64,000 nt of DNA. Origin: Bacillota bacterium. Lineage in GTDB: Bacteria; Bacillota; Dethiobacteria; DTU022. The DNA lies in contig JAKOVL010000132.1 of assembly GCA_029782095.1 (NCBI GenBank), positions 1 through 64,000 of the forward strand, written 5' to 3'. Made by a program: the position numbers and the translations under genes. Shown piece by piece: positions 1 through 64,000 of the stretch. The stretch's first letter is position 1. Each line of letters starts with the position of its first letter. The notes beneath the pieces were generated by a model, which did no database searches, was not told where the DNA came from, and saw nothing but the letters and a program-made list of their open reading frames with translations.

Positions 1-315
1 CCCCGCTGGTTTACCCCGCACCAGGGCGAGTATAACCAGGCTGCCCTGGAAGCCGCGGCAGACCTGGACATGCGCCTGTTGCGCTGGACCTTAGATACCG
101 TGGACTGGCAGAGGCCTAGTGAAGAGGTGATGGCCCGGCGGATACTTGATAACCTGGTTCCCGGCGCCATAATCCTGATGCACCCCACGGAGCAGTCGGC
201 GGGTTTCCTCAGAAGGGTGCTGCCGGAGATAGAAAACAGGGGTTATGCTGTGGTAACCATGAGCGAGCTGCTCAGCCCCTCCGCAAATCTGCCGGACATT
301 TACCTGGAAAGGTAG
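1..315 (+). CDS. polysaccharide deacetylase (NodB fold), 3' part
   Basis: The frame is open from the first base, so the 5' end of the gene lies outside the window. About 104 C-terminal residues are visible. They match the end of a NodB/CE4 deacetylase: an FTPHQGEYN segment (the usual RPPYGEYN position), then RWTLDTVDW, then a GAIILMHPT strand carrying the late conserved His. This family removes N-acetyl groups from peptidoglycan or polysaccharide outside the membrane; in spore formers the PdaB-type members act in sporulation. The CE4 metal-binding Asp-His-His residues are in the missing part, so activity cannot be judged. A Rho-independent terminator follows directly, so it is the last gene of its transcript. 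Confidence 0.8.
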   Translation, partial: PRWFTPHQGEYNQAALEAAADLDMRLLRWTLDTVDWQRPSEEVMARRILDNLVPGAIILMHPTEQSAGFLRRVLPEIENRGYAVVTMSELLSPSANLPDIYLER

Positions 316-327
316 GTCTAACCGCGC

Positions 328-357
328 AAAGGCCCCATTTTTTGGGGCCTTTCTTTT
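328..357 (+). terminator. Rho-independent terminator after the deacetylase
   Basis: GGCCCC and GGGGCC arms (extended by flanking A/T pairs) around an ATTTTTT-type loop, followed by TTTCTTTT. It starts 13 bases after the deacetylase stop codon. Confidence 0.85.
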
Positions 358-679
358 GTATCGAATATCGGAAAATTAAATCCAGCGGCTTCCGGTGCAG
401 CAATATTTATTTTTAGCAGAAAATAAAGAAGGGTTTTGCATCGAGTATGTTGAATCTAACTGTCTGTAACCAGCAATCCCTGATTTTAGCATGGGGACAA
501 ATTTAGGCGGGGAAAGGAGGTTATCTGCTTTTTCTCAGGCCAGGTAAAGAAAAACTGCACTTGCTACTTTATTTTCTAGCAATTATGTTCTTCATCTCGT
601 TTATAGCCGATAGCCTGAATGATTGCCGTTGATGTCCCCTAAAATCAGGTGGATTTTTCGAAAGGGGGGTACTTTGAAC
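358..679. other. intergenic leader before the repeat protein
   Basis: About 320 bases without a convincing gene. A perfect Shine-Dalgarno-like run (GGAAAGGAGG, 511-520) is followed by a CTG-started 35-codon hydrophobic frame (525-632), described under findings. No riboswitch class was recognised. Confidence 0.4.
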
Positions 680-2737
680 TTGAAAAAAAATGTTTTTCCC
701 CGCAGAGCCATGGCTTTGTGTCTGACAGTGGTTTTCTTGTTGGTTTTTCTGGGAGTTGCCGTCGCCCAGGTTGAGGAAGAAGAAACAAGGGGCCGCGGCT
801 TCGTGCTTTTCGGCATCAGCAAGCTTTATGAAGGCAGCGAGAAGCTGCGCGGCGGTGTGCTCCAGCTCCTGGATGGAAACAAGCGGCTGGTGGAAGGCCT
901 TGACGCTTTAAGCGAAGGGCTGGACGAAAATATTGCCGGCAACCTGTTCAAGGTCAAATCCGGTATTGATGGGAAAATGCTTCCCGGGCTGGACGCCATT
1001 CTGCACGGTATGGTCGACAAGATTGTGCCTGGCCTGTCCGACATGAAAAAAGGGCTGGACGGGGAAGTTGTTCCCGGATTGAAAGAACTCCGGTCGGGCT
1101 TGAGAGACAAGATGAGCCCCGGGCTGCGGGATATACTCAACGGTTTAACTGGTCAGATACTACCCGGCCTGAGCAAAATGTTGGCAGGCATTGACCAGGA
1201 AATGATTGAAGGTCTGGACAGTATGATTGAAGGCCTTACCAAACCTGATGGCATGATTGACGGCCTGAGCCAAATTCGCTATGGTTTGTCCATGTCCGCT
1301 GATCCCGCCCATCCGGGTTTTGACCCTTCAGATCCGGATACTTATGGTATCAGTGAGGGCCTGGCCGCTGTTCTGGCGGGCCTGGGCGCAGTAGGCCAGG
1401 ATGAAACAGTCGTAGACGGGTTGACCCAGATTCGCTACGGTTTATCCGGTGTGGGCGATCCGGGGAATCCCGGTGTCAGTGAAGGGCTGGCCGAAGTCCT
1501 GGCCGGCCTCGGTTCCCGTGAAGATGAAGACACGATTATCAATGGCATTTATCGGATCAATTCCGAGACGGCAAAAAAAATTCCCGACTTGCAAGCAGCC
1601 CTGGCTATTGTAGAAGATCCGGATCAACCAGATGCAGTAAAGATTCTAATCGCGACTGTGGCTTTGCAAATGGTTCTTTCCTCATTGGACAATGAAAACC
1701 CGGCTCCCGGAGAAAATCCGGGCCTGCTGCAGGCTACGGCTATGCTGCTTGACGGTGCAGAAAGAATGGCAGCCGGTCTTGAACAGATGAAGACGAACAT
1801 TGACGGCAGAATGATACCCGGATTGGACGATATCCTGGAAGGTATCAATGACGAGATAATCCCCGGTTTAAACAACATGAAAACAGGCGTTGACGGCCGG
1901 ATGGTACCCGGGCTTGACAATATTTTAACAGGTATAAATACTGAAATGATTCCCGGGTTGAATAATATGAAGGCAGGCATTGATAATCAGATAGTGCCTG
2001 GATTGGATCAAATACTTGCCGGGATAGGTGATGCTAACACCAAAGACACCCTTCTTTATGGACTAACCGCGGTCCGTTATGGTCTTTCAGGGGTAGGCGA
2101 TCCGAATAACCCGGGGGTTAATGAAGGACTGGACACCATCCTGGACGGAATTAACAAGAAACTTATACCGGGCCTGGAAGAGATGAAGTCGGGCATTGAT
2201 AAGCAGATGGTGCCCGGTTTGAACGATCTGATCGACGGCCTGGGCGGTCCCTTCTCCACCGGCCTCTATGATCTGCTGGACGGCTTTACCAAAACCGATT
2301 TAGCGGAAGGGTACAGCGGCATTGTCAGCCGCGTCAACAGCTTCCCCACGCCCCCGTCCAACGGCAGCAGCGGCAATACCGGCATCATTGACGGCCTGAG
2401 CCAGATCCGCCTCGGCCTGGCCAACCCTGAATTCAGCCCCAATCCGGGCGGGGAGCCCGGTGTGAGCGATGCCGTGGGCATGATGATCGACGGTATCGAC
2501 ACCGAAGTTCAAGGAGGCATAGAACAGCTCAAGAGCGGCATAACTGACCAGATCATGCCCGGCCTGGAAGAGATGAACGAGGGGATCAAGAACGAGATGC
2601 AGCCGGGCTTCTCCAAGGTCAGCGTGCTGCTACTGGTAATCTGGCTCGTCTCCCTGGTCGTTGTCCTGGTAGTCGGCATCCTGATCGGGCGCGGGCGGAA
2701 AGCCGGGGTTTCTGCCGGCCAGAGCGCTTCGGTTTAA
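680..2737 (+). CDS. secreted, C-terminally anchored 15-residue-repeat protein
   Basis: Function unknown. TTG at 680 is preferred because a G-rich Shine-Dalgarno (661-669) lies about 10 bases upstream; TTG 674 and ATG 623 are alternatives. The 685-residue protein starts with KKN...RR and a hydrophobic signal or anchor ending VAVAQ. Two long blocks repeat an exact 15-residue unit, P-G-L-x3-(L/M/K)-x-G-(I/L)-x-(D/N)-x2-(I/M), interrupted by Asp/Pro-rich inserts built around YGLSGVGDPxNPG. The last 35 residues hold one strong transmembrane helix followed by RGRKAG. The expected picture is a rod of amphipathic helices outside the cell, tethered at the membrane. The regular GL spacing recalls the linker repeats of YhgE/Pip proteins, but no YhgE membrane domain is present. 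It is a single-gene unit with its own terminator. Confidence 0.75.
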   Translation: MKKNVFPRRAMALCLTVVFLLVFLGVAVAQVEEEETRGRGFVLFGISKLYEGSEKLRGGVLQLLDGNKRLVEGLDALSEGLDENIAGNLFKVKSGIDGKMLPGLDAILHGMVDKIVPGLSDMKKGLDGEVVPGLKELRSGLRDKMSPGLRDILNGLTGQILPGLSKMLAGIDQEMIEGLDSMIEGLTKPDGMIDGLSQIRYGLSMSADPAHPGFDPSDPDTYGISEGLAAVLAGLGAVGQDETVVDGLTQIRYGLSGVGDPGNPGVSEGLAEVLAGLGSREDEDTIINGIYRINSETAKKIPDLQAALAIVEDPDQPDAVKILIATVALQMVLSSLDNENPAPGENPGLLQATAMLLDGAERMAAGLEQMKTNIDGRMIPGLDDILEGINDEIIPGLNNMKTGVDGRMVPGLDNILTGINTEMIPGLNNMKAGIDNQIVPGLDQILAGIGDANTKDTLLYGLTAVRYGLSGVGDPNNPGVNEGLDTILDGINKKLIPGLEEMKSGIDKQMVPGLNDLIDGLGGPFSTGLYDLLDGFTKTDLAEGYSGIVSRVNSFPTPPSNGSSGNTGIIDGLSQIRLGLANPEFSPNPGGEPGVSDAVGMMIDGIDTEVQGGIEQLKSGITDQIMPGLEEMNEGIKNEMQPGFSKVSVLLLVIWLVSLVVVLVVGILIGRGRKAGVSAGQSASV

Positions 2738-2755
2738 CGCTGCAGTAATTCTGCC

Positions 2756-2788
2756 AAAAAGCCGCGGGATTGTTCCCGCGGCTTTTTT
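2756..2788 (+). terminator. Rho-independent terminator
   Basis: Nine-bp perfect stem GCCGCGGGA / TCCCGCGGC with a TTGT loop and six T residues, 19 bases after the repeat protein's stop codon. Confidence 0.95.
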
Positions 2789-3139
2789 CATTGGTGCGCC
2801 CGGAAGGTTATAGGCAAAAGGGAGCTGCGCAAGCGGAAAGAGTATGCGGAAGTGTGCTGACCGCCCGCGTGGCAGGGAACAGGCATCGCCAGCACAACCG
2901 GGCAGCCTCCAATCCCCCATAAAGGTTCTGCCCTTCCACCAATTCCCTCTAGCGTCCACCTTGTAACTGCAAAGCCCCAAATTACCTGCAAATTCTTGCT
3001 TTACCCACTGAAGGTATAGCTTTCCAAAAGTCGGTCCATGCTAAAAGTCAGGCAAAATCTTGCTGCAAGGGCAGGATTATCGTCGATTCCTGTAGAAATA
3101 CCAAAAAAATATTTAATTTAACGGTATAGGAGATTAAAC
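2789..3139. other. intergenic region without recognisable gene
   Basis: About 350 bases between a terminator and the carboxypeptidase gene. Short frames exist on the minus strand but show no family features or ribosome binding sites. The A/T-rich last 60 bases presumably hold the promoter of the next gene; no clear -35/-10 pair was seen. Confidence 0.4.
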
Positions 3140-4033
3140 GTGGCCTTGAAAAAAAGGAAAAGCAGACAATCGAAGCGGAAAAGAAAACTTATCCTGGTAG
3201 TGGTTGCTTTACTTTTCGCCTTAGCCATAACCGGCTACAGCTATCGCGATTTTATTTTTGCGGCCATGGATAAACACGACGCGGCTGGCCTGGAACTGCC
3301 GCCTACGGACGCCGAACCGGTAGAAACAGAAGAACCGGGCGGGGAAGACGAAGCCTTTGAGCCTGCGGATCCTGCCGAGCCGGGCTGGACGGAGGAGGAC
3401 TTGCCTCCGCTTCCCGAACCGCCGCCGGGTGAATTATTGCGCATTAAAGACGGCGATTACCTGCTGGCCCTGGTGACGCGTTATACCACGCTGGGGGATT
3501 ACGAACCTTCAGACCTGCGGCAGATTCCGGCTGAAATGATACGCCCTGAACAGCGCCAGTGGCAGTATTACCTGCGCGCGGAAGCCCTCGAACATCTGTT
3601 GCTGCTCCTGGAGGATGCCCGCGGCGCTGGAATGGAGTTATTTATTAATTCGGCTTACCGCAGCTACAAAACCCAGGATCAGCTTTTCCGCGATTATGCT
3701 TCTCGTCACGGTGAAGAAAAGGCCAACACCTTCAGCGCCCGTCCGGGTCAGTCGGAGCACCAGCTGGGCACAGCGGTAGACTTTAACAGCCCTGCCAGCT
3801 ATATGGGGCAGGATTTTGGCAATACTCCCGAAGGCCGCTGGCTGGCCGAGAACGCCCACCGCTACGGCTTCGCCCTGAGCTACCCGGAAGGAGCCACTGA
3901 AATCACCGGCTATATCTATGAACCGTGGCACTTCCGCTACATCGGCGTGGATGCGGCTGCGGCCTGGAAAGAATCGGGGATGGTTCTGTGCGAATTCCTG
4001 GAGAAGCGCTGCCCGCAGGAATTTGTGGATTGA
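3140..4033 (+). CDS. D-alanyl-D-alanine carboxypeptidase, VanY-type (peptidase M15B)
   Basis: Removes the terminal D-Ala from peptidoglycan stem peptides at the outer face of the membrane. The GTG start follows TAGGAGA by 6 bases. The N-terminus is very basic (residues 1-17), then one membrane helix (about 18-37), then an acidic Pro/Glu-rich linker to about residue 95, then the M15 domain. Zinc ligands and catalytic residues are visible: H207 and D214 in SEHQLGTAVDF, E261 and H264 in EPWHFRYI. The 297-residue length is normal for a membrane-anchored member. The gene stands alone; a tandem repeat array fills the space to the convergent next gene. Confidence 0.92.
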   Translation: MALKKRKSRQSKRKRKLILVVVALLFALAITGYSYRDFIFAAMDKHDAAGLELPPTDAEPVETEEPGGEDEAFEPADPAEPGWTEEDLPPLPEPPPGELLRIKDGDYLLALVTRYTTLGDYEPSDLRQIPAEMIRPEQRQWQYYLRAEALEHLLLLLEDARGAGMELFINSAYRSYKTQDQLFRDYASRHGEEKANTFSARPGQSEHQLGTAVDFNSPASYMGQDFGNTPEGRWLAENAHRYGFALSYPEGATEITGYIYEPWHFRYIGVDAAAAWKESGMVLCEFLEKRCPQEFVD

Positions 4034-4100
4034 GATTTGTAACGCAAGCTAATACCCGGGCCCAGCCGGCTTATCGGTTGGGCCTTGTGCTTGGTTCCGC

Positions 4101-4576
4101 GTGGCCGCGGCAGGTCCCTCGCCCCTGGTGGGAGAGGGTCAGGGAGAGGGGGAAGGGAAGCCTGCTGACCTGGGATGGGCCGGGAAAAGTTGCGCCCCCC
4201 ACCCGGCCCTCCCCCACGAGGGGGGAGGGTGCCGGTTGACGGCCAGTTTTCCGTATTCACGGGGTCAAGTGAGGCAGCGGCAGTTCCCTCTCCCCCGGCG
4301 GGAGAGGGTCAGGGAGAGGGGGAAGGGAAGCCTGCTGACCTGGGATGGGCCGGGAAAAGTTGCGCCCCCCACCCGGCCCTCCCCCACAAGGGGGGAAGGT
4401 GCCGGTTAACGGCCAGTTTTCTGTATTCACGGGGTTCAGCGTGGCCGCGGCAGTTCCCTCTCCCCTGGTGGGAGAGGGATAGGGAGAGGGGGAAAGGGAG
4501 CCTGTTATCCCGGCATGGTCCGGAGAAAGTTACGCCCCCCCACCCCTGCCCTCCCCCACAAGGGGGGAGGGTTTTT
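4101..4576. repeat. 2.8 tandem copies of a 170-bp palindrome-bearing element
   Basis: Copies start at 4101, 4271 and 4441, an exact 170-bp period. Each carries a CCCTCTCCCC...GGGAGAGGG palindrome near its left end, a shared middle segment, and a CCCTCCCCCAC...GGGGGGAGGG palindrome at its right end. The third copy is truncated and more diverged. The array lies between two convergent genes. Related single elements lie near 37.3, 44.9, 51.4 and 61.3 kb. Reading frames across it are by-products of the repeat. Confidence 0.9.
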
Positions 4577-4586
4577 AAACCCGGCT

Positions 4587-5306
4587 TTAATCTTGTCTTC
4601 TGTCTTCTGAATTCTGACTTCCCTTAAACCTTCCTAAGCTGCTATCCCCCTGCTCCTGCAGCCTGTCTTCCATATTCTCCCCCATCTCCCCCAGGCTGCT
4701 GAACGCGGTCACCACCCTTAACGGCGGAAACAGCGGCTCCCAGAGCTCCAGGCGGCGGGCTGTACCGCTGAAGGAAAGCTTCTCCTGGCTGAGACGGCGG
4801 CAGGCATCTTCAAATTCTTCTTCCGACCACTCCCGGGCCGCATAATTGCAGTTAACCAGGCTGATATGATAATCCCACCCGTCGAATGACACCGCGTTGT
4901 ACCCCAGGCCGGTGACCAGGTTGATGACGGCAGCTGATAGCTGGACTAGCTCTGGAGTGTGTTTAATGGAAATATTGATCGATTTATATGGCTCCGGAAA
5001 GCAGCTTTCACCCTGGGCTATCAGCTGCAGGGGCAGGAAGGGTTTAATTATCTCTGCCAGTTTTGGCCTTAGCCGGCTCAGCCCCGCGGGAGGGAGCTCG
5101 ATCACGGCCACGGTCACATGCAGGGGCGGGTAGGGTTCCCGGTAGATGCCGTAGCGGAGGGAAAACTCCTTTTGCAAGGCTTCAGCCCGGGCAGCCATTT
5201 CACCTTCGGGGATGGCCACCAGGTAATATCTTGCGCTTTGCCTGTCCACCTCTAAATCGCACTGGTAACCGTTAATAAAATATTCCTCCCTGAAAACAGG
5301 AACCAT
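4587..5306 (-). CDS. 2H phosphoesterase superfamily protein (2'-5' RNA ligase-like)
   Basis: A 239-residue protein with the two hallmark motifs of the 2H (LigT-like) superfamily: LHVTVAVI with H63 and YHISLVN with H147. Members hydrolyse or ligate 2'-5' or cyclic phosphodiester bonds of RNA or small nucleotides; the physiological substrate here cannot be told. The last 35 residues (QEQGDSSLGRFKGSQN and on) look non-conserved and run into TTCTG-type low-complexity DNA, so the C-terminus may have been extended by repeat sequence. Weaker start evidence: ATG at 5306, no strong Shine-Dalgarno. Confidence 0.75.
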   Translation of the reverse strand: MVPVFREEYFINGYQCDLEVDRQSARYYLVAIPEGEMAARAEALQKEFSLRYGIYREPYPPLHVTVAVIELPPAGLSRLRPKLAEIIKPFLPLQLIAQGESCFPEPYKSINISIKHTPELVQLSAAVINLVTGLGYNAVSFDGWDYHISLVNCNYAAREWSEEEFEDACRRLSQEKLSFSGTARRLELWEPLFPPLRVVTAFSSLGEMGENMEDRLQEQGDSSLGRFKGSQNSEDRRQD

Positions 5307-5489
5307 GCTCTCTACTGTTCCCTCAATCTGTATATTGCCTTTACTTCTGCCTTTTGGATTTCGGGCACTGGATTCCCTTCGGGCTGCCCAGACGGCACCC
5401 TTATGCCTGGCCCTTGCCTTGAGAGCGGCGCGCCTGGCGGGGGCCTAGGGTGTCGCTATCAATTAATATGCCCCTTTAATTCGTGAATC

Positions 5490-6251
5490 CTACGGCCCTT
5501 TCCTGCTATAAATGTATTCGGTGATGCCAATCAGCAGCGCCTGGGCCAGTTTTTGGCGATAGCTGTCCTGGCACAGCAATTCACGCTCGTCGGGATTGGT
5601 TATAAACCCCATCTCCACGATAACACCCGGAATGGTGGCCCTGTTGAGGATCAGGTAGTCGCCTACTTTGCTCTCCTGGTGGATGTATTGATCCGGCCTG
5701 GGGTTAACGGCCACCACCGGATTAATATTCTTTTGTATCGATTCGGCTAAAAGCTTGTTTTCGGGGCGGCTGCTGTTGTAAAAAACAATGGCCCCCCTGA
5801 TGCTGGGATCGTGGAAGTAGTTAATGTGTAGGCTGACATATAAATCTGCTCCCGACTCATTGATTAGCTTAACCCTGCCGCCCATGTCCCGCTGGTAGCG
5901 TGATGCGGGATCGCCGGGAATGTGCCGGCTCACATCTTCATCGGTTTCCCGGGTCATCATTACCTCGGCGCCGGCCTGCTGCAGCAGCCGCCGCAGCTCC
6001 AAGCCGACCACCAGAACAATTTCTTTTTCAGTGATGGAGCCTTCATAATGGGCTCCCGGATCGATGCCGCCGTGTCCAGGGTCAATGAGGATCCGCGTTC
6101 CTTTAAGGGGATAGCCGTAATAGATAGAGGCCGGCCGGACAGCGGGGAAAAACTGCAGCCACAGCAGGATGGCGGCGCAGAAAAGCAGCACCGCTAAAAT
6201 TAAAGGGGAAGGAAAGACGATAATTTTTATCCTGCCGCGCGCTAACCTCAT
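5490..6251 (-). CDS. cwlD: N-acetylmuramoyl-L-alanine amidase CwlD (germination cortex)
   Basis: Amidase_3 zinc hydrolase of 253 residues. One N-terminal membrane helix (about 11-32), then ILIDPGHGGIDPGA (first zinc His), a Glu in SITEKEIVL, SLHIN (second zinc His), and VIVEMGFITNPDE with the catalytic Glu. In spore formers CwlD cuts the stem peptide from muramic acid so that muramic-delta-lactam can form in spore cortex, which marks it for germination enzymes. Length and N-terminal anchor match CwlD better than the larger cell-wall amidases. It is a single gene divergent from the ArsR regulator. Confidence 0.88.
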   Translation of the reverse strand: MRLARGRIKIIVFPSPLILAVLLFCAAILLWLQFFPAVRPASIYYGYPLKGTRILIDPGHGGIDPGAHYEGSITEKEIVLVVGLELRRLLQQAGAEVMMTRETDEDVSRHIPGDPASRYQRDMGGRVKLINESGADLYVSLHINYFHDPSIRGAIVFYNSSRPENKLLAESIQKNINPVVAVNPRPDQYIHQESKVGDYLILNRATIPGVIVEMGFITNPDERELLCQDSYRQKLAQALLIGITEYIYSRKGP

Positions 6252-6361
6252 GCCCCGACCTCCTGTGATCCGGCAGCAGAAGAGGCAATGCTGCCGGAAG
6301 CTACTATTTTTATATGCGCGGCAAAGGTTTAATATTTTAGTAGAAGTTCGTAAAAAATATA

Positions 6362-6389
6362 TTGCAATATTATAATATTATGATATAAT
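6362..6389 (+). promoter_or_regulatory. sigma-A promoter with overlapping operator for the ArsR gene
   Basis: -35 TTGCAA (6362-6367), 16-bp spacer, -10 TATAAT (6384-6389). The spacer carries ATATTATAATATTA, which resembles the palindrome in front of the next gene, so the regulator probably binds both (inference). Confidence 0.7.
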
Positions 6390-6415
6390 GATTTTAGTTA
6401 AAGGGAGGGTTTGCA

Positions 6416-6700
6416 TTGGCCCAGCCTAAAGAAGAGATGGATCGTTTAATCAACAAAGCGGCTCTGCTTAAAGCGCTCTCCAACCCGGTGAGGCTCTGCA
6501 TCGTGCGCGAGTTGCTTAGGCGGGGCGAATGCAATGTATCCTCGATGCAGCACTGCCTGGATATTTCCCAGTCTGCTGTCTCCCAGCACCTGGCGCGGCT
6601 GCGGGATCTGGGCATCATCCACGGGGAGCGAAGAGGCACCGAGGTATATTACCGGGTGGCCAGCGAAGAGGCCGCCGCGATCATCCGGGTATTATTCTAA
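6416..6700 (+). CDS. ArsR family regulator, candidate sulfide/persulfide sensor
   Basis: 94-residue winged-helix repressor: ALSNPVRLCIVRELL (helix 2), ISQSAVSQHLARLRDLG (recognition helix), then the beta wing ERRGTEVYYRV. The TTG start follows AAGGGAGGG by 6 bases. Cysteines C28, C39 and C47 are present; classic ELCVCDL metal ligands are not. Since the next gene is a multi-domain sulfur-transfer protein, a thiol-based sulfur sensor comparable in role to CstR/BigR/SqrR is the best guess (inference). A/T-rich palindromes lie in its own promoter and before the downstream gene. Confidence 0.8.
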   Translation: MAQPKEEMDRLINKAALLKALSNPVRLCIVRELLRRGECNVSSMQHCLDISQSAVSQHLARLRDLGIIHGERRGTEVYYRVASEEAAAIIRVLF

Positions 6701-6720
6701 AATTTTTTAAAGCATATATT

Positions 6721-6747
6721 AAAATATTATAATATATATAATATTTT
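6721..6747 (+). promoter_or_regulatory. A/T palindrome, putative ArsR operator
   Basis: Perfect 10-bp arms AAAATATTAT / ATAATATTTT separated by 7 bases, directly upstream of the Shine-Dalgarno TAAGGAGG of the CoA-disulfide reductase gene. It shares ATATTATAATAT with the regulator's own promoter. Confidence 0.6.
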
Positions 6748-6767
6748 AATTAAGGAGGCATCTTTTA

Positions 6768-9233
6768 GTGGGTAAAAAGGTCGTCATTGTGGGCGGTGTA
6801 GCCGGGGGAGCCAGCTGTGCGGCAAGACTGCGGCGGCTAAGCGAAAAAACGGAGATAATCCTGCTGGAGCGGGGAGAGCATATCTCTTACGCCAATTGTG
6901 GTCTTCCCTACTATATTGGCGAGGTGATCAAGGAACGGGAGAAGCTTTTTGTGATGACCCCGGAAAAATTCCGGGACTGGTTTAACGTGGATGTAAGGAT
7001 AAAAAACGAAGCTGTGGCCATAGATCGGGAAGGCCGGCGGGTGGAGGTGCTGGACCACACCACCGGCGAAAAATACTGGGAAAGCTACGACGTTCTCGTC
7101 CTCTCCCCGGGGGCGGCGCCGGTGCGCCCACCCCTGGAGGGCATAGATCACCGGGCCGTATTTACCCTGCGCAGCGTGGCCGACACCGACCGCATCTATG
7201 AGTATATTCGCAGCGAAAAACCGGAAACTGCGGTGGTTGTCGGCGGCGGATTTATCGGCCTGGAGATGGCGGAAAACCTGCATCAACGGGGGATCTCTGT
7301 TTCAATAGTGGAGCTGGCGCCGCAAATACTGCCCAACCTGGACCGGGATATGGCAGCCCTGGCGCAGCAGTATTTGCGTGCCAGGGGTGTTTCCCTCTAC
7401 CTGGGGGACGGTGTTTCCGGTTTTACCGAAGAGCAGGGCGCTCTAATGGTCAACCTGCAGAGCGGGCGCAAGCTCAAGGCCGGCCTGGTGATTCTGGCCA
7501 TCGGGGTCAGGCCGGAAACCACTCTGGCCCGGGAAGCGGGGCTTGAGGTGGGCCGCGGCATCCGGGTTAATGAATTCCTGCAGACTTCGGATCCGCACAT
7601 CTATGCCCTTGGAGACGCCATCGAGGTCAAAGATTTCGTTACGGGCAAGCAAACGGTAATCCCCCTGGCCGGGCCGGCCAATAAACAGGGGCGCATTGTG
7701 GCCAACAACATTGCCGGCCGCCGTGAAAGCTATCACGGCACCCAGGGCACGGCGGTGCTGAAGCTGTTTGAGCTGACGATCGCCAGCACCGGCGCCGGAG
7801 AACGCTCGCTTAAGGAGGCGGGCCTGGAGTACCGCCAGTGCATTGTCCAACCCAACTCCCATGCCGGCTACTACCCCGGAAGCAACCCCATGGTTTTGAA
7901 GCTGCTCTTCGGCCCGCAGGGACAAATTTACGGCGCCCAGGCCCTGGGCTACAGCGGTGTGGATAAACGCATCGATGTCATTGCTGCAGCGCTGCGCTCC
8001 GGCCGTAGTGTCTATGATCTGCAGGCCCTGGAGCTGGCTTATGCCCCGCCTTTTTCCTCGGCTAAAGATCCGGTCAACATGGCCGGTTACGTGGCCGGCA
8101 ATATGCTTCAGGGAGATGTGCACATGATCAGCAGCGCCGAGCTGCTCGCTTTGCCGGAGCAGCACGAGCGGCAAATTGTTGATGTGCGCGAGCCCGATGA
8201 ATTCAACCTTGGCGCTGTTCCCGGGGCAGTAAATATTCCCCTGGGCGAGCTGCGGCGGCGCCTGGAGGAGTTGAACCGGGGTAAAGAGTTAATCGTCTAC
8301 TGCTCGGTGGGGCTGCGTTCTTACCTGGCTGCCAGAATTCTGGTTCAGCACGGGTTTAAGCAAGTGCGCAGCCTGGACGGAGGCTATCGGCTTTACCGGG
8401 CCATGCGCGATGAGCTTGAGCACAAAGAAGGTGAGATAAAGACAGAAGCAAAGCAAAACCAGGGTGCTGCCGCCGCCTCCGGCGGGAGCTCCGAAGAGGT
8501 GGTTAAGCTGGATTGCTGTGGGCTGCAGTGCCCCGGCCCCATTATGCAGGTGTTCAACAAGATCAATGAGCTGCCGCAAGGGGCCCTCCTGGAGGTCTGC
8601 GCCACGGATCCGGGCTTTGTCACCGATATTCAATCCTGGTGCCGGCGCACCGGCAACACCCTGCTGCGCCAGGGACACGACGGCAGGAGCTTCACGGCGC
8701 TTATCCGCAAAGGCGGCGCCGCCTCGGCCGCTGCGGCAGACGCGGCACCGCAGTCGTCCAGCCGGAACGATAAAACCATTGTGGTGTTCAGCGGGGACCT
8801 GGACCGGGCGATAGCCGCCTTTATTATTGCCACCGGTGCCGCCTCCATGGGCCGCAAGGTTACCCTCTTCTTTACCTTCTGGGGGTTGAATGTCCTGCGC
8901 CGGGCAGAGGGGGCGGCGGTGCGCAAACCGTTTATGGACCGCATGTTCGGGGCGATGATGCCCCGGGGCAGCAAAAAATTGGGGTTGTCTCGCATGAATA
9001 TGCTGGGGATGGGGCCCAGACTGATCCGCCGGGTTATGGCCAGTAAAAATGTCGACTCTCTGGAAGCGCTGATAGATCAGGCCCTGGCTGCGGGAGTGCG
9101 CCTGGTCGCCTGCCAGATGTCCATGGAAGTTATGGGTATTACCCGGGAGGAGCTGATTGACGGGGTGGAAGTGGGCGGAGTGGCTTCCTACCTGGATGCC
9201 GCTGAGGAAGCCAATGTCAACCTGTTTATCTAA
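6768..9233 (+). CDS. four-domain CoA-disulfide reductase/rhodanese/TusA/DsrE protein
   Basis: 821 residues, GTG start after TAAGGAGG. Residues 1-445 are an FAD/NAD(P)H disulfide reductase of the CoADR type: GGVAGGASCAARLRR for FAD, C44 in SYANCGLP as the single redox Cys, VVGGGFIGLEMAE for NAD(P)H. About 455-545 is a rhodanese with active-site C512 in YCSVGLRS. About 578-650 is a TusA domain with C588 in LQCPGP. About 667-821 is a DsrE-type domain. The fusion suggests persulfide sulfur is released from low-molecular-weight persulfide or disulfide and relayed along the chain in the cytoplasm. It is controlled with the upstream ArsR gene and followed by a selenocysteine HesB-like gene. Confidence 0.92.
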   Translation: MGKKVVIVGGVAGGASCAARLRRLSEKTEIILLERGEHISYANCGLPYYIGEVIKEREKLFVMTPEKFRDWFNVDVRIKNEAVAIDREGRRVEVLDHTTGEKYWESYDVLVLSPGAAPVRPPLEGIDHRAVFTLRSVADTDRIYEYIRSEKPETAVVVGGGFIGLEMAENLHQRGISVSIVELAPQILPNLDRDMAALAQQYLRARGVSLYLGDGVSGFTEEQGALMVNLQSGRKLKAGLVILAIGVRPETTLAREAGLEVGRGIRVNEFLQTSDPHIYALGDAIEVKDFVTGKQTVIPLAGPANKQGRIVANNIAGRRESYHGTQGTAVLKLFELTIASTGAGERSLKEAGLEYRQCIVQPNSHAGYYPGSNPMVLKLLFGPQGQIYGAQALGYSGVDKRIDVIAAALRSGRSVYDLQALELAYAPPFSSAKDPVNMAGYVAGNMLQGDVHMISSAELLALPEQHERQIVDVREPDEFNLGAVPGAVNIPLGELRRRLEELNRGKELIVYCSVGLRSYLAARILVQHGFKQVRSLDGGYRLYRAMRDELEHKEGEIKTEAKQNQGAAAASGGSSEEVVKLDCCGLQCPGPIMQVFNKINELPQGALLEVCATDPGFVTDIQSWCRRTGNTLLRQGHDGRSFTALIRKGGAASAAAADAAPQSSSRNDKTIVVFSGDLDRAIAAFIIATGAASMGRKVTLFFTFWGLNVLRRAEGAAVRKPFMDRMFGAMMPRGSKKLGLSRMNMLGMGPRLIRRVMASKNVDSLEALIDQALAAGVRLVACQMSMEVMGITREELIDGVEVGGVASYLDAAEEANVNLFI

Positions 9234-9358
9234 AAAATGATATAACTGCACGTGCCTGGCACGTTCAGTTCCGCACCTGCGCCCGGGCTTGCTTAAACCG
9301 GGCGATAGAGGTAAACTAATAGCAACCTTATTACCAAATAGTTAAGGAGGTAAGACAC

Positions 9359-9673
9359 ATGTTTAAAGTTTCTGATACAGCCAGGGACAAATTTAAAGAA
9401 ATTTTGGCCCAGGAAGGCAAAGAAGATGCTTACATCCGCATCTATATCAGCGGGGTGGGGTGAGGCGGGCCGAGGTTCGGCCTGGCTCTGGAAGAGTCAG
9501 TTCAAGATGGCAAAGATCTGGTTGATGAATTCGCCGGTTTAAAAATCGTCTACGATAAGAATATCGAGCCCCACCTGGCGGGCAAGATTATCGATTATCA
9601 CACCGGCATCCGGGAAGGCTTCAGCATAACCCCTGAGGGGGGCGGCACCAGCTGCGGCGATTGCAGCTGTTAA
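9359..9673 (+). CDS. HesB-like selenoprotein (in-frame UGA = Sec35)
   Basis: ATG at 9359 follows AAGGAGG. The frame is open for 104 residues to TAA at 9671-9673 if the single TGA at 9461-9463 is read as selenocysteine. The context, GVG-U-GGPRFGLALEE, is the conserved IscA/HesB site where Cys normally sits in GCGGPxFGL, and the C-terminus TSCGDCSC is typical of these short HesB-like proteins. A stem-loop starts 5 bases after the UGA: stem 9466-9473/9477-9484 with a GGU loop, as expected for a bacterial SECIS. HesB-like proteins of this kind are known selenoproteins; their job is not firmly established. The gene follows the sulfur-relay fusion. Confidence 0.9.
9464..9485 (+). promoter_or_regulatory. 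bacterial SECIS element of the HesB-like gene
   Basis: GGCCGA-GGT-TCGGCC hairpin (8 bp with the outer G-U and C-G pairs), immediately downstream of the UGA and inside the reading frame. A GGU apical loop is the SelB recognition feature known from E. coli SECIS elements. Confidence 0.75.
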
Positions 9674-9752
9674 ATGGGAAGTGAGATGTGAGAGGTTGGA
9701 AGTGAGAACCTTAATTTCCGACCCGGGAGCGCCTACACTGTAACGGCACATT

Positions 9753-9794
9753 GGCGGGGGCTGCAGCTTGCAGCCCCCGCTGCCATTTTTTTTT
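9753..9794 (+). terminator. Rho-independent terminator after the HesB-like gene
   Basis: 12-bp stem GCGGGGGCTGCA / TGCAGCCCCCGC with a GCT loop, followed by TGCCA and a run of nine T. The T run supports the plus direction. Confidence 0.85.
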
Positions 9795-9819
9795 CGTTAA
9801 AGAGGGCAGGTTCATTGCA

Positions 9820-10052
9820 TCAGCCTCCGGCCACCCGGGGATAGACTACAATAGCCTCGCCTCCCTTCAGCGGGTAGTGCCAGTCCCTTTTCAAACCGTT
9901 CACGGTGATAAAGGAAACAGAGGAGGCGGGAATGCCCAGTTCATGGAGCAGTTCATTCAAGGTGCATCTTTCTGCCGCCAGTTCATACTTAAAACCCCGG
10001 CTGATTTGCCGTATTTTTGCAGCGGTCCCTGCAGCTTTAGCTGGATGATCAT
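9820..10052 (-). pseudogene. MoaD/ThiS-type sulfur carrier gene with a frameshift
   Basis: A clear MoaD-like protein needs two frames. The start ATG 10052 (Shine-Dalgarno GAGAGGAAA, overlapping the upstream stop as ATGA) gives MIIQLKLQGPLQKYGKSAG. The body, YELAAERCTLNELLHELGIP to YPRVAGG with the C-terminal Gly-Gly, is in the -1 frame. The switch falls in GGGGTTTTAAG (9989-10000). Joined, the product would be about 77 residues, normal for MoaD. MoaD supplies sulfur for molybdopterin/tungstopterin, which fits an operon encoding AOR. It may be a true frameshift mutation, recoding, or a sequence error in the homopolymer. Confidence 0.72.
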
Positions 10053-10198
10053 GATTCCGTTTCCTCTCTAGAACCTGGCCCAAAATCATCCACTTTAATG
10101 CGCCGCCGCATTTCAGCCGCATATATGGCAAAAGTGATTAACGGGCCGATGATCAGGATTGCTCCGGCCGCGTAAACAGCTATATCCCATCCGGTCAT
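10049..10198 (-). CDS. 49-residue single-pass membrane protein of the AOR operon
   Basis: The ATG directly abuts the symporter's TAA, with GGAGGTGGG upstream inside the symporter gene, and its TGA overlaps the next ATG (ATGA). Translation: MTGWDIAVYAAGAILIIGP and on, one hydrophobic helix (about 6-28), then EMRRRIKV and an acidic tail. Tight coupling on both sides supports a real gene. It resembles in position and size the small accessory subunits encoded beside some sodium:solute symporters (inference); no family was recognised from sequence. Confidence 0.75.
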   Translation of the reverse strand: MTGWDIAVYAAGAILIIGPLITFAIYAAEMRRRIKVDDFGPGSREETES

Positions 10199-11743
10199 TT
10201 ATCCCACCTCCCTGGCCGGCGCATTGCTCCTGGCGTCGTCTTTGCCAAAGATCAAGCCGATAATAAAAGCCAGGATGACAAAGGGAGGAATCAGGAAGAT
10301 TCCGTATTCCTGCCACAGCTCAAAAGTCCGGCCGAAAAGATTTAATTCGATCACCATGGTTTCCCACTCTTCCGAGAAGTAGCCGGCCACTGTAATCAAG
10401 ACATAGTAGCCGATTGTCCCGAAGAAGCCCACTGCCGTGGCCAGGGTGCCGCTGAGGCTGGTTTTCTTCAGTTTTTTCAGAAATACCGCTGCGTAAAGGG
10501 GGATCAGCACCGTGTTGATAATGATGCTGGCTTGAAAGACCCATACGCCCATGATCCGTTCAAAGTAGAAGGCAAGGCCCACGGAGATGGCCGCCGAGAT
10601 CAGCACGGCCCGCTTCGTATAGGCAACCAGCTTGTCTTGGCTTAGATCCGGTTTAAAGATCGGGCGGTAGATATCATAGACCAGGTTGCCCGAGGAAACG
10701 AGAAAGTAGGAGTCTGAGGTGGACATGGCCGCCGCCACCACCCCGGCCAGGAAGAGGCCGATAAAACCTCCAGGAATATATTTCATCACCACGGCGATGA
10801 GGGCCTGGTTGGCGTGCGGTTCTTCCATCAGCCCGAGACCAACCACGGCCACCGCGGTCAGGCCGAGCATGCAGCAGGCAAACTCGTAGGCTGTCCAGAT
10901 CGGAGTGCTGATCAAAAGGGCGTTGCGCGCCTCCTTGGGTGTACGGGAGGCAAATATTCTCTGCAGAAAGGCTGGCTCGCAGAGGACCGCCAGCGAAGTT
11001 AAGGCGTAGGCGGCGATAACCCCTGCCGTAAGGTAGCCCCCGGAAGGGGAAAAGTAGTACCATGGGTCCTCGCCCAGGTATGCGGCTATCCCGGCGTGCA
11101 CCGCGGAATAACCGCCCAAATCAGCCCAGCATAGAATTAAGGCTATGCCCAGTGTGACCGCCATCACCAGAAACTGTATCATATCGGTAGTAGCAACCGC
11201 CCACAGCCCGCCGGTATAGGTATAACCGACAACGATCACTGCTGCAATAAGCACGCCCAGCCAGAAAGGCATCTTAAAAATCAGGGCAAAGATAAAGCCC
11301 ATGCCCATCATTTCCATGGCATTGGTTGAATAAAAGAAGGAGCTTAAGGCCGAAACTACCCGCGGAAATTTGCCATAGTTGTCTCCGATAATATCGACAA
11401 AGGTATTGCTGTTCAGTTCACGGAATTTAGGAGCCAGGAAAGCGATGATTATATACATGCCCGTGTATGGAAGGGCATAGGCGAAGAATCCGGTGACCCC
11501 CTCAAAGAACCCGATTTCTGATGTTCCGAAGAGAGTGTCAAGGCCAAAAAAAGTTGAGACCAGGGTCCCGACCAGCAGGGGCATGGTGAGCCCTTTTGAG
11601 GCTAGAAAATAATCTTCGAAATTCTTGTTTTTATTCCTGAAAAACAGGCCCACATAGATCATACCCGCCAGGTAAGCGATTATGATGACCCAGTCAATCC
11701 ACGATAGGGCTATGCTGATGCTAATATCTTCCACCGCCCACAT
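10199..11743 (-). CDS. sodium:solute symporter (SSS family)
   Basis: 514 residues, start ATG preceded by AAAGGTGGTGA. A polytopic protein of about 13 helices with SSS features: SWIDWVIIIAYLAGMIYVGLFF at helix 1, the NFEDYFLASKGL loop, then helix 2 with LVSTFFGLDTLFG. Members couple sodium entry to uptake of sugars, amino acids or carboxylates; the substrate cannot be read from sequence. Placement directly after the aldehyde oxidoreductase gene and before a 49-residue partner suggests import of a compound handled by AOR, for example an organic acid (inference). Confidence 0.9.
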   Translation of the reverse strand: MWAVEDISISIALSWIDWVIIIAYLAGMIYVGLFFRNKNKNFEDYFLASKGLTMPLLVGTLVSTFFGLDTLFGTSEIGFFEGVTGFFAYALPYTGMYIIIAFLAPKFRELNSNTFVDIIGDNYGKFPRVVSALSSFFYSTNAMEMMGMGFIFALIFKMPFWLGVLIAAVIVVGYTYTGGLWAVATTDMIQFLVMAVTLGIALILCWADLGGYSAVHAGIAAYLGEDPWYYFSPSGGYLTAGVIAAYALTSLAVLCEPAFLQRIFASRTPKEARNALLISTPIWTAYEFACCMLGLTAVAVVGLGLMEEPHANQALIAVVMKYIPGGFIGLFLAGVVAAAMSTSDSYFLVSSGNLVYDIYRPIFKPDLSQDKLVAYTKRAVLISAAISVGLAFYFERIMGVWVFQASIIINTVLIPLYAAVFLKKLKKTSLSGTLATAVGFFGTIGYYVLITVAGYFSEEWETMVIELNLFGRTFELWQEYGIFLIPPFVILAFIIGLIFGKDDARSNAPAREVG

Positions 11744-11846
11744 TCACCACCTTTAAATTAATTGGGCCCGGCATCAGATGCGGCCCGCAGCAGCTTTCCA
11801 ATGACGTGCAGTTCCTGGCTCTATCCATCAACTACAGAAAACTCCT

Positions 11847-13616
11847 CTAGCCCGCATCCCTCCTACAGTCCCAGCTCACTTTTTTTGACTCGGTTACCCT
11901 GCCGTTTTGATCCCAACCCCGAACGGTGTAATATTCTGAGAGCATCTTTTCATATTCTTCTTTTGGCAGCAGTTTGCCTGCGGTGGGGCCGGCGGTCAGC
12001 TTATCGGCATAAATCCGCTCCGGCAGGTAGTCATCACGGCGCGCAAACCCTTCCCGCTGGTTGAACAGCCGGGCTAAGTTGGTAATGCGCTCACCTATGG
12101 TTTTCAACTCCTCCGCTTCTACCGGGCGGCCGAGAAACATGGTGAGGATTTCAGCCTGCCGCTCCAGGCTCAGCGCCCAGAAATCGCAGAATATGGCGGA
12201 ATACTTAACGGCGTTCTCATCCTGCAGGCTCTTCACTATCTCTGCTTTGCCTTCTATGGTAAAGGGATCGAGATCGCCGAAAACCTCCATGGCAGCGGGC
12301 CAGCCGCGCATGTGGCAGGCGCCCCGGTCGGCGGTGCCGTAGGCCAGGCCCATGCCCCAGGAGCCGCGCGGTTCATAGCCGGGCATTTCCAGCCCCTTTA
12401 CCTGCATGGCAAAGTTTTTTCCACCGTACTTTTCCGCCAGGGCGCGCACGCCCAGGGCCAGCTCCGCCCCGATGCCCTCCCGCCTGGCGATCAGCGCGGG
12501 CAATTCCAGGTATTTTTGCACTTCGCCAAAGCGGATGCCGAAATCATGCACCCCTTTTTCTGTCATCTCCATGGCGTAAGCTGCAACGTTTCCGGCGGAG
12601 ATGGTATCCAGGCCGAAGTCATCGCAAAGGCGGTTAAACTCAATCACTGCCTCCAGGTCGCCGATGCCGCAGTTGGAGCTGCACAGGGCCAGGGTTTCAT
12701 ACTCGGGGCCCTCCACAACGGCCTTGCCCAGGCGGACATAGTTGCCACAGGCCAGGCTGCAGGAGAAACAGGCCTTTTTCGCCTGTAGCGCTTTTCGCAC
12801 CGCCTCCGCGTTTATCTTCGCATAATCCTCGAAGGTGCCTTCCTGAAAATTGCGTGTGGGCAGGATTCCCGTGGACTGGCATAAGTCGACGAGCATGGGG
12901 GTGCCATCGGTATAGGCCCACATGTTATTGTCGCTCATGGTGTCTTCGCGGCGGATTCTGTTCAGCGCCGCCATTACCTTTCGGATTTGGGGCACCTTAA
13001 TGCCGCCGCTTCCCCTCACTGCCACCGCTTTTAAATTTTTGGAACCCATCACCGCGCCGATGCCGCCCCGGCCGGCCTGGCGGTAAAGTTCGCTGTTAAT
13101 GCAGGCCATGGGAACCAGGTTTTCACCGGCCTGCCCGATCACCAGAAACTTGTAGCCGGGCATGGTTTCCTGCAGGGATAGCTCCGTTTCATGGGATCCC
13201 TTGCCCCAGTAGGGTGTTGCGTCGCGCAGCTTCACTGTCTTATCATCGATGCATAAGATGACCGGTTGTCCTGCTTTTCCCTCGATTATCAGCGCATCAA
13301 AGCCGGCGTATTTGAGTTCTGGGGCAAAGCGGCCGCCGATGGAGCAGTCAAGAATAGTGCCGGTGGCCGGCGACTTGGCCGCCACCGCCAGCTTGCCCGA
13401 GTTGGGGACAATGGTGCCGGTGAGCGGTCCGGTCATCAAGATCAGCTTGTTTTCCGGGGAAAGGGGGTCGATGCCGGGAGAAAGTTCTTCGTAGAGGTAC
13501 TTGATGCTCAAACCTTTTCCTCCCAGGTAATCCCGGGCCCATTTTTCATTCAAAGGTTCCCTTTGCACTTTCCCGTTATTTAAATTAACGCGCAATAATT
13601 GGCCGGTGTAGGACAT
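11847..13616 (-). CDS. aor: aldehyde:ferredoxin oxidoreductase (tungstopterin enzyme)
   Basis: 589 residues, the usual AOR length. It interconverts aldehydes and carboxylic acids using ferredoxin, with a tungsten bis-pterin and one [4Fe-4S] cluster in the cytoplasm. Visible: the N-terminal MSYTGQLLRVNL and DYLGGKGL typical of the family; PGTGTILDCSIGGRFAPELK-like pterin region; cluster cysteines C283, C286, C290 (CFSCSLACG) and C331 (NRLCDDFGLDT). Its start codon overlaps the stop of the upstream ferredoxin (TAATG), so the two are translationally coupled and the ferredoxin is the likely electron partner. A MoaD-like gene lies at the operon's end. Confidence 0.95.
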   Translation of the reverse strand: MSYTGQLLRVNLNNGKVQREPLNEKWARDYLGGKGLSIKYLYEELSPGIDPLSPENKLILMTGPLTGTIVPNSGKLAVAAKSPATGTILDCSIGGRFAPELKYAGFDALIIEGKAGQPVILCIDDKTVKLRDATPYWGKGSHETELSLQETMPGYKFLVIGQAGENLVPMACINSELYRQAGRGGIGAVMGSKNLKAVAVRGSGGIKVPQIRKVMAALNRIRREDTMSDNNMWAYTDGTPMLVDLCQSTGILPTRNFQEGTFEDYAKINAEAVRKALQAKKACFSCSLACGNYVRLGKAVVEGPEYETLALCSSNCGIGDLEAVIEFNRLCDDFGLDTISAGNVAAYAMEMTEKGVHDFGIRFGEVQKYLELPALIARREGIGAELALGVRALAEKYGGKNFAMQVKGLEMPGYEPRGSWGMGLAYGTADRGACHMRGWPAAMEVFGDLDPFTIEGKAEIVKSLQDENAVKYSAIFCDFWALSLERQAEILTMFLGRPVEAEELKTIGERITNLARLFNQREGFARRDDYLPERIYADKLTAGPTAGKLLPKEEYEKMLSEYYTVRGWDQNGRVTESKKVSWDCRRDAG

Positions 13617-14017
13617 TAGTGGCTTACCTCCTCAAAGGTCAGGGCACCGGTGGGGCACCAGCTGGCACAGATGCGGCATTGCACGCACACGCCCACACCC
13701 TCTTTTTTCTGGACAATAACCCCGTTGGGGCAAACACTGACGCAGAGACCACAATCGGTGCATAGTCCCCGGTTATAGGTTAGGCGTCCCTTTTTTTCCT
13801 GGATGGCGCCTGTGGGGCAGGCCCTGACGCAGGCCAGATCGAGGTTGCAAGTATAACCTTTTACTTCAAGGCCGTCCTTGGTATAGTGGGAAGAAATTCT
13901 CAGCCGGGCCAGCCGCGGGCTAAACAGGCCTTCATTTTGCCCGCTGCAGGCCAGCTGGCATAGATTGCAGCCTATGCATTTTTCGGGATGAAATGTTAGT
14001 GCTTTCAGTGCTTTCAA
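13616..14017 (-). CDS. polyferredoxin-type iron-sulfur protein of the AOR operon
   Basis: 133 residues with cysteine motifs for several [4Fe-4S] clusters: CIGCNLCQLAC near the N-terminus, CNLDLACVRACP, CTDCGLCVSVCP and CVQCRICASWCP. It is of the 4Fe-4S dicluster type that accompanies AOR and carries electrons between AOR and the cell's ferredoxin or NADH pool. First gene of the operon, about 130 bases behind a sigma-54-type promoter; its stop overlaps the AOR start codon. Confidence 0.9.
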   Translation of the reverse strand: MKALKALTFHPEKCIGCNLCQLACSGQNEGLFSPRLARLRISSHYTKDGLEVKGYTCNLDLACVRACPTGAIQEKKGRLTYNRGLCTDCGLCVSVCPNGVIVQKKEGVGVCVQCRICASWCPTGALTFEEVSH

Positions 14018-14091
14018 TAAAACTACACTCCTATCAAAAGGCGCAACGATTAACTTTCGCCGTGAAAATTATAATACCTTCTTTAGGGCCG

Positions 14092-14148
14092 CCAGGGTCG
14101 GTGAAAATATGTTCAATGGCAGGCGTTGCTGCACGAAAAAGACCCTGG
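14092..14148 (-). promoter_or_regulatory. inverted repeat in the AOR operon leader
   Basis: CCAGGGTC (14092-14099) and GACCCTGG (14141-14148), 8-bp perfect arms 41 bases apart, just downstream of the predicted sigma-54 start point. It could fold in the 5' leader RNA; function unknown. Confidence 0.4.
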
Positions 14149-14160
14149 TCTAGAATACTT

Positions 14161-14178
14161 TTGCAAAATCAATGCCAA
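14161..14178 (-). promoter_or_regulatory. sigma-54 (-24/-12) promoter of the AOR operon
   Basis: On the minus strand: TTGGCATTGATTTTGCAA, with GG and GC exactly 10 bases apart as in the TGGCAC-N5-TTGCA consensus. About 40 bases further upstream lies the perfect palindrome AAAACCGGTTTT (14216-14227), a possible site for an enhancer-binding protein. No such activator gene is in the window. Confidence 0.65.
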
Positions 14179-14269
14179 CATTTTATGAATTTAGAAGCAG
14201 TTGGCTTTGGCCGTTAAAACCGGTTTTTAGACTTTAAGAAGGCTGCCTCCTTCCTGTAATTGACAAGAC

Positions 14270-14317
14270 CGGGGCAGCCGGGTTAGAGCGCAGTGCCGGC
14301 TGCCCTTCCTTTAGGTG
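14270..14317 (+). terminator. GC-rich hairpin with T-rich tail, orientation uncertain
   Basis: GGGCAGCCGG and CCGGCTGCCC arms around a 14-base loop, followed on the plus strand by TTCCTTT. It lies in the divergent region between the AOR operon and the spermidine synthase gene; it may be an attenuator for the latter, with TTGACA (14258-14263) just upstream. Confidence 0.45.
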
Positions 14318-14453
14318 CTCCGTCATACTCAGTCAGGCCCGGCTTCATTTATTCCCGGAAAAGGTGTATCATGGTAAGTAGCAGCTATGCCGCACCGTGT
14401 AGATGTTATTGAGCAGCCAGGGTGCCATTATTTCAAGAAGGAGGTTGACAGTC

Positions 14454-15365
14454 ATAGCCACGCAGGAATGGAACTGGTATATCGAGTACACCAGCCCGCA
14501 CCACGGCTACATGTATGCCGTGCGCCGTCATATCTACAGTGGAGAAACCCCTTATCAGAGAGTAGATTTGGTCGACACCTATACCTTTGGCCGCTGCCTG
14601 ATCCTGGATGGAAGGATTCAGTCAGCCGCATTTGACGAGCATATTTACCACGAAGCGCTGATCCACCCGGCGCTGGTACTGCACCGGGAACCGAAGCGTG
14701 TTCTGGTAATGGGGGGAGGAGAGGGGGCGGTTTTAAGGGAATTGTGCCGCCATCCGGGCCTTGAGCAGGTGGTTATGGTCGATATTGATCGGGAAGTGGT
14801 GGAGCTTTGCCGGAAATACCTGCCCAGCTGGCATTGCAACTGTTTTGATGATCCCCGGGTGGAGCTGCTGCATATGGATGCGCGCCGCTTTCTCGATGAA
14901 ACCGGGCACCGTTATGACGTCATTTACAGCGATCTGACCGAGCCGGAGGAAGAGGGGCCTTCGCGCCTGCTTTTTACCCGCCAGTTTTATGAGCTGGTAA
15001 AAAAGCGGCTTGCGCCGGGCGGCATCCTGGCCGTCCAGGCCGGATGTTTCAGCATGGACTTCCTGGAGGCCCATGCATCCATTCGCAAGACGCTGCAGCA
15101 GTGTTATGATAGTGTTTTTTCGTATCATACCTATATTCCGTCTTTCAATGCCAACTGGGGCTTTCTGCTGGCTTCGGAGCACCTCGACCCGCTGGGCCCC
15201 AGCGCGGCGGAGATAGATCGCCGCCTGGACAACTTAAGTTCGCCGCTTAAATTTTATGATGGCGAAACACATCACGGCATGTTCCGGGTGCCCAAAGAGA
15301 TCCGCTCCGCCCTGGCGCAGCACGGTAAAGTAATCGATGATGACGATCCCCTTTCGATTTATTAA
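14454..15365 (+). CDS. speE: spermidine synthase-like aminopropyltransferase
   Basis: Transfers an aminopropyl group from decarboxylated S-adenosylmethionine to putrescine in the cytoplasm. The family N-terminus EWNWYIEYTSPHHGY is followed by the SAM-site glycines MGGGEGAVLREL, VDIDREVVELCRKYLP, and the YSDLTEP catalytic Asp region. About 303 residues. The start is unusual: AAGAAGGAGG (14435-14444) is 9 bases from an ATA codon at 14454, giving (M)ATQEWNWY, whereas TTG 14445 abuts the Shine-Dalgarno and ATG 14403 lies before it. I prefer ATA but the ATG start would also keep the frame. SpeD is not in the window. Confidence 0.88.
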   Translation: MATQEWNWYIEYTSPHHGYMYAVRRHIYSGETPYQRVDLVDTYTFGRCLILDGRIQSAAFDEHIYHEALIHPALVLHREPKRVLVMGGGEGAVLRELCRHPGLEQVVMVDIDREVVELCRKYLPSWHCNCFDDPRVELLHMDARRFLDETGHRYDVIYSDLTEPEEEGPSRLLFTRQFYELVKKRLAPGGILAVQAGCFSMDFLEAHASIRKTLQQCYDSVFSYHTYIPSFNANWGFLLASEHLDPLGPSAAEIDRRLDNLSSPLKFYDGETHHGMFRVPKEIRSALAQHGKVIDDDDPLSIY

Positions 15366-15445
15366 AACATTGGCCGCTGCTGCCCGGCTGTAGTGGCGCC
15401 TGCCCAACCCTCCCGGGGCACCGGCTGGTTTGCCGGGGAGCCCGG

Positions 15446-15565
15446 GAGAATATTCTCGGATACACGGAAATCGGGCTATTGGTCAGCCAGGAGCAAAGCC
15501 GGGTCCCTTTGTTTGATACGGCCCGCACCCATGCTCTCCGGGCTGTAGAGGAAGCGCTGGCCTGA
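15446..15565 (+). pseudogene. 3' remnant of an aspartate/glutamate racemase family gene
   Basis: A short frame reads LGYTEIGLLVSQEQ, RVPLFDTARTHA and RAVEEALA then stop. This matches the C-terminal block of Asp/Glu racemases (GCTEIxLL ... VPLFDTTxIHAxAAVxxAL). The catalytic Cys of GCTE is Tyr here and no upstream part of the gene is recognisable, so it is a decayed fragment. Confidence 0.6.
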
Positions 15566-15641
15566 GTGAATTAATTACGCGAAGGCCAGAGATTTTGCTG
15601 GGAGGCGGCGGCATCCCACTTGATCTAGCCAATACAAGAAT

Positions 15642-15671
15642 GCCGGTTCCCTTATGGGGGCCGGCTTTCTT
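15642..15671 (+). terminator. Rho-independent terminator
   Basis: GCCGGTTCCC / GGGGGCCGGC stem with a TTAT loop and TTTCTTT tail, downstream of the racemase remnant; it would end the spermidine synthase transcript. Confidence 0.75.
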
Positions 15672-15725
15672 TAGGCTCGCCCGGCATGGGTGCAGCCTAA
15701 ATTAGAAGGTATTATTGAGATAAAA

Positions 15726-15756
15726 ATAAGCCGGCAGAATTATACGCCGGCTTATT
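15726..15756 (-). terminator. terminator of the peroxiredoxin gene
   Basis: 11-bp stem AATAAGCCGGC / GCCGGCTTATT with a 10-base loop; on the minus strand it is followed by TTATTTTTATC. It lies 20 bases past the peroxiredoxin stop codon. Confidence 0.8.
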
Positions 15757-15776
15757 TCTGAATATTAACCCAGCAG

Positions 15777-16493
15777 CTAGTCATCAAAAGCTTCGCTGAC
15801 GTTCCATACTTTCCAGACATTGCCTACCAGGTCCGGGTTTGGCTTTAAAGTTGGCTTGCCCGGTTTCCAGCCGGAAGGTGTCGCCTCGGTTCCTTTAGAT
15901 TCTCTGACCAGCTGGAAGGCTTTGATCTGGCGTATTGATTCACTCACATTTCTTCCTACCGGAGGTGTGAGCACTTCATATCCCTGAATGATCCCATCGG
16001 GATCGATGATAAATCTACCGCGTGTTTCCACGCCGGAATCTTCATCATATATACCGTACATTTTACCTATACTTCCATCCTGGTCTGAGAGCATGGGAAA
16101 AGGAATATCTTTATTGATCATCTTGGAAAGCTCATGATCGTTCCACATTTTATGGACATAGATACTGTCAACGCTCACTGAGAGAACCTCTACGCCAAGC
16201 TCTTGCAACTCTTTATATTTTTCAGCAACTGCTGAAACTTCCGTTGCTCAAACGAAGGTGAAATCACCGGGGTAAAAACATAAAAAAACCCACTTGCCGG
16301 CATATTCGGATAGGCTTACATTCATAAATTTTCCCTGAAAAAAGGCCGGTGCGGTAAAATCAGGTGCTGGCTTTCCCACTTTAACCAAGGTCTTCTCCTC
16401 CTTTGCTGCAGCCGGGGCTTGCGCAGCCGCTGCTTCAGCTTTCGGCTTTTTTATGGGTGGTCGCTGGCAGCCTGGCTTGAATTCTTCTGGCAT
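15777..16493 (-). CDS. selenocysteine peroxiredoxin (AhpC/Prx1 type, UGA = Sec82)
   Basis: A single frame of 238 residues interrupted only by TGA at 16250-16248. The context [21 protein letters not shown] is exactly the peroxidatic-Cys motif of typical 2-Cys peroxiredoxins (FTFVCPTE), so UGA encodes selenocysteine. ATG 16493 is preceded by AAAGGAGG. After a Pro/Ala/Lys-rich N-terminal extension (1-38) comes the thioredoxin fold: [13 protein letters not shown], the active site, [24 protein letters not shown]. The usual C-terminal resolving Cys (VCPxxW) is replaced by ATPSGWKPG; remaining Cys are C9 and C72. It reduces peroxides; selenocysteine peroxiredoxins are known from clostridia. Confidence 0.93.
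16224..16248 (-). promoter_or_regulatory. SECIS-like stem-loop of the peroxiredoxin gene
   Basis: AGCAAC / GTTGCT, a 6-bp stem beginning with the last base of the UGA and closing a 13-base loop in which GAA and TTC can pair around GT. It is within the coding sequence, as expected for bacterial SECIS. Confidence 0.55.
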
Positions 16494-16597
16494 AATATGT
16501 ACTGCCTCCTTTCTTATTCGTTTCACAATCCCCATTCGCTAATAATACTACATCAATTATGTGTCTTTTGCAACCAGTAAGACAATTTATGCTTCTC

Positions 16598-17530
16598 TTA
16601 CCCGGTTATAAATACTGGAAGCAACACTGCCGCCACTTCACCCAACCCGTAAAGCTGGTAGACCTGGATGGTCTTGGCGTTAGCCTCCATCAGCCGGGGG
16701 ATATGGTCATAGTACAGCCGGGCCGCTTTGATCGCACGGAGGGTAAGGGGAGCGGATAGAAGCGGCAGCAGCCACAGCAAGTTTTTGCTGTAGCAGGCAT
16801 TGATCGCTGCCAGAATATATGCGGCGCCAAAAAGCAGGCCATAGACCTTGATCCCTCTTTCTTTGCCCAGGCGGACAACCCAGTTCCGCTTGCCGCCCCG
16901 CATGTCAGCCTCATAATCGGGATATTGATTAATCCACAAGACATTGGCGATGAGGAAACCTAAGGGGAGCGAGGCCAGGATTACCGCCAGGCTGACGGTA
17001 TGGGCCTGGACCAGGTAGGTGCCGCAGGTAATGAGGGGGCCGAAGGTGAGGCCTACAGAAAATTCGCCGAGGCCGCGGTAAGACAGCTTTAGCGGAGGCA
17101 GGCTGTAAAAAAGGGAGAAGAATACCCCCGCCAGGCCGAACCAGAAAACATGGAATTCACGGAATACGACCACAACCAGGCCGATCAAACCGCCCAGGCC
17201 CATGGTGGCCAGCCCGATCAGGATAGTTTCCAGCGGCTTAAGTATTCCGTCCACTATGGTTTTCTTGCCCCCGCTGAAGGGGGTGCGCTTGTCGGGGGTC
17301 ACATAGAGGTCCACGCCGGAGCAGTAATCGACATACTCGTTGAAAGCATTTTTCCCGATTTCAATCAGGTAGATGGCGCTGACACCAACCAGAAACCAGG
17401 GCCAGTTGAAAGTGCGCAGCTCGGCAAAGGCCACGGCCGCCCCCACGGCCATGGGTACGGTTGAGGCGATCCAGATTTTCGGATCGGCCAGCTGCCAGAA
17501 GCCGCGCCATAGCCTCGCCAGTTCACCCAC
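16598..17530 (-). CDS. UbiA family prenyltransferase (MenA-like)
   Basis: 310 residues with about eight to nine membrane helices. The two Asp-rich motifs of the family are visible: NEYVDYCSGVD in the first cytoplasmic loop and DYEADMRGGKRN in the second; they bind magnesium and the prenyl diphosphate. Such enzymes attach a polyprenyl chain to an aromatic ring, as MenA does with 1,4-dihydroxy-2-naphthoate in menaquinone synthesis. No other menaquinone gene is nearby, so the acceptor is open. It lies 24 bases downstream of the aspartokinase gene and may share its transcript. Confidence 0.85.
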   Translation of the reverse strand: MGELARLWRGFWQLADPKIWIASTVPMAVGAAVAFAELRTFNWPWFLVGVSAIYLIEIGKNAFNEYVDYCSGVDLYVTPDKRTPFSGGKKTIVDGILKPLETILIGLATMGLGGLIGLVVVVFREFHVFWFGLAGVFFSLFYSLPPLKLSYRGLGEFSVGLTFGPLITCGTYLVQAHTVSLAVILASLPLGFLIANVLWINQYPDYEADMRGGKRNWVVRLGKERGIKVYGLLFGAAYILAAINACYSKNLLWLLPLLSAPLTLRAIKAARLYYDHIPRLMEANAKTIQVYQLYGLGEVAAVLLPVFITG

Positions 17531-17554
17531 GTTAAAAAGTTCCTCCCCGTGCTC

Positions 17555-18772
17555 TTATCTTTGCTGGAGGTCAAAGGCATCGTGCAGCACCCGCACCGCC
17601 AGCTCTCCGTACTTGGATTCAATAATACAGGAGATGCGAATTTCCGATGTGCTAATCATCTGAATATTTATATTTTCATCAGCCAGGGCTTTAAACATCC
17701 TTGCGGCCACGCCGGGATGGTTTTTTACGCCGATGCCAATGGCCGAAACCTTGGCGATGCTATCGTCGGCTCGTATTTCCCGGGCGCCGATTTCCTCTGC
17801 CACCTGGTCCAGCAGGGGCCGCGCCTTGGGCAGGTCTTCCTTGGACAGGGTAAAAGTAAAATCAGTATAACCTTCAATGCTGGCATTTTGAATGACCATG
17901 TCCACATTAATCTGCGCTTCGGCCAGCGGAGCTAAAATCTGGTAGGCGATGCCGGGGCGGTCGGGGACATGGATTACCGATAGCTTAGCCACACCGCGAT
18001 CAAGGGTAATGCCGCTTACAACGGCGCTTTCCATGGATTCAGCCTCCTCTACAATCCAGGTACATTTATCGCTTCCATAAGAGGACTTCACCAGCAGGGG
18101 CACACGATACTTCTGTGCCAGCTCCACCGAGCGTATTTGCAGCACCTTGGCGCCCAGGCCGGACATCTCCAGCATCTCCTCGTAGGTAACCTTGCTTAAA
18201 TGCCTGGCGCTGGGGCAGATATTGGGATCAGCGGTATAGACGCCGTCAACGTCAGTATAAATTTCGCAGACATCGGCCTGCAGCGCCGCCGCCAGGGCTA
18301 CGGCCGTTGTATCGGAGCCGCCCCGGCCCAAGGTGGTAATATCCCCATTGCCGTTTACGCCCTGGAAGCCGGCCACAACCGGAATGATATTTTGATCCAG
18401 GTCTCTGCGCAGCACGCCGGTTGGCAAGTCAATAATGCGCGCCCTGGTGTGGTTTGCGTCGGTGCGCAGCGGCAGCTGCAAACCGGCGTAGGAGCGGGCC
18501 CTCAGGCCCAGGCTCGCCAGGGCCATGGCCATCAGGGCGGCGCTGGCCTGTTCGCCGGTAGCCAGCAGCGCATCCAGCTCTCTTGCCGGCGTATCTGAGT
18601 TCAACTCTGCTGCCAGTGCTATAAGGCGGTCCGTTTCGCCGCGCATGGCCGAAACCACCACCACCACTTGATGGCCTTCCCTTTTGGTGGCGGCGATAGT
18701 GCCGGCCACCCGCCGGATATGGTCGGAAGTGGCCAGGGAACTGCCCCCGTATTTCTGGACGATAAGTGGCAT
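17555..18772 (-). CDS. lysC: aspartate kinase
   Basis: 405 residues, the normal length of a monofunctional bacterial aspartokinase. It phosphorylates aspartate, the first step to lysine, threonine, methionine and diaminopimelate. Visible: VQKYGGSSLA at the N-terminus, TLGRGGSDTTAVALA (substrate and nucleotide binding), YTDVDGVYTADP, then two ACT domains (DRPGIAYQILAPLAEAQINVDMV and NHPGVAARMFKALADENINIQMI regions) for feedback control by lysine or threonine. The upstream region of about 360 bases is GC-rich and structured, but I could not match it to the lysine riboswitch. Confidence 0.95.
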   Translation of the reverse strand: MPLIVQKYGGSSLATSDHIRRVAGTIAATKREGHQVVVVVSAMRGETDRLIALAAELNSDTPARELDALLATGEQASAALMAMALASLGLRARSYAGLQLPLRTDANHTRARIIDLPTGVLRRDLDQNIIPVVAGFQGVNGNGDITTLGRGGSDTTAVALAAALQADVCEIYTDVDGVYTADPNICPSARHLSKVTYEEMLEMSGLGAKVLQIRSVELAQKYRVPLLVKSSYGSDKCTWIVEEAESMESAVVSGITLDRGVAKLSVIHVPDRPGIAYQILAPLAEAQINVDMVIQNASIEGYTDFTFTLSKEDLPKARPLLDQVAEEIGAREIRADDSIAKVSAIGIGVKNHPGVAARMFKALADENINIQMISTSEIRISCIIESKYGELAVRVLHDAFDLQQR

Positions 18773-19137
18773 AGCTTCTCACACCCTTGCTGGAACTAAT
18801 CTGCATGCTCATTTAGAATTAGTGCTTCTATTCTCTCATAATTTTAAGGATGCGGCAATTGTTTTTTCATGGCCTTTCTCTACTGCCGCCTGCGGCTTAT
18901 CCCTCGTTCCATTGGGAGGGCCTCAACCAGGTGGAGCTCTCCCTGCCTGCCGGTCGAGTATGCCCGATATGGCCCCAAAAAGAGGTGACTGGGGTCGAGT
19001 ATGCTGGGCTGCGGCAGCTGCCGAAAGGGTTAAAGCTTCGCCGCCGCCAGTGGTGCAGCGTCCAGTTAGATTATACAATGGGTCCATCAAACGTGCGGCA
19101 AGAATAGCACGAAAGGGGGAGAGATGCGATAAACCGG
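18773..19137. other. structured intergenic region upstream of lysC
   Basis: About 365 bases between divergent genes. On the minus strand TATAAT (19075-19070) could be the lysC -10. The region carries a GCGGC...GCCGC hairpin and two direct copies of GGTCGAGTATGC (18952-18963 and 18993-19004). Small plus-strand frames here have no family features. No known riboswitch recognised. Confidence 0.4.
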
Positions 19138-19347
19138 GTGAACTTTATGCCTTTCCGGGAGCCCCGCCGGGAGCGCTGCGGACTATGCCGGCAGCGGCTG
19201 GCCCTGGCCTACCTGCTCCTGTTCCGGGAAGAGGGGCGGGTGGCCGGTGAGCTTGAGCTTTGTGCCCGCTGTGCCGCGCTGCTGAGGGAGGTGCTCGCGG
19301 CCGGCGGCGCCCTGGAGGAGATGGTAGAGATGGAGGAGGCTGATTGA
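19138..19347 (+). CDS. small Cys-rich protein, probable zinc ribbon
   Basis: 69 residues, GTG start. Two CxxC pairs, RCGLCRQ and LCARCAA, about 29 residues apart suggest one bound zinc. It ends with an acidic tail. No family was recognised. The gene sits directly upstream of a YvrJ-like gene, only 2 bases apart, so the two are likely co-transcribed. Function unknown. Confidence 0.6.
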   Translation: MNFMPFREPRRERCGLCRQRLALAYLLLFREEGRVAGELELCARCAALLREVLAAGGALEEMVEMEEAD

Positions 19348-19349
19348 TA

Positions 19350-19508
19350 GTGGAAGAGTTTGTGACCTTGATCGGGAACTGGGGGTTCCCCATTGCTGTA
19401 AGCTTATACCTGCTGGTGCGCATCGAGGGCAAGCTGGAAAATCTAACCGACAGCATTCGCCGCCTCAGCGAGGCCATTACCAGGCAGGAAACTTCGCGCA
19501 GCGGATAG
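19350..19508 (+). CDS. YvrJ family small membrane protein
   Basis: 52 residues starting at GTG 19350 (GGAGGAGG 10 bases upstream; TTG 19344 is an alternative). Sequence VEEFVTLIGNWGFPIAVSLY then LLVRIEGKLENL and a charged helix match the YvrJ family, short Firmicute proteins with one membrane segment followed by an amphipathic helix; phage-like holin organisation has been noted for similar proteins. Function not established. Too short for most gene callers. Confidence 0.8.
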   Translation: MEEFVTLIGNWGFPIAVSLYLLVRIEGKLENLTDSIRRLSEAITRQETSRSG

Positions 19509-19543
19509 TCCTTCGCCTAATCCAGGTAAACCGGGTTTTATCG

Positions 19544-19572
19544 TTGACAGCTCCGGCGGAAAATGGTAGTTT
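19544..19572 (+). promoter_or_regulatory. possible sigma-A promoter of hisG
   Basis: TTGACA (19544-19549), 17-bp spacer, TAGTTT (19567-19572). About 130 bases upstream of the hisG start. Confidence 0.45.
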
Positions 19573-19704
19573 ATAGATATTACGGCGGGACAGCACGCCA
19601 CTCCCCTGCTGGAGCGCGCTCCAGATCCCAGGCATTCTATCTATCTGCCAGGCCCCTTTTTGCGTGTCACGGGGGTTGCAGACTACAAAAAGGAGAGATA
19701 AATT

Positions 19705-20577
19705 TTGCCAAAGCTCAAGCTGGGCTTGCCGGCTGGCAGCCTTCAGGAATCAACCTTAGAAATTTTCAGAAAAGCGGGCTACAATATTAGTGTCGGCGAG
19801 CGGTCCTACTACCCGTATATCGATGACGAAGAAATTGAGTGCGTCTTAATGCGCGCCCAGGAAATCCCCAAGTATGTGGAGGAGGGGATCCTGGATGTGG
19901 GGCTCACGGGCAAGGACTGGATCAATGAAACCGGGGCTTCTGTGGAGGAGATGGCCGAGCTGACTTACTCCAAGCGCGGCCTGCGGCCGGTACGGCTGGT
20001 CATCGCGGTACCGGATAACTCTGATATCCAGGATATTTACGACCTGGAGGGGAAACGCATCGCCACGGAGCTGGTCGAATCGACGCGGCGCTACCTTTTG
20101 GAAAAGGGCGTCAACGCCACCGTTTTTTTTTCCTGGGGCGCCACCGAGGTGAAACCGCCGCTTCTGGCGGACGCCATTGCCGAGCTTACTGAAACGGGGC
20201 GCTCTTTGAAGGCCAACCATCTGCGCATCATCGATACGATCCTGGTATCCACCCCGCGCGTGATTATGAACCGGGAAAGCAGCCGGGACCCCTGGAAACG
20301 AAAAAAGGTGGAGCACATGGTCACCTTGCTGCGGGGAGCGCTTATGGCGGAGCATAAGGTGATGCTGAAAATGAATGTGCATACCGATAACCTGGATAAA
20401 ATCATTGCCATGCTGCCGGCCCTGCGCAAGCCGACCATATCCAGCCTTTGCGAAGATAACTGGGTGGCCATCGAAAGCGTCGTGGACGAAAAGATCGTCC
20501 GGGAGCTCATTTGCAGGCTTAAAGACGCCGGTGCCGAAGGGATCATCGAATATCCTTTGAACAAAATTATCCCCTAA
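19705..20577 (+). CDS. hisG: ATP phosphoribosyltransferase, long form
   Basis: First enzyme of histidine synthesis: condenses ATP with PRPP. 290 residues, the long form with a C-terminal ACT-like regulatory domain (about 215-290), so no HisZ partner is needed. TTG start, preceded by AAGGAGAGATAAATT. Visible: [22 protein letters not shown] at the N-terminus, the VGLTGKDWI segment, [18 protein letters not shown] region, and in the C-terminal domain [18 protein letters not shown]. It stands outside a his operon in this window. Confidence 0.93.
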
Positions 20578-20627
20578 ACGCTGGCAGCATTACCAGTATG
20601 CTCAAGGCCCGCCCGGGTCCGCAGAAG

Positions 20628-20655
20628 TTGACCTGGAGCGGGTTCGTGTTATAAT
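20628..20655 (+). promoter_or_regulatory. sigma-A promoter of the foldase gene
   Basis: TTGACC (20628-20633), 16-bp spacer, TATAAT (20650-20655), about 95 bases upstream of the foldase start. Confidence 0.75.
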
Positions 20656-20751
20656 GGACAAGTAATGCAGGTGAACTGTGCTTGCCATTTTGGTGCCAGG
20701 AAATGGGCAGGTTGCCTGGTTTTTACACTAAATTATATTTAGAGAGGGGAA

Positions 20752-21672
20752 ATGGGTTTGAGTGAAGTGGGAATGGATACCGGCAACATCAATCCGTTAA
20801 AGTACAGAACCTATTTTATTGTGGCTGCGGTTTTACTGGTTGTAGCCATCGGCGCCTTGATCGCTGTGCTCCTGGGGCAGGGCGACCCGGCAGTGGCGAC
20901 AGTGAACGGTGAAAAGATTGCCAAAAGCGAGCTTTATGAAGCCATGTATAACCAGGTCGGCAAAAGCGTTCTGGATGATCTGATCACCAGGCGTCTCATT
21001 GCGCAGGAAGCTAAAAAACTGGGGCTCACCGTAACCGAAGCAGATATTGATGAAGAAATTCAGCGCATTATAGATGAAAATTTTATGGGTATGGAGGACC
21101 AGTTTGAGCAGCTGCTGGAGCAGTATGGCCTGACCATGGAATCTGTGCGCAACGATGCCCGGGTTAAACTGATGGCCCGCAAGATCGCCGAGACCCAGCT
21201 CGAAATTTCCGATGAAGAACTAAAAGAATATTTTGCCGACAACCAGGAGAAATTTAATATTCCCGCTGAAGTAAAAGCGCGCCATATTCTGGTCAAAACA
21301 GAGGAAGAAGCCCTCGAGGTGATTGACCTGTTAAATGGAGGCGCCGATTTCGCGGAGCTGGCCAAAGAGCGTTCCGAAGACCCTGGCTCCAAGGATCAGG
21401 GCGGTGAACTGGGCTTCTTTAAACCCGGCGAGATGCAGCAGGAATTTGAAGACGCGGCTTTTTCCATGGAAATCGGCGAAATTAGCGAACCGGTGGAATC
21501 CTGGTATGGTTTTCATGTGATCGAAGTGCTGGAGAAGAAAAGCGGCCGCGAAGTGACTTTTGACGAGGTTAAAGATCAGGTCTACGAGGAGATGGCCGAA
21601 GAAAAGATCTATAAACTTATCCAGGACTTGATTGGCCGGCTGCGTGCTGAAGCCAACATTGTTTACAAGTAA
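20752..21672 (+). CDS. PrsA/SurA-like peptidyl-prolyl isomerase, membrane anchored
   Basis: 306 residues. Helps secreted proteins fold outside the membrane. One membrane helix (about 20-43, FIVAAVLLVVAIGALIAVLL), a SurA-N-like chaperone segment starting VATVNGEKIAKSEL, then a parvulin (PpiC) domain: ARHILVKTEEEA, GADFAELAKERSEDPGSK, GGELGFF, and WYGFHVIEV. Unlike Bacillus PrsA there is no lipobox, so it is held by the helix. ATG 20752 is close to the GAGAGGGG Shine-Dalgarno; TTG 20758 has better spacing and would shorten the protein by two residues. Confidence 0.9.
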   Translation: MGLSEVGMDTGNINPLKYRTYFIVAAVLLVVAIGALIAVLLGQGDPAVATVNGEKIAKSELYEAMYNQVGKSVLDDLITRRLIAQEAKKLGLTVTEADIDEEIQRIIDENFMGMEDQFEQLLEQYGLTMESVRNDARVKLMARKIAETQLEISDEELKEYFADNQEKFNIPAEVKARHILVKTEEEALEVIDLLNGGADFAELAKERSEDPGSKDQGGELGFFKPGEMQQEFEDAAFSMEIGEISEPVESWYGFHVIEVLEKKSGREVTFDEVKDQVYEEMAEEKIYKLIQDLIGRLRAEANIVYK

Positions 21673-21701
21673 CGCGGGTTTAAGTTTCAATGTTTTTAAA
21701 A

Positions 21702-21726
21702 GGGGCTGTCCCAAAAGGGCAGCCCC
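21702..21726 (-). terminator. hairpin between convergent genes, probable terminator
   Basis: GGGGCTG / CAGCCCC plus inner CCC/GGG pairs around AAAA; on the minus strand it is followed by TTTTAAAAAC. It lies past the end of the folate transporter gene. A related GGGGCTGTCC sequence lies at 32898-32910, so it may be part of a dispersed repeat. Confidence 0.5.
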
Positions 21727-21890
21727 TACATGGTCCGCCCGGCATGGCGCTGCAGCAGCCGCTTCTGCCGTCGGTGCACGCTGCAGTGCGGCCTTTGGGG
21801 CGGCGTTTAGCTGCTTTGCCTGAAGCAATAATACCGAAGGAGCGACGGTAAAGTCGCTCCTTCCTGGTTAAGAATGCGTGAGCCGCCTTG

Positions 21891-22466
21891 TTACCAGATC
21901 CGTCCTGAAAAGTGCAGCCTTCCCTGGCCCGGCGCAACGGCCATCGTCTTTCCCATGACGCGGCTCAGGGCGATCAGCATGATGGTATAGGCGGGAACGG
22001 CTATGATCTGCTGGATGATCCGCAGTGGAACGGTGACAACCCGGCTCAGCCCGAAGAGGGTCTCAATGAAGTAGGGAACCATAAATATATCGACCAATAC
22101 CAGTGTCAATCCCACGGCCACAAACATTGGCAGAATTCCCACTTCACGCCTGGTTTTGCTGACCAGGAGAATAATCAAGCCGGGTATAATCCCCCGCAGG
22201 GCCGCGCAAATGGTGAAATGGGGCAGGAAGGCTCCAATGGGGTTGATAAAGTAGCCGACCAGGTCGCCAACGGCGCCGACAATGCCGCCGGCCAGGGGAC
22301 CCATGAAGATGCCGGCAAAAACAACCGGAAGAGAGCCGAAACCGATGCGCACGCCCTCAACCCCACCGATGGGTATGCGGATGCTGAAAAGCCGCGTTAA
22401 AACAATATTCAACGCGATCAGCAAAGCCCACCGGGTCATGATCCGGGTCGAAATTTGCCCTTTCAA
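21891..22466 (-). CDS. folT: ECF transporter substrate-binding S component, folate (FolT-like)
   Basis: 191 residues, about six membrane helices. Signature of the folate-family S component: RIPIGGVEGVRIGFGSLPVVFAG, then GPLAGGIVGAVGDLVGYFINP. It binds folate and hands it to the shared energising module (EcfA1A2T), which is not encoded here. The TTG at 22466 is preferred: GGGAGG lies 8 bases upstream, whereas the GTG at 22475 abuts it. The upstream tetrahydrofolate riboswitch independently supports folate as the substrate. Confidence 0.88.
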   Translation of the reverse strand: MKGQISTRIMTRWALLIALNIVLTRLFSIRIPIGGVEGVRIGFGSLPVVFAGIFMGPLAGGIVGAVGDLVGYFINPIGAFLPHFTICAALRGIIPGLIILLVSKTRREVGILPMFVAVGLTLVLVDIFMVPYFIETLFGLSRVVTVPLRIIQQIIAVPAYTIMLIALSRVMGKTMAVAPGQGRLHFSGRIW

Positions 22467-22544
22467 GATTAACACCTCCCTTCTCTATAAGGATGGGCAG
22501 GTTGCCGCATCCAGGAGAAGAAGAGGCTTTGGCTCTCATTCCCA

Positions 22545-22652
22545 TGTAACAGCGGACGCGGTGTTATGTCGCAGACATATTCAATTTTATGCCTTTCGTC
22601 TAAGAGCAACTTCCCATCTCTTAGCACTTAACGCATAACACCTACTCTGCCA
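22545..22652 (-). ncRNA. tetrahydrofolate (THF) riboswitch
   Basis: On the minus strand the conserved blocks of the THF riboswitch occur in order: AGAGTAGGTGTTATGCG, GTTAAGTG, GATGGGAAGTTGC, GACGAAAGGC, and CATAACACCGCGTCCGC. TGGCAG (5') and CTGTTA (3') can form P1, and GGTGTTATG pairs with CATAACACC. About 75 bases of expression platform follow before the FolT start. Reduced folate binding should repress the transporter. Confidence 0.85.
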
Positions 22653-22846
22653 CTAATAATCAGTATACATTTTACTATATATATCGACAAAAAAACAAGC
22701 ATAATTTTCTATGATTAATCACCAACGGAGAAAAAATTCGCTTTTTTGAAACACGGCCGGTGCCTGAAAATATTTATTTAATATCCGGATTAAGCCTGGC
22801 CGGGAGGCATATATTCTTAAAGGAGTGGAAAATAGGGGGGGGTTGA

Positions 22847-23419
22847 GTGGCCAAACAGAAAATATTGCTCATGCTGCTTGCGGTGCTGGCGGCGACCCTG
22901 CTTGCAGCCGGCGGCTGTGATGCAGGCGCAGAGAAAAGGGACCCCGGCGGCATGGAGCCGCAGGGAGAAACCAGGGCGCTGCTGCTTTTTTTCGCTGAAG
23001 CTAAGGCGATCAATTCGGGCAAACAGGGCGAATACGGTTTTGTGGCCCCGGTGGTGCGGGAAGTTGCCGCTGGCGAAGACCCGGTGGAGGCGGCGCTGGC
23101 AGAGTTAATCCGGGGGCCCCTGCCGGAGGAGGGAAATTTTTTCGCTACGGTTCCTTCAACCGCCCGGGTGCTGGCGGTGCAGGTGGATGGGCCGGTGGTA
23201 TATATCGATTTTTCCCATGCGCTCCTTTCCGACAGCCCGGGCGGCACATTGAGCGGCATGGTTTTCATGCAGTCCATCGTCTTTACCATGACCCAGTTCC
23301 CCGAAATAGAGAAGGTGGCGGTCCTGGTAGAAGGTGATCCCTGGTGCGACGGGCATATGATCTGGGAAGAGCCGCTGGGGCCGGAGGATATAATGATCAG
23401 CACGGTGGAAGGGAGCTAA
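22847..23419 (+). CDS. GerMN-domain lipoprotein (sporulation/germination)
   Basis: 190 residues. A signal peptide ends in LLAAGGC with lipidation at C24, so the protein is anchored outside the membrane. The GerMN (sporulation and germination) domain spans about 45-180: ALLLFFAEAKA, PVEAALAELIRGP, VDGPVVYIDFSHALLSD, GGTLSGMVFMQSIVFTMTQFPEIEKV. GerM-type proteins assemble at the engulfing septum in spore formers; single-domain lipoproteins like this are common in Clostridia. GTG start after a G-rich Shine-Dalgarno. Confidence 0.88.
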   Translation: MAKQKILLMLLAVLAATLLAAGGCDAGAEKRDPGGMEPQGETRALLLFFAEAKAINSGKQGEYGFVAPVVREVAAGEDPVEAALAELIRGPLPEEGNFFATVPSTARVLAVQVDGPVVYIDFSHALLSDSPGGTLSGMVFMQSIVFTMTQFPEIEKVAVLVEGDPWCDGHMIWEEPLGPEDIMISTVEGS

Positions 23420-23574
23420 GAACGCCCAAGGGCGGGGGATAAGCAGCAGCCGATAGGTGGAATGCATAATTGCATATTCTTTATGCACGGGCGAAAACCA
23501 CAGGGGCGCAGCCGGACAGCGCCCCCAACAGAGTCCCCTCGCCGGTGCTGAACCTAACATGCCCTTGCCGCCAC

Positions 23575-25002
23575 TTAACCATGATGCCCGTGGAAAGAAG
23601 ACTCGCAAAGCTCCTGGCCACATCCTGAAGCCAGGAGTCTTTCTCTTTCGAGGCGGCGGGTTCGCAGTTCTTTCCTTAAAAATAGAAAGAGCATTACTGA
23701 CAGGAGCGTTGTGGCTATATCCGCCGCTGGCAGGGCGCGGATGAACCCGTTAAAGCCCCATGTTGAGCTGAAGAGGGCCAGGAAGGGGACGTAGAAAAGA
23801 CCTTGCCGGCTTATGGCGATCACCAGGGATTGCCCGCTTTTGCCCAGGGATTGAAACATGGACATGAGGAGAAACTGGGCCCCCAGGACGGGCATGCCCA
23901 GGGCAAAGGACCTGATGACTTTTGCGCCCAGCTCGATGACGATTGGATCGTTAATAAAAACCTTGATCCAGAAATCGGCAAACGCGTAGAAGAGGAGAGC
24001 AAAAGTGGTGCACATGATCGTACCGCTGAGGATCGCCTTTTTGATTGTCTCCAGGAGGCGGTTATATTTTTTAGCCCCGTAGCTGAATCCCATCAAGGGC
24101 TGGCAGCCGTGGCCCATCCCCATGGAGAGCATGACGGTGATATTGGAGATTCGCTTGGCCACCCCGTTGGCCGCCACCACATCGTCCCCGAAAGCGGCCG
24201 CAAAGACGTTGCCCACGGCAAAGCCGGCGCTGGTCAGAATCATCCCGATGGAGGCCGGGATGCCGATCTTCAAGATTTCGGCATAAACCTCCCGGTCAAA
24301 GCGATAATGCTTCCAGGAGATAGAGACAACCCCTTTTTTCCTGGTATAAAAAGAGAGGCAGTATAAAAATCCGACAATGTTGCCGATAACCGTAGCGATG
24401 GCGGCTCCGGCCACATCCATCTTCAGCGGAAAGATAAAAATGGGGTCCAGGACGATATTCAGCAGGGAGCCGCTGACCATGCCGATCATCGCTTCCCTGG
24501 TTGCCCCTTCGGAGCGCAGCAGCCCCGCCAGGGCCATCTTCAGGCCGATAAAGGGGCTGCCCAAGAGCATGATCGATAAATACCTTTTTCCAAACCCGAT
24601 CGTATTAACGCTGGCGCCGCAAGCCATCAATATGGGCTCAATAAAGATCAGTCCGACGATGGAGACGGCGGTGCATACGACTGCCGCCGACCAGAAGGCA
24701 ATCGCACCGGCCCGGCTGGCGCCTGCCCTTTCCCCCTTTCCCAGCAGCCGCGATATCAGGGAGGCGCCCCCCACCGCAAAGACATTGCCAAATGCCTGGA
24801 TCATCATAAATACGGGGATCGATATGGAGATGGCGGCGACCATGTTCGGCTCGTTCAGCTTGCCGATAAAAAAAGTATCGGTCATGTTATAGATTACCTG
24901 CACCAGCATGGCCATCATCGTCGGGACGGCCAGGGTCCAGATGGCTTTGTACACGGGCATAGAATCCAAAATATGCGTTCGATCCAACTGCTTCTTCATC
25001 AT
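23575..25002 (-). CDS. MATE family multidrug/sodium antiporter
   Basis: 475 residues with the 12-helix MATE fold in two halves. N-terminal features: AIWTLAVPTMMAMLVQVIYNMTDTFFIG, the NPxFPxG-free early helix, GGASLISRLLGKG; the second half repeats with GIPASIGMILTSAGFAVGNVFAAAFG and MGHGCQPLMGFSYGAKKYNR. Exports cationic compounds in exchange for sodium or protons. It has its own promoter about 110 bases upstream and is convergent with the GerMN gene. Confidence 0.93.
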   Translation of the reverse strand: MMKKQLDRTHILDSMPVYKAIWTLAVPTMMAMLVQVIYNMTDTFFIGKLNEPNMVAAISISIPVFMMIQAFGNVFAVGGASLISRLLGKGERAGASRAGAIAFWSAAVVCTAVSIVGLIFIEPILMACGASVNTIGFGKRYLSIMLLGSPFIGLKMALAGLLRSEGATREAMIGMVSGSLLNIVLDPIFIFPLKMDVAGAAIATVIGNIVGFLYCLSFYTRKKGVVSISWKHYRFDREVYAEILKIGIPASIGMILTSAGFAVGNVFAAAFGDDVVAANGVAKRISNITVMLSMGMGHGCQPLMGFSYGAKKYNRLLETIKKAILSGTIMCTTFALLFYAFADFWIKVFINDPIVIELGAKVIRSFALGMPVLGAQFLLMSMFQSLGKSGQSLVIAISRQGLFYVPFLALFSSTWGFNGFIRALPAADIATTLLSVMLFLFLRKELRTRRLERERLLASGCGQELCESSFHGHHG

Positions 25003-25116
25003 GATTACTGGTACCTTCTTCTTTTATTTTTTTCAAATGGTCACGGCAATGGTGTCCAGGACTTTTTTTGAAAGAGGGGGAAATGGTGACCTGGGAATTT
25101 GCGTTACCCTTGAGCC

Positions 25117-25146
25117 AGTATAGCAATACTCTGTTAGGGCTGTCAA
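25117..25146 (-). promoter_or_regulatory. sigma-A promoter of the MATE gene
   Basis: On the minus strand: TTGACA (25146-25141), 18-bp spacer, TATACT (25122-25117). Confidence 0.7.
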
Positions 25147-25309
25147 CCAAAGCATTTTCTATAAATTTACTATTAAAGGCAAGCTGGCCCGGCAGCAAAA
25201 TATGGGCCACCCCCGAGGTTTCAAGGTGAGTAAACGCCAAATCCTCGTGGGAGGGGGAGGGCTGCGCAGCAAGCGGGGTTTTATCAACTTGCCACTTTCC
25301 AGGGGGTAG

Positions 25310-25352
25310 AAGAGCAAGAAGGGGGCAGACCTGCCTGCCCGTCTGCCCCCTT
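25310..25352 (-). terminator. terminator of the SCP2/transketolase operon
   Basis: 10-bp perfect stem GGGGGCAGAC / GTCTGCCCCC with a 10-base loop; the minus strand continues TTCTTGCTCTTC. It lies about 70 bases beyond the last gene of the operon. Confidence 0.65.
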
Positions 25353-25380
25353 ACCTGAATAACCGTTGGGATTTAATCTA

Positions 25381-25413
25381 GCCCCCCCCTTTCTTAAAGG
25401 GGGGCAGGGGGGG
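25381..25413. repeat. C/G-run palindrome, dispersed-repeat type
   Basis: CCCCCCCCTTTC...GAAAGG-like hairpin (CCCCCCTTT / AAAGGGGGG) followed by GCAGGGGGGG, between the operon's last gene and its terminator. It resembles the right-end palindrome of the larger dispersed elements. Confidence 0.5.
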
Positions 25414-25424
25414 ATTAATGACCC

Positions 25425-26198
25425 TTAAGAGATCATGGCCTCAATGTTCTTCATGATTACCGAAATATCTTTCGCATATTCGGGCGATCCGTCGATAACC
25501 AGGTAACCTTTTTTCATCGCCTCGACGTTGTCAATTTGCCCGGTCAGGACCAGAAAAGCGCTCTCCGTGGATTGAAACATCATGTGCACGAAGGCGCGCC
25601 GCCGGGTGTAGATGCCCTTGCCCGCCTTGGTTTTGCCGCGGCAAATTCTCAGGTAAGCGGCCGGTCCGTTCGGCTGCACCGACCACTGGAAAATGCGGTC
25701 AGGCATGTTTTCAGTAAAGCGCCGCATTTCTTCGTATCCGGCCCGGTTCAGCTGCGACAGGGCTACGGTAATAAAGTAGAGCAGCAGCTTAACTTTTAGC
25801 GCTTTGCCCGCGGCATCCTTGGGCAGCTTGTTCGGCAGAAGCAGGGTCAGGCCCAGCATGAGCGGCAGGAACCCGACCAGTGTGCCGAAATTTTTCAAGG
25901 CGCCCTTTATCTTGGGCACAGCGATTTTTCCGGTCATTAAGGCCACAAAGTCGTCCGCCGTTTTGAATACAAAATCGATCTCCGGGGCTTCATGCCTGCC
26001 TTGATTAAATGTTAGCTGGCCATCGCTAAAGGTGAGATGGCAGGCCAGCTCCGGGTCATCTTTAACCTGGAACTGCACCGTCCGGTTCCAGGAGGCGTAT
26101 TTTTGGGCCAGTTTGGGGTCATCCTCCACCAGGACCCTGGTCAGGGGGAGAGCCGCGTTCATCAGCAGTTTGGCCAGCAGTCTTTTATCTTCAGCCAT
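25425..26198 (-). CDS. SCP2-like lipid-carrier protein (copy 1)
   Basis: 257 residues. The N-terminal 100 residues have the shape of an SCP2 sterol-carrier domain (TVQFQVKDDPELACHLTFSDGQLTFNQGRHEAPEIDFVFKTADDF in short pieces: a beta sheet followed by VALMTGKI and GALKNFG). A hydrophobic stretch (about 105-125) and a second SCP2-like half (VQPNGPAAYLRICRGK to DNVEAMKKGYLVIDG) follow. It is a paralogue of the protein at 29434-30207. Last gene of a five-gene operon with transketolase and aminotransferase. SCP2 folds bind lipids or acyl chains; the ligand here is unknown. Confidence 0.65.
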   Translation of the reverse strand: MAEDKRLLAKLLMNAALPLTRVLVEDDPKLAQKYASWNRTVQFQVKDDPELACHLTFSDGQLTFNQGRHEAPEIDFVFKTADDFVALMTGKIAVPKIKGALKNFGTLVGFLPLMLGLTLLLPNKLPKDAAGKALKVKLLLYFITVALSQLNRAGYEEMRRFTENMPDRIFQWSVQPNGPAAYLRICRGKTKAGKGIYTRRRAFVHMMFQSTESAFLVLTGQIDNVEAMKKGYLVIDGSPEYAKDISVIMKNIEAMIS

Positions 26199-26219
26199 TG
26201 CGCTAACGCCGCCTCCTTT

Positions 26220-27230
26220 CTATACTTCGTCTTCCCAGTCGTCGTCCGCTTCTACCTCCTGCCCCAGCATCTCTAAGATGGCTTCGGTAATCCCGTCGCT
26301 GTCCAGCTTATAGATGTTGTAGAGGTCATCGGTGAGGCCGACGATGGCAAATTCGTCCTGCAGGCCGAGCCGCTTCAGGCGGCATGATTTACCCGCTTCG
26401 GTGATGGCCTCGGCCACGGCGCTGCCCAGGCCGCCCAAAATGTTATGGCTTTCCACGGTGATGATCTTGCGGGTGTCGTTTACCGCGGCGAAGACAGCCT
26501 CCTTGTCCAGGGGTTTGATCGTATGCATGTTCAATACTCGCACCTCAATGCCCTTGCTCTCTTTAAGGGCCTTGGCCGCCTCCACGGCATAGAGGACACA
26601 GGGGCCGCAGGCGATGACAGTAATGTCGGAGCCCTCGTGCATGGTTACCGCTTTGCCGATGGTGAAGCCGTAATCTTCGCTTTCATAGACTGTCTGCTCG
26701 AAGCCGCGTCCGATGCGGATATAAACGGGGCCTTCGTGCTCCAGGCAGGCCCGCACCGCGGCAGCGGTTTCGTAGCCGTCCGCCGGAACGATCACGGTCA
26801 TGTTGGCAAAAGAGCGCATCACGGCCAGGTCCTCGGTGCAGTGGTGGGTTGTTCCTGCCGTGGCGAAAGAGATGCCCGAGTGGGTGGCGATAATTTTCAC
26901 ATTAAGCTTCTGGTAGCAGATGTCGGTGCGCACCTGCTCTCCCGCCCGCAGGGCTGCGAAAACGGCAAAGGTGGAGACAAAGGGGGTAAACCCGGCCAGG
27001 GCCAGCCCGGCTGCTACACCAAACAGGTTCTGTTCGGCGATGCCCACGTTAAAGAAGCGCTCGGGAAAGCGTTCGCCAAATTTTCCGATCTTGGTGGACT
27101 TGGCCAGGTCGGCGGTGAGAGCTACGATATCCTTTCTCTTCTCGCCCAGCTCGGTCAGCACGTGGCCGTATATTTCCGCCGGCGTCATGGCGTCTGTATC
27201 GTAAACATGGTAGGTTAAACCGGTGCTCAT
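26220..27230 (-). CDS. transketolase, C-terminal subunit
   Basis: 336 residues. The pyrimidine-binding domain of transketolase: ALTADLAKSTKIGKFGERFP, FNVGIAEQNLFGVAAGLA (catalytic Glu), THSGISFATAGTTHHCTEDLAVMRS, then the C-terminal domain. It works with the adjacent N-terminal subunit to move two-carbon units between sugars or keto compounds using thiamine diphosphate. The last 15 residues are an unusual acidic tail (EVEADDDWEDEV). Split transketolases are common in archaea and clostridia. In this operon it may act on a special sugar rather than in the general pentose pathway (inference). Confidence 0.9.
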   Translation of the reverse strand: MSTGLTYHVYDTDAMTPAEIYGHVLTELGEKRKDIVALTADLAKSTKIGKFGERFPERFFNVGIAEQNLFGVAAGLALAGFTPFVSTFAVFAALRAGEQVRTDICYQKLNVKIIATHSGISFATAGTTHHCTEDLAVMRSFANMTVIVPADGYETAAAVRACLEHEGPVYIRIGRGFEQTVYESEDYGFTIGKAVTMHEGSDITVIACGPCVLYAVEAAKALKESKGIEVRVLNMHTIKPLDKEAVFAAVNDTRKIITVESHNILGGLGSAVAEAITEAGKSCRLKRLGLQDEFAIVGLTDDLYNIYKLDSDGITEAILEMLGQEVEADDDWEDEV

Positions 27231-27260
27231 ATGTAAAATCCTCCTTTCAGTGATGGGCCT

Positions 27261-28103
27261 TTAAGCTTTTCCGTAATAGCGGTCGATCGATAAAAGGGCA
27301 TTCTTCTCTTTTTCCGAATCAAGTCCGCCGTAGTGCCAGGCCGGGTCGTTTTCCATAAAGTCAACGCCCTTGCCCTTGACCGTATGGGCAATGATTACCG
27401 TGGGTTTTCCCTTGGTGGCCTGCGCCTCTTCAATGGCGTCGCCGAGCTGCTTAAAATCGTGGCCGTCCACCTCAAGCGTATGCCAGCCGAAGCTGATCCA
27501 CTTGTCTTTCAGCGGCTCCAGGGCCATGATTTCTTCGACCACGCCGTCGATGCAGAGGCGGTTTCGATCGACGAAACAGGTTAAATTGTCGAGCTTGTAA
27601 TGGTGGGCAAACATGGCCGCCTCCCAGATGCTGCCTTCATGGCATTCTCCATCGCCCACAATGCAGTAGGTGCGCCAGCTCTGCTGCTTTAGCTTGGCCC
27701 CCAAGGCCAGGCCGGCGGCGAGGGAGAGACCGTGCCCCAGGGAACCGGTGGAGGCGTCCACGCCGGGCACCTTAAGGCGGTCCAGGTGCATGCCGAAGGG
27801 TGAGCCGGTGTGATTAAACTTTTTCAACAGCTCTTCAGAAAAGTAGCCTTTATCGGCCAGGAGCGGCGCGTAGCCGACACCACCGTGGCCCTTGCTTAAA
27901 ATGACCCGATCTCGCTCTTCCCAGTCGGGCCTTTGCGGATCTACATTGAGGTAATGATAATACAGCACCACCAGGATGTCTGTCTGGCTAAGGGCGCCTC
28001 CGGCGTGGCCTCCGCCGGCCCAGACAATGGTTTGAATGGTTTTGCGCCTGATGGCCCAAGCTTTCTCTTTTAAACCGGCAATTTCAGTTTCCGTCAGTGG
28101 CAC
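27261..28103 (-). CDS. transketolase, N-terminal subunit
   Basis: 280 residues with the thiamine-diphosphate diphosphate-binding domain: RKTIQTIVWAGGGHAGGALSQTDILV, ILSKGHGGVGYAPLLADKGYF, STGSLGHGLSLAAGLALGAK, and the GDGECHEGSIWEAAMFA motif that binds magnesium and cofactor, ending 25 residues later in a NRLCIDG turn. Directly upstream of, and 30 bases from, the C-terminal subunit gene, so the two form one enzyme. Confidence 0.92.
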   Translation of the reverse strand: MPLTETEIAGLKEKAWAIRRKTIQTIVWAGGGHAGGALSQTDILVVLYYHYLNVDPQRPDWEERDRVILSKGHGGVGYAPLLADKGYFSEELLKKFNHTGSPFGMHLDRLKVPGVDASTGSLGHGLSLAAGLALGAKLKQQSWRTYCIVGDGECHEGSIWEAAMFAHHYKLDNLTCFVDRNRLCIDGVVEEIMALEPLKDKWISFGWHTLEVDGHDFKQLGDAIEEAQATKGKPTVIIAHTVKGKGVDFMENDPAWHYGGLDSEKEKNALLSIDRYYGKA

Positions 28104-28144
28104 GAGATCTTCAACCTCCTTAAGGGGTTAATTTTTTTATGCGG

Positions 28145-29395
28145 CTACATTTTATTTTTGATCGCCTTCAGCGCAGCTTCGACGTGGTTTAGCGTTTCCT
28201 GGATGTCTTTGTCTTCATGGGCTGTGGAGATAAACCAGTTGTGGTGGGGATGGAAAAAGGAGCCCCGCCTGGTTACTTCGGCGCAGAAAGTTTGCTGCAG
28301 AAAATAGTCCGGGTCGTCTTTAAAATGCATAAACGGCAGCCCCGGGGTGCCTGATGTCTCAATTTCCAGGCCGTATTGGGCGCCCAACTCTTCCAGGCCT
28401 TCCATCAGCATTGTCCCGGCCCGTTTAATTTTTTCCACGCCGTTGGTTTCCTTGAGCGTTTTTAGCGTGGCCAGGGCGGCGGCCATGGGCGCCGCCGACA
28501 TCCAGAACGAGCCGGTGTAAAGCACCTTGGAAGCTGCATTCATCAGCTCTTTGCGGCCCACGCAGGCCGAAATGGGATGGCCGTTGGCAATGGCCTTGCA
28601 GAAGCAGATCAGGTCCGGCTTGAAGCCGAAGTATTCGTTTGATCCGCCGAGATGCAGCCGGAAGCCGGTGCGCACATCATCTAAAATGAGCACAATCCCT
28701 TCTTCCTTGCAGATTTTTTCGATGCCCTGCCAGTAGCCTTCCGCAGGCAGCTCCTGTTTGCCGTACGTGATGTGGTGGTAGGGCTGGGCGATAAAGGCGG
28801 CAATCTCGCCGCGGTGCTTTTTGACCAGGGCTTCGAACCCCTCCAGGTCGTTCCACTCCACGTAAAGCATGTTGAGGTGGTCCTCCGGGGTAATGCCGCC
28901 GTGCCCCAGGGAGGTGCACCAGGGGGCCACCCCGTGATAATGCTTGTTGACCATGATCACTTTTTTGCGCCCGGTGTGGGCCCGGGCCACCAGGAGGGAA
29001 TAGGTGGTGACGTCGCCGCCATTTTTGGCGAAAAAGGCCCAGTCAGCCACGGGAATCAGGTCCACCAGGAACTCGGCCAGCTCCACCATGACCGGGGCCG
29101 GATGGTTGGTGCAATTGGCGGCGGCCTGCTGCGCTGCGGCCGCCTCCTCCACGGGAGCATAATTATACCCCAAAATCATGGGGCCGTAAGCGCACATGTA
29201 ATCAATAAATTCGTTTCCGTCCACATCGGTATAGCGGCATCCCTTGGCTGTGGCCGTGTAATAGGGAAAAGCCCCCGGCACCTGGAGCGTGGGGGACATA
29301 TGTCCATAGATGCCCCAGGGAATTACCTCCGTCGCTCTGGCGAACAGCTCTTTTGACTTGGTAAAAGTGTAGAGCTCGCGTTCTTCTTTAGCCAT
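28145..29395 (-). CDS. class III aminotransferase, glutamate-1-semialdehyde-aminomutase-like
   Basis: 416 residues, fold type I PLP enzyme. Visible: GCRYTDVDGNEFIDYMCAYGPMILGY at the N-terminus, the NGGDVTTYSLLVARAHTGRKKVI segment (GSA aminotransferases have NSGTEA here, so N-G-G-D is a variant), LILDDVRTGFR with the PLP-binding Asp, and K267 in FCKAIANGHPISA as the Schiff-base lysine. Missing heme genes around it and the transketolase neighbours argue against a true HemL. It likely aminates a sugar or lipid-linked keto compound made by the transketolase (inference). Confidence 0.82.
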   Translation of the reverse strand: MAKEERELYTFTKSKELFARATEVIPWGIYGHMSPTLQVPGAFPYYTATAKGCRYTDVDGNEFIDYMCAYGPMILGYNYAPVEEAAAAQQAAANCTNHPAPVMVELAEFLVDLIPVADWAFFAKNGGDVTTYSLLVARAHTGRKKVIMVNKHYHGVAPWCTSLGHGGITPEDHLNMLYVEWNDLEGFEALVKKHRGEIAAFIAQPYHHITYGKQELPAEGYWQGIEKICKEEGIVLILDDVRTGFRLHLGGSNEYFGFKPDLICFCKAIANGHPISACVGRKELMNAASKVLYTGSFWMSAAPMAAALATLKTLKETNGVEKIKRAGTMLMEGLEELGAQYGLEIETSGTPGLPFMHFKDDPDYFLQQTFCAEVTRRGSFFHPHHNWFISTAHEDKDIQETLNHVEAALKAIKNKM

Positions 29396-29433
29396 GATCT
29401 ATCCTCCTCTGCCAAGCTAAAGGGTGATCAAAC

Positions 29434-30207
29434 TCACGTTAAGTACATGGACAGTCGATCCAGCAGCGGGTTAATTCCATCCAGCAGGGGCACATTGCCC
29501 CGAATTTTAATTCGTTCTCCGCCCACCGCCGCATAAATATCGAGCTTGCCCTGAAGCAGCCCCCAGGCCGTGTCCAGATCGGCAAATTCGAGGATGGCGT
29601 TGGCCTTTTCCGCCGGGCCGCGCGCGGCAAAAAATCTGCCCTGCCTGACCCCAATATGGGCTGCCGGACCATCCACAACCCTGACTTCCAGCACGCCGTC
29701 GGGCAGGCGGTCCACCACCGGCTTCATCTCCGGATCATGCTCACCGACAATTTTAACCCCGAAGGCGAGGGCATAGAGATTTAAGCGCACGCAAAAGGCA
29801 AAAGTTTCGGGGTTTTGCAGCAGCTCTTCAGAAGGTCTGAGGTAGTATTCCAGTCTTCCCAGCACTGTGTCCAGGGCCAGCAGCTTTTTCAGGTGGAAAA
29901 GCCCCAGCAGGCCGGGGCGGGGGCTTTTATTGCTTTGACCCTGGAAAACTTCATTTAAGAAGCGGGCGTCTTTAAAGGTTAAAGTGACCTTGGGTCCTTT
30001 AACCCCGCCGGGGTGGGCTTTCACCTCGCCCTGTTTAAAAGCGAGGGCCGTGGCCGGGTCCCCACCGGAAACCTGCAGCTGCAAGGTTACATTCCAGTCT
30101 TTGACCGCTTCTTTGACCTGCGGCTCAAAGGCGGCGATGTCTTCCAAAAGGGGCAGAATCGCGCCCAAGTGCAGCCGGGCCAGAACATTTTGCTTGGCGT
30201 TTTCCAT
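29434..30207 (-). CDS. SCP2-like lipid-carrier protein (copy 2)
   Basis: 257 residues, the same length and layout as the protein at 25425-26198: WNVTLQLQVSGGDPATALAFKQGEV, PKVTLTFKDARFLNEVFQGQ, a middle helical part, then a second half with VRVVDGPAAHIGVRQGRFFAARGPAEKANAILEF in pieces and DTAWGLLQGKLDIYAAVGGERIKIRG. First gene of the five-gene operon. Two copies bracketing the transketolase/aminotransferase genes suggest they carry substrate and product of the pathway, or form a pair. Ligand unknown. Confidence 0.65.
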   Translation of the reverse strand: MENAKQNVLARLHLGAILPLLEDIAAFEPQVKEAVKDWNVTLQLQVSGGDPATALAFKQGEVKAHPGGVKGPKVTLTFKDARFLNEVFQGQSNKSPRPGLLGLFHLKKLLALDTVLGRLEYYLRPSEELLQNPETFAFCVRLNLYALAFGVKIVGEHDPEMKPVVDRLPDGVLEVRVVDGPAAHIGVRQGRFFAARGPAEKANAILEFADLDTAWGLLQGKLDIYAAVGGERIKIRGNVPLLDGINPLLDRLSMYLT

Positions 30208-30362
30208 CCTTTCCTTTCACCTCATTTTGGGCAAATTCATAGGGTACAAATATTCATTATTTAATATTCGTGAAGTGGTGTGATAATCCTTCTAAATATT
30301 GAATTTGTTCCAATAATGAGTTAATTGTATGAACATCAACCGATCGGTGCCGCGCCATTTGA

Positions 30363-31124
30363 TCAAAAGCGGCTGGAGCGAAGCTTGTGCCAGGGCGAGC
30401 GGGTTAGCTGGATGGCGGCCCGGTGGGCCTGCAGCTCCATGCTTTCATCCAGGGACTTGAATGCAAATTGCTGGCTGCGGTAAGCAATGGCTTTCTGCAA
30501 AAGGTAATCGGTCAGCCATGGATTTTTGGGCAAAAGGGCGCCGTGCAGGTAGGTGCCGATAACATTGTTGTACACGGCCCCTTCCGTTTTATCTGCACCG
30601 TTGTTGCCGTGCCCGTGGATCACTTCGCCCAGAGGTTTAACGGAGGGGCCCAGGTGGGTGCGGCCGGCGTGGTTTTCGAATCCGACCAGGGTGCGGGGCG
30701 GATCCCACAGGGCGGAGCGGATGACAATGTTGCCGATCATGCGCTTGCGGCCAGCTTCAGTATGGAGGTCGAGGATATCCAGCCCGGGGAGGCGCACTCC
30801 TCGAACGGTGGTGTAGTACCGGCCGAGCAGCTGATAAGAGCCGCCAATAGCCAGGATGACCATACCCCTTTCAACGGCCTCAAGAAGGGCGTCGCGGCGT
30901 TCTTTAAGAGCATTAACTGCCATTTTTTGCTCGTATTCCTGGCCGCTCCCCATGAACAGCAAATCGCATTTGGCGAAATTAATGCGGTCACCGGGATGGA
31001 CCGAAACCAGGTTAAAAGGGAGGCCGTGCCATCCGGCCCGCCGGCAGAGGGCGATTATATTGCCCCGGTCGCCGTAAAGATTGAGATGATCGGGGTAAAG
31101 ATAATAGATATTAATCTTAACCAC
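30363..31124 (-). CDS. gatD: lipid II isoglutaminyl synthase glutaminase subunit GatD, catalytic Cys missing
   Basis: 253 residues. With MurT it amidates the D-Glu of lipid II. GTG 31124 (GGAGGG 8 bases upstream) overlaps the murT stop by 8 bases and gives the standard start VVKINIYYLYPDHLNLYGDRGN. Family blocks are present: LLFMGSGQEYEQK, GLDILDLHTEAGRKRMIGN, GFENHAGRTHLG, H194 in GTYLHG. At the nucleophile, where the family has CGGYQLLG or CGSYQLLG, this protein reads GGSYQLLG with Gly94. One base change (TGC to GGC) would explain it. Either a mutation, a sequence error, or loss of glutaminase activity with use of free ammonia. Confidence 0.88.
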   Translation of the reverse strand: MVKINIYYLYPDHLNLYGDRGNIIALCRRAGWHGLPFNLVSVHPGDRINFAKCDLLFMGSGQEYEQKMAVNALKERRDALLEAVERGMVILAIGGSYQLLGRYYTTVRGVRLPGLDILDLHTEAGRKRMIGNIVIRSALWDPPRTLVGFENHAGRTHLGPSVKPLGEVIHGHGNNGADKTEGAVYNNVIGTYLHGALLPKNPWLTDYLLQKAIAYRSQQFAFKSLDESMELQAHRAAIQLTRSPWHKLRSSRF

Positions 31125-32685
31125 TTGTTGAACCCTCCCGGCGAGGGCGGCTGATCCCCAGGGCATTCAGGGCGCGGCGCAGATCAAACATGGCCGTGTA
31201 CGTGGGCATGATCAAGAGGATTTCTCCCGGCGGCGTAAGCTTCAGGGCCTGCAAAAGGGCCTGCCTGGAGTTTTCAACAGCAATAATGGCCCCCGGCTCA
31301 ATACCGGCATATTTCAGGCGCACAGCCATATCCCAGGCCCTCTGCCCCGATACCACCACCGGGGCGAGCCGCTCCCCGCTTGTGGCCAGCTGCTCAAAAT
31401 CAACGTCCCATAACCACGATATATCGGTGCCATCGGCGATCCTATCGTTGATGGCAATGAGCAGATGAATTTGTCCCCGCCGCTCCATCAGTGTGCGCAA
31501 CACCTCGTTGGCGCCCACGGCATTTTTCACCAGGGCCATGACCAGGGTCCGCCCCTTTACGGTAAAGCGCTCCATGCGCCCGAAAGAGGGGGTGGCAGCG
31601 GCGATGGCTGCGGCGATGGCTGCAGGGGACGCGTTTAGGGCCCTGGCGCAGGATGCCGCGGCCAGGACATTGTAGAGGTTGTAGATGCCCAGCAAAGGGC
31701 AGGTCAGCTCCAGGGGTTCGCCATGCAGGCGCAGCTTGAGCACCGTTTGCCCGTCCTCCCTGACAGAGCGGTCCACCAGGGCCACGTGGGGCTCGGGCCT
31801 GCTGAAGCGGCACTGCGGGCAGCGGTAGCGGCCCAGGTGGGCGAAATAGACCCGATCATAGTGCAGCCGGTGGTGGCAGCGCGGGCAGCTCTTGATATTC
31901 CGGACTGCGCCCTGGAGGCGATGCGGCGGCAGCTTTAGCTCCAGGCCATAGTACCAGGTGGGGCTGCTCCGGTCGCCGGGCATGCCGGCCAGGGAAGGAT
32001 CATCGGCATTTAAAACCTGGAAGCTTGCCGCAGGAAGAGCATCCAATCCGCTTTTAATCTTTTTTTGTATGTGGTCTGTATCACCGAAGCGATCCAGCTG
32101 GTCGCGGAAAATATTGGTCACCACGGCGCCCCGGGGCTGCAGCTCTTCGACAACGAAGGGAAAGGCGCCTTCGTCCACCTCCATCACGCCGATGCTGGCG
32201 GGGAGGCTTGCTCCCCAGGTGCTGGCACCGATGAGGGAGGAAGCCACCCCCCAGGACAGGTTAGACCCGGACTGGTTGTGCACACAGGGGTACCCGGCCT
32301 CTCGCAGTATGCTGGTAAGCAGGTGTGAAGTTGTGGTTTTGCCGTTGGTGCCTGTGACGACCAGGCTGCCGTGCGCAAACTGGCGGCCCAGGTAAGAGAG
32401 AAGATCGGGAGCATATTTTAAAGCGGTGCGCCCGGGCAAAGTGGTGCCGCCCCGCCCGGTAATCCGGGTCAGGCCCATGATGGTTTTACCCAGCCAGACG
32501 CCGCCTAGATGTTTCAGTGAGCGGTTTTTGCCGGGCTCGCGCCTACCGTTGGTTTCAGAATGGGGCATATTTTTCTCAACCGGGTTGCACGGTTTCTCCT
32601 TCTTAGCAGGATTTTCAGGTGCTGCCGTGGAGCGGAAAGCTGATGAATGTTTTCGACGCCGGCGGCCTTTTTCCTGCCCCGCCAA
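31117..32685 (-). CDS. murT: lipid II isoglutaminyl synthase subunit MurT
   Basis: Mur-ligase-fold ATPase that activates the D-Glu carboxylate of lipid II. P-loop VVTGTNGKTTTSHLL, MEVDEGAFPFV, TNIFRDQLDRFGD, and the MurT-specific four-Cys zinc ribbon CPRCHHRL ... YRCPQCRF, followed by the DUF1727 C-terminal domain. The conserved protein begins around SLKHLGGVWLGK. The 60 residues before that are charged and unlike the family, so the ATG at about 32568 is a more likely start than 32685. Translationally coupled to gatD. Confidence 0.92.
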   Translation of the reverse strand: MAGQEKGRRRRKHSSAFRSTAAPENPAKKEKPCNPVEKNMPHSETNGRREPGKNRSLKHLGGVWLGKTIMGLTRITGRGGTTLPGRTALKYAPDLLSYLGRQFAHGSLVVTGTNGKTTTSHLLTSILREAGYPCVHNQSGSNLSWGVASSLIGASTWGASLPASIGVMEVDEGAFPFVVEELQPRGAVVTNIFRDQLDRFGDTDHIQKKIKSGLDALPAASFQVLNADDPSLAGMPGDRSSPTWYYGLELKLPPHRLQGAVRNIKSCPRCHHRLHYDRVYFAHLGRYRCPQCRFSRPEPHVALVDRSVREDGQTVLKLRLHGEPLELTCPLLGIYNLYNVLAAASCARALNASPAAIAAAIAAATPSFGRMERFTVKGRTLVMALVKNAVGANEVLRTLMERRGQIHLLIAINDRIADGTDISWLWDVDFEQLATSGERLAPVVVSGQRAWDMAVRLKYAGIEPGAIIAVENSRQALLQALKLTPPGEILLIMPTYTAMFDLRRALNALGISRPRREGSTSG

Positions 32686-32945
32686 AAAACCTGTTAATTT
32701 AAATTATTGCCGCTAGAGGCTGTTTTAATCCTGGCAGGCGGTTTATCCATGGCGATGCTGTCTTTTGGGGTTGTTAAAAAAAATGGGGCCGCACCTGGAA
32801 TTGAAGGATGAAAATGAAAAGCGCTCAGGCCATTTTTAAACCGGATCAAGAGAACCAAAAGTCGCAAGCATACAGCAAGGGGCCGTCCTCGCTGGCTTTT
32901 GGACAGCCCCGGTTAAAGGCTAACTGGCTTGCCGGCGCGCCTGCG

Positions 32946-33410
32946 CTACCCGGCCATGTTTTGAACCAGATCGGCGCGGGTGACAATGCCGATTAATTTT
33001 CCTGCCGCATCGACGATGGGCACACGGTTAATTTTACGCCTGGTCATCAGCTTGGCGATTTCCGTTGTCGGGGTATCTTCTCTGGCGGTAAACACTTTTT
33101 TGGTCATCACGCGTGATACTTTGGTTGTGGCCAGTTGATCAATCCCTTTGCGCAGGGAAGCCAGGTCTGATATATCAGCGTAGGGAGAGATCCAACCGGA
33201 TAAGTCGGTAAAAGGAACGACGTTAACCTGGTGGGAATAGCGGACAATATCGGTGTCGGAAATGATTCCGACCACATTATTGGCGTCGTCCACGACGGGC
33301 AAGCCGCTGAGGTGATTCTTGGCCAAAAGGTCAACGACCTCTTTAATCGTTTGCTCTTCGGTAACGCTGACCACTGGGGTGGTCATGATATCGCGGGCAA
33401 GTGCTGGCAA
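32946..33410 (-). CDS. CBS-domain pair protein
   Basis: About 154 residues made of two CBS domains: ARDIMTTPVVSVTEEQTIKEVVDLL ... LPVVDDANNVVGIISDTDI and SRVMTKKVFTAREDTPTTEIAKLM ... VPIVDAAGKLIGIVTRADL. Such stand-alone pairs bind adenine nucleotides and regulate partners. TTG 33410 has GGAGGAGGT 10 bases upstream, better spaced than the TTG at 33419. Partner unknown. Confidence 0.85.
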   Translation of the reverse strand: MPALARDIMTTPVVSVTEEQTIKEVVDLLAKNHLSGLPVVDDANNVVGIISDTDIVRYSHQVNVVPFTDLSGWISPYADISDLASLRKGIDQLATTKVSRVMTKKVFTAREDTPTTEIAKLMTRRKINRVPIVDAAGKLIGIVTRADLVQNMAG

Positions 33411-33691
33411 CTCCAACAAACCTCCTCCATCAGTATAATTGATTAACTACTTTGTAAATTCTACAAAAGGTGAATTGTTCCTGCCCCATATGGAGAAGGC
33501 TGCTTCCTTGTCCGAGTAAATTCTTTGCCTGCCCGCGGTTTTCGCTTTCTAGGAATTTAGGATCCAGAGCTGTAAGGCGGCGTACCGCACAATGTTACAT
33601 GGAAATAAAGGAATTGGGGGATATTTATTCGAATATGAATAACGATATTTGTAGCCGTTTGGTTTAAATCTCGTTTTGGAAAGGGGAACTG

Positions 33692-34240
33692 GTGGTGAAA
33701 GGCAGAGACAGTTCTTTTCAGGAACTTGTAAAACGCTCAATTCGCAATATTCCGGACTTCCCCCGGGAAGGAATCCTATTCAGGGATATTACGACACTGC
33801 TGCAAAATGGACCCCTGTTTAACCGGGTCATTGACATGCTTTATGAGTACTGCCGCGCCAGGGAAGCGGAAGGAATACTAGCCATCGAGTCGCGGGGCTT
33901 CATTTTTGGCGGGGCCCTGTCCGACCGCCTGAAAATACCCTTTATTCCGATCCGCAAGATCGGCAAACTGCCGCACGTTACAGAAAAAGAATACTACACC
34001 CTTGAATACGGCGAAGCCTGTGTGGAGATTCACCGGGATGCCTTAAAAGAAGGACAAAAAATCGTCATTATCGACGACCTTTTAGCAACAGGCGGGACCG
34101 CCGCCGCTGCGGCCAAGCTGGTGGAAAAGTGCGGGGGAAAGGTGGCCGGAATTGCTTTTCTGGCGGAGCTTAAGTCATTGAAAGGCCGGGAAAAACTGAA
34201 GCAATATGACGTCTATTCTTTAGTCCAATACGATGACTAG
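33692..34240 (+). CDS. apt: adenine phosphoribosyltransferase
   Basis: 182 residues (181 from GTG 33695, which has the better Shine-Dalgarno spacing). Salvages adenine with PRPP to AMP. IRNIPDFPREGILFRDITTLL at the N-terminus, ESRGFIFGGALSDRL, IRKIGKLPH, and the PRPP loop VIIDDLLATGGTAAAA are all present. In many Firmicutes apt neighbours relA; here it stands alone. Confidence 0.96.
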   Translation: MVKGRDSSFQELVKRSIRNIPDFPREGILFRDITTLLQNGPLFNRVIDMLYEYCRAREAEGILAIESRGFIFGGALSDRLKIPFIPIRKIGKLPHVTEKEYYTLEYGEACVEIHRDALKEGQKIVIIDDLLATGGTAAAAAKLVEKCGGKVAGIAFLAELKSLKGREKLKQYDVYSLVQYDD

Positions 34241-34351
34241 CTTGCCAGGGGGGATTGGGTGGGAAATAGCAAGAGGGCTCTTTAAATGAGAACGGCTAAA
34301 GGGGCCTGAACGTGGCTTTCCTGAAAAGATTAAAGGAGTCCGTAGCAAGAA

Positions 34352-35287
34352 TTAGCCCTCCCCGGTTTGCTGCTTGTTTTCCTCACGGCGGTGGTAGAGG
34401 ACGCGGCGCGGGTAAGGGATTTCAATATTTTCATGGTCGAAACGCTTTTTAATGGCCCGGCGCAGCTCCCGCTCGATCTGCCATTGCTTTAGGGGCTCTG
34501 TGCGGGCGACGATGCGAATGACGATGCCCGATTCGGCCAGGTCGGTGACACCGAGGACAGTGGGCCCGTCCACTATTTCGGGATGCTGTGCAGCCATTTC
34601 TGCAGAGAGCTCTTCTAAGATCTGGATGGCCCGGTCAAGATCCGCTTCGTACGATACCCGGACATCAACCAAGGCCCGCATCTCTCCCCGGACATGGTTG
34701 GTTACATTTTCAATATTTCCGTTGGGGATAATATGCAAGTCGCCGCTGAAATCGCGCAGCTTGGTCACCCGCAAGCCCACCTCTTCCACGATGCCGACAT
34801 AATTGTTCACGGTAATCATGTCTCCCACGGCGTACTGGTCTTCCATGAGCAGCAGGAAGCCGGTGATGATATCCCGCACCAGGCGCTGTGCTCCGAAACC
34901 GATGGCAATGCCGGCCACCCCGGCCGTGGCCAGGAGCGGGGCCAGTTGCACCCCCAACTGGTCGAGAATAATCAGCAGCGCCACAAAGGCGACCAGATAG
35001 CGCCAGATCTGCTTAATCAGCGGCTGCAGGGTGTGCGCCTTTTTTTCTTTCGGCGGATCGGCCGTTTTTTTCTTGAAATATTCGTCGATGACCCGGTTGC
35101 CCGCTTTCTGCAGCAGCCGGGCGATGATAAAGATGATTAAGATGGTCAGGAGCCTTTCCGTCCAGGCAAGGATCAGCTGCTCCCACTCCATCGCCTCCCA
35201 GTTCAGGTTCCGGAAGAGCTGGTTGATGCGGTCAAACATAAGCTGCATCTCCTCCCAAGGCGATCCCGCTTCGGTGCAGGTCTGCAC
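34352..35287 (-). CDS. MscS family small-conductance mechanosensitive channel
   Basis: 311 residues: three N-terminal membrane helices, the pore-lining TM3 (GVAGIAIGFGAQRLVRDIITGF) and the cytoplasmic beta domain (DMITVNNYVGIVEEVGLRVTKLRDFSGDLHIIPNG in pieces) ending in a ferredoxin-like fold with LRRAIKKRFDHENIEIPYP. It releases osmolytes on sudden drop of osmolarity. Single gene. Confidence 0.93.
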   Translation of the reverse strand: MQTCTEAGSPWEEMQLMFDRINQLFRNLNWEAMEWEQLILAWTERLLTILIIFIIARLLQKAGNRVIDEYFKKKTADPPKEKKAHTLQPLIKQIWRYLVAFVALLIILDQLGVQLAPLLATAGVAGIAIGFGAQRLVRDIITGFLLLMEDQYAVGDMITVNNYVGIVEEVGLRVTKLRDFSGDLHIIPNGNIENVTNHVRGEMRALVDVRVSYEADLDRAIQILEELSAEMAAQHPEIVDGPTVLGVTDLAESGIVIRIVARTEPLKQWQIERELRRAIKKRFDHENIEIPYPRRVLYHRREENKQQTGEG

Positions 35288-35404
35288 TTTTACCTTATGA
35301 TATCACAACCGATCCGCAAGATGAATCCGGTGTAACAACCGGTTATCGGTATCTCGTATGTGGCGCCTATCATATTTTTTATAAAATTGAGGAAGAGTGA
35401 GCAC

Positions 35405-35620
35405 GGTGCCCAGGGGCCGCAGGCCCGGCCCCAGGAAGGTGCGCCCGCCGTGGTTTTCAAAACCACCAGGGTGCGCGGTGGGGAAAAACAGTGGCAGCGG
35501 GTGACAATATCACCGGATCATCCGCTTCCGTACCCCTTCGGTGTAAAAGTCGAACAGTTCCAGGCCGGGGATCTGCTCTCCGCCGGCGGCAGTATTGTGT
35601 TCAGGGCCGAATGGTGTCTT
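35405..35620 (-). pseudogene. decayed second copy of gatD (fragment)
   Basis: On the minus strand the central GatD blocks are readable across three frames: IPGLELFDFYTEGVRKRMI, then after an in-frame TGA and a shift GDIVTR and PPRTLV, then after another shift GFENHGGRTFLGPGLRPLG. They match LPGLDILDLHTEAGRKRMI ... GFENHAGRTHLGPSVKPLG of the gatD gene at 30.4-31.1 kb. The 5' and 3' parts are gone. Confidence 0.8.
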
Positions 35621-35733
35621 TGCTGTGCGGCATTCTGGTGCATGTGGGGGGCGATTATGGTAAAAGACCGCGCATAAATAATCCCCTGCAGGCAGCGTCG
35701 CAGGGGACAAAAAAACAGTCAAGCTGTTCAGCT

Positions 35734-36108
35734 TCAGTGGGCGGGCTTGTTGGGATAAGGAAGCTGGTTTTTATAACCGCTGAAAACATCGTAAGCGTCC
35801 CTTACCTGCTCCGGATGCGCGATGTCCGCAGTGTATTCCCCCATGTTAAACAGGACTTCCACCGCCTGCTGGTGCAGCTCCTGGACGCGGCTGCGGTTTG
35901 TTTGAATGATATTATAGAGGGTGGGGTCAAATGCTTCGTTCAAGCCGGTTGAGTAACCGAGCAAAATTTGTTTCTCGTGCATGAGGACGCCGTTTAAGCG
36001 ATCCCGGTCGTTGACAGTGACATCTTTGGGCTGCTGCATCTCGCCTGAGAGCTGCTTGCCGATCTTTTTGGCCCCGCTTTTGGTGGTTATTGTTGCAGTG
36101 GTGTCCAT
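35734..36108 (-). CDS. CotF-like spore coat protein
   Basis: 124 residues. Coat F family features: NDRDRLNGVLMHEKQILLGYSTGLNEAFDPTLYNIIQTNRSRVQ in pieces, followed by HQQAVEVLFNMGEY and a C-terminal YPNKPAH. These helical, ferritin-like proteins are deposited on the spore surface. It lies directly downstream of a second small coat-like gene, and both are probably transcribed late in the mother cell. Confidence 0.8.
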   Translation of the reverse strand: MDTTATITTKSGAKKIGKQLSGEMQQPKDVTVNDRDRLNGVLMHEKQILLGYSTGLNEAFDPTLYNIIQTNRSRVQELHQQAVEVLFNMGEYTADIAHPEQVRDAYDVFSGYKNQLPYPNKPAH

Positions 36109-36124
36109 AACCCAGGCCTCCTTG

Positions 36125-36319
36125 TTATTGAATGCTGGAAAGGTAGTTAAACATATCGGTATAGTTCTGCTGGTGAGTTTGGCCGAATTTTTCCAGCTGC
36201 TGGCTCAAGTTCTGGTCCGCCATTTGGCTGGCGTACTGGTTGCAGAGTTTGGCCATGTGAAGTTCCCAGGACAGAAAATCCTTGACATAGTTAAGCTCCT
36301 TGGTCGAAATATTTTTCAT
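36125..36319 (-). CDS. small CotF-like spore protein
   Basis: 64 residues from ATG 36319, which has GGGGAGGTGACGGG just upstream. KELNYVKDFLSWELHMAKLCNQ and QNLSQQLEKFGQTHQQNYTDMF in pieces form one helical hairpin, resembling half of a CotF-type protein. It precedes the larger coat gene by 16 bases, so the two are an operon. Confidence 0.7.
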   Translation of the reverse strand: MKNISTKELNYVKDFLSWELHMAKLCNQYASQMADQNLSQQLEKFGQTHQQNYTDMFNYLSSIQ

Positions 36320-36513
36320 CCCGTCACCTCCCCGCACGTATTCGGAGTCTCCTTTAGTTTGCTGCTTTTGGTGGAAATTAAACGGCGGCTATTAAACCAT
36401 TTAAGGAAGGTTATTAGTTGAACAAACAGTATGGCATTTGTTACACTGGAGTTTAAAGAAGCTAAGGCATACAATCTGCCAGCTGCCGGTTAGCAAAGAA
36501 GGAGGCCAAAGGC

Positions 36514-37281
36514 ATGGAAACCATACCGGTTAAAGACTTGCTTCCGATCCCTGAATTGACGGCGGCGCGCCGCCTCCTGGTGGTTCAGCCTCACCCCGAT
36601 GACGCTGAAGTGGGGGCCGGGGCCACCATAGCCAAACTGGCCCGGGATGGCGCAGCGATCGCCTGTTTAACGGTAACCGACGGGCGTTTGGGCACCGAAG
36701 ATCCCGCTGTGGATCCGGCTGAACTGGTGCGGATACGCCGCCGGGAAGGAGAAGAGTCCGCCCGGATCCTGGGCGTTGCAGAAACCTACTGGTTGGACTT
36801 TCCCGACGGCGGGATCATGGATCCGGCGCAAGTGCGCGCCCGGATTACGCGGGTGCTGCGGCAGTTTAAACCGGATGCCTTAATGGTCAACGACCCCTGG
36901 CTGCCGTACGAAGCCCACCCGGATCACCGCGCTGTTGGCCTGGCTGCGTTGGAGGCCTGCCTCTTCAGCGGCTTTCCCCACTATTGTCCCGAACAGCTCA
37001 AGGAAGAAGGCCTGGCCCCCCACAAGGTGGACCAGGTGGCGCTTTACTTGAGCGCTTATCCCAATACATATGTCGATGTAACTGCAACCTGGGATTTGAA
37101 GCTGGAAGCGCTGCGCCGGCACCAGAGCCAGTTTAACCCGGGCATGCTGGAGCTGCTTTCGTTTTACCTCGCAGCGAAAGCCCGCGAACAGGCGCAAGGC
37201 CGCGGCTTCGAGATGGCCGAGGCCTTTAAGGTGCTGACTCCCACCCACCTGCACTGCTTCGAGGAAGCGTGGCGGGTATAA
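36514..37281 (+). CDS. PIG-L/LmbE family deacetylase
   Basis: 255 residues. Zinc motif HPDDAEVGAGATIAKL near residue 28 and the second HPDHRAVG around residue 135 identify a PIG-L deacetylase. Relatives remove acetyl groups from GlcNAc-linked substrates, including BshB in bacillithiol synthesis and MshB. No bacillithiol genes lie nearby, so the substrate is open. AGAAGGAGG precedes the ATG. Confidence 0.88.
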   Translation: METIPVKDLLPIPELTAARRLLVVQPHPDDAEVGAGATIAKLARDGAAIACLTVTDGRLGTEDPAVDPAELVRIRRREGEESARILGVAETYWLDFPDGGIMDPAQVRARITRVLRQFKPDALMVNDPWLPYEAHPDHRAVGLAALEACLFSGFPHYCPEQLKEEGLAPHKVDQVALYLSAYPNTYVDVTATWDLKLEALRRHQSQFNPGMLELLSFYLAAKAREQAQGRGFEMAEAFKVLTPTHLHCFEEAWRV

Positions 37282-37289
37282 GCCGGAAG

Positions 37290-37513
37290 TCAAACCCCTC
37301 CCCCTGGTGGGGGAAGGCAGGGTGGGGGGGATTAAGGCTTTGGGAGAACTAAGGGAAGCCAGAGGCCAGGCAAAGGTTTGTAGAGGCTAAACGACACCAA
37401 CAACTATAGAGGCAGATTTATAGTAAATGGAGGTTTTTAATCTAACCTCTAACCTCTAACTTCTAAAAGAACCCTCTCCCGCCGGGGGAGAGGGAACTGC
37501 CGCTGCTGCGCTG
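37290..37513. repeat. dispersed palindromic element, inverted orientation
   Basis: CCCCTCCCCCTGGTGGGGG at the left and CCCTCTCCCGCCGGGGGAGAGGG followed by AACTGCCGCTGCTG at the right, the reverse order of the 4.1-kb array. The middle is degenerate and carries CTAACCTCTAACCTCTAACTT. It lies between convergent genes. Confidence 0.75.
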
Positions 37514-37514
37514 C

Positions 37515-39347
37515 TTACTTGGGGAACGCGAGGGCGTTGATGAATTCTTCCTGGAAATCCTGCCGTGTGGAGAGCTCCACATGCTCAATTCTTTCCGGCA
37601 GGGCAAAGGCCCGCTCCCGCACTGACCGGGAGATCAGGGCCATTTTAGCGCCGTCTCCGGCGGCATTGCCGATAGGTGTAATCTTTTCCGGCGGCAGGTC
37701 GGGCAGCAGCCCCAAAGACAGGGCGCTTTCCACACTGATATAGTTGCCGAAGGCGCCGGCCAAAAGGACGCTGTCCACATCGGCTTCAGTAATCCCTACC
37801 TGTCGCAGCAGCACCTTAAAGCCGGCGTAAATGGCCCCCTTGGCCAGCTGGAGCTCCCGCAGGTCCGCCTGGGTTAAAACCACGTCTTTTCCTGTTGCCG
37901 ACTGCTCCGCGTAAGCGAGCACGATCTCGAAGCCGTCCTGGCCGCGGCGTATTCTCTCTTTTAAGCGGGACGGCAGTTTATGCCCCTCTTTTTCAGGATT
38001 GACAAAACGTCCGGAAGGCTCAATTACCCCGGCCCGGAGCAGCGCCGCCGCCGCGTCGATGAGCCCGGAGCCGCAGATGCCGCGCGGTGCAGCTTCGCCG
38101 ATTGTCTGCAATTTTACGTCGTCTTCCACCTGCACTGCTTCAATAGCGCCGTCTGCCGCGCGCATGCCGCAGCGGATTTGGGCGCCCTCGAAAGCGGGGC
38201 CGGCGGCGGTGGAGCAGGTGAGAAGGCGCCCTTTCGCCGCCAGTACCAGCTCGCCGTTGGTCCCAATATCCACGGCAAGGCAGTTGTCGCTGCGGCGGTC
38301 CATCTCGGCCGCCAGGATCACTGCCACCGTATCCGAACCCACATACCCGGCGATATTCGGCAGGAGCACAACCCGCCCGGAGGGGTTCATGGAGAGTCCC
38401 AGCTGTGCCGCTTCAACCTCCAGTGCCTTCTGAAAAGCGGGAACAAAGGGGGCGGGGGCCAGGTTGGTTGGATCTATACCCATGAAGAGATGGCTCATCG
38501 TGGTATTGCCCACGGCCACCGCTTCATAAATTTCATTTTGGGCTACTCCCGCTTTTTGCATAAGTTCCCGGATAATGCCGTTCATCGCTTCGATTACTTT
38601 TCGCTGCAGGGCCGCGCGGTTTTCCGCTCCCCTGGCAGCATAGGTGATGCGGGAGATAACATCGGAACCGTAAATATTTTGCGGGTTGGTCGCCGCAGCC
38701 ACAGCCACTACGGCGCCGCTGCGCAGGTCCATCAGGGAGCCCATCAGGGTTGTGGTGCCGATATCGAAGGCCAGCCCGAACATGCGCGCCGTGGTGTCTC
38801 CCGGCTCCACGGCCAGAAGCTGTTTTTCCGAGAGGACCGCCGTAATCTTAAAGCGCTCTTGGCGCAGAATGCCCGGCAGGTCGGCGATAAGAGGCAAATT
38901 GACCTTTAGAGCGGGGCGCTGCAGCTCCCGCAGCAAGCGCTCCAGGTCAGGAGTTTGATCATCAATGGAGGGACGCGGCAGTTTTAAGGCGATTTTTTCA
39001 ATGCTCGGCTCCGGTTCAATCTTGGCCGCAGCACCGGCGAGGGCGCTTTTGCGGTCATGGGCGTCGCTGCTCAGCTGCAGCTCCACCACGGTGTCATCGA
39101 CAACCTCCCGCTGGCAGGCTAAAACCCACCCTTCGGCCAGTTCGGCTTCAGTCAGCGCTTTTCTTTCGGAAGTGCTGGGCTCGCCATGCAATCCCTGCAA
39201 AACTTTAACCCTGCACTTGCCGCAAGTGCCTTTTCCGCCGCAATTTCCTTCCACCGGGACGCCGGCCAAGGCCGCAGCCTGGAGCAGATTGGTTCCCGGC
39301 TGGACGGCAATTTCCTTACGTAAGGGCAAAAATGTAACTTTTTTCAT
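37515..39347 (-). CDS. 2Fe-2S/ASKHA-domain corrinoid activation protein
   Basis: 610 residues from ATG 39347 (GGAAGAGGAG upstream). Residues 1-95 are a [2Fe-2S] ferredoxin domain with GNCGGKGTCGKCRVKVL and the fourth Cys in LACQREV. A linker follows, then the DUF4445/ASKHA domain with ATPase-fold motifs FGLAFDIGTTTLMGSLMDL, VGNTTMSHLFMGID, AVDIGTNGELVLAA and LLAGAFGNYI. Such proteins (RamA-like, RACo) reduce inactive Co(II) corrinoid to Co(I) using ATP and reset corrinoid methyltransferases. The DUF1638 gene upstream supports a methyltransferase setting. Confidence 0.88.
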   Translation of the reverse strand: MKKVTFLPLRKEIAVQPGTNLLQAAALAGVPVEGNCGGKGTCGKCRVKVLQGLHGEPSTSERKALTEAELAEGWVLACQREVVDDTVVELQLSSDAHDRKSALAGAAAKIEPEPSIEKIALKLPRPSIDDQTPDLERLLRELQRPALKVNLPLIADLPGILRQERFKITAVLSEKQLLAVEPGDTTARMFGLAFDIGTTTLMGSLMDLRSGAVVAVAAATNPQNIYGSDVISRITYAARGAENRAALQRKVIEAMNGIIRELMQKAGVAQNEIYEAVAVGNTTMSHLFMGIDPTNLAPAPFVPAFQKALEVEAAQLGLSMNPSGRVVLLPNIAGYVGSDTVAVILAAEMDRRSDNCLAVDIGTNGELVLAAKGRLLTCSTAAGPAFEGAQIRCGMRAADGAIEAVQVEDDVKLQTIGEAAPRGICGSGLIDAAAALLRAGVIEPSGRFVNPEKEGHKLPSRLKERIRRGQDGFEIVLAYAEQSATGKDVVLTQADLRELQLAKGAIYAGFKVLLRQVGITEADVDSVLLAGAFGNYISVESALSLGLLPDLPPEKITPIGNAAGDGAKMALISRSVRERAFALPERIEHVELSTRQDFQEEFINALAFPK

Positions 39348-39435
39348 TATTTCTACTCCTCTTCCGGCTGATGCTTTAAATGGCAAAGGGCACGCCAGCC
39401 GTGCCCCGTCTTGGTTATGCATTTGTGCAGTGGCT

Positions 39436-40170
39436 TTATCCGGCTTCTCCAGCAGCGGTACACGCTGTTTCGTCCAAATTGTTCACCAGTGGCTGCGCAT
39501 GCTGTGCTTTATCGGCTATGCCCAGGCTGGAAAGGGTAACCTCATGGCCCGGTTCAATAATGATAAACTGTTCATTCCAATCGCCCTGCAAGGCCCGGCA
39601 GAGCAAATCAAGGGTTCCTTCCACCACCGCGTGTTCCAGGGCCAGCTCCCGGGCGATTTCTTCGGTCAGGGGCAGCAGCTCCTCCAGGTTGTAGGCGCCG
39701 GTTTCAATTACATTTAACTTTTTATAATTGTGGAGCATCACATGATAGATCTGGCGAGTCCGCTCGGGACCGTATTTTTTTATACAGTAATTATACTCGT
39801 TCCAAAGGTTGTTCTCGTGGCTCAGCCAGCCCCGGGTAAGGAAATAGCCCATGGCTTTCCGGTTTAAGGCATTGCGCCTTTCGTTGCCGCCGAGAAGCAG
39901 CGAGATGCAGTCATCTACCCGGGGGATTACCAGGGGGTTGTTATGGGGAACCAGGCCCAACAGGGAATTGCCGCAGTAGCCGAACAGCAGTAAAGTATAA
40001 TCGACGTTTTCGATGCGATCTATCTCAGACTGCAGGTATTTCCTCAATTTATCCGGGTAATTGTGCATACCCGACTCGATCCAGCAAATCGGGAAAAGGG
40101 AATCGGTTTGCTGTGCAGCCAGCCTTACCTCGTCGGCAATAGTTTCACAGGCAAGGGCAATTGCTTTCAT
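39436..40170 (-). CDS. DUF1638 protein
   Basis: 244 residues; ALACETIADEVRLAAQQ at the start, DYTLLLFGYCGNSLLGL and the RVDDCISLLLGG segment are typical of DUF1638. The family is found beside corrinoid methyltransferases and corrinoid activators; its biochemical role is unknown. Several conserved Cys (C8, the Cys of GYCGN and of DDCIS) could bind a metal. It lies about 90 bases upstream of the ASKHA gene on the same strand. Confidence 0.8.
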   Translation of the reverse strand: MKAIALACETIADEVRLAAQQTDSLFPICWIESGMHNYPDKLRKYLQSEIDRIENVDYTLLLFGYCGNSLLGLVPHNNPLVIPRVDDCISLLLGGNERRNALNRKAMGYFLTRGWLSHENNLWNEYNYCIKKYGPERTRQIYHVMLHNYKKLNVIETGAYNLEELLPLTEEIARELALEHAVVEGTLDLLCRALQGDWNEQFIIIEPGHEVTLSSLGIADKAQHAQPLVNNLDETACTAAGEAG

Positions 40171-40372
40171 GCATTGACCTCATTTCTGTCATCGAATTGG
40201 TTATTCCTATCTTACCACCTGCAACTGTGACGGTCAATAAACGGGTTTACATCAACGTTTTGAAAAACCCGGTCCTGAGGGCGGGCGTACGGGACGGTAA
40301 AGCATGTATATGAACGGCTGTTTTTGAATCATCCTAACTAGTAACCAGCCCAGAAAGGAAGGGTGTAGCTCC

Positions 40373-41059
40373 ATGTTTGTGGTCATGTTTCGGACTCTGA
40401 TCCTGTTTTTACTGGTTATTGTATCGATGCGCCTTATGGGCAAGAGGCAAATAGGACAGTTGCAGCCGTACGAGCTGGCCGTATTGATCATGGTTTCTGC
40501 CCTGGCCGCCATTCCCATGGAAGATGTCAGCATACCGCTGTTTAACAGTATTATCCCCATTATCATGCTTTTATCTTTTCAAATCCTGGTCTCATTTGCC
40601 GCACAGAAAAGCGAAAAAATCAGGGCCGCTGTTAGCGGGCGCCCCAGTGTGCTTATCGAAAACGGCAAGATCAAGGAGGCGGAGCTGCGCGAGCTGCATT
40701 TAAATATTAATGACCTGCTGGAGCAGCTGCGCATCTGCGGCTATCCCAACATTGATGATGTAGAGTTTGCCATTTTTGAAACAAACGGAGAAATCACCGT
40801 AATCCCCAAGTCCCAGAGCCGTCCGGTGCAGCCGCGAGATCTGGGGCTGCCCACCAACTATGAAGGTCTGCCCCATCCCCTCATCATCGACGGCAATGTT
40901 AACTATGAAAACCTGGGCAAGGTGAAAAAAGACGAGCTGTGGCTGAAAAACGAGCTATCCCGGTTTGGTATTCATGAAATTAAAGACGTGCTATTCGCCA
41001 GCCTTGACACAGAGGGACGGCTTTACTACCAGTTGAAGGAGAAAAAGGCACAGGGATGA
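40373..41059 (+). CDS. DUF421 (YetF-type) membrane protein
   Basis: 228 residues: three N-terminal membrane helices, then a soluble domain. Family features RLMGKRQIGQLQPYELAVLIMVSALAAIPMED in pieces, RPSVLIENGKI, and LRICGYPNIDDVEFAIFETNGEITVIPK. Function unknown; linked to spores in bacilli. Its stop overlaps the DUF4363 start (ATGA), a pairing common in Clostridia. Confidence 0.88.
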   Translation: MFVVMFRTLILFLLVIVSMRLMGKRQIGQLQPYELAVLIMVSALAAIPMEDVSIPLFNSIIPIIMLLSFQILVSFAAQKSEKIRAAVSGRPSVLIENGKIKEAELRELHLNINDLLEQLRICGYPNIDDVEFAIFETNGEITVIPKSQSRPVQPRDLGLPTNYEGLPHPLIIDGNVNYENLGKVKKDELWLKNELSRFGIHEIKDVLFASLDTEGRLYYQLKEKKAQG

Positions 41060-41436
41060 AAACAATCTGGGTTGCCATAATTTTGCTAATCGTGGTTGTA
41101 GCCGGGTCCGCCGCCCTCTATATCTATACCTCCATCTTGTGCGGTGATTTGCAGGAGGGGCTGTCCCGTTTGCAGCAGCAGGTGGAGCAGGAAGAGTGGG
41201 CGAAGGCCAGGGAGGAAGCCGGGCAGCTAAAAGAGCTGTGGAAGCGGGCCGACTCTTCCTGGACACCGATTATGGACCACCGGCTTGTGGATCGGGTTGA
41301 CGAAGCTTTTACCCGTGTTTTCCGCCTCCTGGAGCTGGAAAAAAAAGAAGACTTGCTCCTGGAAATTGCCGTAACCCGGCGTGCACTGCTGCGCCTCAAG
41401 GACACAGAAGTGCCCAACCTGCGCAATATCTTTTGA
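41056..41436 (+). CDS. DUF4363 protein
   Basis: 126 residues: one N-terminal membrane helix (about 5-25), then a helical extracytoplasmic domain with QQVEQEEWAKAREEAGQLKELW and a TPIMDHRLVDRVDEAF segment. DUF4363 proteins are regularly encoded after DUF421; they probably act together. No mechanism known. Confidence 0.82.
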   Translation: MKTIWVAIILLIVVVAGSAALYIYTSILCGDLQEGLSRLQQQVEQEEWAKAREEAGQLKELWKRADSSWTPIMDHRLVDRVDEAFTRVFRLLELEKKEDLLLEIAVTRRALLRLKDTEVPNLRNIF

Positions 41437-41499
41437 GCGGAGACAGGAGACAGAATGTGGAAGAGCAGAAGGGATTCTGGCTTCTGAATTTTGCCCCAA

Positions 41500-42855
41500 T
41501 CAGATCCCCATAATCAACCGGGCGAATTGAAAGTAGATAATTAATCCCAGGGCATCGACCACGGTGGTGATCATCGGTGCCGAGAAAACCGCCGGATCTA
41601 AGCCGAGCTTTTTGCCGATAACAGGCATGGCCGCCCCGATGGTGGAGCTAACGGTGACCAGGGTAACGAGCGTTGCTGAAATGGTAAAGGCAATGTTGCT
41701 TGGGTTTTGCAGCAGGCGGCTCCAGGCAAAGCCCACTGCGGCCATGGCCGCACCCAGGGCCAGGCCGAGGTGCATCTCCCGAAAGATCACTTTGAGGAAA
41801 TCTTTGAAGCCCACATCTCCCAAGACCATGGCCCGAATCACCGTGGTGCAGGTCTGAGCGCCGGCGTTGCCCCCGGTATCGATGAGCAAAGGAATAAAGA
41901 AAGTGAGGGCAATCATCTGGCCCAACACCTCTTCGTAATGCCGTAGAATATTGCTGGTGATCGCCCCGGCAACAAACAGCAGCGACAGCCAGAGGATGCG
42001 CTTGCGAAAAACGCTCAATATTCCAGACTGCAGGTACGGGGTGTCCAGGGGCTGGCTGCCGCCCAAAAGGTGGATGTCCTCGGTCGCTTCCTCTTCAATG
42101 ATGTCCAGAATATCGTCAATGGTAATAATGCCTACCATTCTACCGCTGTCGCTGACCACCGGCATTGCTTCCAGGTCGTAGCGGGATAACATCTGCGCCG
42201 CCTCTTCCTGGTCTGTCTCTGCGTCGATGGTAATGAGATTGGTGGTCATAATTTCCTCGACCGGTGTTAGGGGATCGGCCATAATAAGATTGCGCAGCGA
42301 TACTACCCCTGTCAATTCGCCCAGGGAATCGAGGACATAAATATATTTATACACTTCCGCCCTTTCGCCCACTTTGCGCAGGTGTTCCAGGGTCTGTTCC
42401 GCTGTCCACCCTTGCCTGGCGGCGATATAATCAACGCTGGCCAGGCTGCCCGCCGAATTTTCCGGGAAAGATAAAAGATCGCGCACCTTGGCCTGGAATT
42501 CAGGCTCCAGGAAAGAAATCAGCCTTTCTGTCTGCCGGGGGTGCAGGGCCGCAAAAAGCTGAACGATGTTGTCGCTGGAAAGATGGTTGAGAATATCCAC
42601 CGCGGTGTTGTGATTCAAATTGGACAGGTGCCGGTACTGCTCCAGGGGTTCAAGGTGCTCCAGCGTTTCAGCCGCGATTGCCGGAGGGATAGACTGCAAG
42701 AGAAAAATCTTCTGATCCCGGCTCAGCTCCTGCATCAGGAGAGAGAGGTCGTAGGGCTGCAGTTCGTCTACCAGTTCAAAAAGGGCATCGCTGGAAGCGT
42801 CCGGCTCCAGCAGCGCCTTCAACTGTTCAACCATTTTTTGATCTATCGCTGTCAT
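41500..42855 (-). CDS. mgtE: MgtE magnesium channel/transporter (copy A)
   Basis: 451 residues in the standard order: N-terminal helical superhelix (about 1-130), two CBS domains (IMTTNLITIDAETDQEEAAQML and a VVSDSGRMVGIITIDDIL block), then five membrane helices with the pore motif PLLIDTGGNAGAQTCTTVIRA. Magnesium bound to the N/CBS domains closes the pore when the cell is replete. It is a paralogue of the next gene; each has its own leader, 141 bases apart. Confidence 0.94.
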   Translation of the reverse strand: MTAIDQKMVEQLKALLEPDASSDALFELVDELQPYDLSLLMQELSRDQKIFLLQSIPPAIAAETLEHLEPLEQYRHLSNLNHNTAVDILNHLSSDNIVQLFAALHPRQTERLISFLEPEFQAKVRDLLSFPENSAGSLASVDYIAARQGWTAEQTLEHLRKVGERAEVYKYIYVLDSLGELTGVVSLRNLIMADPLTPVEEIMTTNLITIDAETDQEEAAQMLSRYDLEAMPVVSDSGRMVGIITIDDILDIIEEEATEDIHLLGGSQPLDTPYLQSGILSVFRKRILWLSLLFVAGAITSNILRHYEEVLGQMIALTFFIPLLIDTGGNAGAQTCTTVIRAMVLGDVGFKDFLKVIFREMHLGLALGAAMAAVGFAWSRLLQNPSNIAFTISATLVTLVTVSSTIGAAMPVIGKKLGLDPAVFSAPMITTVVDALGLIIYFQFARLIMGI

Positions 42856-42996
42856 CGTCTTACCCTCCTCACCGATTTATTCCAGGTGATTATCCCGGCA
42901 TTCCATCGATCCGCTCATTCCACGCTCCATCTTTGCAGGTAAGCGGATACTTCTCCTGTATCCCATTTTTTTTCTGGATTTTGACTTCTGATTCCA

Positions 42997-44352
42997 TCAT
43001 ACCCCTAAAATCATCCGGGCAAACTGAAAATAGATTATCAAGCCTAGGGCGTCGGCCACGGTGGTGATCATCGGCGCTGAAAATACCGCCGGATCGAGGC
43101 CGAGGCGCCTGCCGATTATGGGCATGAGGGCGCCGATGGAAGAGCTGACGGTAACTACGGCTACAAGAGAAGCTGAAATGGTCAGGCTCAAGGCCAGGTC
43201 GCTTTTCAGGGCCACCGCCCTTAAGAATCCGATTACAGCCATGGCCGATCCCAGGAGCAAGCCCAGGCGCATTTCCCTCCAGATTACTTTTAGATAATCT
43301 TTTACCGTAATATCGCCCACCGCCATGGCCCGGATTACCATGGTGGAGGTTTGAGCACCGGCGTTGCCTCCGGTGCCGATCAACAAAGGAATAAAGAAGG
43401 AAAGGGCCACAACACTGGAAAGGACCCCTTCAAAATGCTGCAGTATATTTGAGGTGATTGCCCCGGCCACAAATAAGAGCAACAGCCACACGATGCGCTT
43501 GCGGAAAATGGAGAAAAAGCCAGCATGAAGGTAAGAAGTGTCCAGGGGCTGGCTGCCGCCCAGGAGGTGAATATCTTCAGTGGCTTCGTCTTCCATGATA
43601 TCTACCACGTCGTCCACGGTGATCACGCCGACCATTTTGCCGCTGCTGCTAACCACGGGCAGCGCCACCAGGTCATACTGGGCCAGCCGGCGAGCCGCTT
43701 CCTCCTGGTCCAGCTCTGCGGGAACGGAAACAATTTTTTCTGTCATAATTTCGTCCAGGGGCATCTGCGGAGGCGAAAGTATAAGCTCGCGCAGGGATAG
43801 AACCCCGGCCAGTTCACCCCGCGGACCGAGAACATAGATATAGTTATATAGCTCAACCCTGGCACCCACCTTGCGCAGGTGAGCCAGGGCTTGCGCAGCG
43901 GTCCACCAGCGCCGGGCGGCTATATAATCGGCTGTCGCCATGCTGCCCGCCGTATTTTCGGGATAGGCCATCTGGTCGCGGATCTGGGTCTTAAAGGGTT
44001 CCCGCAAAGAGTTATAAAGCCTCTCCATCTGGCGGGGATGGATGGCCGTAAACAGCTGGACCACGGCATCGCTGGACATGTGGTGAAGGATTTCCACCAT
44101 GGCTTCGTGGTCCAGGTGATCCAAATAACGGTATTGCTCGATCGGTTCAAAATGGCCGAGAGTTTCCGCAGCAGTTTCAGGGGGGATCATTTGGAGCAGG
44201 CGCAGCTGTTCTCCACGGTCCAGTTCTTGGAGAATGACGGAAAGATCGTACGGCTGCAGTTCGTCAATCAGTTCATGAAGATCTGATCGAGAACCTTCGG
44301 GCGCGATCAGAGTTCGAAGCTGTTCGATCAGTTTTGTCCCTTGAACAGGCAT
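42997..44352 (-). CDS. mgtE: MgtE magnesium channel/transporter (copy B)
   Basis: 451 residues, the same length and domain order as copy A, with pore sequence PLLIGTGGNAGAQTSTMVIRA and CBS block VVSSSGKMVGVITVDDVV. The two are clearly homologous along their entire length but diverged, so the duplication is not recent. Shine-Dalgarno AAGGAGG lies 9 bases before the ATG. An overlapping upstream frame with an acidic/proline start precedes it (see the 44273-44446 entry). No M-box riboswitch seen. Confidence 0.94.
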   Translation of the reverse strand: MPVQGTKLIEQLRTLIAPEGSRSDLHELIDELQPYDLSVILQELDRGEQLRLLQMIPPETAAETLGHFEPIEQYRYLDHLDHEAMVEILHHMSSDAVVQLFTAIHPRQMERLYNSLREPFKTQIRDQMAYPENTAGSMATADYIAARRWWTAAQALAHLRKVGARVELYNYIYVLGPRGELAGVLSLRELILSPPQMPLDEIMTEKIVSVPAELDQEEAARRLAQYDLVALPVVSSSGKMVGVITVDDVVDIMEDEATEDIHLLGGSQPLDTSYLHAGFFSIFRKRIVWLLLLFVAGAITSNILQHFEGVLSSVVALSFFIPLLIGTGGNAGAQTSTMVIRAMAVGDITVKDYLKVIWREMRLGLLLGSAMAVIGFLRAVALKSDLALSLTISASLVAVVTVSSSIGALMPIIGRRLGLDPAVFSAPMITTVADALGLIIYFQFARMILGV

Positions 44353-44446
44353 GAGAAGGCGCCTCCTTTACATGGTGGTGTTGTGTCGCTTTTTGTTGAT
44401 CGAAGATATGTCTTTCTCGCGGGCTGGGGTAATCGTCTGCGTCCAC
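44273..44446 (-). CDS. possible leader peptide upstream of mgtE copy B
   Basis: GTG 44446 has GGGAGG 7 bases upstream. The 57-codon frame begins VDADDYPSPRERHIF, acidic and proline-containing then basic, and ends 80 bases inside mgtE in another frame. The Salmonella mgtA leader MgtL has the same kind of start (acidic/proline then Arg). Translation through such a start is magnesium-sensitive in enteric bacteria. No homology search was done, so this is suggestive only. Confidence 0.35.
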   Translation of the reverse strand: MDADDYPSPRERHIFDQQKATQHHHVKEAPSHACSRDKTDRTASNSDRARRFSIRSS

Positions 44447-44473
44447 AACGCCACCTCCCTTCTCATGCTTGCC

Positions 44474-44491
44474 CCGGCGCTTAAGCGCCGG
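44474..44491 (-). promoter_or_regulatory. perfect palindrome in the mgtE leader
   Basis: CCGGCGCTTAAGCGCCGG, 18 bp, lies 15 bases upstream of the leader peptide's Shine-Dalgarno. In the transcript it would form a strong hairpin. On the plus strand it is followed by TTTTATTTC. Confidence 0.5.
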
Positions 44492-44631
44492 TTTTATTTC
44501 AAAACTGATATTGCCCTGCCGCTTCTCTCCCTGCATAATATTAAAGGGTTAATTTCTGTAGTATTAGTATATGCTGAAATGGAGAGCTTGGCAACGTTCC
44601 GGCGCAGCTTGTCTAAAAAAATTTTTTAGAC

Positions 44632-44664
44632 GCTAAAAATAAAATAACCCGGATTTACCGGGTT
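44632..44664 (-). terminator. terminator of tRNA-Arg
   Basis: AACCCGG / CCGGGTT stem with a TAAAT loop, followed on the minus strand by ATTTTATTTTTAG; starts 5 bases past the tRNA CCA end. Confidence 0.85.
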
Positions 44665-44668
44665 TTAG

Positions 44669-44743
44669 TGGTGCGCCCGCAGGGATTCGAACCCCGACTT
44701 CAGGCTCCGGAGGCCTGCGTGATATCCCTTTCACCACGGGCGC
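44669..44743 (-). tRNA. tRNA-Arg (anticodon CCG)
   Basis: Full cloverleaf on the minus strand: acceptor GCGCCCG / CGGGCGC, D arm with GTGA / TCAC, anticodon stem CAGGC / GCCTG with loop CTCCGGA (anticodon CCG, reads CGG), T arm GGGGTTCGAATCCC, discriminator A and encoded CCA. It has its own terminator. Confidence 0.95.
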
Positions 44744-44804
44744 AAGACTACCTGCCGCACTTGGTATCATACCACTTCAACCGGCCCAAGTCAACTTTCA
44801 AGGT

Positions 44805-44822
44805 GGGGACGGTTCTTGACTT
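44805..44822 (+). repeat. dispersed 18-bp motif, copy 1
   Basis: GGGGACGGTTCTTGACTT, identical to 51358-51375. Both copies lie about 35 bases before a C-run palindromic element. Confidence 0.7.
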
Positions 44823-44849
44823 GACTACCTGGTCTTTTGCTGAGCACGG

Positions 44850-45062
44850 ATTGTTTTTTCCCTCTCCCCTGGCGGGAGAGGGTTAGGGAGAGGGGGCGTT
44901 TGATCATAGTCCCCATTTCTGGCTATCTCCCACCATGGAGAAGAGGTTTGAGATCCGCTTTATTCTTTTCATCTGGTTTTCTGGCTTCTGAATACCAGGT
45001 TCCCTAGCCTGATCCCCCCCACCCTGGTCCTCCCCCACCAAGGAGGAGGGGACTTGCCAGCC
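44850..45062. repeat. dispersed palindromic element
   Basis: CCCTCTCCCCTGGCGGGAGAGGG followed by TTAGGGAGAGGGGG on the left; CCCCCCACCCTGGTCCTCCCCCACC...GGAGGAGGGG on the right; the middle differs from other copies and contains TTCTGGCTTCTGAATACCAGG. No gene in 44744-45133. Confidence 0.75.
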
Positions 45063-45217
45063 TACCTGTTCCCTTACCCGCGAGTAGTTTCATTGCCTCC
45101 TGTTTTTTCTCCTGCATCCTGTCTCCCCGAACAATGTTTTCCCCGGCCCGGTTAAGGGTAATCTATACCTATGGCCTTACAACTGACCCTACTACGCACA
45201 TTGCGGGGTGCCCAGTG

Positions 45218-46312
45218 ATGATCTTATACCTGGTTCGCCCTTCAGCAGGGGGCATACAGGAGCATCTGCGCCTGCTGCTGGAACATTTTGGGCAGCATCA
45301 TCCGGTGAAGCTTGCCGGACCCCGCAGCGGCACAGAGCTGCTATCGTTGCAGCCGGATCAGTTTTTAACTATAAGCGGCGGTTTCACGCCCGCAAGCGAT
45401 GTTTGCGCCTGGTGGCAGTGTTACCGGCTGCTGCGGTTGCTGCAGCCGTCTTTGCTGCATATCCATGGCTTTAAGGCGGCCTTGGTGGGCTGCCCTGCAG
45501 CCAGGCTGGCCCGGGTGCCTGCGCTGGTAACGGTGCACAACTATCCGGCCCACCGGGTTGCTGCAGCTGTGCTGCCCGCGCTGTCAAGGCTCAACGGGGC
45601 TTCGGAAATACGCTTTATCGCTGTCTCACGGGCCCTGGCCAGGGAACTTTCCGCCTGGGGCATTCCTGCCGCAAATATCAAGGTGATCCATAACGGCATT
45701 GATGCGGCCCCCTTTGAGCAGGCCGGCCGGCAGAGAAGTTACATCGCCGGGGACAGTGAGATCGTGGTGGGAACCGTGGCCCGGATGGCTCCCCAAAAGG
45801 GGCTTTCCCACCTGCTGCAGGCGGCAGTTCTGCTGGTCCGGCGTTTCCCGCGGTTGCGCTTTATTCTGGCCGGGGACGGGCCTGATCTTAATTCATTGAA
45901 AGAGCTGGCTGCAGCCCTGGGTTTAAGTGAGCGCATTTCTTTTCCCGGGTACTGCCGCGATCTTCCCTCGCTGCTGGGGCAGATCGACATCTTTGTTTTG
46001 CCTTCGCTCACCGAAGGTCTGGCCATCACCCTCCTGGAAGCCCAGGCCTCCGGGTGCGCGGTCGTGGCCTCCCGGGTCGGCGGGGTGCCGGAAGTGATCG
46101 AGCACCGGCGCACCGGTATCTTGGTCCCGCCCGCTTCACCCGGGGCGCTGGCTGACGCGGTGGCTGCATTGATTGAAAACCCGGCCCTGCGCCGCAGCAT
46201 GGCCCTGGCCGGCCGGGAAAGGGTGAGAAAACACTTTACCGTGGAACAGATGCTCAAGCAAACCGGCCTGGTTTACGCAGAGATGCTCGCTGACAGGAGG
46301 TGCCGGCTCTGA
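45218..46312 (+). CDS. glycosyltransferase family 4
   Basis: 364 residues from ATG 45218 (an upstream ATG at 45134 exists without support). N-terminal GGIQEHLRLLLEHFG for the acceptor lobe; VIHNGIDAAPFEQ; GTVARMAPQKGLSHLLQAA (donor lobe start) and the EGLAITLLEAQASGCAVVASRVGG donor-binding motif with the E-x7-E pair. It makes a retaining glycosidic bond, likely to a cell-envelope lipid or polymer. Its stop overlaps the start of the next gene (TGATG), so the two are coupled. Confidence 0.9.
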   Translation: MILYLVRPSAGGIQEHLRLLLEHFGQHHPVKLAGPRSGTELLSLQPDQFLTISGGFTPASDVCAWWQCYRLLRLLQPSLLHIHGFKAALVGCPAARLARVPALVTVHNYPAHRVAAAVLPALSRLNGASEIRFIAVSRALARELSAWGIPAANIKVIHNGIDAAPFEQAGRQRSYIAGDSEIVVGTVARMAPQKGLSHLLQAAVLLVRRFPRLRFILAGDGPDLNSLKELAAALGLSERISFPGYCRDLPSLLGQIDIFVLPSLTEGLAITLLEAQASGCAVVASRVGGVPEVIEHRRTGILVPPASPGALADAVAALIENPALRRSMALAGRERVRKHFTVEQMLKQTGLVYAEMLADRRCRL

Positions 46313-48618
46313 TGCGCCTGCATGCCCGTAGTTCTGTTTCAGCAGCGGCGCTGGCCGTTGTGGCTCTATTGATCGTTTTAGTGGCCCTGAATTGGGGCCG
46401 TGCAGCGGATATGTTCCAGGTACCGGCAGCGGCTCCTTCCGGGGGAGAGCGGCGCTTGCTCATGCTGGTGGTGGACCGTTTAAGTTATCGGGATCTGCGC
46501 CAGAAAGCCGGGCCGGCCCTGCAGTCGCTGCTGGATGGCACCGCCCTGTCGCTGATGAATGTTCGCGCCGGGCGTGCGGGCAGTGAAAGCGGCTACCTCA
46601 GCCTGGGGGCAGGGGCCAGGGCGGCCGCCGGTCTCGAAGGGGGCCGGGCTTTCAGGCGCAATGAAATAGTAGAAGGCTACCCGGCAGCAGCGCTGTACCA
46701 GCGCTACAGCGGGCGGCCGCCGGCGGGCGAGCTGTTTCACCTGCACGCCTTGACCCTGCAGGAGCGCAATCAGACCTTGGGATACCCTGTTGCCGTGGGT
46801 TACCTTGGAGAGCTGCTGGCCGGCGCCGGCCTGCGGGCGGCGGTGGTCGGCCACGCCGATACAGACGCTCCGGGCCGGAGTGCAGTGATGATCGCCATGG
46901 ATCGCGCCGGGCAGGTGGCCCTGGGGGCCAACGGCTTTAATGTGGTGGTGGATGATCCGCTGTACCCCTACGGCAAGCGCACCGATCCGGAGCGCTTCAC
47001 CGCCGCAGCCCTATCTTACCTGCAGGAAGCGCACCTGGTTGTGGCCGATTACGGAGACCTGGCCCGCCTTGACCAGTACTGGGCGCAGCTTTCACCGGAG
47101 CGGCGTGAAGAGCTTTTTACCGCAGCCATGGCCAGCCTAGATCGGATTATCGAAGATCTCTTGTTGTTGTGCGGGGATGAAGTCGCCTTCATGTTAGTCG
47201 TGCCTTCGCCCCCGGTAAACCTCCCCGGGGGCGGTGATCAACTGGTCCCCTTTATTATGGCCTGGCCCGGTGGAGGAGGGCCGACCTTGCTCAGCAGCCC
47301 CGCCACCCGCCGGGAAGGCCTGGTTAGCAATATTGACGTGGCGCCGCTGGTTTACTCGTATCTTGTTGAAGGTGCTTTTACAGCTTCCAACGGCCGCGCC
47401 ATGGCCGTTAACGATGTGCCTGAGCCCGCGGCGTACCTGGAGCGTTTTGCGGCCTGGTCCCAGTGGGTTTTTCAGCTGCGGGCCCCGGTAGTGAAAGGAT
47501 TTGTTTTAGCCATTATTGCAGTTTTGCTGGCCGGCCTGGCCTGCCTGTTCCTGCGCCTGCCGGCGGTGAAGCGCCTCTTTTTTATCCTGGAGGGACTGGT
47601 GCTGGTTCCCCTGGTCCTGTTCCTGCTGCCCGGCTTGATCCGGGAACCCTTGCCGCCGCTGTGGACGGCCGCAGTTATTGCCGGGGGAGCGCTGCTGTTT
47701 GTCTTTGCCCTCTACCCGCTGAAGCAAAAAGACTACCTCCTGTTTTGGTCCGCCCTGGGGCTGATTACCGCCGTGGCCCTGCTGGCGGACACAATTTGCG
47801 GCGCCGGCCTGCAGCAGTCATCTTTTCTCGGCTACGATCCCATCGGCGGTTCCCGTTATTACGGCATGGGCAATGAATACATGGGCGCCCTGATCGGCTC
47901 CGCGATCCTGGGGACAGCCGGCCTGCCCGGATTGGCCGGGCCGGGCGAACCGGTCAATGAACTTCATGGCCCGGCCTGGCGGAGAGCTTTTCGCTTAGAT
48001 CCGCTGCGCCTGGCCATTCTCTTATTCTATGGGCTCGTTATTTTTGTGCTGGCCTCGCCCCGCTTCGGCGCCAACCTGGGCGGGACCATCGCTGCGGCTG
48101 CAGCCTTCGGGACAGTCTGGGCCGGTCTGTCCGGCTTCATGGAAAAAAGGCACCTATTGCCCCTGGTGCTGACCATTTTAGCCTTCACCGCCTTAGCCCT
48201 GGGCCTGCTATACCTGCTCAACCTGCCGCAGCAAGGGCCGGTTTCACACCTGGGCAGCTTTGGTGAAATGGTTCGCCAGCGTGGCTTTGAAGGCGCCTGG
48301 GAGACAGCGCTGCGCAAGATGAGCATGAACTGGCGTCTGATCCGCTATTCCATTTGGAGCCGCGCCTTTGCCACTTTGATCGGCCTGCTGGTAATTCTCT
48401 TTTTTTATCCGGTGGGGATTCTAAGGAAGCTGAAAAAAGAGCAGCCTTGCCTGGTTAACGGCGCTGCCGCTGCCCTGGCCGGCAGCGTGGCCGCTTTGCT
48501 GGCCAATGATTCAGGCATTGTCGCCGCGGCTATGGTCCTGCTTTATGCCGCCCCGCCGGTGCTGATGCTCATTGTTTCAGAGCATTTAAGCCTTCCCGGG
48601 GAGAGGGGATCGGAGTGA
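46312..48618 (+). CDS. large membrane protein with alkaline-phosphatase-like domain
   Basis: About 768 residues; ATG 46312 is preceded by AGGAGG and overlaps the glycosyltransferase stop. One N-terminal helix, an extracytoplasmic domain (about 40-390) with alkaline-phosphatase-superfamily layout (LLMLVVDRLSYRDL at the metal-Asp position, AAVVGHADTD, a DVAPLVYSYL segment near the end), then about ten membrane helices. A conserved GYDPIGGSRYYGMGNEYMG segment sits in the membrane part. Probably modifies or degrades an envelope polymer together with the glycosyltransferase; the substrate is unknown. Confidence 0.72.
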   Translation: MRLHARSSVSAAALAVVALLIVLVALNWGRAADMFQVPAAAPSGGERRLLMLVVDRLSYRDLRQKAGPALQSLLDGTALSLMNVRAGRAGSESGYLSLGAGARAAAGLEGGRAFRRNEIVEGYPAAALYQRYSGRPPAGELFHLHALTLQERNQTLGYPVAVGYLGELLAGAGLRAAVVGHADTDAPGRSAVMIAMDRAGQVALGANGFNVVVDDPLYPYGKRTDPERFTAAALSYLQEAHLVVADYGDLARLDQYWAQLSPERREELFTAAMASLDRIIEDLLLLCGDEVAFMLVVPSPPVNLPGGGDQLVPFIMAWPGGGGPTLLSSPATRREGLVSNIDVAPLVYSYLVEGAFTASNGRAMAVNDVPEPAAYLERFAAWSQWVFQLRAPVVKGFVLAIIAVLLAGLACLFLRLPAVKRLFFILEGLVLVPLVLFLLPGLIREPLPPLWTAAVIAGGALLFVFALYPLKQKDYLLFWSALGLITAVALLADTICGAGLQQSSFLGYDPIGGSRYYGMGNEYMGALIGSAILGTAGLPGLAGPGEPVNELHGPAWRRAFRLDPLRLAILLFYGLVIFVLASPRFGANLGGTIAAAAAFGTVWAGLSGFMEKRHLLPLVLTILAFTALALGLLYLLNLPQQGPVSHLGSFGEMVRQRGFEGAWETALRKMSMNWRLIRYSIWSRAFATLIGLLVILFFYPVGILRKLKKEQPCLVNGAAAALAGSVAALLANDSGIVAAAMVLLYAAPPVLMLIVSEHLSLPGERGSE

Positions 48619-48761
48619 AGGCAGGAAAATAAATGCAAGCAGTGGAATAATAAAGCTGAACTTTGCAGCACCATATTGATGTGGCTGAAAGCACGGCAAA
48701 ACAACTTTATCAGAGAGCAGCAAGGACGATGTTTTTAACGGCAAAAAAGGGGGTCCGGCAA

Positions 48762-50063
48762 TTGATTCAGCAGATCTACAGTGAAACGCTGCCCAACGGC
48801 ATCAGGGTTAAGTTTATTCCTGCCAATAAGTTTAAAACTATCAGCATCGGCTTTTTCCTGCACCAGGAGCTGCGCGAAGACCTGGCTTCCATGACCGCTC
48901 TGCTGCCCTCGGTGCTGGAAAGGGGCAGCCGCAGCTACCCTGACCGGCTGACCCTGCGCCGCAAGCTGGAGCATCTTTACGGGGCGGAGCTGTCCACGGA
49001 TATCATCAAGAAAGGGGAGCGCCATATTGTCTCCTGCTCCCTGGACATGGTGCACGGCCGCTACGTGGGAGAGGAGGAAAGCCTGCTCCAAAAGGGGCTG
49101 TCCATCCTAAGCAGTATCATGGGCGAGCCCCTGGAGGAGGAGGGCGGCTTTAAGAAAGAATACGTGGCGCAGGAGAAAGACCAGCTGATCAAAGAGATTA
49201 AAGGCTTAATTAACGATAAAGCTCTTTATGCCCTGGAAAAATGTTTTGCCACCATGTGCGCCGGTGAACGTTTTGGCGTTTACAAGCTGGGCACTACCGC
49301 GGGGGTTGAAGCCGTGGACAGAATGGCCCTGTGGAATTATTACCGGGAGCTATTTGACCGCAACCCCATGGAACTTTATGTGGTCGGCGACCTGGAGGCG
49401 GAGCGGGTTTTCGCGGCGGCCCGGGAGACGCTGTCGTTCCAGCGCAGCCCCCAGGAAGACGGCCTGCCGCCCACGGAAATTTACCGCGACCCGGGTGAAC
49501 TGAAAGAAAAAATAGAAACCCTGCCGGTGAGCCAGGCCAAGCTGGTCCTGGGTTTTCGCACCAATATTGCTTACGGCGATCCCCTCTACGGCCCCCTGTT
49601 GATGTATAACGGCATCCTGGGCGGCTTTCCCCATTCGAAGCTATTTCAGAATGTGCGCGAAAAAGCCTCGCTGGCCTACTATATCTTCTCCCGGCTGGAG
49701 CGGCACAAGGGAGTGATGGTGGTAGCTGCGGGCATCGACAGCAATGATTATGAAAAGACGCGGGGGATTATCGAAGAGCAGGTTGAAGCCATGGCCGCCG
49801 GCCGCATCAGCGAGACTGAGCTGGAAAATACCCGGCGGGGCCTGATCAATCACCTGCGCACCGTGGAAGACAGCCCCTATCAGATCATTAATTTTCACCT
49901 GGACGGGGCCATCGGCGGTAAAAATTACACCACCGCTGAGCTGATTCGCCGCATCGAAACGACAACCCCGGAAGAGATTAAAGCCGCAGCGGAGAAAATA
50001 AAGCTTGATACGGTGTACCTGCTCCGCAGCCGGCAAGGAGGCGGAAATAAACATGGCAGCTGA
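48762..50063 (+). CDS. M16-family peptidase-like protein, inactive-subunit type (YmfF-like)
   Basis: 433 residues from TTG 48762 (GGGGG 8 bases upstream). The M16 fold is recognisable (SETLPNGIRVKFIPANKFKTISIGFFL, later ASLAYYIFSRLERHKGVMVVAAGI) but the zinc-binding HxxEH is replaced around LLPSVLERGSRSY, so this chain cannot bind catalytic zinc. It is paired with the active chain encoded next, as in the ymfF-ymfH arrangement of Firmicutes. Confidence 0.85.
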   Translation: MIQQIYSETLPNGIRVKFIPANKFKTISIGFFLHQELREDLASMTALLPSVLERGSRSYPDRLTLRRKLEHLYGAELSTDIIKKGERHIVSCSLDMVHGRYVGEEESLLQKGLSILSSIMGEPLEEEGGFKKEYVAQEKDQLIKEIKGLINDKALYALEKCFATMCAGERFGVYKLGTTAGVEAVDRMALWNYYRELFDRNPMELYVVGDLEAERVFAAARETLSFQRSPQEDGLPPTEIYRDPGELKEKIETLPVSQAKLVLGFRTNIAYGDPLYGPLLMYNGILGGFPHSKLFQNVREKASLAYYIFSRLERHKGVMVVAAGIDSNDYEKTRGIIEEQVEAMAAGRISETELENTRRGLINHLRTVEDSPYQIINFHLDGAIGGKNYTTAELIRRIETTTPEEIKAAAEKIKLDTVYLLRSRQGGGNKHGS

Positions 50064-51372
50064 CTGGCAAATCATCGAAAACAGGGAATTGCGGGAAAAA
50101 CTGTACTGGCGGACCCTGGATTCGGGCCTGGAGCTTTATGTTTTACCGAAGGCCGGGTACCAGAAAAAATATGCCGCCTTTGCCGCCCATTTCGGCTCCA
50201 TTGACAGTAAATTTCAGGTCAACGGATCGGAGGAAATAGTTACAGTCCCCGACGGAGTGGCCCACTTCCTGGAGCACAAGCTTTTTGAGGACGAACAGGG
50301 CGATGTTACCGGCCGCTTCGCCGCCCTGGGTGCTTCAGCCAACGCCTATACCACTTTTACGCACACCAACTATCTCTTTTCCTGCACGGAGCACTTTCGC
50401 GAAAACCTGGAGCTGCTGCTGAATTTTGTGCAGGAGCCGTATTTTACCGCCGCCTCTGTGCAGAAGGAACAGGGCATCATCGGCCAGGAAATCCGCATGT
50501 ATGAAGACCATCCCCAGTGGCGGGTTTTCTTTAACCTGTTGGCCGCCCTTTATCACGAGCACCCGGTGCGCATTGATATCGCCGGGACAGTGGAGAGTAT
50601 TGCCAAAATCACCCCCGAAGTGCTCTACCAGTGCTACCGGACCTTTTACCACCCCAGCAATATGGCCGTATTCGTGGTGGGAGACCTCGATCCCAACGCC
50701 GTGGGAGACCAGGTGGCAGAGAACCTGGCCCGCCACAAACACGGGCCCCTGGGGCCCATCAGGCGCTTTTTCCCCGATGAGCCGCCGGAAATTGCCCGGC
50801 AGCGCGTCACCCAGGAGCTGGTGGTCTCAGAGCCGCTCTTTAACCTCGGCTTCAAGGACCCGCGGGCAGCTTCCCTGGAGGGGCCGGATCTGCTCAAGCG
50901 CGAAACGGCCATGGAGCTGCTGCTGGAAATTATCTTCGGGGAAAGCGAGCCCCTCTACAACGAGCTTTACGAAGACGGCCTGATCGACGACAATTTTGAT
51001 TTCGGCTACACCGCCGAGAAGACATACGGCTATACCCTGATCAGCGGAGAAACGCGGGACCCCGAGCTGCTCTACCAGCGCATCATGGAAGGCCTGGAAA
51101 AGTTCAGAAAGCATGGCTTTACGGAAGAGCAGTTCGAGCGCCACCGCCGCAACCAGCTCGGCAGCTTCATGCGGCGCTTCAATTCCCTGGAGTTTGTCGC
51201 CAACAACTATCTGGCCTACCGCTTCCGCGGCACCGATCTCTTCGCCTACCCGTCTGTGCTGCAGGAAGTGAAGCGCGAAGAGCTGTCGGAACTCATGGCG
51301 GAAAACCTGGACCCGCAGCGCCACGCCGTCTCCCTGATCCTGCCCCGCAAGGAAAGCGGGGACGGTTCTTGA
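50053..51372 (+). CDS. M16 zinc peptidase (YmfH-like)
   Basis: 439 residues from ATG 50053 (AAGGAGG upstream; overlaps the previous stop by 11 bases). HFLEH (71-75) with E74 is the inverted zinc motif of M16 peptidases; the third ligand Glu would be in NFVQEPYF or EQGIIGQEIRMYED. Forms a two-chain protease with the preceding protein. The final codons (ESGDGS, stop) lie inside a dispersed 18-bp repeat, so the C-terminus may have been changed by that insertion. Confidence 0.9.
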   Translation: MAADWQIIENRELREKLYWRTLDSGLELYVLPKAGYQKKYAAFAAHFGSIDSKFQVNGSEEIVTVPDGVAHFLEHKLFEDEQGDVTGRFAALGASANAYTTFTHTNYLFSCTEHFRENLELLLNFVQEPYFTAASVQKEQGIIGQEIRMYEDHPQWRVFFNLLAALYHEHPVRIDIAGTVESIAKITPEVLYQCYRTFYHPSNMAVFVVGDLDPNAVGDQVAENLARHKHGPLGPIRRFFPDEPPEIARQRVTQELVVSEPLFNLGFKDPRAASLEGPDLLKRETAMELLLEIIFGESEPLYNELYEDGLIDDNFDFGYTAEKTYGYTLISGETRDPELLYQRIMEGLEKFRKHGFTEEQFERHRRNQLGSFMRRFNSLEFVANNYLAYRFRGTDLFAYPSVLQEVKREELSELMAENLDPQRHAVSLILPRKESGDGS

Positions 51373-51375
51373 CTT
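51358..51375 (+). repeat. dispersed 18-bp motif, copy 2
   Basis: GGGGACGGTTCTTGACTT; supplies the stop codon of the M16 peptidase gene. Confidence 0.7.
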
Positions 51376-51404
51376 GAACGAGGAAAAGATTAAAGCCGGG
51401 ATCT

Positions 51405-51546
51405 TAAAATTCCCTCCCCCCCCGGTGGGGGAGGACAGGGTGGGGGGCGAAACTTTTTTCGGTCAAAGCCAGGTTGGAAGGCTTCCTTTCCCCCTCTCCC
51501 TAACCCTCTCCCACCGGGGGAGAGGGAACTGCCGTTACCGCACTGA
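51405..51546. repeat. dispersed palindromic element, inverted orientation
   Basis: CCCTCCCCCCCCGGTGGGGGAGG on the left; CCCTCTCCCACCGGGGGAGAGGG followed by AACTGCCGTTACCGCACTG on the right. Read on the minus strand it has the same order as the 4.1-kb copies, including GGGAAAGGAAGCCT and AAAGTTTCGCCCCCC, and is about 140 bp long. Confidence 0.85.
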
Positions 51547-51765
51547 AACACGTGAATAAATATCTGCTGTAGCTGCTGTTAAACCGTCAAAGACGATTGA
51601 TTGGGCCACGGCGTCTTTTTCATAGATCTCCATGAACTCTTCATAGGATACCTTTTTCCCGCCATACTGGTAGACCAGCGCTTTTTCCCTGATGGTGAAA
51701 TACTGTTCGATATCGGTGACATATGGGGTGAGCCGGGCTACCTTGCGGCCGTTTTTCGTGGACCG
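51535..51765 (-). pseudogene. unrecognised coding remnant running into a repeat element
   Basis: The minus-strand frame reads RLTPYVTDIEQYFTIREKAL, VYQYGGKKVSYEEFMEIYEK, DAVAQSIVFDGLTAATADIY, with protein-like composition. Its last codons and stop (RVSVR) are made by the border of the dispersed element. No clear start or Shine-Dalgarno was found. It looks like a gene fragment cut by the repeat; family unknown. Confidence 0.35.
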
Positions 51766-51912
51766 GCTTGATTGGCATAGCAGTTTTGGTAACCCGGGGT
51801 AAAAGCAGGTAGAGCCAGCAGGTGAGGGTTGATTTTGTGGGCCGGCCGGTATAAAATAGAACAGATAAAACCTGTGCACATTTATGTGCACAAAATCGGG
51901 AGGCTGGGCACA

Positions 51913-54525
51913 TTGACCTTATTTAGCGCATACATCAATCCTCACCTGGGCAGGCTGCTGGAAGCGATCAAGCTGGATAAAAATTTTGTCCGGGGTGAAG
52001 GGTGCTACCTATACGACGAACAGGGCAACCGCTACCTGGACTGCATCGCCGCCTACGGGGCGCTGCCCTTCGGCCATAACCCGCCGCAGATCTGGGAGAG
52101 CATCGAGAGCTACCGCCGCTCCGGCGAGCCGGGCTTTATCCAGCCCTCCGCGCTGAACGCCGCCGGCGAGCTGGCGAAGCGCCTGGTGGAGCTGGCCCCC
52201 GCCGGCCTGGCCTATGTCACTTTCGCCAACAGCGGCGCCGAGGCGGTGGAGGCGGCAATCAAGCTTTGCCGCTCGGCCACGGGCCGCACGGGCATCCTGG
52301 CCACGGACAACAGCTTCCACGGCAAGACCATGGGCGCCCTCTCGGCCACCGGCAACCCCGGCTACCAGGAGCCCTTCGGTGCGCCCATTCCCGGGTTCAG
52401 CCATATTCCCTACGGCGACGCGGCCGCCCTGGCAAAAGAATTAAAAGAAAAGCCCGATCACTATGCCGCCTTTATCGTGGAGCCGATCCAGGGTGAAGGT
52501 GGCATCGTGGAGCCGCCTTCAGGATACCTGGCAGCAGTCAAGGAAATATGCGCCGCCCACAAGGTGCTGCTTATCTTTGACGAAGTGCAGACCGGCCTGG
52601 GGCGCACCGGCACCCTTTTTGCCTGCGAGTCCGAAGGGGTGACCCCGGATGTGCTGGTGTTGGCCAAGGCGCTGGGCGGCGGGTTCATGCCCATCGGCGC
52701 CTGCCTCTGCACGGCCGATGTCTACAGTGAAGATTTCGGGATGAAGCATTCCTCCACTTTTGCCGGCAACTCCCTGGCCTGCCGGGTGGGCCTCAAGGTG
52801 CTGGAGCTGCTTACTGCCGGCGACGGAAAGATGCTGCACGAGGTGAAACAAAAAGGAGCCCTGCTCAAAGAGGGGCTGTTAAAGCTGCAGCAGCAGTATC
52901 CCCAGCTGATCAAATCGGTCCGCGGGCGGGGGCTGATGCTTGGCCTGGAATTCAACCTGGATCGCCACATATACCCGGGCAGCCTGCTGGGCATCATGGC
53001 TGAGCAGAACCTTTTAACCCCGGCCATCTCGTCGCACCTGCTCAACGTAGAAAGGCTCCGCGTCGCCCCCACTCTCAACGGCAGCGCGGTCATCCGCATC
53101 GAACCGCCGCTGACCATTACCGCGGAGCAGTGCCGGGAGGCCTTGACCGCCCTGGCCAGGATGCTCGAATGTTTAAGCGAGGGCAGCACCGCCCGGTTTT
53201 TGTCTTACCTGGTTCGCCCGGCAAACGGCCAGCGCTTTCCCCGCTTTGTGCCCTTTCCCCCAAACAAAGTAACACCCTCCGCCGACGAGGCGGAAGGGCG
53301 CTTCGCTTTCCTGCTCCACCCCCTGGACCTGCAGAGCTATCACCAGTTCGACAGCAGCCTGAAAAATTTCAGCGAGGCGGAGCTGAAAGAGCTGACCGGC
53401 AAGTTTAACGACATGATTGAGCCGTTTGTGATCTCCCAAGCCGCCATCACTTCCGCTGTGGGGCGGCGGGCTTACGGCGAGTTTATCGCCGTGCCCCGGA
53501 CCACGGAAGAGTTTATCAGCATGCCGCGGCAGCAGGCGCTGGCCGAGCTTAAAGCCGCCGTAGCCCTGGCCCGGGAGCGAGGTGCCCGCATCGTCGGCCT
53601 GGGTGCCTACACCTCCGTGGTCTCCATGGGCGGCCTTTACCTCAAAAACGAAGGGGTGCCCCTGACCACCGGCAACAGCTACACCGTGGTGGCGGCGGTG
53701 GACGCGGTGAATACCGCCGTGGATAAACTGCAGATGGACCGCGACGATCTTACCGTGGCCGTGGTCGGGGCCGCCGGATCCATCGGCAAGGGCATCGCCC
53801 TGCTGCTGTCGGAGCGGCTGCCGCGTCTGATCCTGATCGGCAATCCCCACAATACAGATTCCAGCCAGCGGCTGCAGGCCGTGGCCGCAGAAATCTACCG
53901 CTACCAGGCGGCCCTGATCAACCAGGGGCGGCCGTTGAAAAAAGGGGGCATGGGCCTGATCCTGGCCCGGTGCCCCGAGCTACCGCCCCCGTCGGCGCCG
54001 CCGGAAGCTTTTGCTGATTTTGTGCAGGGCGCCGGGCGCCGGCTGGGCCTGATCGAATTTTCCACCGATATCGACGCCGTGCTGGCCCGGGCTGACGTGG
54101 TCGTCAGCGCCACCAGCAGCGTCGGCAAGATTATCCACGCCGGGAACCTGAAGCGAAACGCCATTGTCTGCGATATCTCCCGCCCGGCCAATGTCAGCGA
54201 GGAAGTGGACGAGGCCCGGCCGGACGTCCTGGTCATTGACGGCGGCGTGGTCGAAGTGCCGGGCCTGCCTTCCCTGGGCTGGGACTTCGGCTTTGAAAAA
54301 GGTCTCTCCTACGCCTGCATGGCTGAAACCATGATCCTGGCCCTGGAGCACCAGTATAAGCATTTCAGCCTCGGCTCCTCCGGCGTCAACCTGGAGAGCA
54401 TCCTGCTCACCCGCACCTGGGGCGCGGAGCACGGCTTCAAACTGGCCGCCTTCCGCAGCTTCAATCGCCCTTTGAGTGAAGATAGCTGGCAGAAACTGCT
54501 CCTGGCCCGCCGCCGCGCCGGCTAA
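51913..54525 (+). CDS. class III aminotransferase fused to acyl-ACP-reductase-like domain
   Basis: 870 residues from TTG 51913 (GGGAGG 9 bases upstream). Residues 1-430 are a class III PLP aminotransferase: ANSGAEAVEAAIKL, SFHGKTMGALS, LLIFDEVQTGLGRTG and K252 in LAKALGGG. From about 465 the chain resembles cyanobacterial long-chain acyl-ACP reductase (AAR): IVGLGAYTSVV (559), LTTGNSYTV, the NAD(P)H-binding VVGAAGSIG (from 617), VCDISRP, VIDGGVVEVPG, and YACMAETM with C802 at the position of the AAR catalytic Cys, then EHGFKLA. The predicted reaction is acyl thioester to aldehyde to primary amine in one protein. TamH of tambjamine synthesis combines the same two activities. Single-gene unit. 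Confidence 0.88.
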   Translation: MTLFSAYINPHLGRLLEAIKLDKNFVRGEGCYLYDEQGNRYLDCIAAYGALPFGHNPPQIWESIESYRRSGEPGFIQPSALNAAGELAKRLVELAPAGLAYVTFANSGAEAVEAAIKLCRSATGRTGILATDNSFHGKTMGALSATGNPGYQEPFGAPIPGFSHIPYGDAAALAKELKEKPDHYAAFIVEPIQGEGGIVEPPSGYLAAVKEICAAHKVLLIFDEVQTGLGRTGTLFACESEGVTPDVLVLAKALGGGFMPIGACLCTADVYSEDFGMKHSSTFAGNSLACRVGLKVLELLTAGDGKMLHEVKQKGALLKEGLLKLQQQYPQLIKSVRGRGLMLGLEFNLDRHIYPGSLLGIMAEQNLLTPAISSHLLNVERLRVAPTLNGSAVIRIEPPLTITAEQCREALTALARMLECLSEGSTARFLSYLVRPANGQRFPRFVPFPPNKVTPSADEAEGRFAFLLHPLDLQSYHQFDSSLKNFSEAELKELTGKFNDMIEPFVISQAAITSAVGRRAYGEFIAVPRTTEEFISMPRQQALAELKAAVALARERGARIVGLGAYTSVVSMGGLYLKNEGVPLTTGNSYTVVAAVDAVNTAVDKLQMDRDDLTVAVVGAAGSIGKGIALLLSERLPRLILIGNPHNTDSSQRLQAVAAEIYRYQAALINQGRPLKKGGMGLILARCPELPPPSAPPEAFADFVQGAGRRLGLIEFSTDIDAVLARADVVVSATSSVGKIIHAGNLKRNAIVCDISRPANVSEEVDEARPDVLVIDGGVVEVPGLPSLGWDFGFEKGLSYACMAETMILALEHQYKHFSLGSSGVNLESILLTRTWGAEHGFKLAAFRSFNRPLSEDSWQKLLLARRRAG

Positions 54526-54733
54526 ATATTTGAACCAGGGGGACGGAGTCGTTGGCCCATTTTTTCGGGTTTGTCGGCATTTAGCGGCCAATAACCCCAT
54601 CCCCCTCTCCCATTCCCCGGCCTATTTAATTGATTTTAAGAGCCATAGCCTCGCCGGATGCAGCCAGGTATAACTTTTGATCAAAAATCAGTATTAATAG
54701 CTCCGGCAGTTCCGTTTGTAATGAAAACATTCC

Positions 54734-54762
54734 TTGCAATGCGATGTATATCGTGTTACAAT
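54734..54762 (+). promoter_or_regulatory. sigma-A promoter of the PadR operon
   Basis: TTGCAA (54734-54739), 17-bp spacer, TACAAT (54757-54762). The spacer holds ATGT and the -10 holds ACAA, about 10 bases apart, resembling the ATGT...ACAT sites of PadR proteins, which would allow autoregulation. Confidence 0.65.
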
Positions 54763-54786
54763 AACTGCAACAGGATATGGAAGCGG

Positions 54787-55155
54787 GTGAAAAAACAGGT
54801 GGATAAGGAAATGATGAAAGGGAGCATTGATATCCTTTTACTGTCGGTCATCGCCAATAAAGCCATGTATGGATATGAAATAGTCCAGATCTTAAAGGCG
54901 AAAAGCAACAATATTTATGAGATGAGCGAGGGGACCCTTTACCCTGCCCTGAAGCGCCTGGAAAATAAGGGTTTTTTAGAATCGTACTGGGGCGAATCAC
55001 AGACCGGCGGGCGCAGAAAATATTATCAGATTACAAGGGAAGGTTTGACTGAACTGGCCAGGAAGCTAGTCGAGTGGGATAAGGTAAACCAGCTAATTAA
55101 TAAATGCGCGGAGGGATTGGCATGGAAGAATTTAAAGCCTATATCGAATCCATAG
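54787..55155 (+). CDS. PadR family transcriptional regulator
   Basis: 122 residues from GTG 54787. Winged helix: KGSIDILLLSVIANKAMYGYEIVQILK, EGTLYPALKRLENKGFLESYWGES, GGRRKYYQITREGL, then one C-terminal dimer helix. Represses a target, often its own operon. The downstream gene overlaps it by 34 bases, a frequent PadR/HAAS-domain pairing. Confidence 0.92.
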   Translation: MKKQVDKEMMKGSIDILLLSVIANKAMYGYEIVQILKAKSNNIYEMSEGTLYPALKRLENKGFLESYWGESQTGGRRKYYQITREGLTELARKLVEWDKVNQLINKCAEGLAWKNLKPISNP

Positions 55156-55814
55156 TCCAGGGTCTCGGTTTAGACCGCAAGAACCGGGCCGATCTGGAGG
55201 ATGAGATTTTGGACCACCTGGTTATGCTGAAACAGCAGTATCTTGAGAAAGGGCTGCCAGAGCACGAGGCGGTACAAAAAGCAATTACTGCATTCGGCGA
55301 CGAAAAAAAATTAAAGAAAGATTTTAAAAAAGTCCTGCTGCCGTTTAAATATCTGCACACGGCTTTGTTAATCTGTTTTATCGTATATATTGTCGCGGTA
55401 TTTTGGAACCTGTTTTTAACAAACACCCAATACATGCTTACCTCAGGGCGGCAGATTAACTTGATTCCCCTGGCTACACTGGTCCACTACTACGAAGTTT
55501 TGCGGCATATCAGATCCCCGGCCATGTTGAAGTATATCTACGGTAATCTTCTCTTGTTTATACCCTTCGGCCTGCTGCTTCCGCTGTTGTTTGAAAATGC
55601 TAGAAAAATATACAGGGTGTTGCTGTGTGCATTTATTTTCGGCATTTTCCTGGAGTTGGCCCAGTACGCAACTTTCACCGGCATTGCAGACATTGATAGT
55701 GTATTATTAAGAACTGCCGGGGCCGTAACAGGTTATCTGGGCTATGTCACTATGGCGAAAGCAGCTGCGTGGATAAATACGGATTCGCTCCTGCAAAAGA
55801 TCACCTCCCGGTAA
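55122..55814 (+). CDS. HAAS-domain/VanZ-like membrane protein
   Basis: 230 residues from ATG 55122 (GGAGGG upstream), overlapping padR. Residues 1-75 form the charged helical HAAS (permease prefix) domain typical of PadR partners: ADLEDEILDHLVMLKQQYLEKG, AVQKAITAFGDEKKLKKDF. Then a membrane domain of the VanZ type with INLIPLATLVHYYE, YGNLLLFIPFGLLLPLLF and FLELAQYATFTGIADIDSVLLRTAG. VanZ-like proteins influence glycopeptide tolerance in some hosts; the role here is unknown. Confidence 0.85.
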   Translation: MEEFKAYIESIVQGLGLDRKNRADLEDEILDHLVMLKQQYLEKGLPEHEAVQKAITAFGDEKKLKKDFKKVLLPFKYLHTALLICFIVYIVAVFWNLFLTNTQYMLTSGRQINLIPLATLVHYYEVLRHIRSPAMLKYIYGNLLLFIPFGLLLPLLFENARKIYRVLLCAFIFGIFLELAQYATFTGIADIDSVLLRTAGAVTGYLGYVTMAKAAAWINTDSLLQKITSR

Positions 55815-55880
55815 CCTTTTCATAAAACTTATTCTTGCTTATACAGTTTGGTTAGTGTAAAATAATGTAAAAGGAATTTA

Positions 55881-56204
55881 TTGCGAAAGAAGGACGACGC
55901 TTTGGCAAATAATGGGAAAATACCTGTCTGGATGCAGGTTTATTTCTGGGATGTATCACGGGAGGAGCTTGATCCGCAGCAGCACCGGGAGTTTATTATT
56001 ACGCGCCTGCTGAATGAGGGCGATCAACGTTCTTTGGCCTGGTTATTTAAAACTTACACCAAAGAAATCATAAAAGATACGGTTAAATCGAGCCGCGGCC
56101 TTTCTGTAAAAACGGCGCGGTGCTGGCAGAACTATTTTGGACTCAAGGAGGAAGAGTTGTGCTGTACTGGGATACGCTTGGCCCGGGCAGAAAGGCTTTT
56201 TTAA
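55881..56204 (+). CDS. DUF6922-like antitoxin-side protein of an AbiE-type pair
   Basis: 107 residues (TTG 55881; TTG 55902 is also possible). PVWMQVYFWDVSREELDP and a helix-turn-helix-like segment SSRGLSVKTARCWQNYFGL resemble the small proteins encoded before AbiEii-type nucleotidyltransferases. It overlaps the next gene by 46 bases. Presumed antitoxin or regulator (inference). Confidence 0.65.
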   Translation: MRKKDDALANNGKIPVWMQVYFWDVSREELDPQQHREFIITRLLNEGDQRSLAWLFKTYTKEIIKDTVKSSRGLSVKTARCWQNYFGLKEEELCCTGIRLARAERLF

Positions 56205-56806
56205 AACTATTAGTGGACCACTTGCCGGTTGAGGGAAGCTACCTGGCGGGCGGCACCGCCCTCGCTCTCATGCTCGGCCATCGCCAGTCCATTGATTTTG
56301 ATTGGTTTACGCCCACAAATTTTGATCCTGAAGTTCTGGCCAGTAAACTTTCCCAAATAGGCCACCTTAAAATTACTGAAGCGGCAAAAGGCACCCTGCA
56401 CGGCATCCTTGACGGAGTGCGTATCACCTGGCTTTACTATCCCAATCCTCTCTTGGGCGATCTGATTCAACCGCCTGATATGCCAGGGCTGGCTCTGGCT
56501 TCACTGCTTGATATCGGGTTAATGAAATGGGCTGCGGTTAGTCAGCGGGGCAGCCGCAAAGATTTCATCGATCTTTACATGGTTGTGTCGCAGGGGCATA
56601 GCTTAGAAACTATGATGGAACTCCTGCCTGATAAGTATCCGCAAGCCCAAATCAACTACTACCACATGGTTAAAAGCCTCTCTTTTTTTGAAGATGCGGA
56701 AAAAGAGCCCCCGCTGCTAATACGACGCTCCTTTTCCTGGGAGGAAATTAAGGCATTTTTTATTGAGGAGCAAAAACGATTAATGGATTTGCTGATTGGC
56801 TCATAA
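56159..56806 (+). CDS. AbiEii/AbiGii-type nucleotidyltransferase toxin
   Basis: 215 residues from GTG 56159 (AAGGAGG 7 bases upstream). LAGGTALALMLGHRQSIDFDWFTP is the nucleotidyltransferase GG-x(G/S) and D-x-D/W motif, followed by ASLLDIGLMKWAAVSQRGSRKDFIDLY. AbiEii proteins modify tRNA or other targets and give abortive phage defence as type IV toxin-antitoxin systems. A lone pair with no other defence genes around. Confidence 0.82.
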   Translation: MLYWDTLGPGRKAFLKLLVDHLPVEGSYLAGGTALALMLGHRQSIDFDWFTPTNFDPEVLASKLSQIGHLKITEAAKGTLHGILDGVRITWLYYPNPLLGDLIQPPDMPGLALASLLDIGLMKWAAVSQRGSRKDFIDLYMVVSQGHSLETMMELLPDKYPQAQINYYHMVKSLSFFEDAEKEPPLLIRRSFSWEEIKAFFIEEQKRLMDLLIGS

Positions 56807-56832
56807 GCCGTTCCTCCACATTTTATGATTGC

Positions 56833-59046
56833 TCACGGTTCCAGAATTTCTTTCCGCTCAATCCGTTCATAATTCAAGCTTAGCGTTTTGCCCCTGTACT
56901 TAATCACTATGGTTTGCGGCACCCTGGCGGTGACTGAGTACTTGCTGTCATATCTTTGGTATTCGGTAGCCTGCTTCGCACCGTTAATGGTAAAGATTCG
57001 GTCATAGCTCACATAGTACTCCTTGCCGGATGAAACATACCTGACGCTGCCGCCGCGTACGACCATTTCATTGCCCCGGATTCTCTGCTTGAACTGCTCG
57101 TATGATTCGGTATCCGTGTCCGACAGCTCCGTGATATAGATGTGATACTCGCCTCCCTCCCTGACCAGGTCAAATTCCTGCTCCAACTTTAACCCGTCAA
57201 TCCTGGCCACCTGCCGGTCATGCTGGACCAGAAGGGAGGCGGCGTGGCTGTCGTAGGGCCTGTATTTCAGCTCGCCGTTGGCGATCATGGCCACCAGGAC
57301 GCGATCCCGCCGGCCGAAAACATAGCGGCCCTCCAGCTCCAGCTGGTCAAATTTCTCCCGGGGCATATAGGCGTGGGTTATGCGGGCTGTTCTGAATTCC
57401 AGCAGGCGCTTTTTTTGCGGCATCCGGTAGATGGTGATATTGATATTCCGGTCCTGCACGCTCATGGGCCGCCTGCCGTTGCCCACCCAGTAGCCCGGCG
57501 AGGCCTCATGTTTTTCAGGGCTGCAGTCGTCCCTGGCCGGATGGGTGGTATAGATGGCCAGGTCGGGGGCGATGTTGGCCGACCAGATATGCTCCTGGGC
57601 GCCGCAGCTGTCCACGTGATGGGCCACGGCCGTAGTTAAAGCATAATACCTGTTTCGATAGCAGTAGACATTACCCCGGCCGAGGGCGATGCCGTTGGTC
57701 ATGGGCGCGAACCTTGCGCTTATAAACCGGGGCACCTGCAGCAGCCTCAGCAGTTTAATATTGATCAAGCGGAAGGGATTGACAAACTTATTTCTTAACA
57801 TCTTGTGCCGGTTTAAGTATTGGAGGGTGTTTTCGATCACTTCGGGGTTGGTGAAAGCTTCGGCGCCGAACTGGGCCATGATCTGGTGATCCGCCTGGCC
57901 GACCAGGCCTTCTTCCACAAGCTCGTTTACGTTAAGGCCCGATGAGGATTTGATCACCGCCGGCTCCCGATCCAGGGCAATCGCGTAGATCACCTCGGGC
58001 AAAAGGTAGCAGCCGGCCCGGTACATGGCCGTAAAACACTGCACCATCTGGGCGTCCACACCCACCAGCTTCACCATGGTTTCCAGGTCTGCCGTACCGG
58101 CCGCGATCTGCTGCGCGATGGCCGGGCTGGCGGGCGGCAGCTTGCAGCCGCCCGGTTTTGGCCAGATTGTCTCCATGGCCGTCCTGATCCGGTTGCCGTA
58201 GAGGTTGCCGGATTTGTTGTCGCCATACATGCGGCTGCTGGCAGCCACAAAGGTGTTGTTTACGGAGACGGTGGCCACATCGTACCAGAGCAGGTCCAGG
58301 ATCATTTTCATCCGCTCCACAGAATCCCGGTCCCGGGAGTACTGGATATAGTTGGCCATGGCCCCAAGATTTTCAGCGTAGTAATTATTGCTGAACCACT
58401 CGGCAAAACCGTATTTGAATCTTTGCTCCATCCAGTAGTTGATTCGCCTGATGGCCTTGGTCATATGTTCGCTGCCGCTCATGCCGCTGTTGGCAAAGAT
58501 CTGATCAGGCCATTCCTGCCCGGCCAGGTACTCGCTCACCGCAAAAAGCAGTTGATGGTTTTCCGACCAGAAGCAGAGACTGTCTGCGCCGGGTTCATCC
58601 ATCCAGTATTTAAAGTTGAGGAATGTGGATTTAATCTGTTCTTTAACCTTTTGGGGCAGGCGATCGCGGCAATCTTTGTATAACCGGAACAGCAGCTGCA
58701 GCCTGAAATCGGCGCAGTCATAGCGCCTGTTAATGTATTTCAGCGAGGGCGCCAGGGCGCGGCTGATGTACTCTTCATCTACCGTGAGTCCTTCCGGTAT
58801 CTTCTCCGGTTCAGTAAGGTAGTAATAAACCAGGGACAGGCCCAGGGGATCCAGGCTTTCTTCGGGAAGGTCGGCGATGGGCTTTTGTCTTAAAGCGGCA
58901 ACCAGGTCTGCGGTCATCCACAGCAGCGCCAGTCCGGCCAAAGCGGCAGGAATGTAGAGCATAATCATCAGCGCAACCCCATTCAGCTCTTTTTGCCTAT
59001 ATTCTTTAAAGCTGGAAATAATCCTGTGTGCAAAGGTTATTCGCAT
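56833..59046 (-). CDS. large membrane-anchored protein, possibly lyase-like
   Basis: 737 residues; one membrane helix near residues 26-49. The following part (about 60-380) is rich in helices with Trp/Tyr/Asn clusters such as YGFAEWFSNNYYAENLGAM and VSVNNTFVAASSRMYGDNKSGNLYG; the remainder is beta rich, with AHHVDSCGAQEHIWSANIAPDL and a C-terminal TARVPQTIVIKYRGKTLSL. A helical toroid followed by a beta sandwich is the layout of several polysaccharide lyases and heparinases, but catalytic residues are not assignable by eye. Function unknown. Convergent with the toxin gene. Confidence 0.6.
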   Translation of the reverse strand: MRITFAHRIISSFKEYRQKELNGVALMIMLYIPAALAGLALLWMTADLVAALRQKPIADLPEESLDPLGLSLVYYYLTEPEKIPEGLTVDEEYISRALAPSLKYINRRYDCADFRLQLLFRLYKDCRDRLPQKVKEQIKSTFLNFKYWMDEPGADSLCFWSENHQLLFAVSEYLAGQEWPDQIFANSGMSGSEHMTKAIRRINYWMEQRFKYGFAEWFSNNYYAENLGAMANYIQYSRDRDSVERMKMILDLLWYDVATVSVNNTFVAASSRMYGDNKSGNLYGNRIRTAMETIWPKPGGCKLPPASPAIAQQIAAGTADLETMVKLVGVDAQMVQCFTAMYRAGCYLLPEVIYAIALDREPAVIKSSSGLNVNELVEEGLVGQADHQIMAQFGAEAFTNPEVIENTLQYLNRHKMLRNKFVNPFRLINIKLLRLLQVPRFISARFAPMTNGIALGRGNVYCYRNRYYALTTAVAHHVDSCGAQEHIWSANIAPDLAIYTTHPARDDCSPEKHEASPGYWVGNGRRPMSVQDRNINITIYRMPQKKRLLEFRTARITHAYMPREKFDQLELEGRYVFGRRDRVLVAMIANGELKYRPYDSHAASLLVQHDRQVARIDGLKLEQEFDLVREGGEYHIYITELSDTDTESYEQFKQRIRGNEMVVRGGSVRYVSSGKEYYVSYDRIFTINGAKQATEYQRYDSKYSVTARVPQTIVIKYRGKTLSLNYERIERKEILEP

Positions 59047-59215
59047 GAAGAACCCCCGGCCACCTCACTCCGTCCCCCCTCGCCCATAAGCCCGGCTGGT
59101 TTGGCAATAACCGGGAAGGTAAATAATATTGAGTATAGAATAGTAACTTTATTGTTCCAGGCAAAAGTGTTTTGGACATGCTAAACGCGGCGCGATTTAA
59201 AGGGGGAGTTTTCAA

Positions 59216-59629
59216 GTGCGTTCATACACACGCTACCTCACTTTCAACACGGCCAAAAGGCGCGAGTACATAAATATCACCAATGAAGTGGAGCAGGCCC
59301 TGGCTGAAAGCGGCATCCAGGAAGGGCTGGCCCTGGTTTCGGCAATGCACCTCACTGCCGGTGTCTATATAAATGACAATGAGTCGGGCCTAATTAAGGA
59401 TATCGACGCCATGCTGGAGCGGCTGGCCCCGTACCGCGCCGATTACCACCATCACCGCACCGGTGAGGACAACGGCGATGCCCATCTGAAAAATATGCTG
59501 GTGGGGCACCAGGTGCTGGTTCCGGTTACGGCGGGCAAGCTGGAATTCGGGCCGTGGCAGCAGATTTTTTACGCCGAGTTCGACGGCTGCCGCCCCAAGC
59601 GGGTCGTGATTAAAATCATCGGCGAATAG
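59216..59629 (+). CDS. YjbQ family protein (UPF0047)
   Basis: 137 residues, the normal length. Family motifs [43 protein letters not shown] with clustered His that bind a metal, and [22 protein letters not shown]. Known for thiamine-phosphate-synthase-like activity in E. coli YjbQ; physiological role unclear. GTG start with GGGGGAG upstream. Confidence 0.92.
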
Positions 59630-59650
59630 CCAAAAAAAAACAATCAACCG

Positions 59651-59710
59651 GGAAAAGTATCATGCTGCCGGCAATGATCCATGCAGCAGGGGGCTCGCTT
59701 GTACTTTTCC
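59651..59710 (+). other. nested hairpin between yjbQ and proS
   Basis: Outer arms GGAAAAGTA (59651-59659) and TACTTTTCC (59702-59710), 9 bp perfect; inner TGCTGC (59663-59668) and GCAGCA (59683-59688). No T-run follows. Could be a 3' UTR structure or a small structured RNA. Confidence 0.35.
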
Positions 59711-59778
59711 TCAACCGGGGAACTGTGTTAGAATGAGGATAATATTTTTGGCAACATAGCGTAGAAAGGGTGAAGGAG

Positions 59779-61248
59779 ATGGAGCTGTCCAGGCGCGAAG
59801 CCGCAGCCCAATCAAAGGATTTTGTCAAGGAAATAACACCGCAGGCGGTGGACTATTCACAGTGGTACATAGACGTGATCACAAAGACAGAAATGATGGA
59901 TTATGCGCCGGTAAAAGGATGCATGGCCATACGCCCCTTCGGCTTCGCCATCTGGGAGAAGATCCAGGAGCTTTTGGGAGCCCGGATTAAAGCGACGGGG
60001 CATGAGAATGCTTACTTCCCGCTGTTTATCCCCCAGGGGCTGCTTCAAAAAGAGGCAGAGCACGTGGAAGGGTTTGCTCCCGAGGTGGCCTGGGTGACCA
60101 AGGGCGGCGACGAAGTTTTGGCCGAACCGCTGGTGGTGCGGCCCACCTCGGAGGCAATTATCTGCGATTTCTATTCCCGCTGGATTCAATCCTGGCGGGA
60201 CTTGCCCGTGTTGATCAACCAGTGGTGCAACGTGGTCCGCTGGGAAAAGGCGACCCGCCCCTTTTTGCGGACTTCCGAATTTTTGTGGCAGGAAGGTCAC
60301 ACCTGCCACCGCACCGAAGCGGAAGCGGAGGAAGAAACGCTAAAGATGCTGGAGGTCTACCGCGAGTTCCTGGAGACGGAGATGGCCATTCCGGTCATTA
60401 CCGGCCGCAAAAGCGAGCGGGAAAAATTCGCCGGCGCGCTGCGCACCTATACCGTGGAGGCATTGATGAGCGATGGTCGCGCCCTTCAGGCCGGCACCTC
60501 CCATAACCTGGGGCAGCATTTTGCCAAGGTGTTTGATATTACTTTCTTAGACCAGGACGACCAGTTAAAATATGTCTGGCAGACCTCCTGGGGGGTCTCC
60601 ACCCGCCTGATCGGCGCGCTGATCATGGTTCACGGCGATGACCGCGGCCTGAAGCTGCCTCCGCGCCTGGCCCCCATTCAGGCTGTGATTGTGCCGATCC
60701 TGTCCAAGAAGGCGCGGGAGCAGGTGCTGGCCGCGGCCCGGGACCTGGCGGAGCGGCTTAAAGAAGTTGTGCGCCTCAAGCTGGACGACCGGGAAGAGTA
60801 TTCCCCCGGCTGGAAGTATAACGAATGGGAGATGAAGGGGGTGCCGGTGCGCATTGAGCTGGGCCCGCGGGACCTGGAGAAAAACCAGGTGGTTCTGGTG
60901 CGCCGCGATAGCGGCGCCAGGGAGGCGGTTCCCGCAGCCGAACTGCCGGCCCGTCTGCCCGTATTGCTGGAAGAGATCCAGCAGGCGTTGTTCCAGCAGG
61001 CCCTGCAGTTTCGCGAGGCCAATACCCGCAGCGGCTCCGATTACCGGCACTTTGTTGAAACAATGGAACAAAAGCGAGGGTTTTACCTGACAGCCTGGTG
61101 CGGCAAAGAGGAGTGCGAGCTAAAGGCCAAGGAAGATACCAAGGCCACCATTCGCTGCATACCTTTTGGGGTGGAGTCGGGATATGAGCACTGCATCGTC
61201 TGCGGTGAGAAAGCCAAGGAAACGGTCTACTTCGCCCGGGCGTACTAG
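59779..61248 (+). CDS. proS: prolyl-tRNA synthetase, short (archaeal/eukaryote-like) form
   Basis: 489 residues from ATG 59779 (AGAAAGG 9 bases upstream; GTG 59770 is the alternative). Charges tRNA-Pro. Class II motifs: ENAYFPLFIPQGLL, LVVRPTSEAIICDFYSRWIQSWRDLPVLINQWCNVVRWE (motif 2 in pieces), FLWQEGHTCH, GTSHNLGQHFAKVFDI and the motif 3 segment WGVSTRLIGALIMVHGDDRGLKLPP. It lacks the editing INS domain of the long bacterial form; the C-terminal zinc-like domain with CGKEEC and CIVCGEK is that of the short form. Confidence 0.95.
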   Translation: MELSRREAAAQSKDFVKEITPQAVDYSQWYIDVITKTEMMDYAPVKGCMAIRPFGFAIWEKIQELLGARIKATGHENAYFPLFIPQGLLQKEAEHVEGFAPEVAWVTKGGDEVLAEPLVVRPTSEAIICDFYSRWIQSWRDLPVLINQWCNVVRWEKATRPFLRTSEFLWQEGHTCHRTEAEAEEETLKMLEVYREFLETEMAIPVITGRKSEREKFAGALRTYTVEALMSDGRALQAGTSHNLGQHFAKVFDITFLDQDDQLKYVWQTSWGVSTRLIGALIMVHGDDRGLKLPPRLAPIQAVIVPILSKKAREQVLAAARDLAERLKEVVRLKLDDREEYSPGWKYNEWEMKGVPVRIELGPRDLEKNQVVLVRRDSGAREAVPAAELPARLPVLLEEIQQALFQQALQFREANTRSGSDYRHFVETMEQKRGFYLTAWCGKEECELKAKEDTKATIRCIPFGVESGYEHCIVCGEKAKETVYFARAY

Positions 61249-61284
61249 CGGTCCCGGGCCATACTTGCTCTCACTTTCACTCAT

Positions 61285-61580
61285 TCCGACCCTTCCCCCA
61301 TCAGGGGGAGGGGGCAGCTAACTGCAGCACAGATCCCAGCGGGTAAAGAGCAAGGGAGAGGGGGAGAAGAAGCCTGGCGACCTGTCATAGGCCGGGAGAA
61401 GTTACGCCCCCCCTAACCCTACCCCCGCGAGGGGGAGGGGATCGGTCAATGGTCTGTTTCCTGTATTCGTGGTGCTCAGTGCGGTAACGGCAATTCCCTC
61501 TCCCCCGGTATGCACTGCTTTCCTCTGCCCGGCCCATATCCCCCACTCTTGCGGGAGAGGGTGCAGGAGAGGGGGCAGCA
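61285..61580. repeat. dispersed palindromic elements (one complete, one broken)
   Basis: Left: CCCTTCCCCCATCAGGGGGAGGGGG, then AAGGGAGAGGGGGAG, AAGCCTGGCGACCTG, GGCCGGGAGAAGTTACGCCCCCC, CCCCCGCGAGGGGGAGGGG, as in the 4.1-kb copies. Right: TGCGGTAACGGCAATTCCCTCTCCCCCGG with its palindrome split by about 40 bases. No other gene content between 61249 and 61622. Confidence 0.8.
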
Positions 61581-61622
61581 GGCGGGGAAACCCCAATGCA
61601 GATGCGGAAAGGAATGATTTTA

Positions 61623-62759
61623 ATGCCCTCGACAGTATATTTTGCCGGAAGGCGGGCCAAATCGCACCGGGAGAGCCTGGTCCGAAAAGTGGATCGCCTG
61701 TTCGACCGGGTCGGAGCGGCCAAGCTCATCGAAAAAAACAGCCTGGTGGCGGTTAAACTGCACTTTGGCGAACGGGGCGGCTCCACCTATATTCACCCCG
61801 TCCTGGTGCGCCGCGTGGTGGATAAAATCAAGTCGGCCGGCGGAAAACCTTTTCTCTGCGACACCAATACGCTCTATGCCGGGGGGCGGAACAACGCTCC
61901 CGATCACCTGGAGACAGCGCTGCAGCACGGTTTCGCCTACGCCACGGTGGGCGCACCGGTCCTTATTGCCGACGGCCTGCGCGGCCGCGATTATCACGCG
62001 GTAAAAATTAAGGGGAAGCATTTTAGCGAAGTGCAGATAGCCTCCGCCGTGGTAGAAGCCGACGCCATGGTGGTGCTATCCCACGTCAAGGGGCATATGA
62101 TCACCGGCTTTGGCGGCGCTATTAAAAATTTGGGGATGGGCTGCGGCAACCGCTCCGGCAAGCAGAAAATGCATTCCGCTTTAAAACCTGTAATTAAAGG
62201 GGAGCACTGCCGCCGCTGCGGCGCCTGCCTGCGCTGGTGCCTGGCCAAGGCGATTACCTTGAACGAAGGCAGCGGTGCCATGATCAATCCCGAGCTTTGC
62301 ACGGGCTGCGGCGAGTGCATCATTTCCTGCACTCACGGGGCGGTGCAGGTGCAGTGGCGCTCCGCGGTTATGGAAGTGGTGGAGCGGATGGACGAATATG
62401 CCCTGGGCGCTCTGGCGGGCAAAGAGCAGAAAACAGTATTTTTCAACTTTTTACTGAATATTGTCCCTGACTGCGACTGCTGCGCCTGGAGCGATGCTCC
62501 CGTGGTTCCCGACATCGGCATCCTCGCCTCCACCGACGCGGTGGCCATTGACCAGGCTTCGGTAGACCTGATCAACGCGCAAACCGGCATCGCTGCTTCG
62601 GCGTTGAAAAAGAATCTCAAGCCGGGTGAAGATAAATTTGACGCCCTGCACCCCGAAAGCGATTACCATACCATGCTTTCTTACGCCGAAGAAATCGGCC
62701 TGGGCAGCCGCAGCTACCAGCTGGTGGAGATAAAGCCGTCGCGGCGGCAAAAAAAATAG
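61623..62759 (+). CDS. DUF362 iron-sulfur protein
   Basis: 378 residues from ATG 61623. DUF362 domain (VAVKLHFGERGGSTYIHPVLVRRVVDKIKSAGGKPFLCDTNTLY in pieces) with a 2x[4Fe-4S] ferredoxin module about residues 189-250: CRRCGACLRWC and CTGCGECIISC. Widespread in anaerobes and archaea; exact function unknown, likely electron transfer linked to a metabolic enzyme. Confidence 0.88.
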   Translation: MPSTVYFAGRRAKSHRESLVRKVDRLFDRVGAAKLIEKNSLVAVKLHFGERGGSTYIHPVLVRRVVDKIKSAGGKPFLCDTNTLYAGGRNNAPDHLETALQHGFAYATVGAPVLIADGLRGRDYHAVKIKGKHFSEVQIASAVVEADAMVVLSHVKGHMITGFGGAIKNLGMGCGNRSGKQKMHSALKPVIKGEHCRRCGACLRWCLAKAITLNEGSGAMINPELCTGCGECIISCTHGAVQVQWRSAVMEVVERMDEYALGALAGKEQKTVFFNFLLNIVPDCDCCAWSDAPVVPDIGILASTDAVAIDQASVDLINAQTGIAASALKKNLKPGEDKFDALHPESDYHTMLSYAEEIGLGSRSYQLVEIKPSRRQKK

Positions 62760-62867
62760 GCTCAACTGCAAGGGCGGAAAATATGGATGCCCTTGGCCCA
62801 AGCGAGAGGCAACTGTCTCCCCCGGTTGAAATACCTCTGTCTGCATATGCGGAAATGGTGTCTCTGC

Positions 62868-62920
62868 GCCTTTTCCGGCCAAGAGAAGGCGCGGGGCGGC
62901 GAAAGCCAAAGGGCGCTTTT
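62868..62920 (+). terminator. hairpin with T-run after the DUF362 gene
   Basis: GCGCCTT / AAGGCGC pair, then AAGGGCGCTTTTTTC. The GCGCC arm can pair with either copy of the downstream complement. About 110 bases past the stop. Confidence 0.45.
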
Positions 62921-62941
62921 TTCATTTCACCCCTGAAATAT

Positions 62942-62974
62942 AAAATAACGTGACCAAAAGACTCACGTTATTTT
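62942..62974. terminator. bidirectional terminator between convergent genes
   Basis: 12-bp perfect stem AAAATAACGTGA / TCACGTTATTTT with a 9-base loop; A/T ends supply T-runs in both directions. Likely ends the tetR transcript. Confidence 0.75.
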
Positions 62975-63004
62975 ATCCCCAGGTCCGGATGGTGGGCCTG
63001 GGTC

Positions 63005-63631
63005 TTACTTTTCATTGGGGTTGATAAAAAAACCCTGGAAGACCAGGTCCGTGAGCACGGTGCTCAGTCTCTCAATGTCTGTTTCATCTTCATTGACCAC
63101 TTCCCAGATAAAGCGCTCGATTAACAGAATATAAGCCTTTGCACCCAGCTGGTAATCGAATTTTTTAGCCAGGCCGGCCTCCTGGGCGTATTTAATGGAC
63201 CGGGCTGCGCTGTTGATGAAGTGCTGCTTTACGGCATACCAGTGGGCGTTAATTTGTTCCGACTGGCCCAGGGCTTCCTGGTATACTTTCATAATCGGCC
63301 TGTGCTTGTCGGCCAGGGTAAAGCAGGTTTTCATCAGGTCATTGAATATTTTTCGCGCATCCTGGAAACTCGCCGGGGTGAACTCAATATCGGCATAGGT
63401 GTAAAAATCGTCGAGAACGCTGTCTACGACTTTATTTAAAATGTCATCTTTGCCCTTAAAGTGACTATAAACGGTGCCGTAACCCACATTGGCTCGCTCG
63501 CTGATTTTAGAGATGGTCGTTTTGGAATAGCCTTCGGTTAAGAACACTTCCTGTGCTGTATCTAGAATTAATTTTCTGGTAATGCGGCTGCGCAGGTAAC
63601 GGCGCGGCCGTTTGGCCGGAGCATTTTTCAC
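63005..63631 (-). CDS. TetR family regulator
   Basis: 208 residues. N-terminal helix-turn-helix: TRKLILDTAQEVFLTEGYSKTTISKISERANVGYGTVYSHFKGKDDIL in pieces, then a helical ligand domain with FNDLMKTCFTLADKHRPIMKVYQEALGQ. A palindrome overlaps its promoter, indicating autoregulation. Neighbours do not reveal a regulated transporter. Confidence 0.92.
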   Translation of the reverse strand: MKNAPAKRPRRYLRSRITRKLILDTAQEVFLTEGYSKTTISKISERANVGYGTVYSHFKGKDDILNKVVDSVLDDFYTYADIEFTPASFQDARKIFNDLMKTCFTLADKHRPIMKVYQEALGQSEQINAHWYAVKQHFINSAARSIKYAQEAGLAKKFDYQLGAKAYILLIERFIWEVVNEDETDIERLSTVLTDLVFQGFFINPNEK

Positions 63632-63674
63632 ATATATTCCTCCTTAGTTTTTCAATTAACTAAACAGAAGCTTT

Positions 63675-63712
63675 ATATAATGACATTATATCAGTTTATT
63701 GAAAAATTACAA
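63675..63712 (-). promoter_or_regulatory. tetR promoter with overlapping operator
   Basis: On the minus strand TTGTAA (63712-63707), 16-bp spacer, TATAAT (63690-63685). A perfect palindrome ATATAATG-A-CATTATAT (63675-63691) covers the -10. Confidence 0.65.
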
Positions 63713-63781
63713 ACCTTAATCAAGAAAAAATTTATTACAATAAAGGGCGTGAGCAAGGGGCTTTTGCCGTGTAGGTCAGGT

Positions 63782-63814
63782 AAAAAAAAAGCACCCTTTG
63801 CATCAAGGGTGCTT
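63782..63814 (-). terminator. terminator of the SleB-type gene
   Basis: AAGCACCCTT / AAGGGTGCTT stem with a 6-base loop; minus strand continues with nine T. It lies 30 bases past the stop. Confidence 0.85.
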
Positions 63815-63843
63815 ACCTGGTAAAATATAGCTAGCATCTGTTT

Positions 63844-64000
63844 TTAACGGGCAAAGACATGCCGCCCGATGCGGGTTAGCGTGGGCCTGGTAAAGATCCA
63901 CCAGCTGGTGGCTGTAGCCGGATTGTAGTAATAAAGGGCTCTGCCGGTGGGATCTTCGCCATTAAGGGCTTCTTCCACAGCCCGGTAAGCCGTATCGTCC
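63844..64000 (-). CDS. SleB/CwlJ-type cell wall hydrolase, 3' part
   Basis: Minus-strand frame open to the window edge, about 52 C-terminal residues: DDTAYRAVEEALNGEDPTG, ALYYYNPATATSWW, TRIGRHVFAR then stop TAA. This is the characteristic end of SleB/CwlJ hydrolases (ALNGxDPTGGALYYYNPxxA ... IGxHVF), which degrade spore cortex during germination. The N-terminal part is outside the window. Confidence 0.85.
   Translation of the reverse strand, partial: DDTAYRAVEEALNGEDPTGRALYYYNPATATSWWIFTRPTLTRIGRHVFAR

Follow-up and report, generated by a model that had tools for sequence, protein, structure and literature searches.

In the window analysed here, a 64,000-nucleotide stretch of contig JAKOVL010000132.1 from a Bacillota bacterium, one open reading frame joins a class III aminotransferase to a domain resembling acyl-ACP reductase (AAR), which raises the questions of whether this is a genuine fusion protein, whether its C-terminal half belongs with AAR, and what reaction the two halves might carry out together.

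A single uninterrupted gene encodes both domains

The fusion gene (51913..54525, + strand, as are all of its features given below; stop included) encodes 870 amino acids, and its frame is uninterrupted from a TTG start at 51913 to the stop ending at 54525. The TTG start fits the N-terminus of the family (MxxFTxYVNPHLG) and is preceded, 9 nt upstream, by the Shine-Dalgarno sequence GGGAGG (51898-51903); no Rfam motif was found around the gene at the gathering threshold.

A preliminary description of this DNA had recognised a complete aminotransferase with K252 and, behind it, an AAR-like domain, and both assignments hold. PF00202 (Aminotran_3) covers residues 25-418 (51985..53166) at 1.4e-99 and 334 bits, above its cut-off, and K252 (52666..52668), the predicted PLP Schiff-base lysine, lies in an AKALGGG motif and is invariant in the family. 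The AAR-like domain occupies residues about 462-868 (53296..54516) and has its motifs in the place or context that had been described: TTGN at T585-N588 (53665..53676), conserved in AAR, in intact stand-alone relatives and in fusions; the GxxGxxG dinucleotide-binding loop at G619-G625 (53767..53787), aligned with 162-GATGDIG-168 of S. elongatus AAR (SeAAR); and C802 (54316..54318), the predicted acyl-accepting nucleophile, within SYACMAETM and aligned with C294 of SeAAR. A cysteine occupies the C802 position in 92/92 distinct fusion-length ORFs, all those checked.

The fusion is neither a chance join nor an assembly error, as the same protein recurs in many genomes. Within the window's family it is single-copy and occurs in 35 of 43 genomes if incomplete copies from short contigs are included, and a phylum-wide sample of 398 genomes contained it in 55; it is also present in Lutispora saccharofermentans strain m25 (L015) and on plasmids of Proteobacteria.

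Affiliation of the C-terminal domain

Among oxidoreductase families, Pfam matched the C-terminal domain only to Shikimate_DH (5.8e-7) and THF_DHG_CYH_C (1.3e-5), as would be expected were it a shikimate, glutamyl-tRNA or methylene-THF dehydrogenase-like oxidoreductase with another function. This already disfavoured account is scarcely credible: the Pfam scan of the fusion protein brought up no AAR model, a profile of the fusions and their stand-alone relatives matched SeAAR at 2.5e-45 over the whole AAR length as against 2.7e-5 for glutamyl-tRNA reductase (HemA), the fold favours AAR, and the context of the cysteine is that of AAR. PDB sequence matches of the domain were to the PigE N-domain (4ppm, 3e-26) and to AAR (6jzq; S. 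elongatus AAR, 1e-16). The fold search used only a model of the C-terminal domain, which is of modest confidence (mean pLDDT 67, weak around C802; the full-length AlphaFold model, built with seven sequences, was of low confidence, with pLDDT 58.8 and pTM 0.42), and its best Foldseek matches were AAR crystal structures (6JZZ, 1.1e-15, TM 0.69 on target), followed by the carmabin TAD domain (6.7e-14) and shikimate dehydrogenases (about 6e-5). Grouping with shikimate or glutamyl-tRNA reductases had been named beforehand as one outcome that would speak against an AAR; when the comparison was run, AAR was far stronger in both sequence and fold, and on these profiles and this predicted structure we place the domain with AAR rather than with shikimate dehydrogenase or glutamyl-tRNA reductase.

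Within that family, the fusion scores 84.4 bits against the cyanobacterial AAR equivalog model TIGR04058, below its cut-off of 449.7 bits, and 571 bits against the PigE equivalog NF053554 (cut-off 850), the NCBIfam model that matches the entire protein best. Y247 of SeAAR, important for acyl binding in that enzyme, is arginine in this family, so the acyl pocket differs from that of SeAAR. The ADO-docking residues R73/R79/K80 of SeAAR are likewise not kept, as expected for a reductase domain that has another partner.

Shared history of the two halves

In a tree of the AAR half, all 52 of the Firmicute fusions group with the six from proteobacterial plasmids in a single clade (100/99) apart from PigE-type proteins, SeAAR and stand-alone proteins, the exact places of the L162, L163 and SeAAR rows, which sit on long branches, being unsure. 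The aminotransferase half of all aminotransferase-AAR (TA-AAR) fusions sampled likewise forms a single clade (100/100). The proteobacterial members of both trees are fusions other than TamH, the enzyme of tambjamine synthesis to which the window protein had been likened, and TamH was compared by its published residue numbers.

Nearly all TA-AAR fusions also contain an insertion of ~50 residues, placed after the Rossmann loop and before the catalytic cysteine (53890..54036, approximate bounds), which is recognised from a G-to-Cys spacing of 183 residues in the window protein and 173-188 in the proteobacterial fusions, compared with 128-139 in AAR, PigE-type and stand-alone proteins; the fusions at L136, L147 and L148 are without it. 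At L148 (genome G457) the fusion is divided between two ORFs of 599 and 448 aa, probably through a frameshift in the assembly or the genome. By published numbering the spacing in TamH is 180, near that of the window protein, which implies the same insertion. A single ancestral TA-AAR fusion is the simplest reading of these sequence comparisons, and the domain order of PigE looks to be of separate origin.

After PigE, the characterised enzymes closest to the aminotransferase half are the aminotransferases of putrescine and acetylornithine, which, together with the arginine in place of Y247, would suit an enzyme performing the same two steps on an acyl thioester that is short or functionalised, such as a diamine- or amino-acid-like precursor, so that the amine would be a small metabolite and not a lipid. 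We consider this unlikely, because the half falls outside the ygjG/acetylornithine group in the tree and because the AAR-family reductases that have been studied use medium or long acyl chains (PMC9594044, PMC8341465, PMC7089970).

Further indications of the substrate come from the relatives on proteobacterial plasmids. Paraburkholderia phymatum encodes an ACP-TA-AAR protein together with a P450 and, adjacent to it, an AMP-binding ligase, Leisingera a TA-AAR with a fused AMP-binding domain, and Photobacterium sp. DA100 a TA-AAR in a cluster with ACP and ketosynthases; clade members with such acyl-activating parts are those at L159 (ACP and adjacent AMP ligase) and L162 (fused AMP-binding domain). 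These arrangements speak for a carboxylic acid, bound to a carrier or activated, as the substrate. An unusual neighbour was seen in Haematobacter, where a GrdB-related protein of 308 aa (L160, 12807-13733, +; PF07355, just below cut-off) follows the fusion.

Probable replacement of a stand-alone AAR

The window's own genome carries, on another contig (L009), a stand-alone AAR-like gene in the order HTH regulator, QDH-like ("quinate-dehydrogenase-like") gene, AAR, greA, lysS (the last two named by reading their translations). The locus recurs in the phylum: of the 398 genomes sampled, 240 have an AAR-family gene, 289 a QDH-like gene and 234 both. The QDH-like protein, about 300 aa long (308 aa at L009, 3776-4702, -), is thus nearly universal in AAR-bearing genomes and usually adjoins a small HTH regulator; at L009 it has no Pfam or NCBIfam match, and none of the papers listed in a literature search on the "quinate 5-dehydrogenase" family was relevant.

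Where the fusion is missing, the stand-alone AAR nearly always retains its cysteine, as in G019, a 97% complete genome of the window's own family that has an intact stand-alone gene and no fusion. Most of the fusion genomes examined present a different picture. In five of them the stand-alone gene is absent from the locus (L229, L230, L232, L235, L243); at L231, L233, L234, L236-L239 and L244 its slot is held by an ORF of ~300-340 aa with a faint AAR score or none; and elsewhere the gene persists with its nucleophile replaced, by Met in the window's own genome, by Trp at L225, L226 and L228, by Ser at L218, and in others. Among scorable stand-alone proteins, 12/14 of those without the cysteine come from fusion genomes, as against 2/44 of those with it, counts that are phylogenetically non-independent and include a set of 30 best-scoring proteins biased towards intact ones. 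Both cysteine-less proteins from genomes with no detected fusion belong to draft assemblies, 66% and 86% complete. The only fusion genomes examined that keep the cysteine in the stand-alone protein are those at L140 (7182-8249, -) and L227 (2795-3883, -), and at L140 this gene lies directly downstream of the fusion. Several stand-alone genes had been listed with one in-frame stop, and selenocysteine at the nucleophile position was rejected as an explanation: in both cases inspected (L197, L212) the stop is the ordinary end of the gene.

In several lineages the fusion itself sits in the slot of the stand-alone AAR, following the QDH-like gene at L125, L129 and L155; the two genes also adjoin in G396, while L152 has the order fusion, QDH-like gene, dead stand-alone AAR. 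Loss of the stand-alone protein recurs in several families, which would be difficult to account for if the fusion did not perform its reductase function, and the fusion seems to have superseded this older, separate AAR.

Many genomes with an intact stand-alone AAR have no close aminotransferase, so the end products of the stand-alone protein and of the fusion need not match, and amination may be an addition brought by the fusion. This, and the fact that stand-alone AARs do without a fused aminotransferase, lends something to an account in which the AAR domain of the fusion frees its aldehyde for other enzymes, towards an alcohol, a hydrocarbon or an aldehyde-derived lipid, and the aminotransferase serves mainly as a scaffold or acts on a separate substrate. 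We judge that account quite improbable, since both catalytic sites are conserved, both halves have one history, and TamH and PigE couple the two activities.

Gene neighbourhood

In most of the window's family the fusion has a pair of M16 peptidase genes on one side and proS on the other, and conservation of neighbours is only local, with the M16 pair upstream in that family and proS or other housekeeping genes downstream in relatives. An all-against-all comparison of neighbours at about 70 loci gave no conserved metabolic, acyl-activating or amine-using partner, and in particular no conserved dedicated acyl ligase/ACP partner of the TamA type near the Firmicute fusions. The route had earlier been called "self-contained", which is too strong: an acyl thioester, a reductant and an amino donor are needed, and no acyl-activating partner lies nearby. 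Two proteins encoded near the fusion in the window, of 772 aa (46300-48618, +) and 737 aa (56833-59046, -), have no Pfam match.

A second aminotransferase fusion was noticed in the same genome. On contig C109 (L010, 4645-6729, +), a 694-aa protein combines a class III aminotransferase with a periplasmic-type solute-binding domain (PF00497), an odd combination because the two domains normally act in different compartments. Beside it lie genes of an NMT1-like ABC transporter and one whose product resembles aldehyde ferredoxin oxidoreductase (names taken from the translations). The same fusion occurs at L254 (G018) and, in G017 and G026, as ORFs 700-707 aa long.

Proposed function

Taken together, we think it likely that the fusion is a bifunctional acyl-thioester reductase/aminotransferase of the TamH type, which replaces the phylum's stand-alone AAR of the ancestral locus. 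The direct basis of this reading consists of the domains, the catalytic residues, fold-level similarity, the clade formed by both halves, the distribution of the fusion and the decay of the stand-alone gene; substrate, cofactor, product and physiological role are what we infer.

On the model of AAR, an acyl chain would pass from a carrier, most likely acyl-ACP, to C802 as a thioester, to be reduced to the aldehyde by NAD(P)H seated in the GxxGxxG loop; precedents for the hydride donor are NADH in TamH (PMC9594044) and NADPH in AAR. The aldehyde would then be handed to the PLP site at K252, where, by comparison with TamH and PigE, the PLP domain, having taken an amino group from glutamate or another amino acid, would convert it to a primary amine. 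This sequence of acyl thioester, aldehyde and amine, which had been put forward from the DNA alone, is well supported by homology and by two experimentally studied relatives. The earlier reading as a whole is partly supported and largely right, its long-chain substrate and amine product being predictions. Within the phylum, the fusion would stand in for AAR in an ancestral locus of regulator, QDH-like gene, AAR, greA and lysS.

A broader proposal, which we advance tentatively and hold to be somewhat doubtful, is that an acyl-thioester reductase pathway has gone unrecognised in a large share of anaerobic Firmicutes (regulator, QDH-like protein and AAR beside greA-lysS), and that in several lineages the fusion took over its step and channels the aldehyde into primary-amine lipids of ordinary physiology and not into a secondary metabolite. 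None of the papers listed in a literature search on fatty amine lipids in Firmicutes was relevant. If our reading of the fusion is right, one-enzyme conversion of an acyl thioester to a fatty amine is no rarity peculiar to marine pigment producers and would be a common, vertically inherited trait in anaerobic Firmicutes, whose implied amine lipids or aldehyde-derived lipids can now be sought. The exchange between fusion and stand-alone AAR also provides a handle on the stand-alone locus, whose step is probably acyl-thioester reduction, and makes the QDH-like protein a good target for a search for function. The Firmicute fusions, including the enzyme of L. saccharofermentans m25, add to the candidate biocatalysts for fatty amines.

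Comparison with known systems

The nearest known system is TamH of Pseudoalteromonas tunicata (PtTamH, tambjamine YP1), which converts aldehydes to C7-C14 amines and, with TamA, turns a C12 acid into dodecylamine in vitro via acyl-ACP using NADH and L-Glu, while refusing C12-CoA (PMC9594044). TamH, which the preliminary description cited for its joined thioester reductase and aminotransferase, is more than an analogue of the fusion: the reductase part of TamH also belongs to AAR, and its domains come in the same order (PMC9594044), with the same lysine, cysteine and GxxGxxG, and the architecture of the fusion was therefore already known. TamH differs in belonging to a pigment cluster with a dedicated acyl-ligase/ACP protein, TamA, whereas the Firmicute fusion is a lone gene in housekeeping surroundings, inherited throughout the family.

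PigE, of prodigiosin MAP biosynthesis, has the same two domains and reportedly carries out thioester reduction followed by amination of the aldehyde (PMC8341465), but in it AAR precedes the aminotransferase, the insertion is lacking, and both halves fall in separate clades. Cyanobacterial AAR (TIGR04058; 6JZQ, 6JZU, 6JZY, 6JZZ) shares the fold, the nucleotide loop and the acyl-accepting cysteine with its context, C294 of SeAAR holding an acyl thioester in the crystal (PMC7089970); it has no fused aminotransferase, and has the ADO-docking residues and Y247. The carmabin TAD domain (9E4S, 9E56) resembles the AAR half in fold, and one entry title describes its cysteine as disulfide-bonded to dephospho-CoA, but it is a natural-product assembly-line domain whose entry titles suggest no aminotransferase fusion. 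The phylum's own stand-alone AARs belong to the same reductase family, the intact ones keeping YACMAET, TTGN and GxxGxxG, and differ in having neither aminotransferase nor insertion and in forming a separate clade. Set against these systems, the fusion is a new branch of the known TamH architecture. What is new about it is that it occurs across the phylum without belonging to natural-product clusters, and that it has taken the place of a separate AAR in the conserved regulator, QDH-like, AAR, greA and lysS locus.
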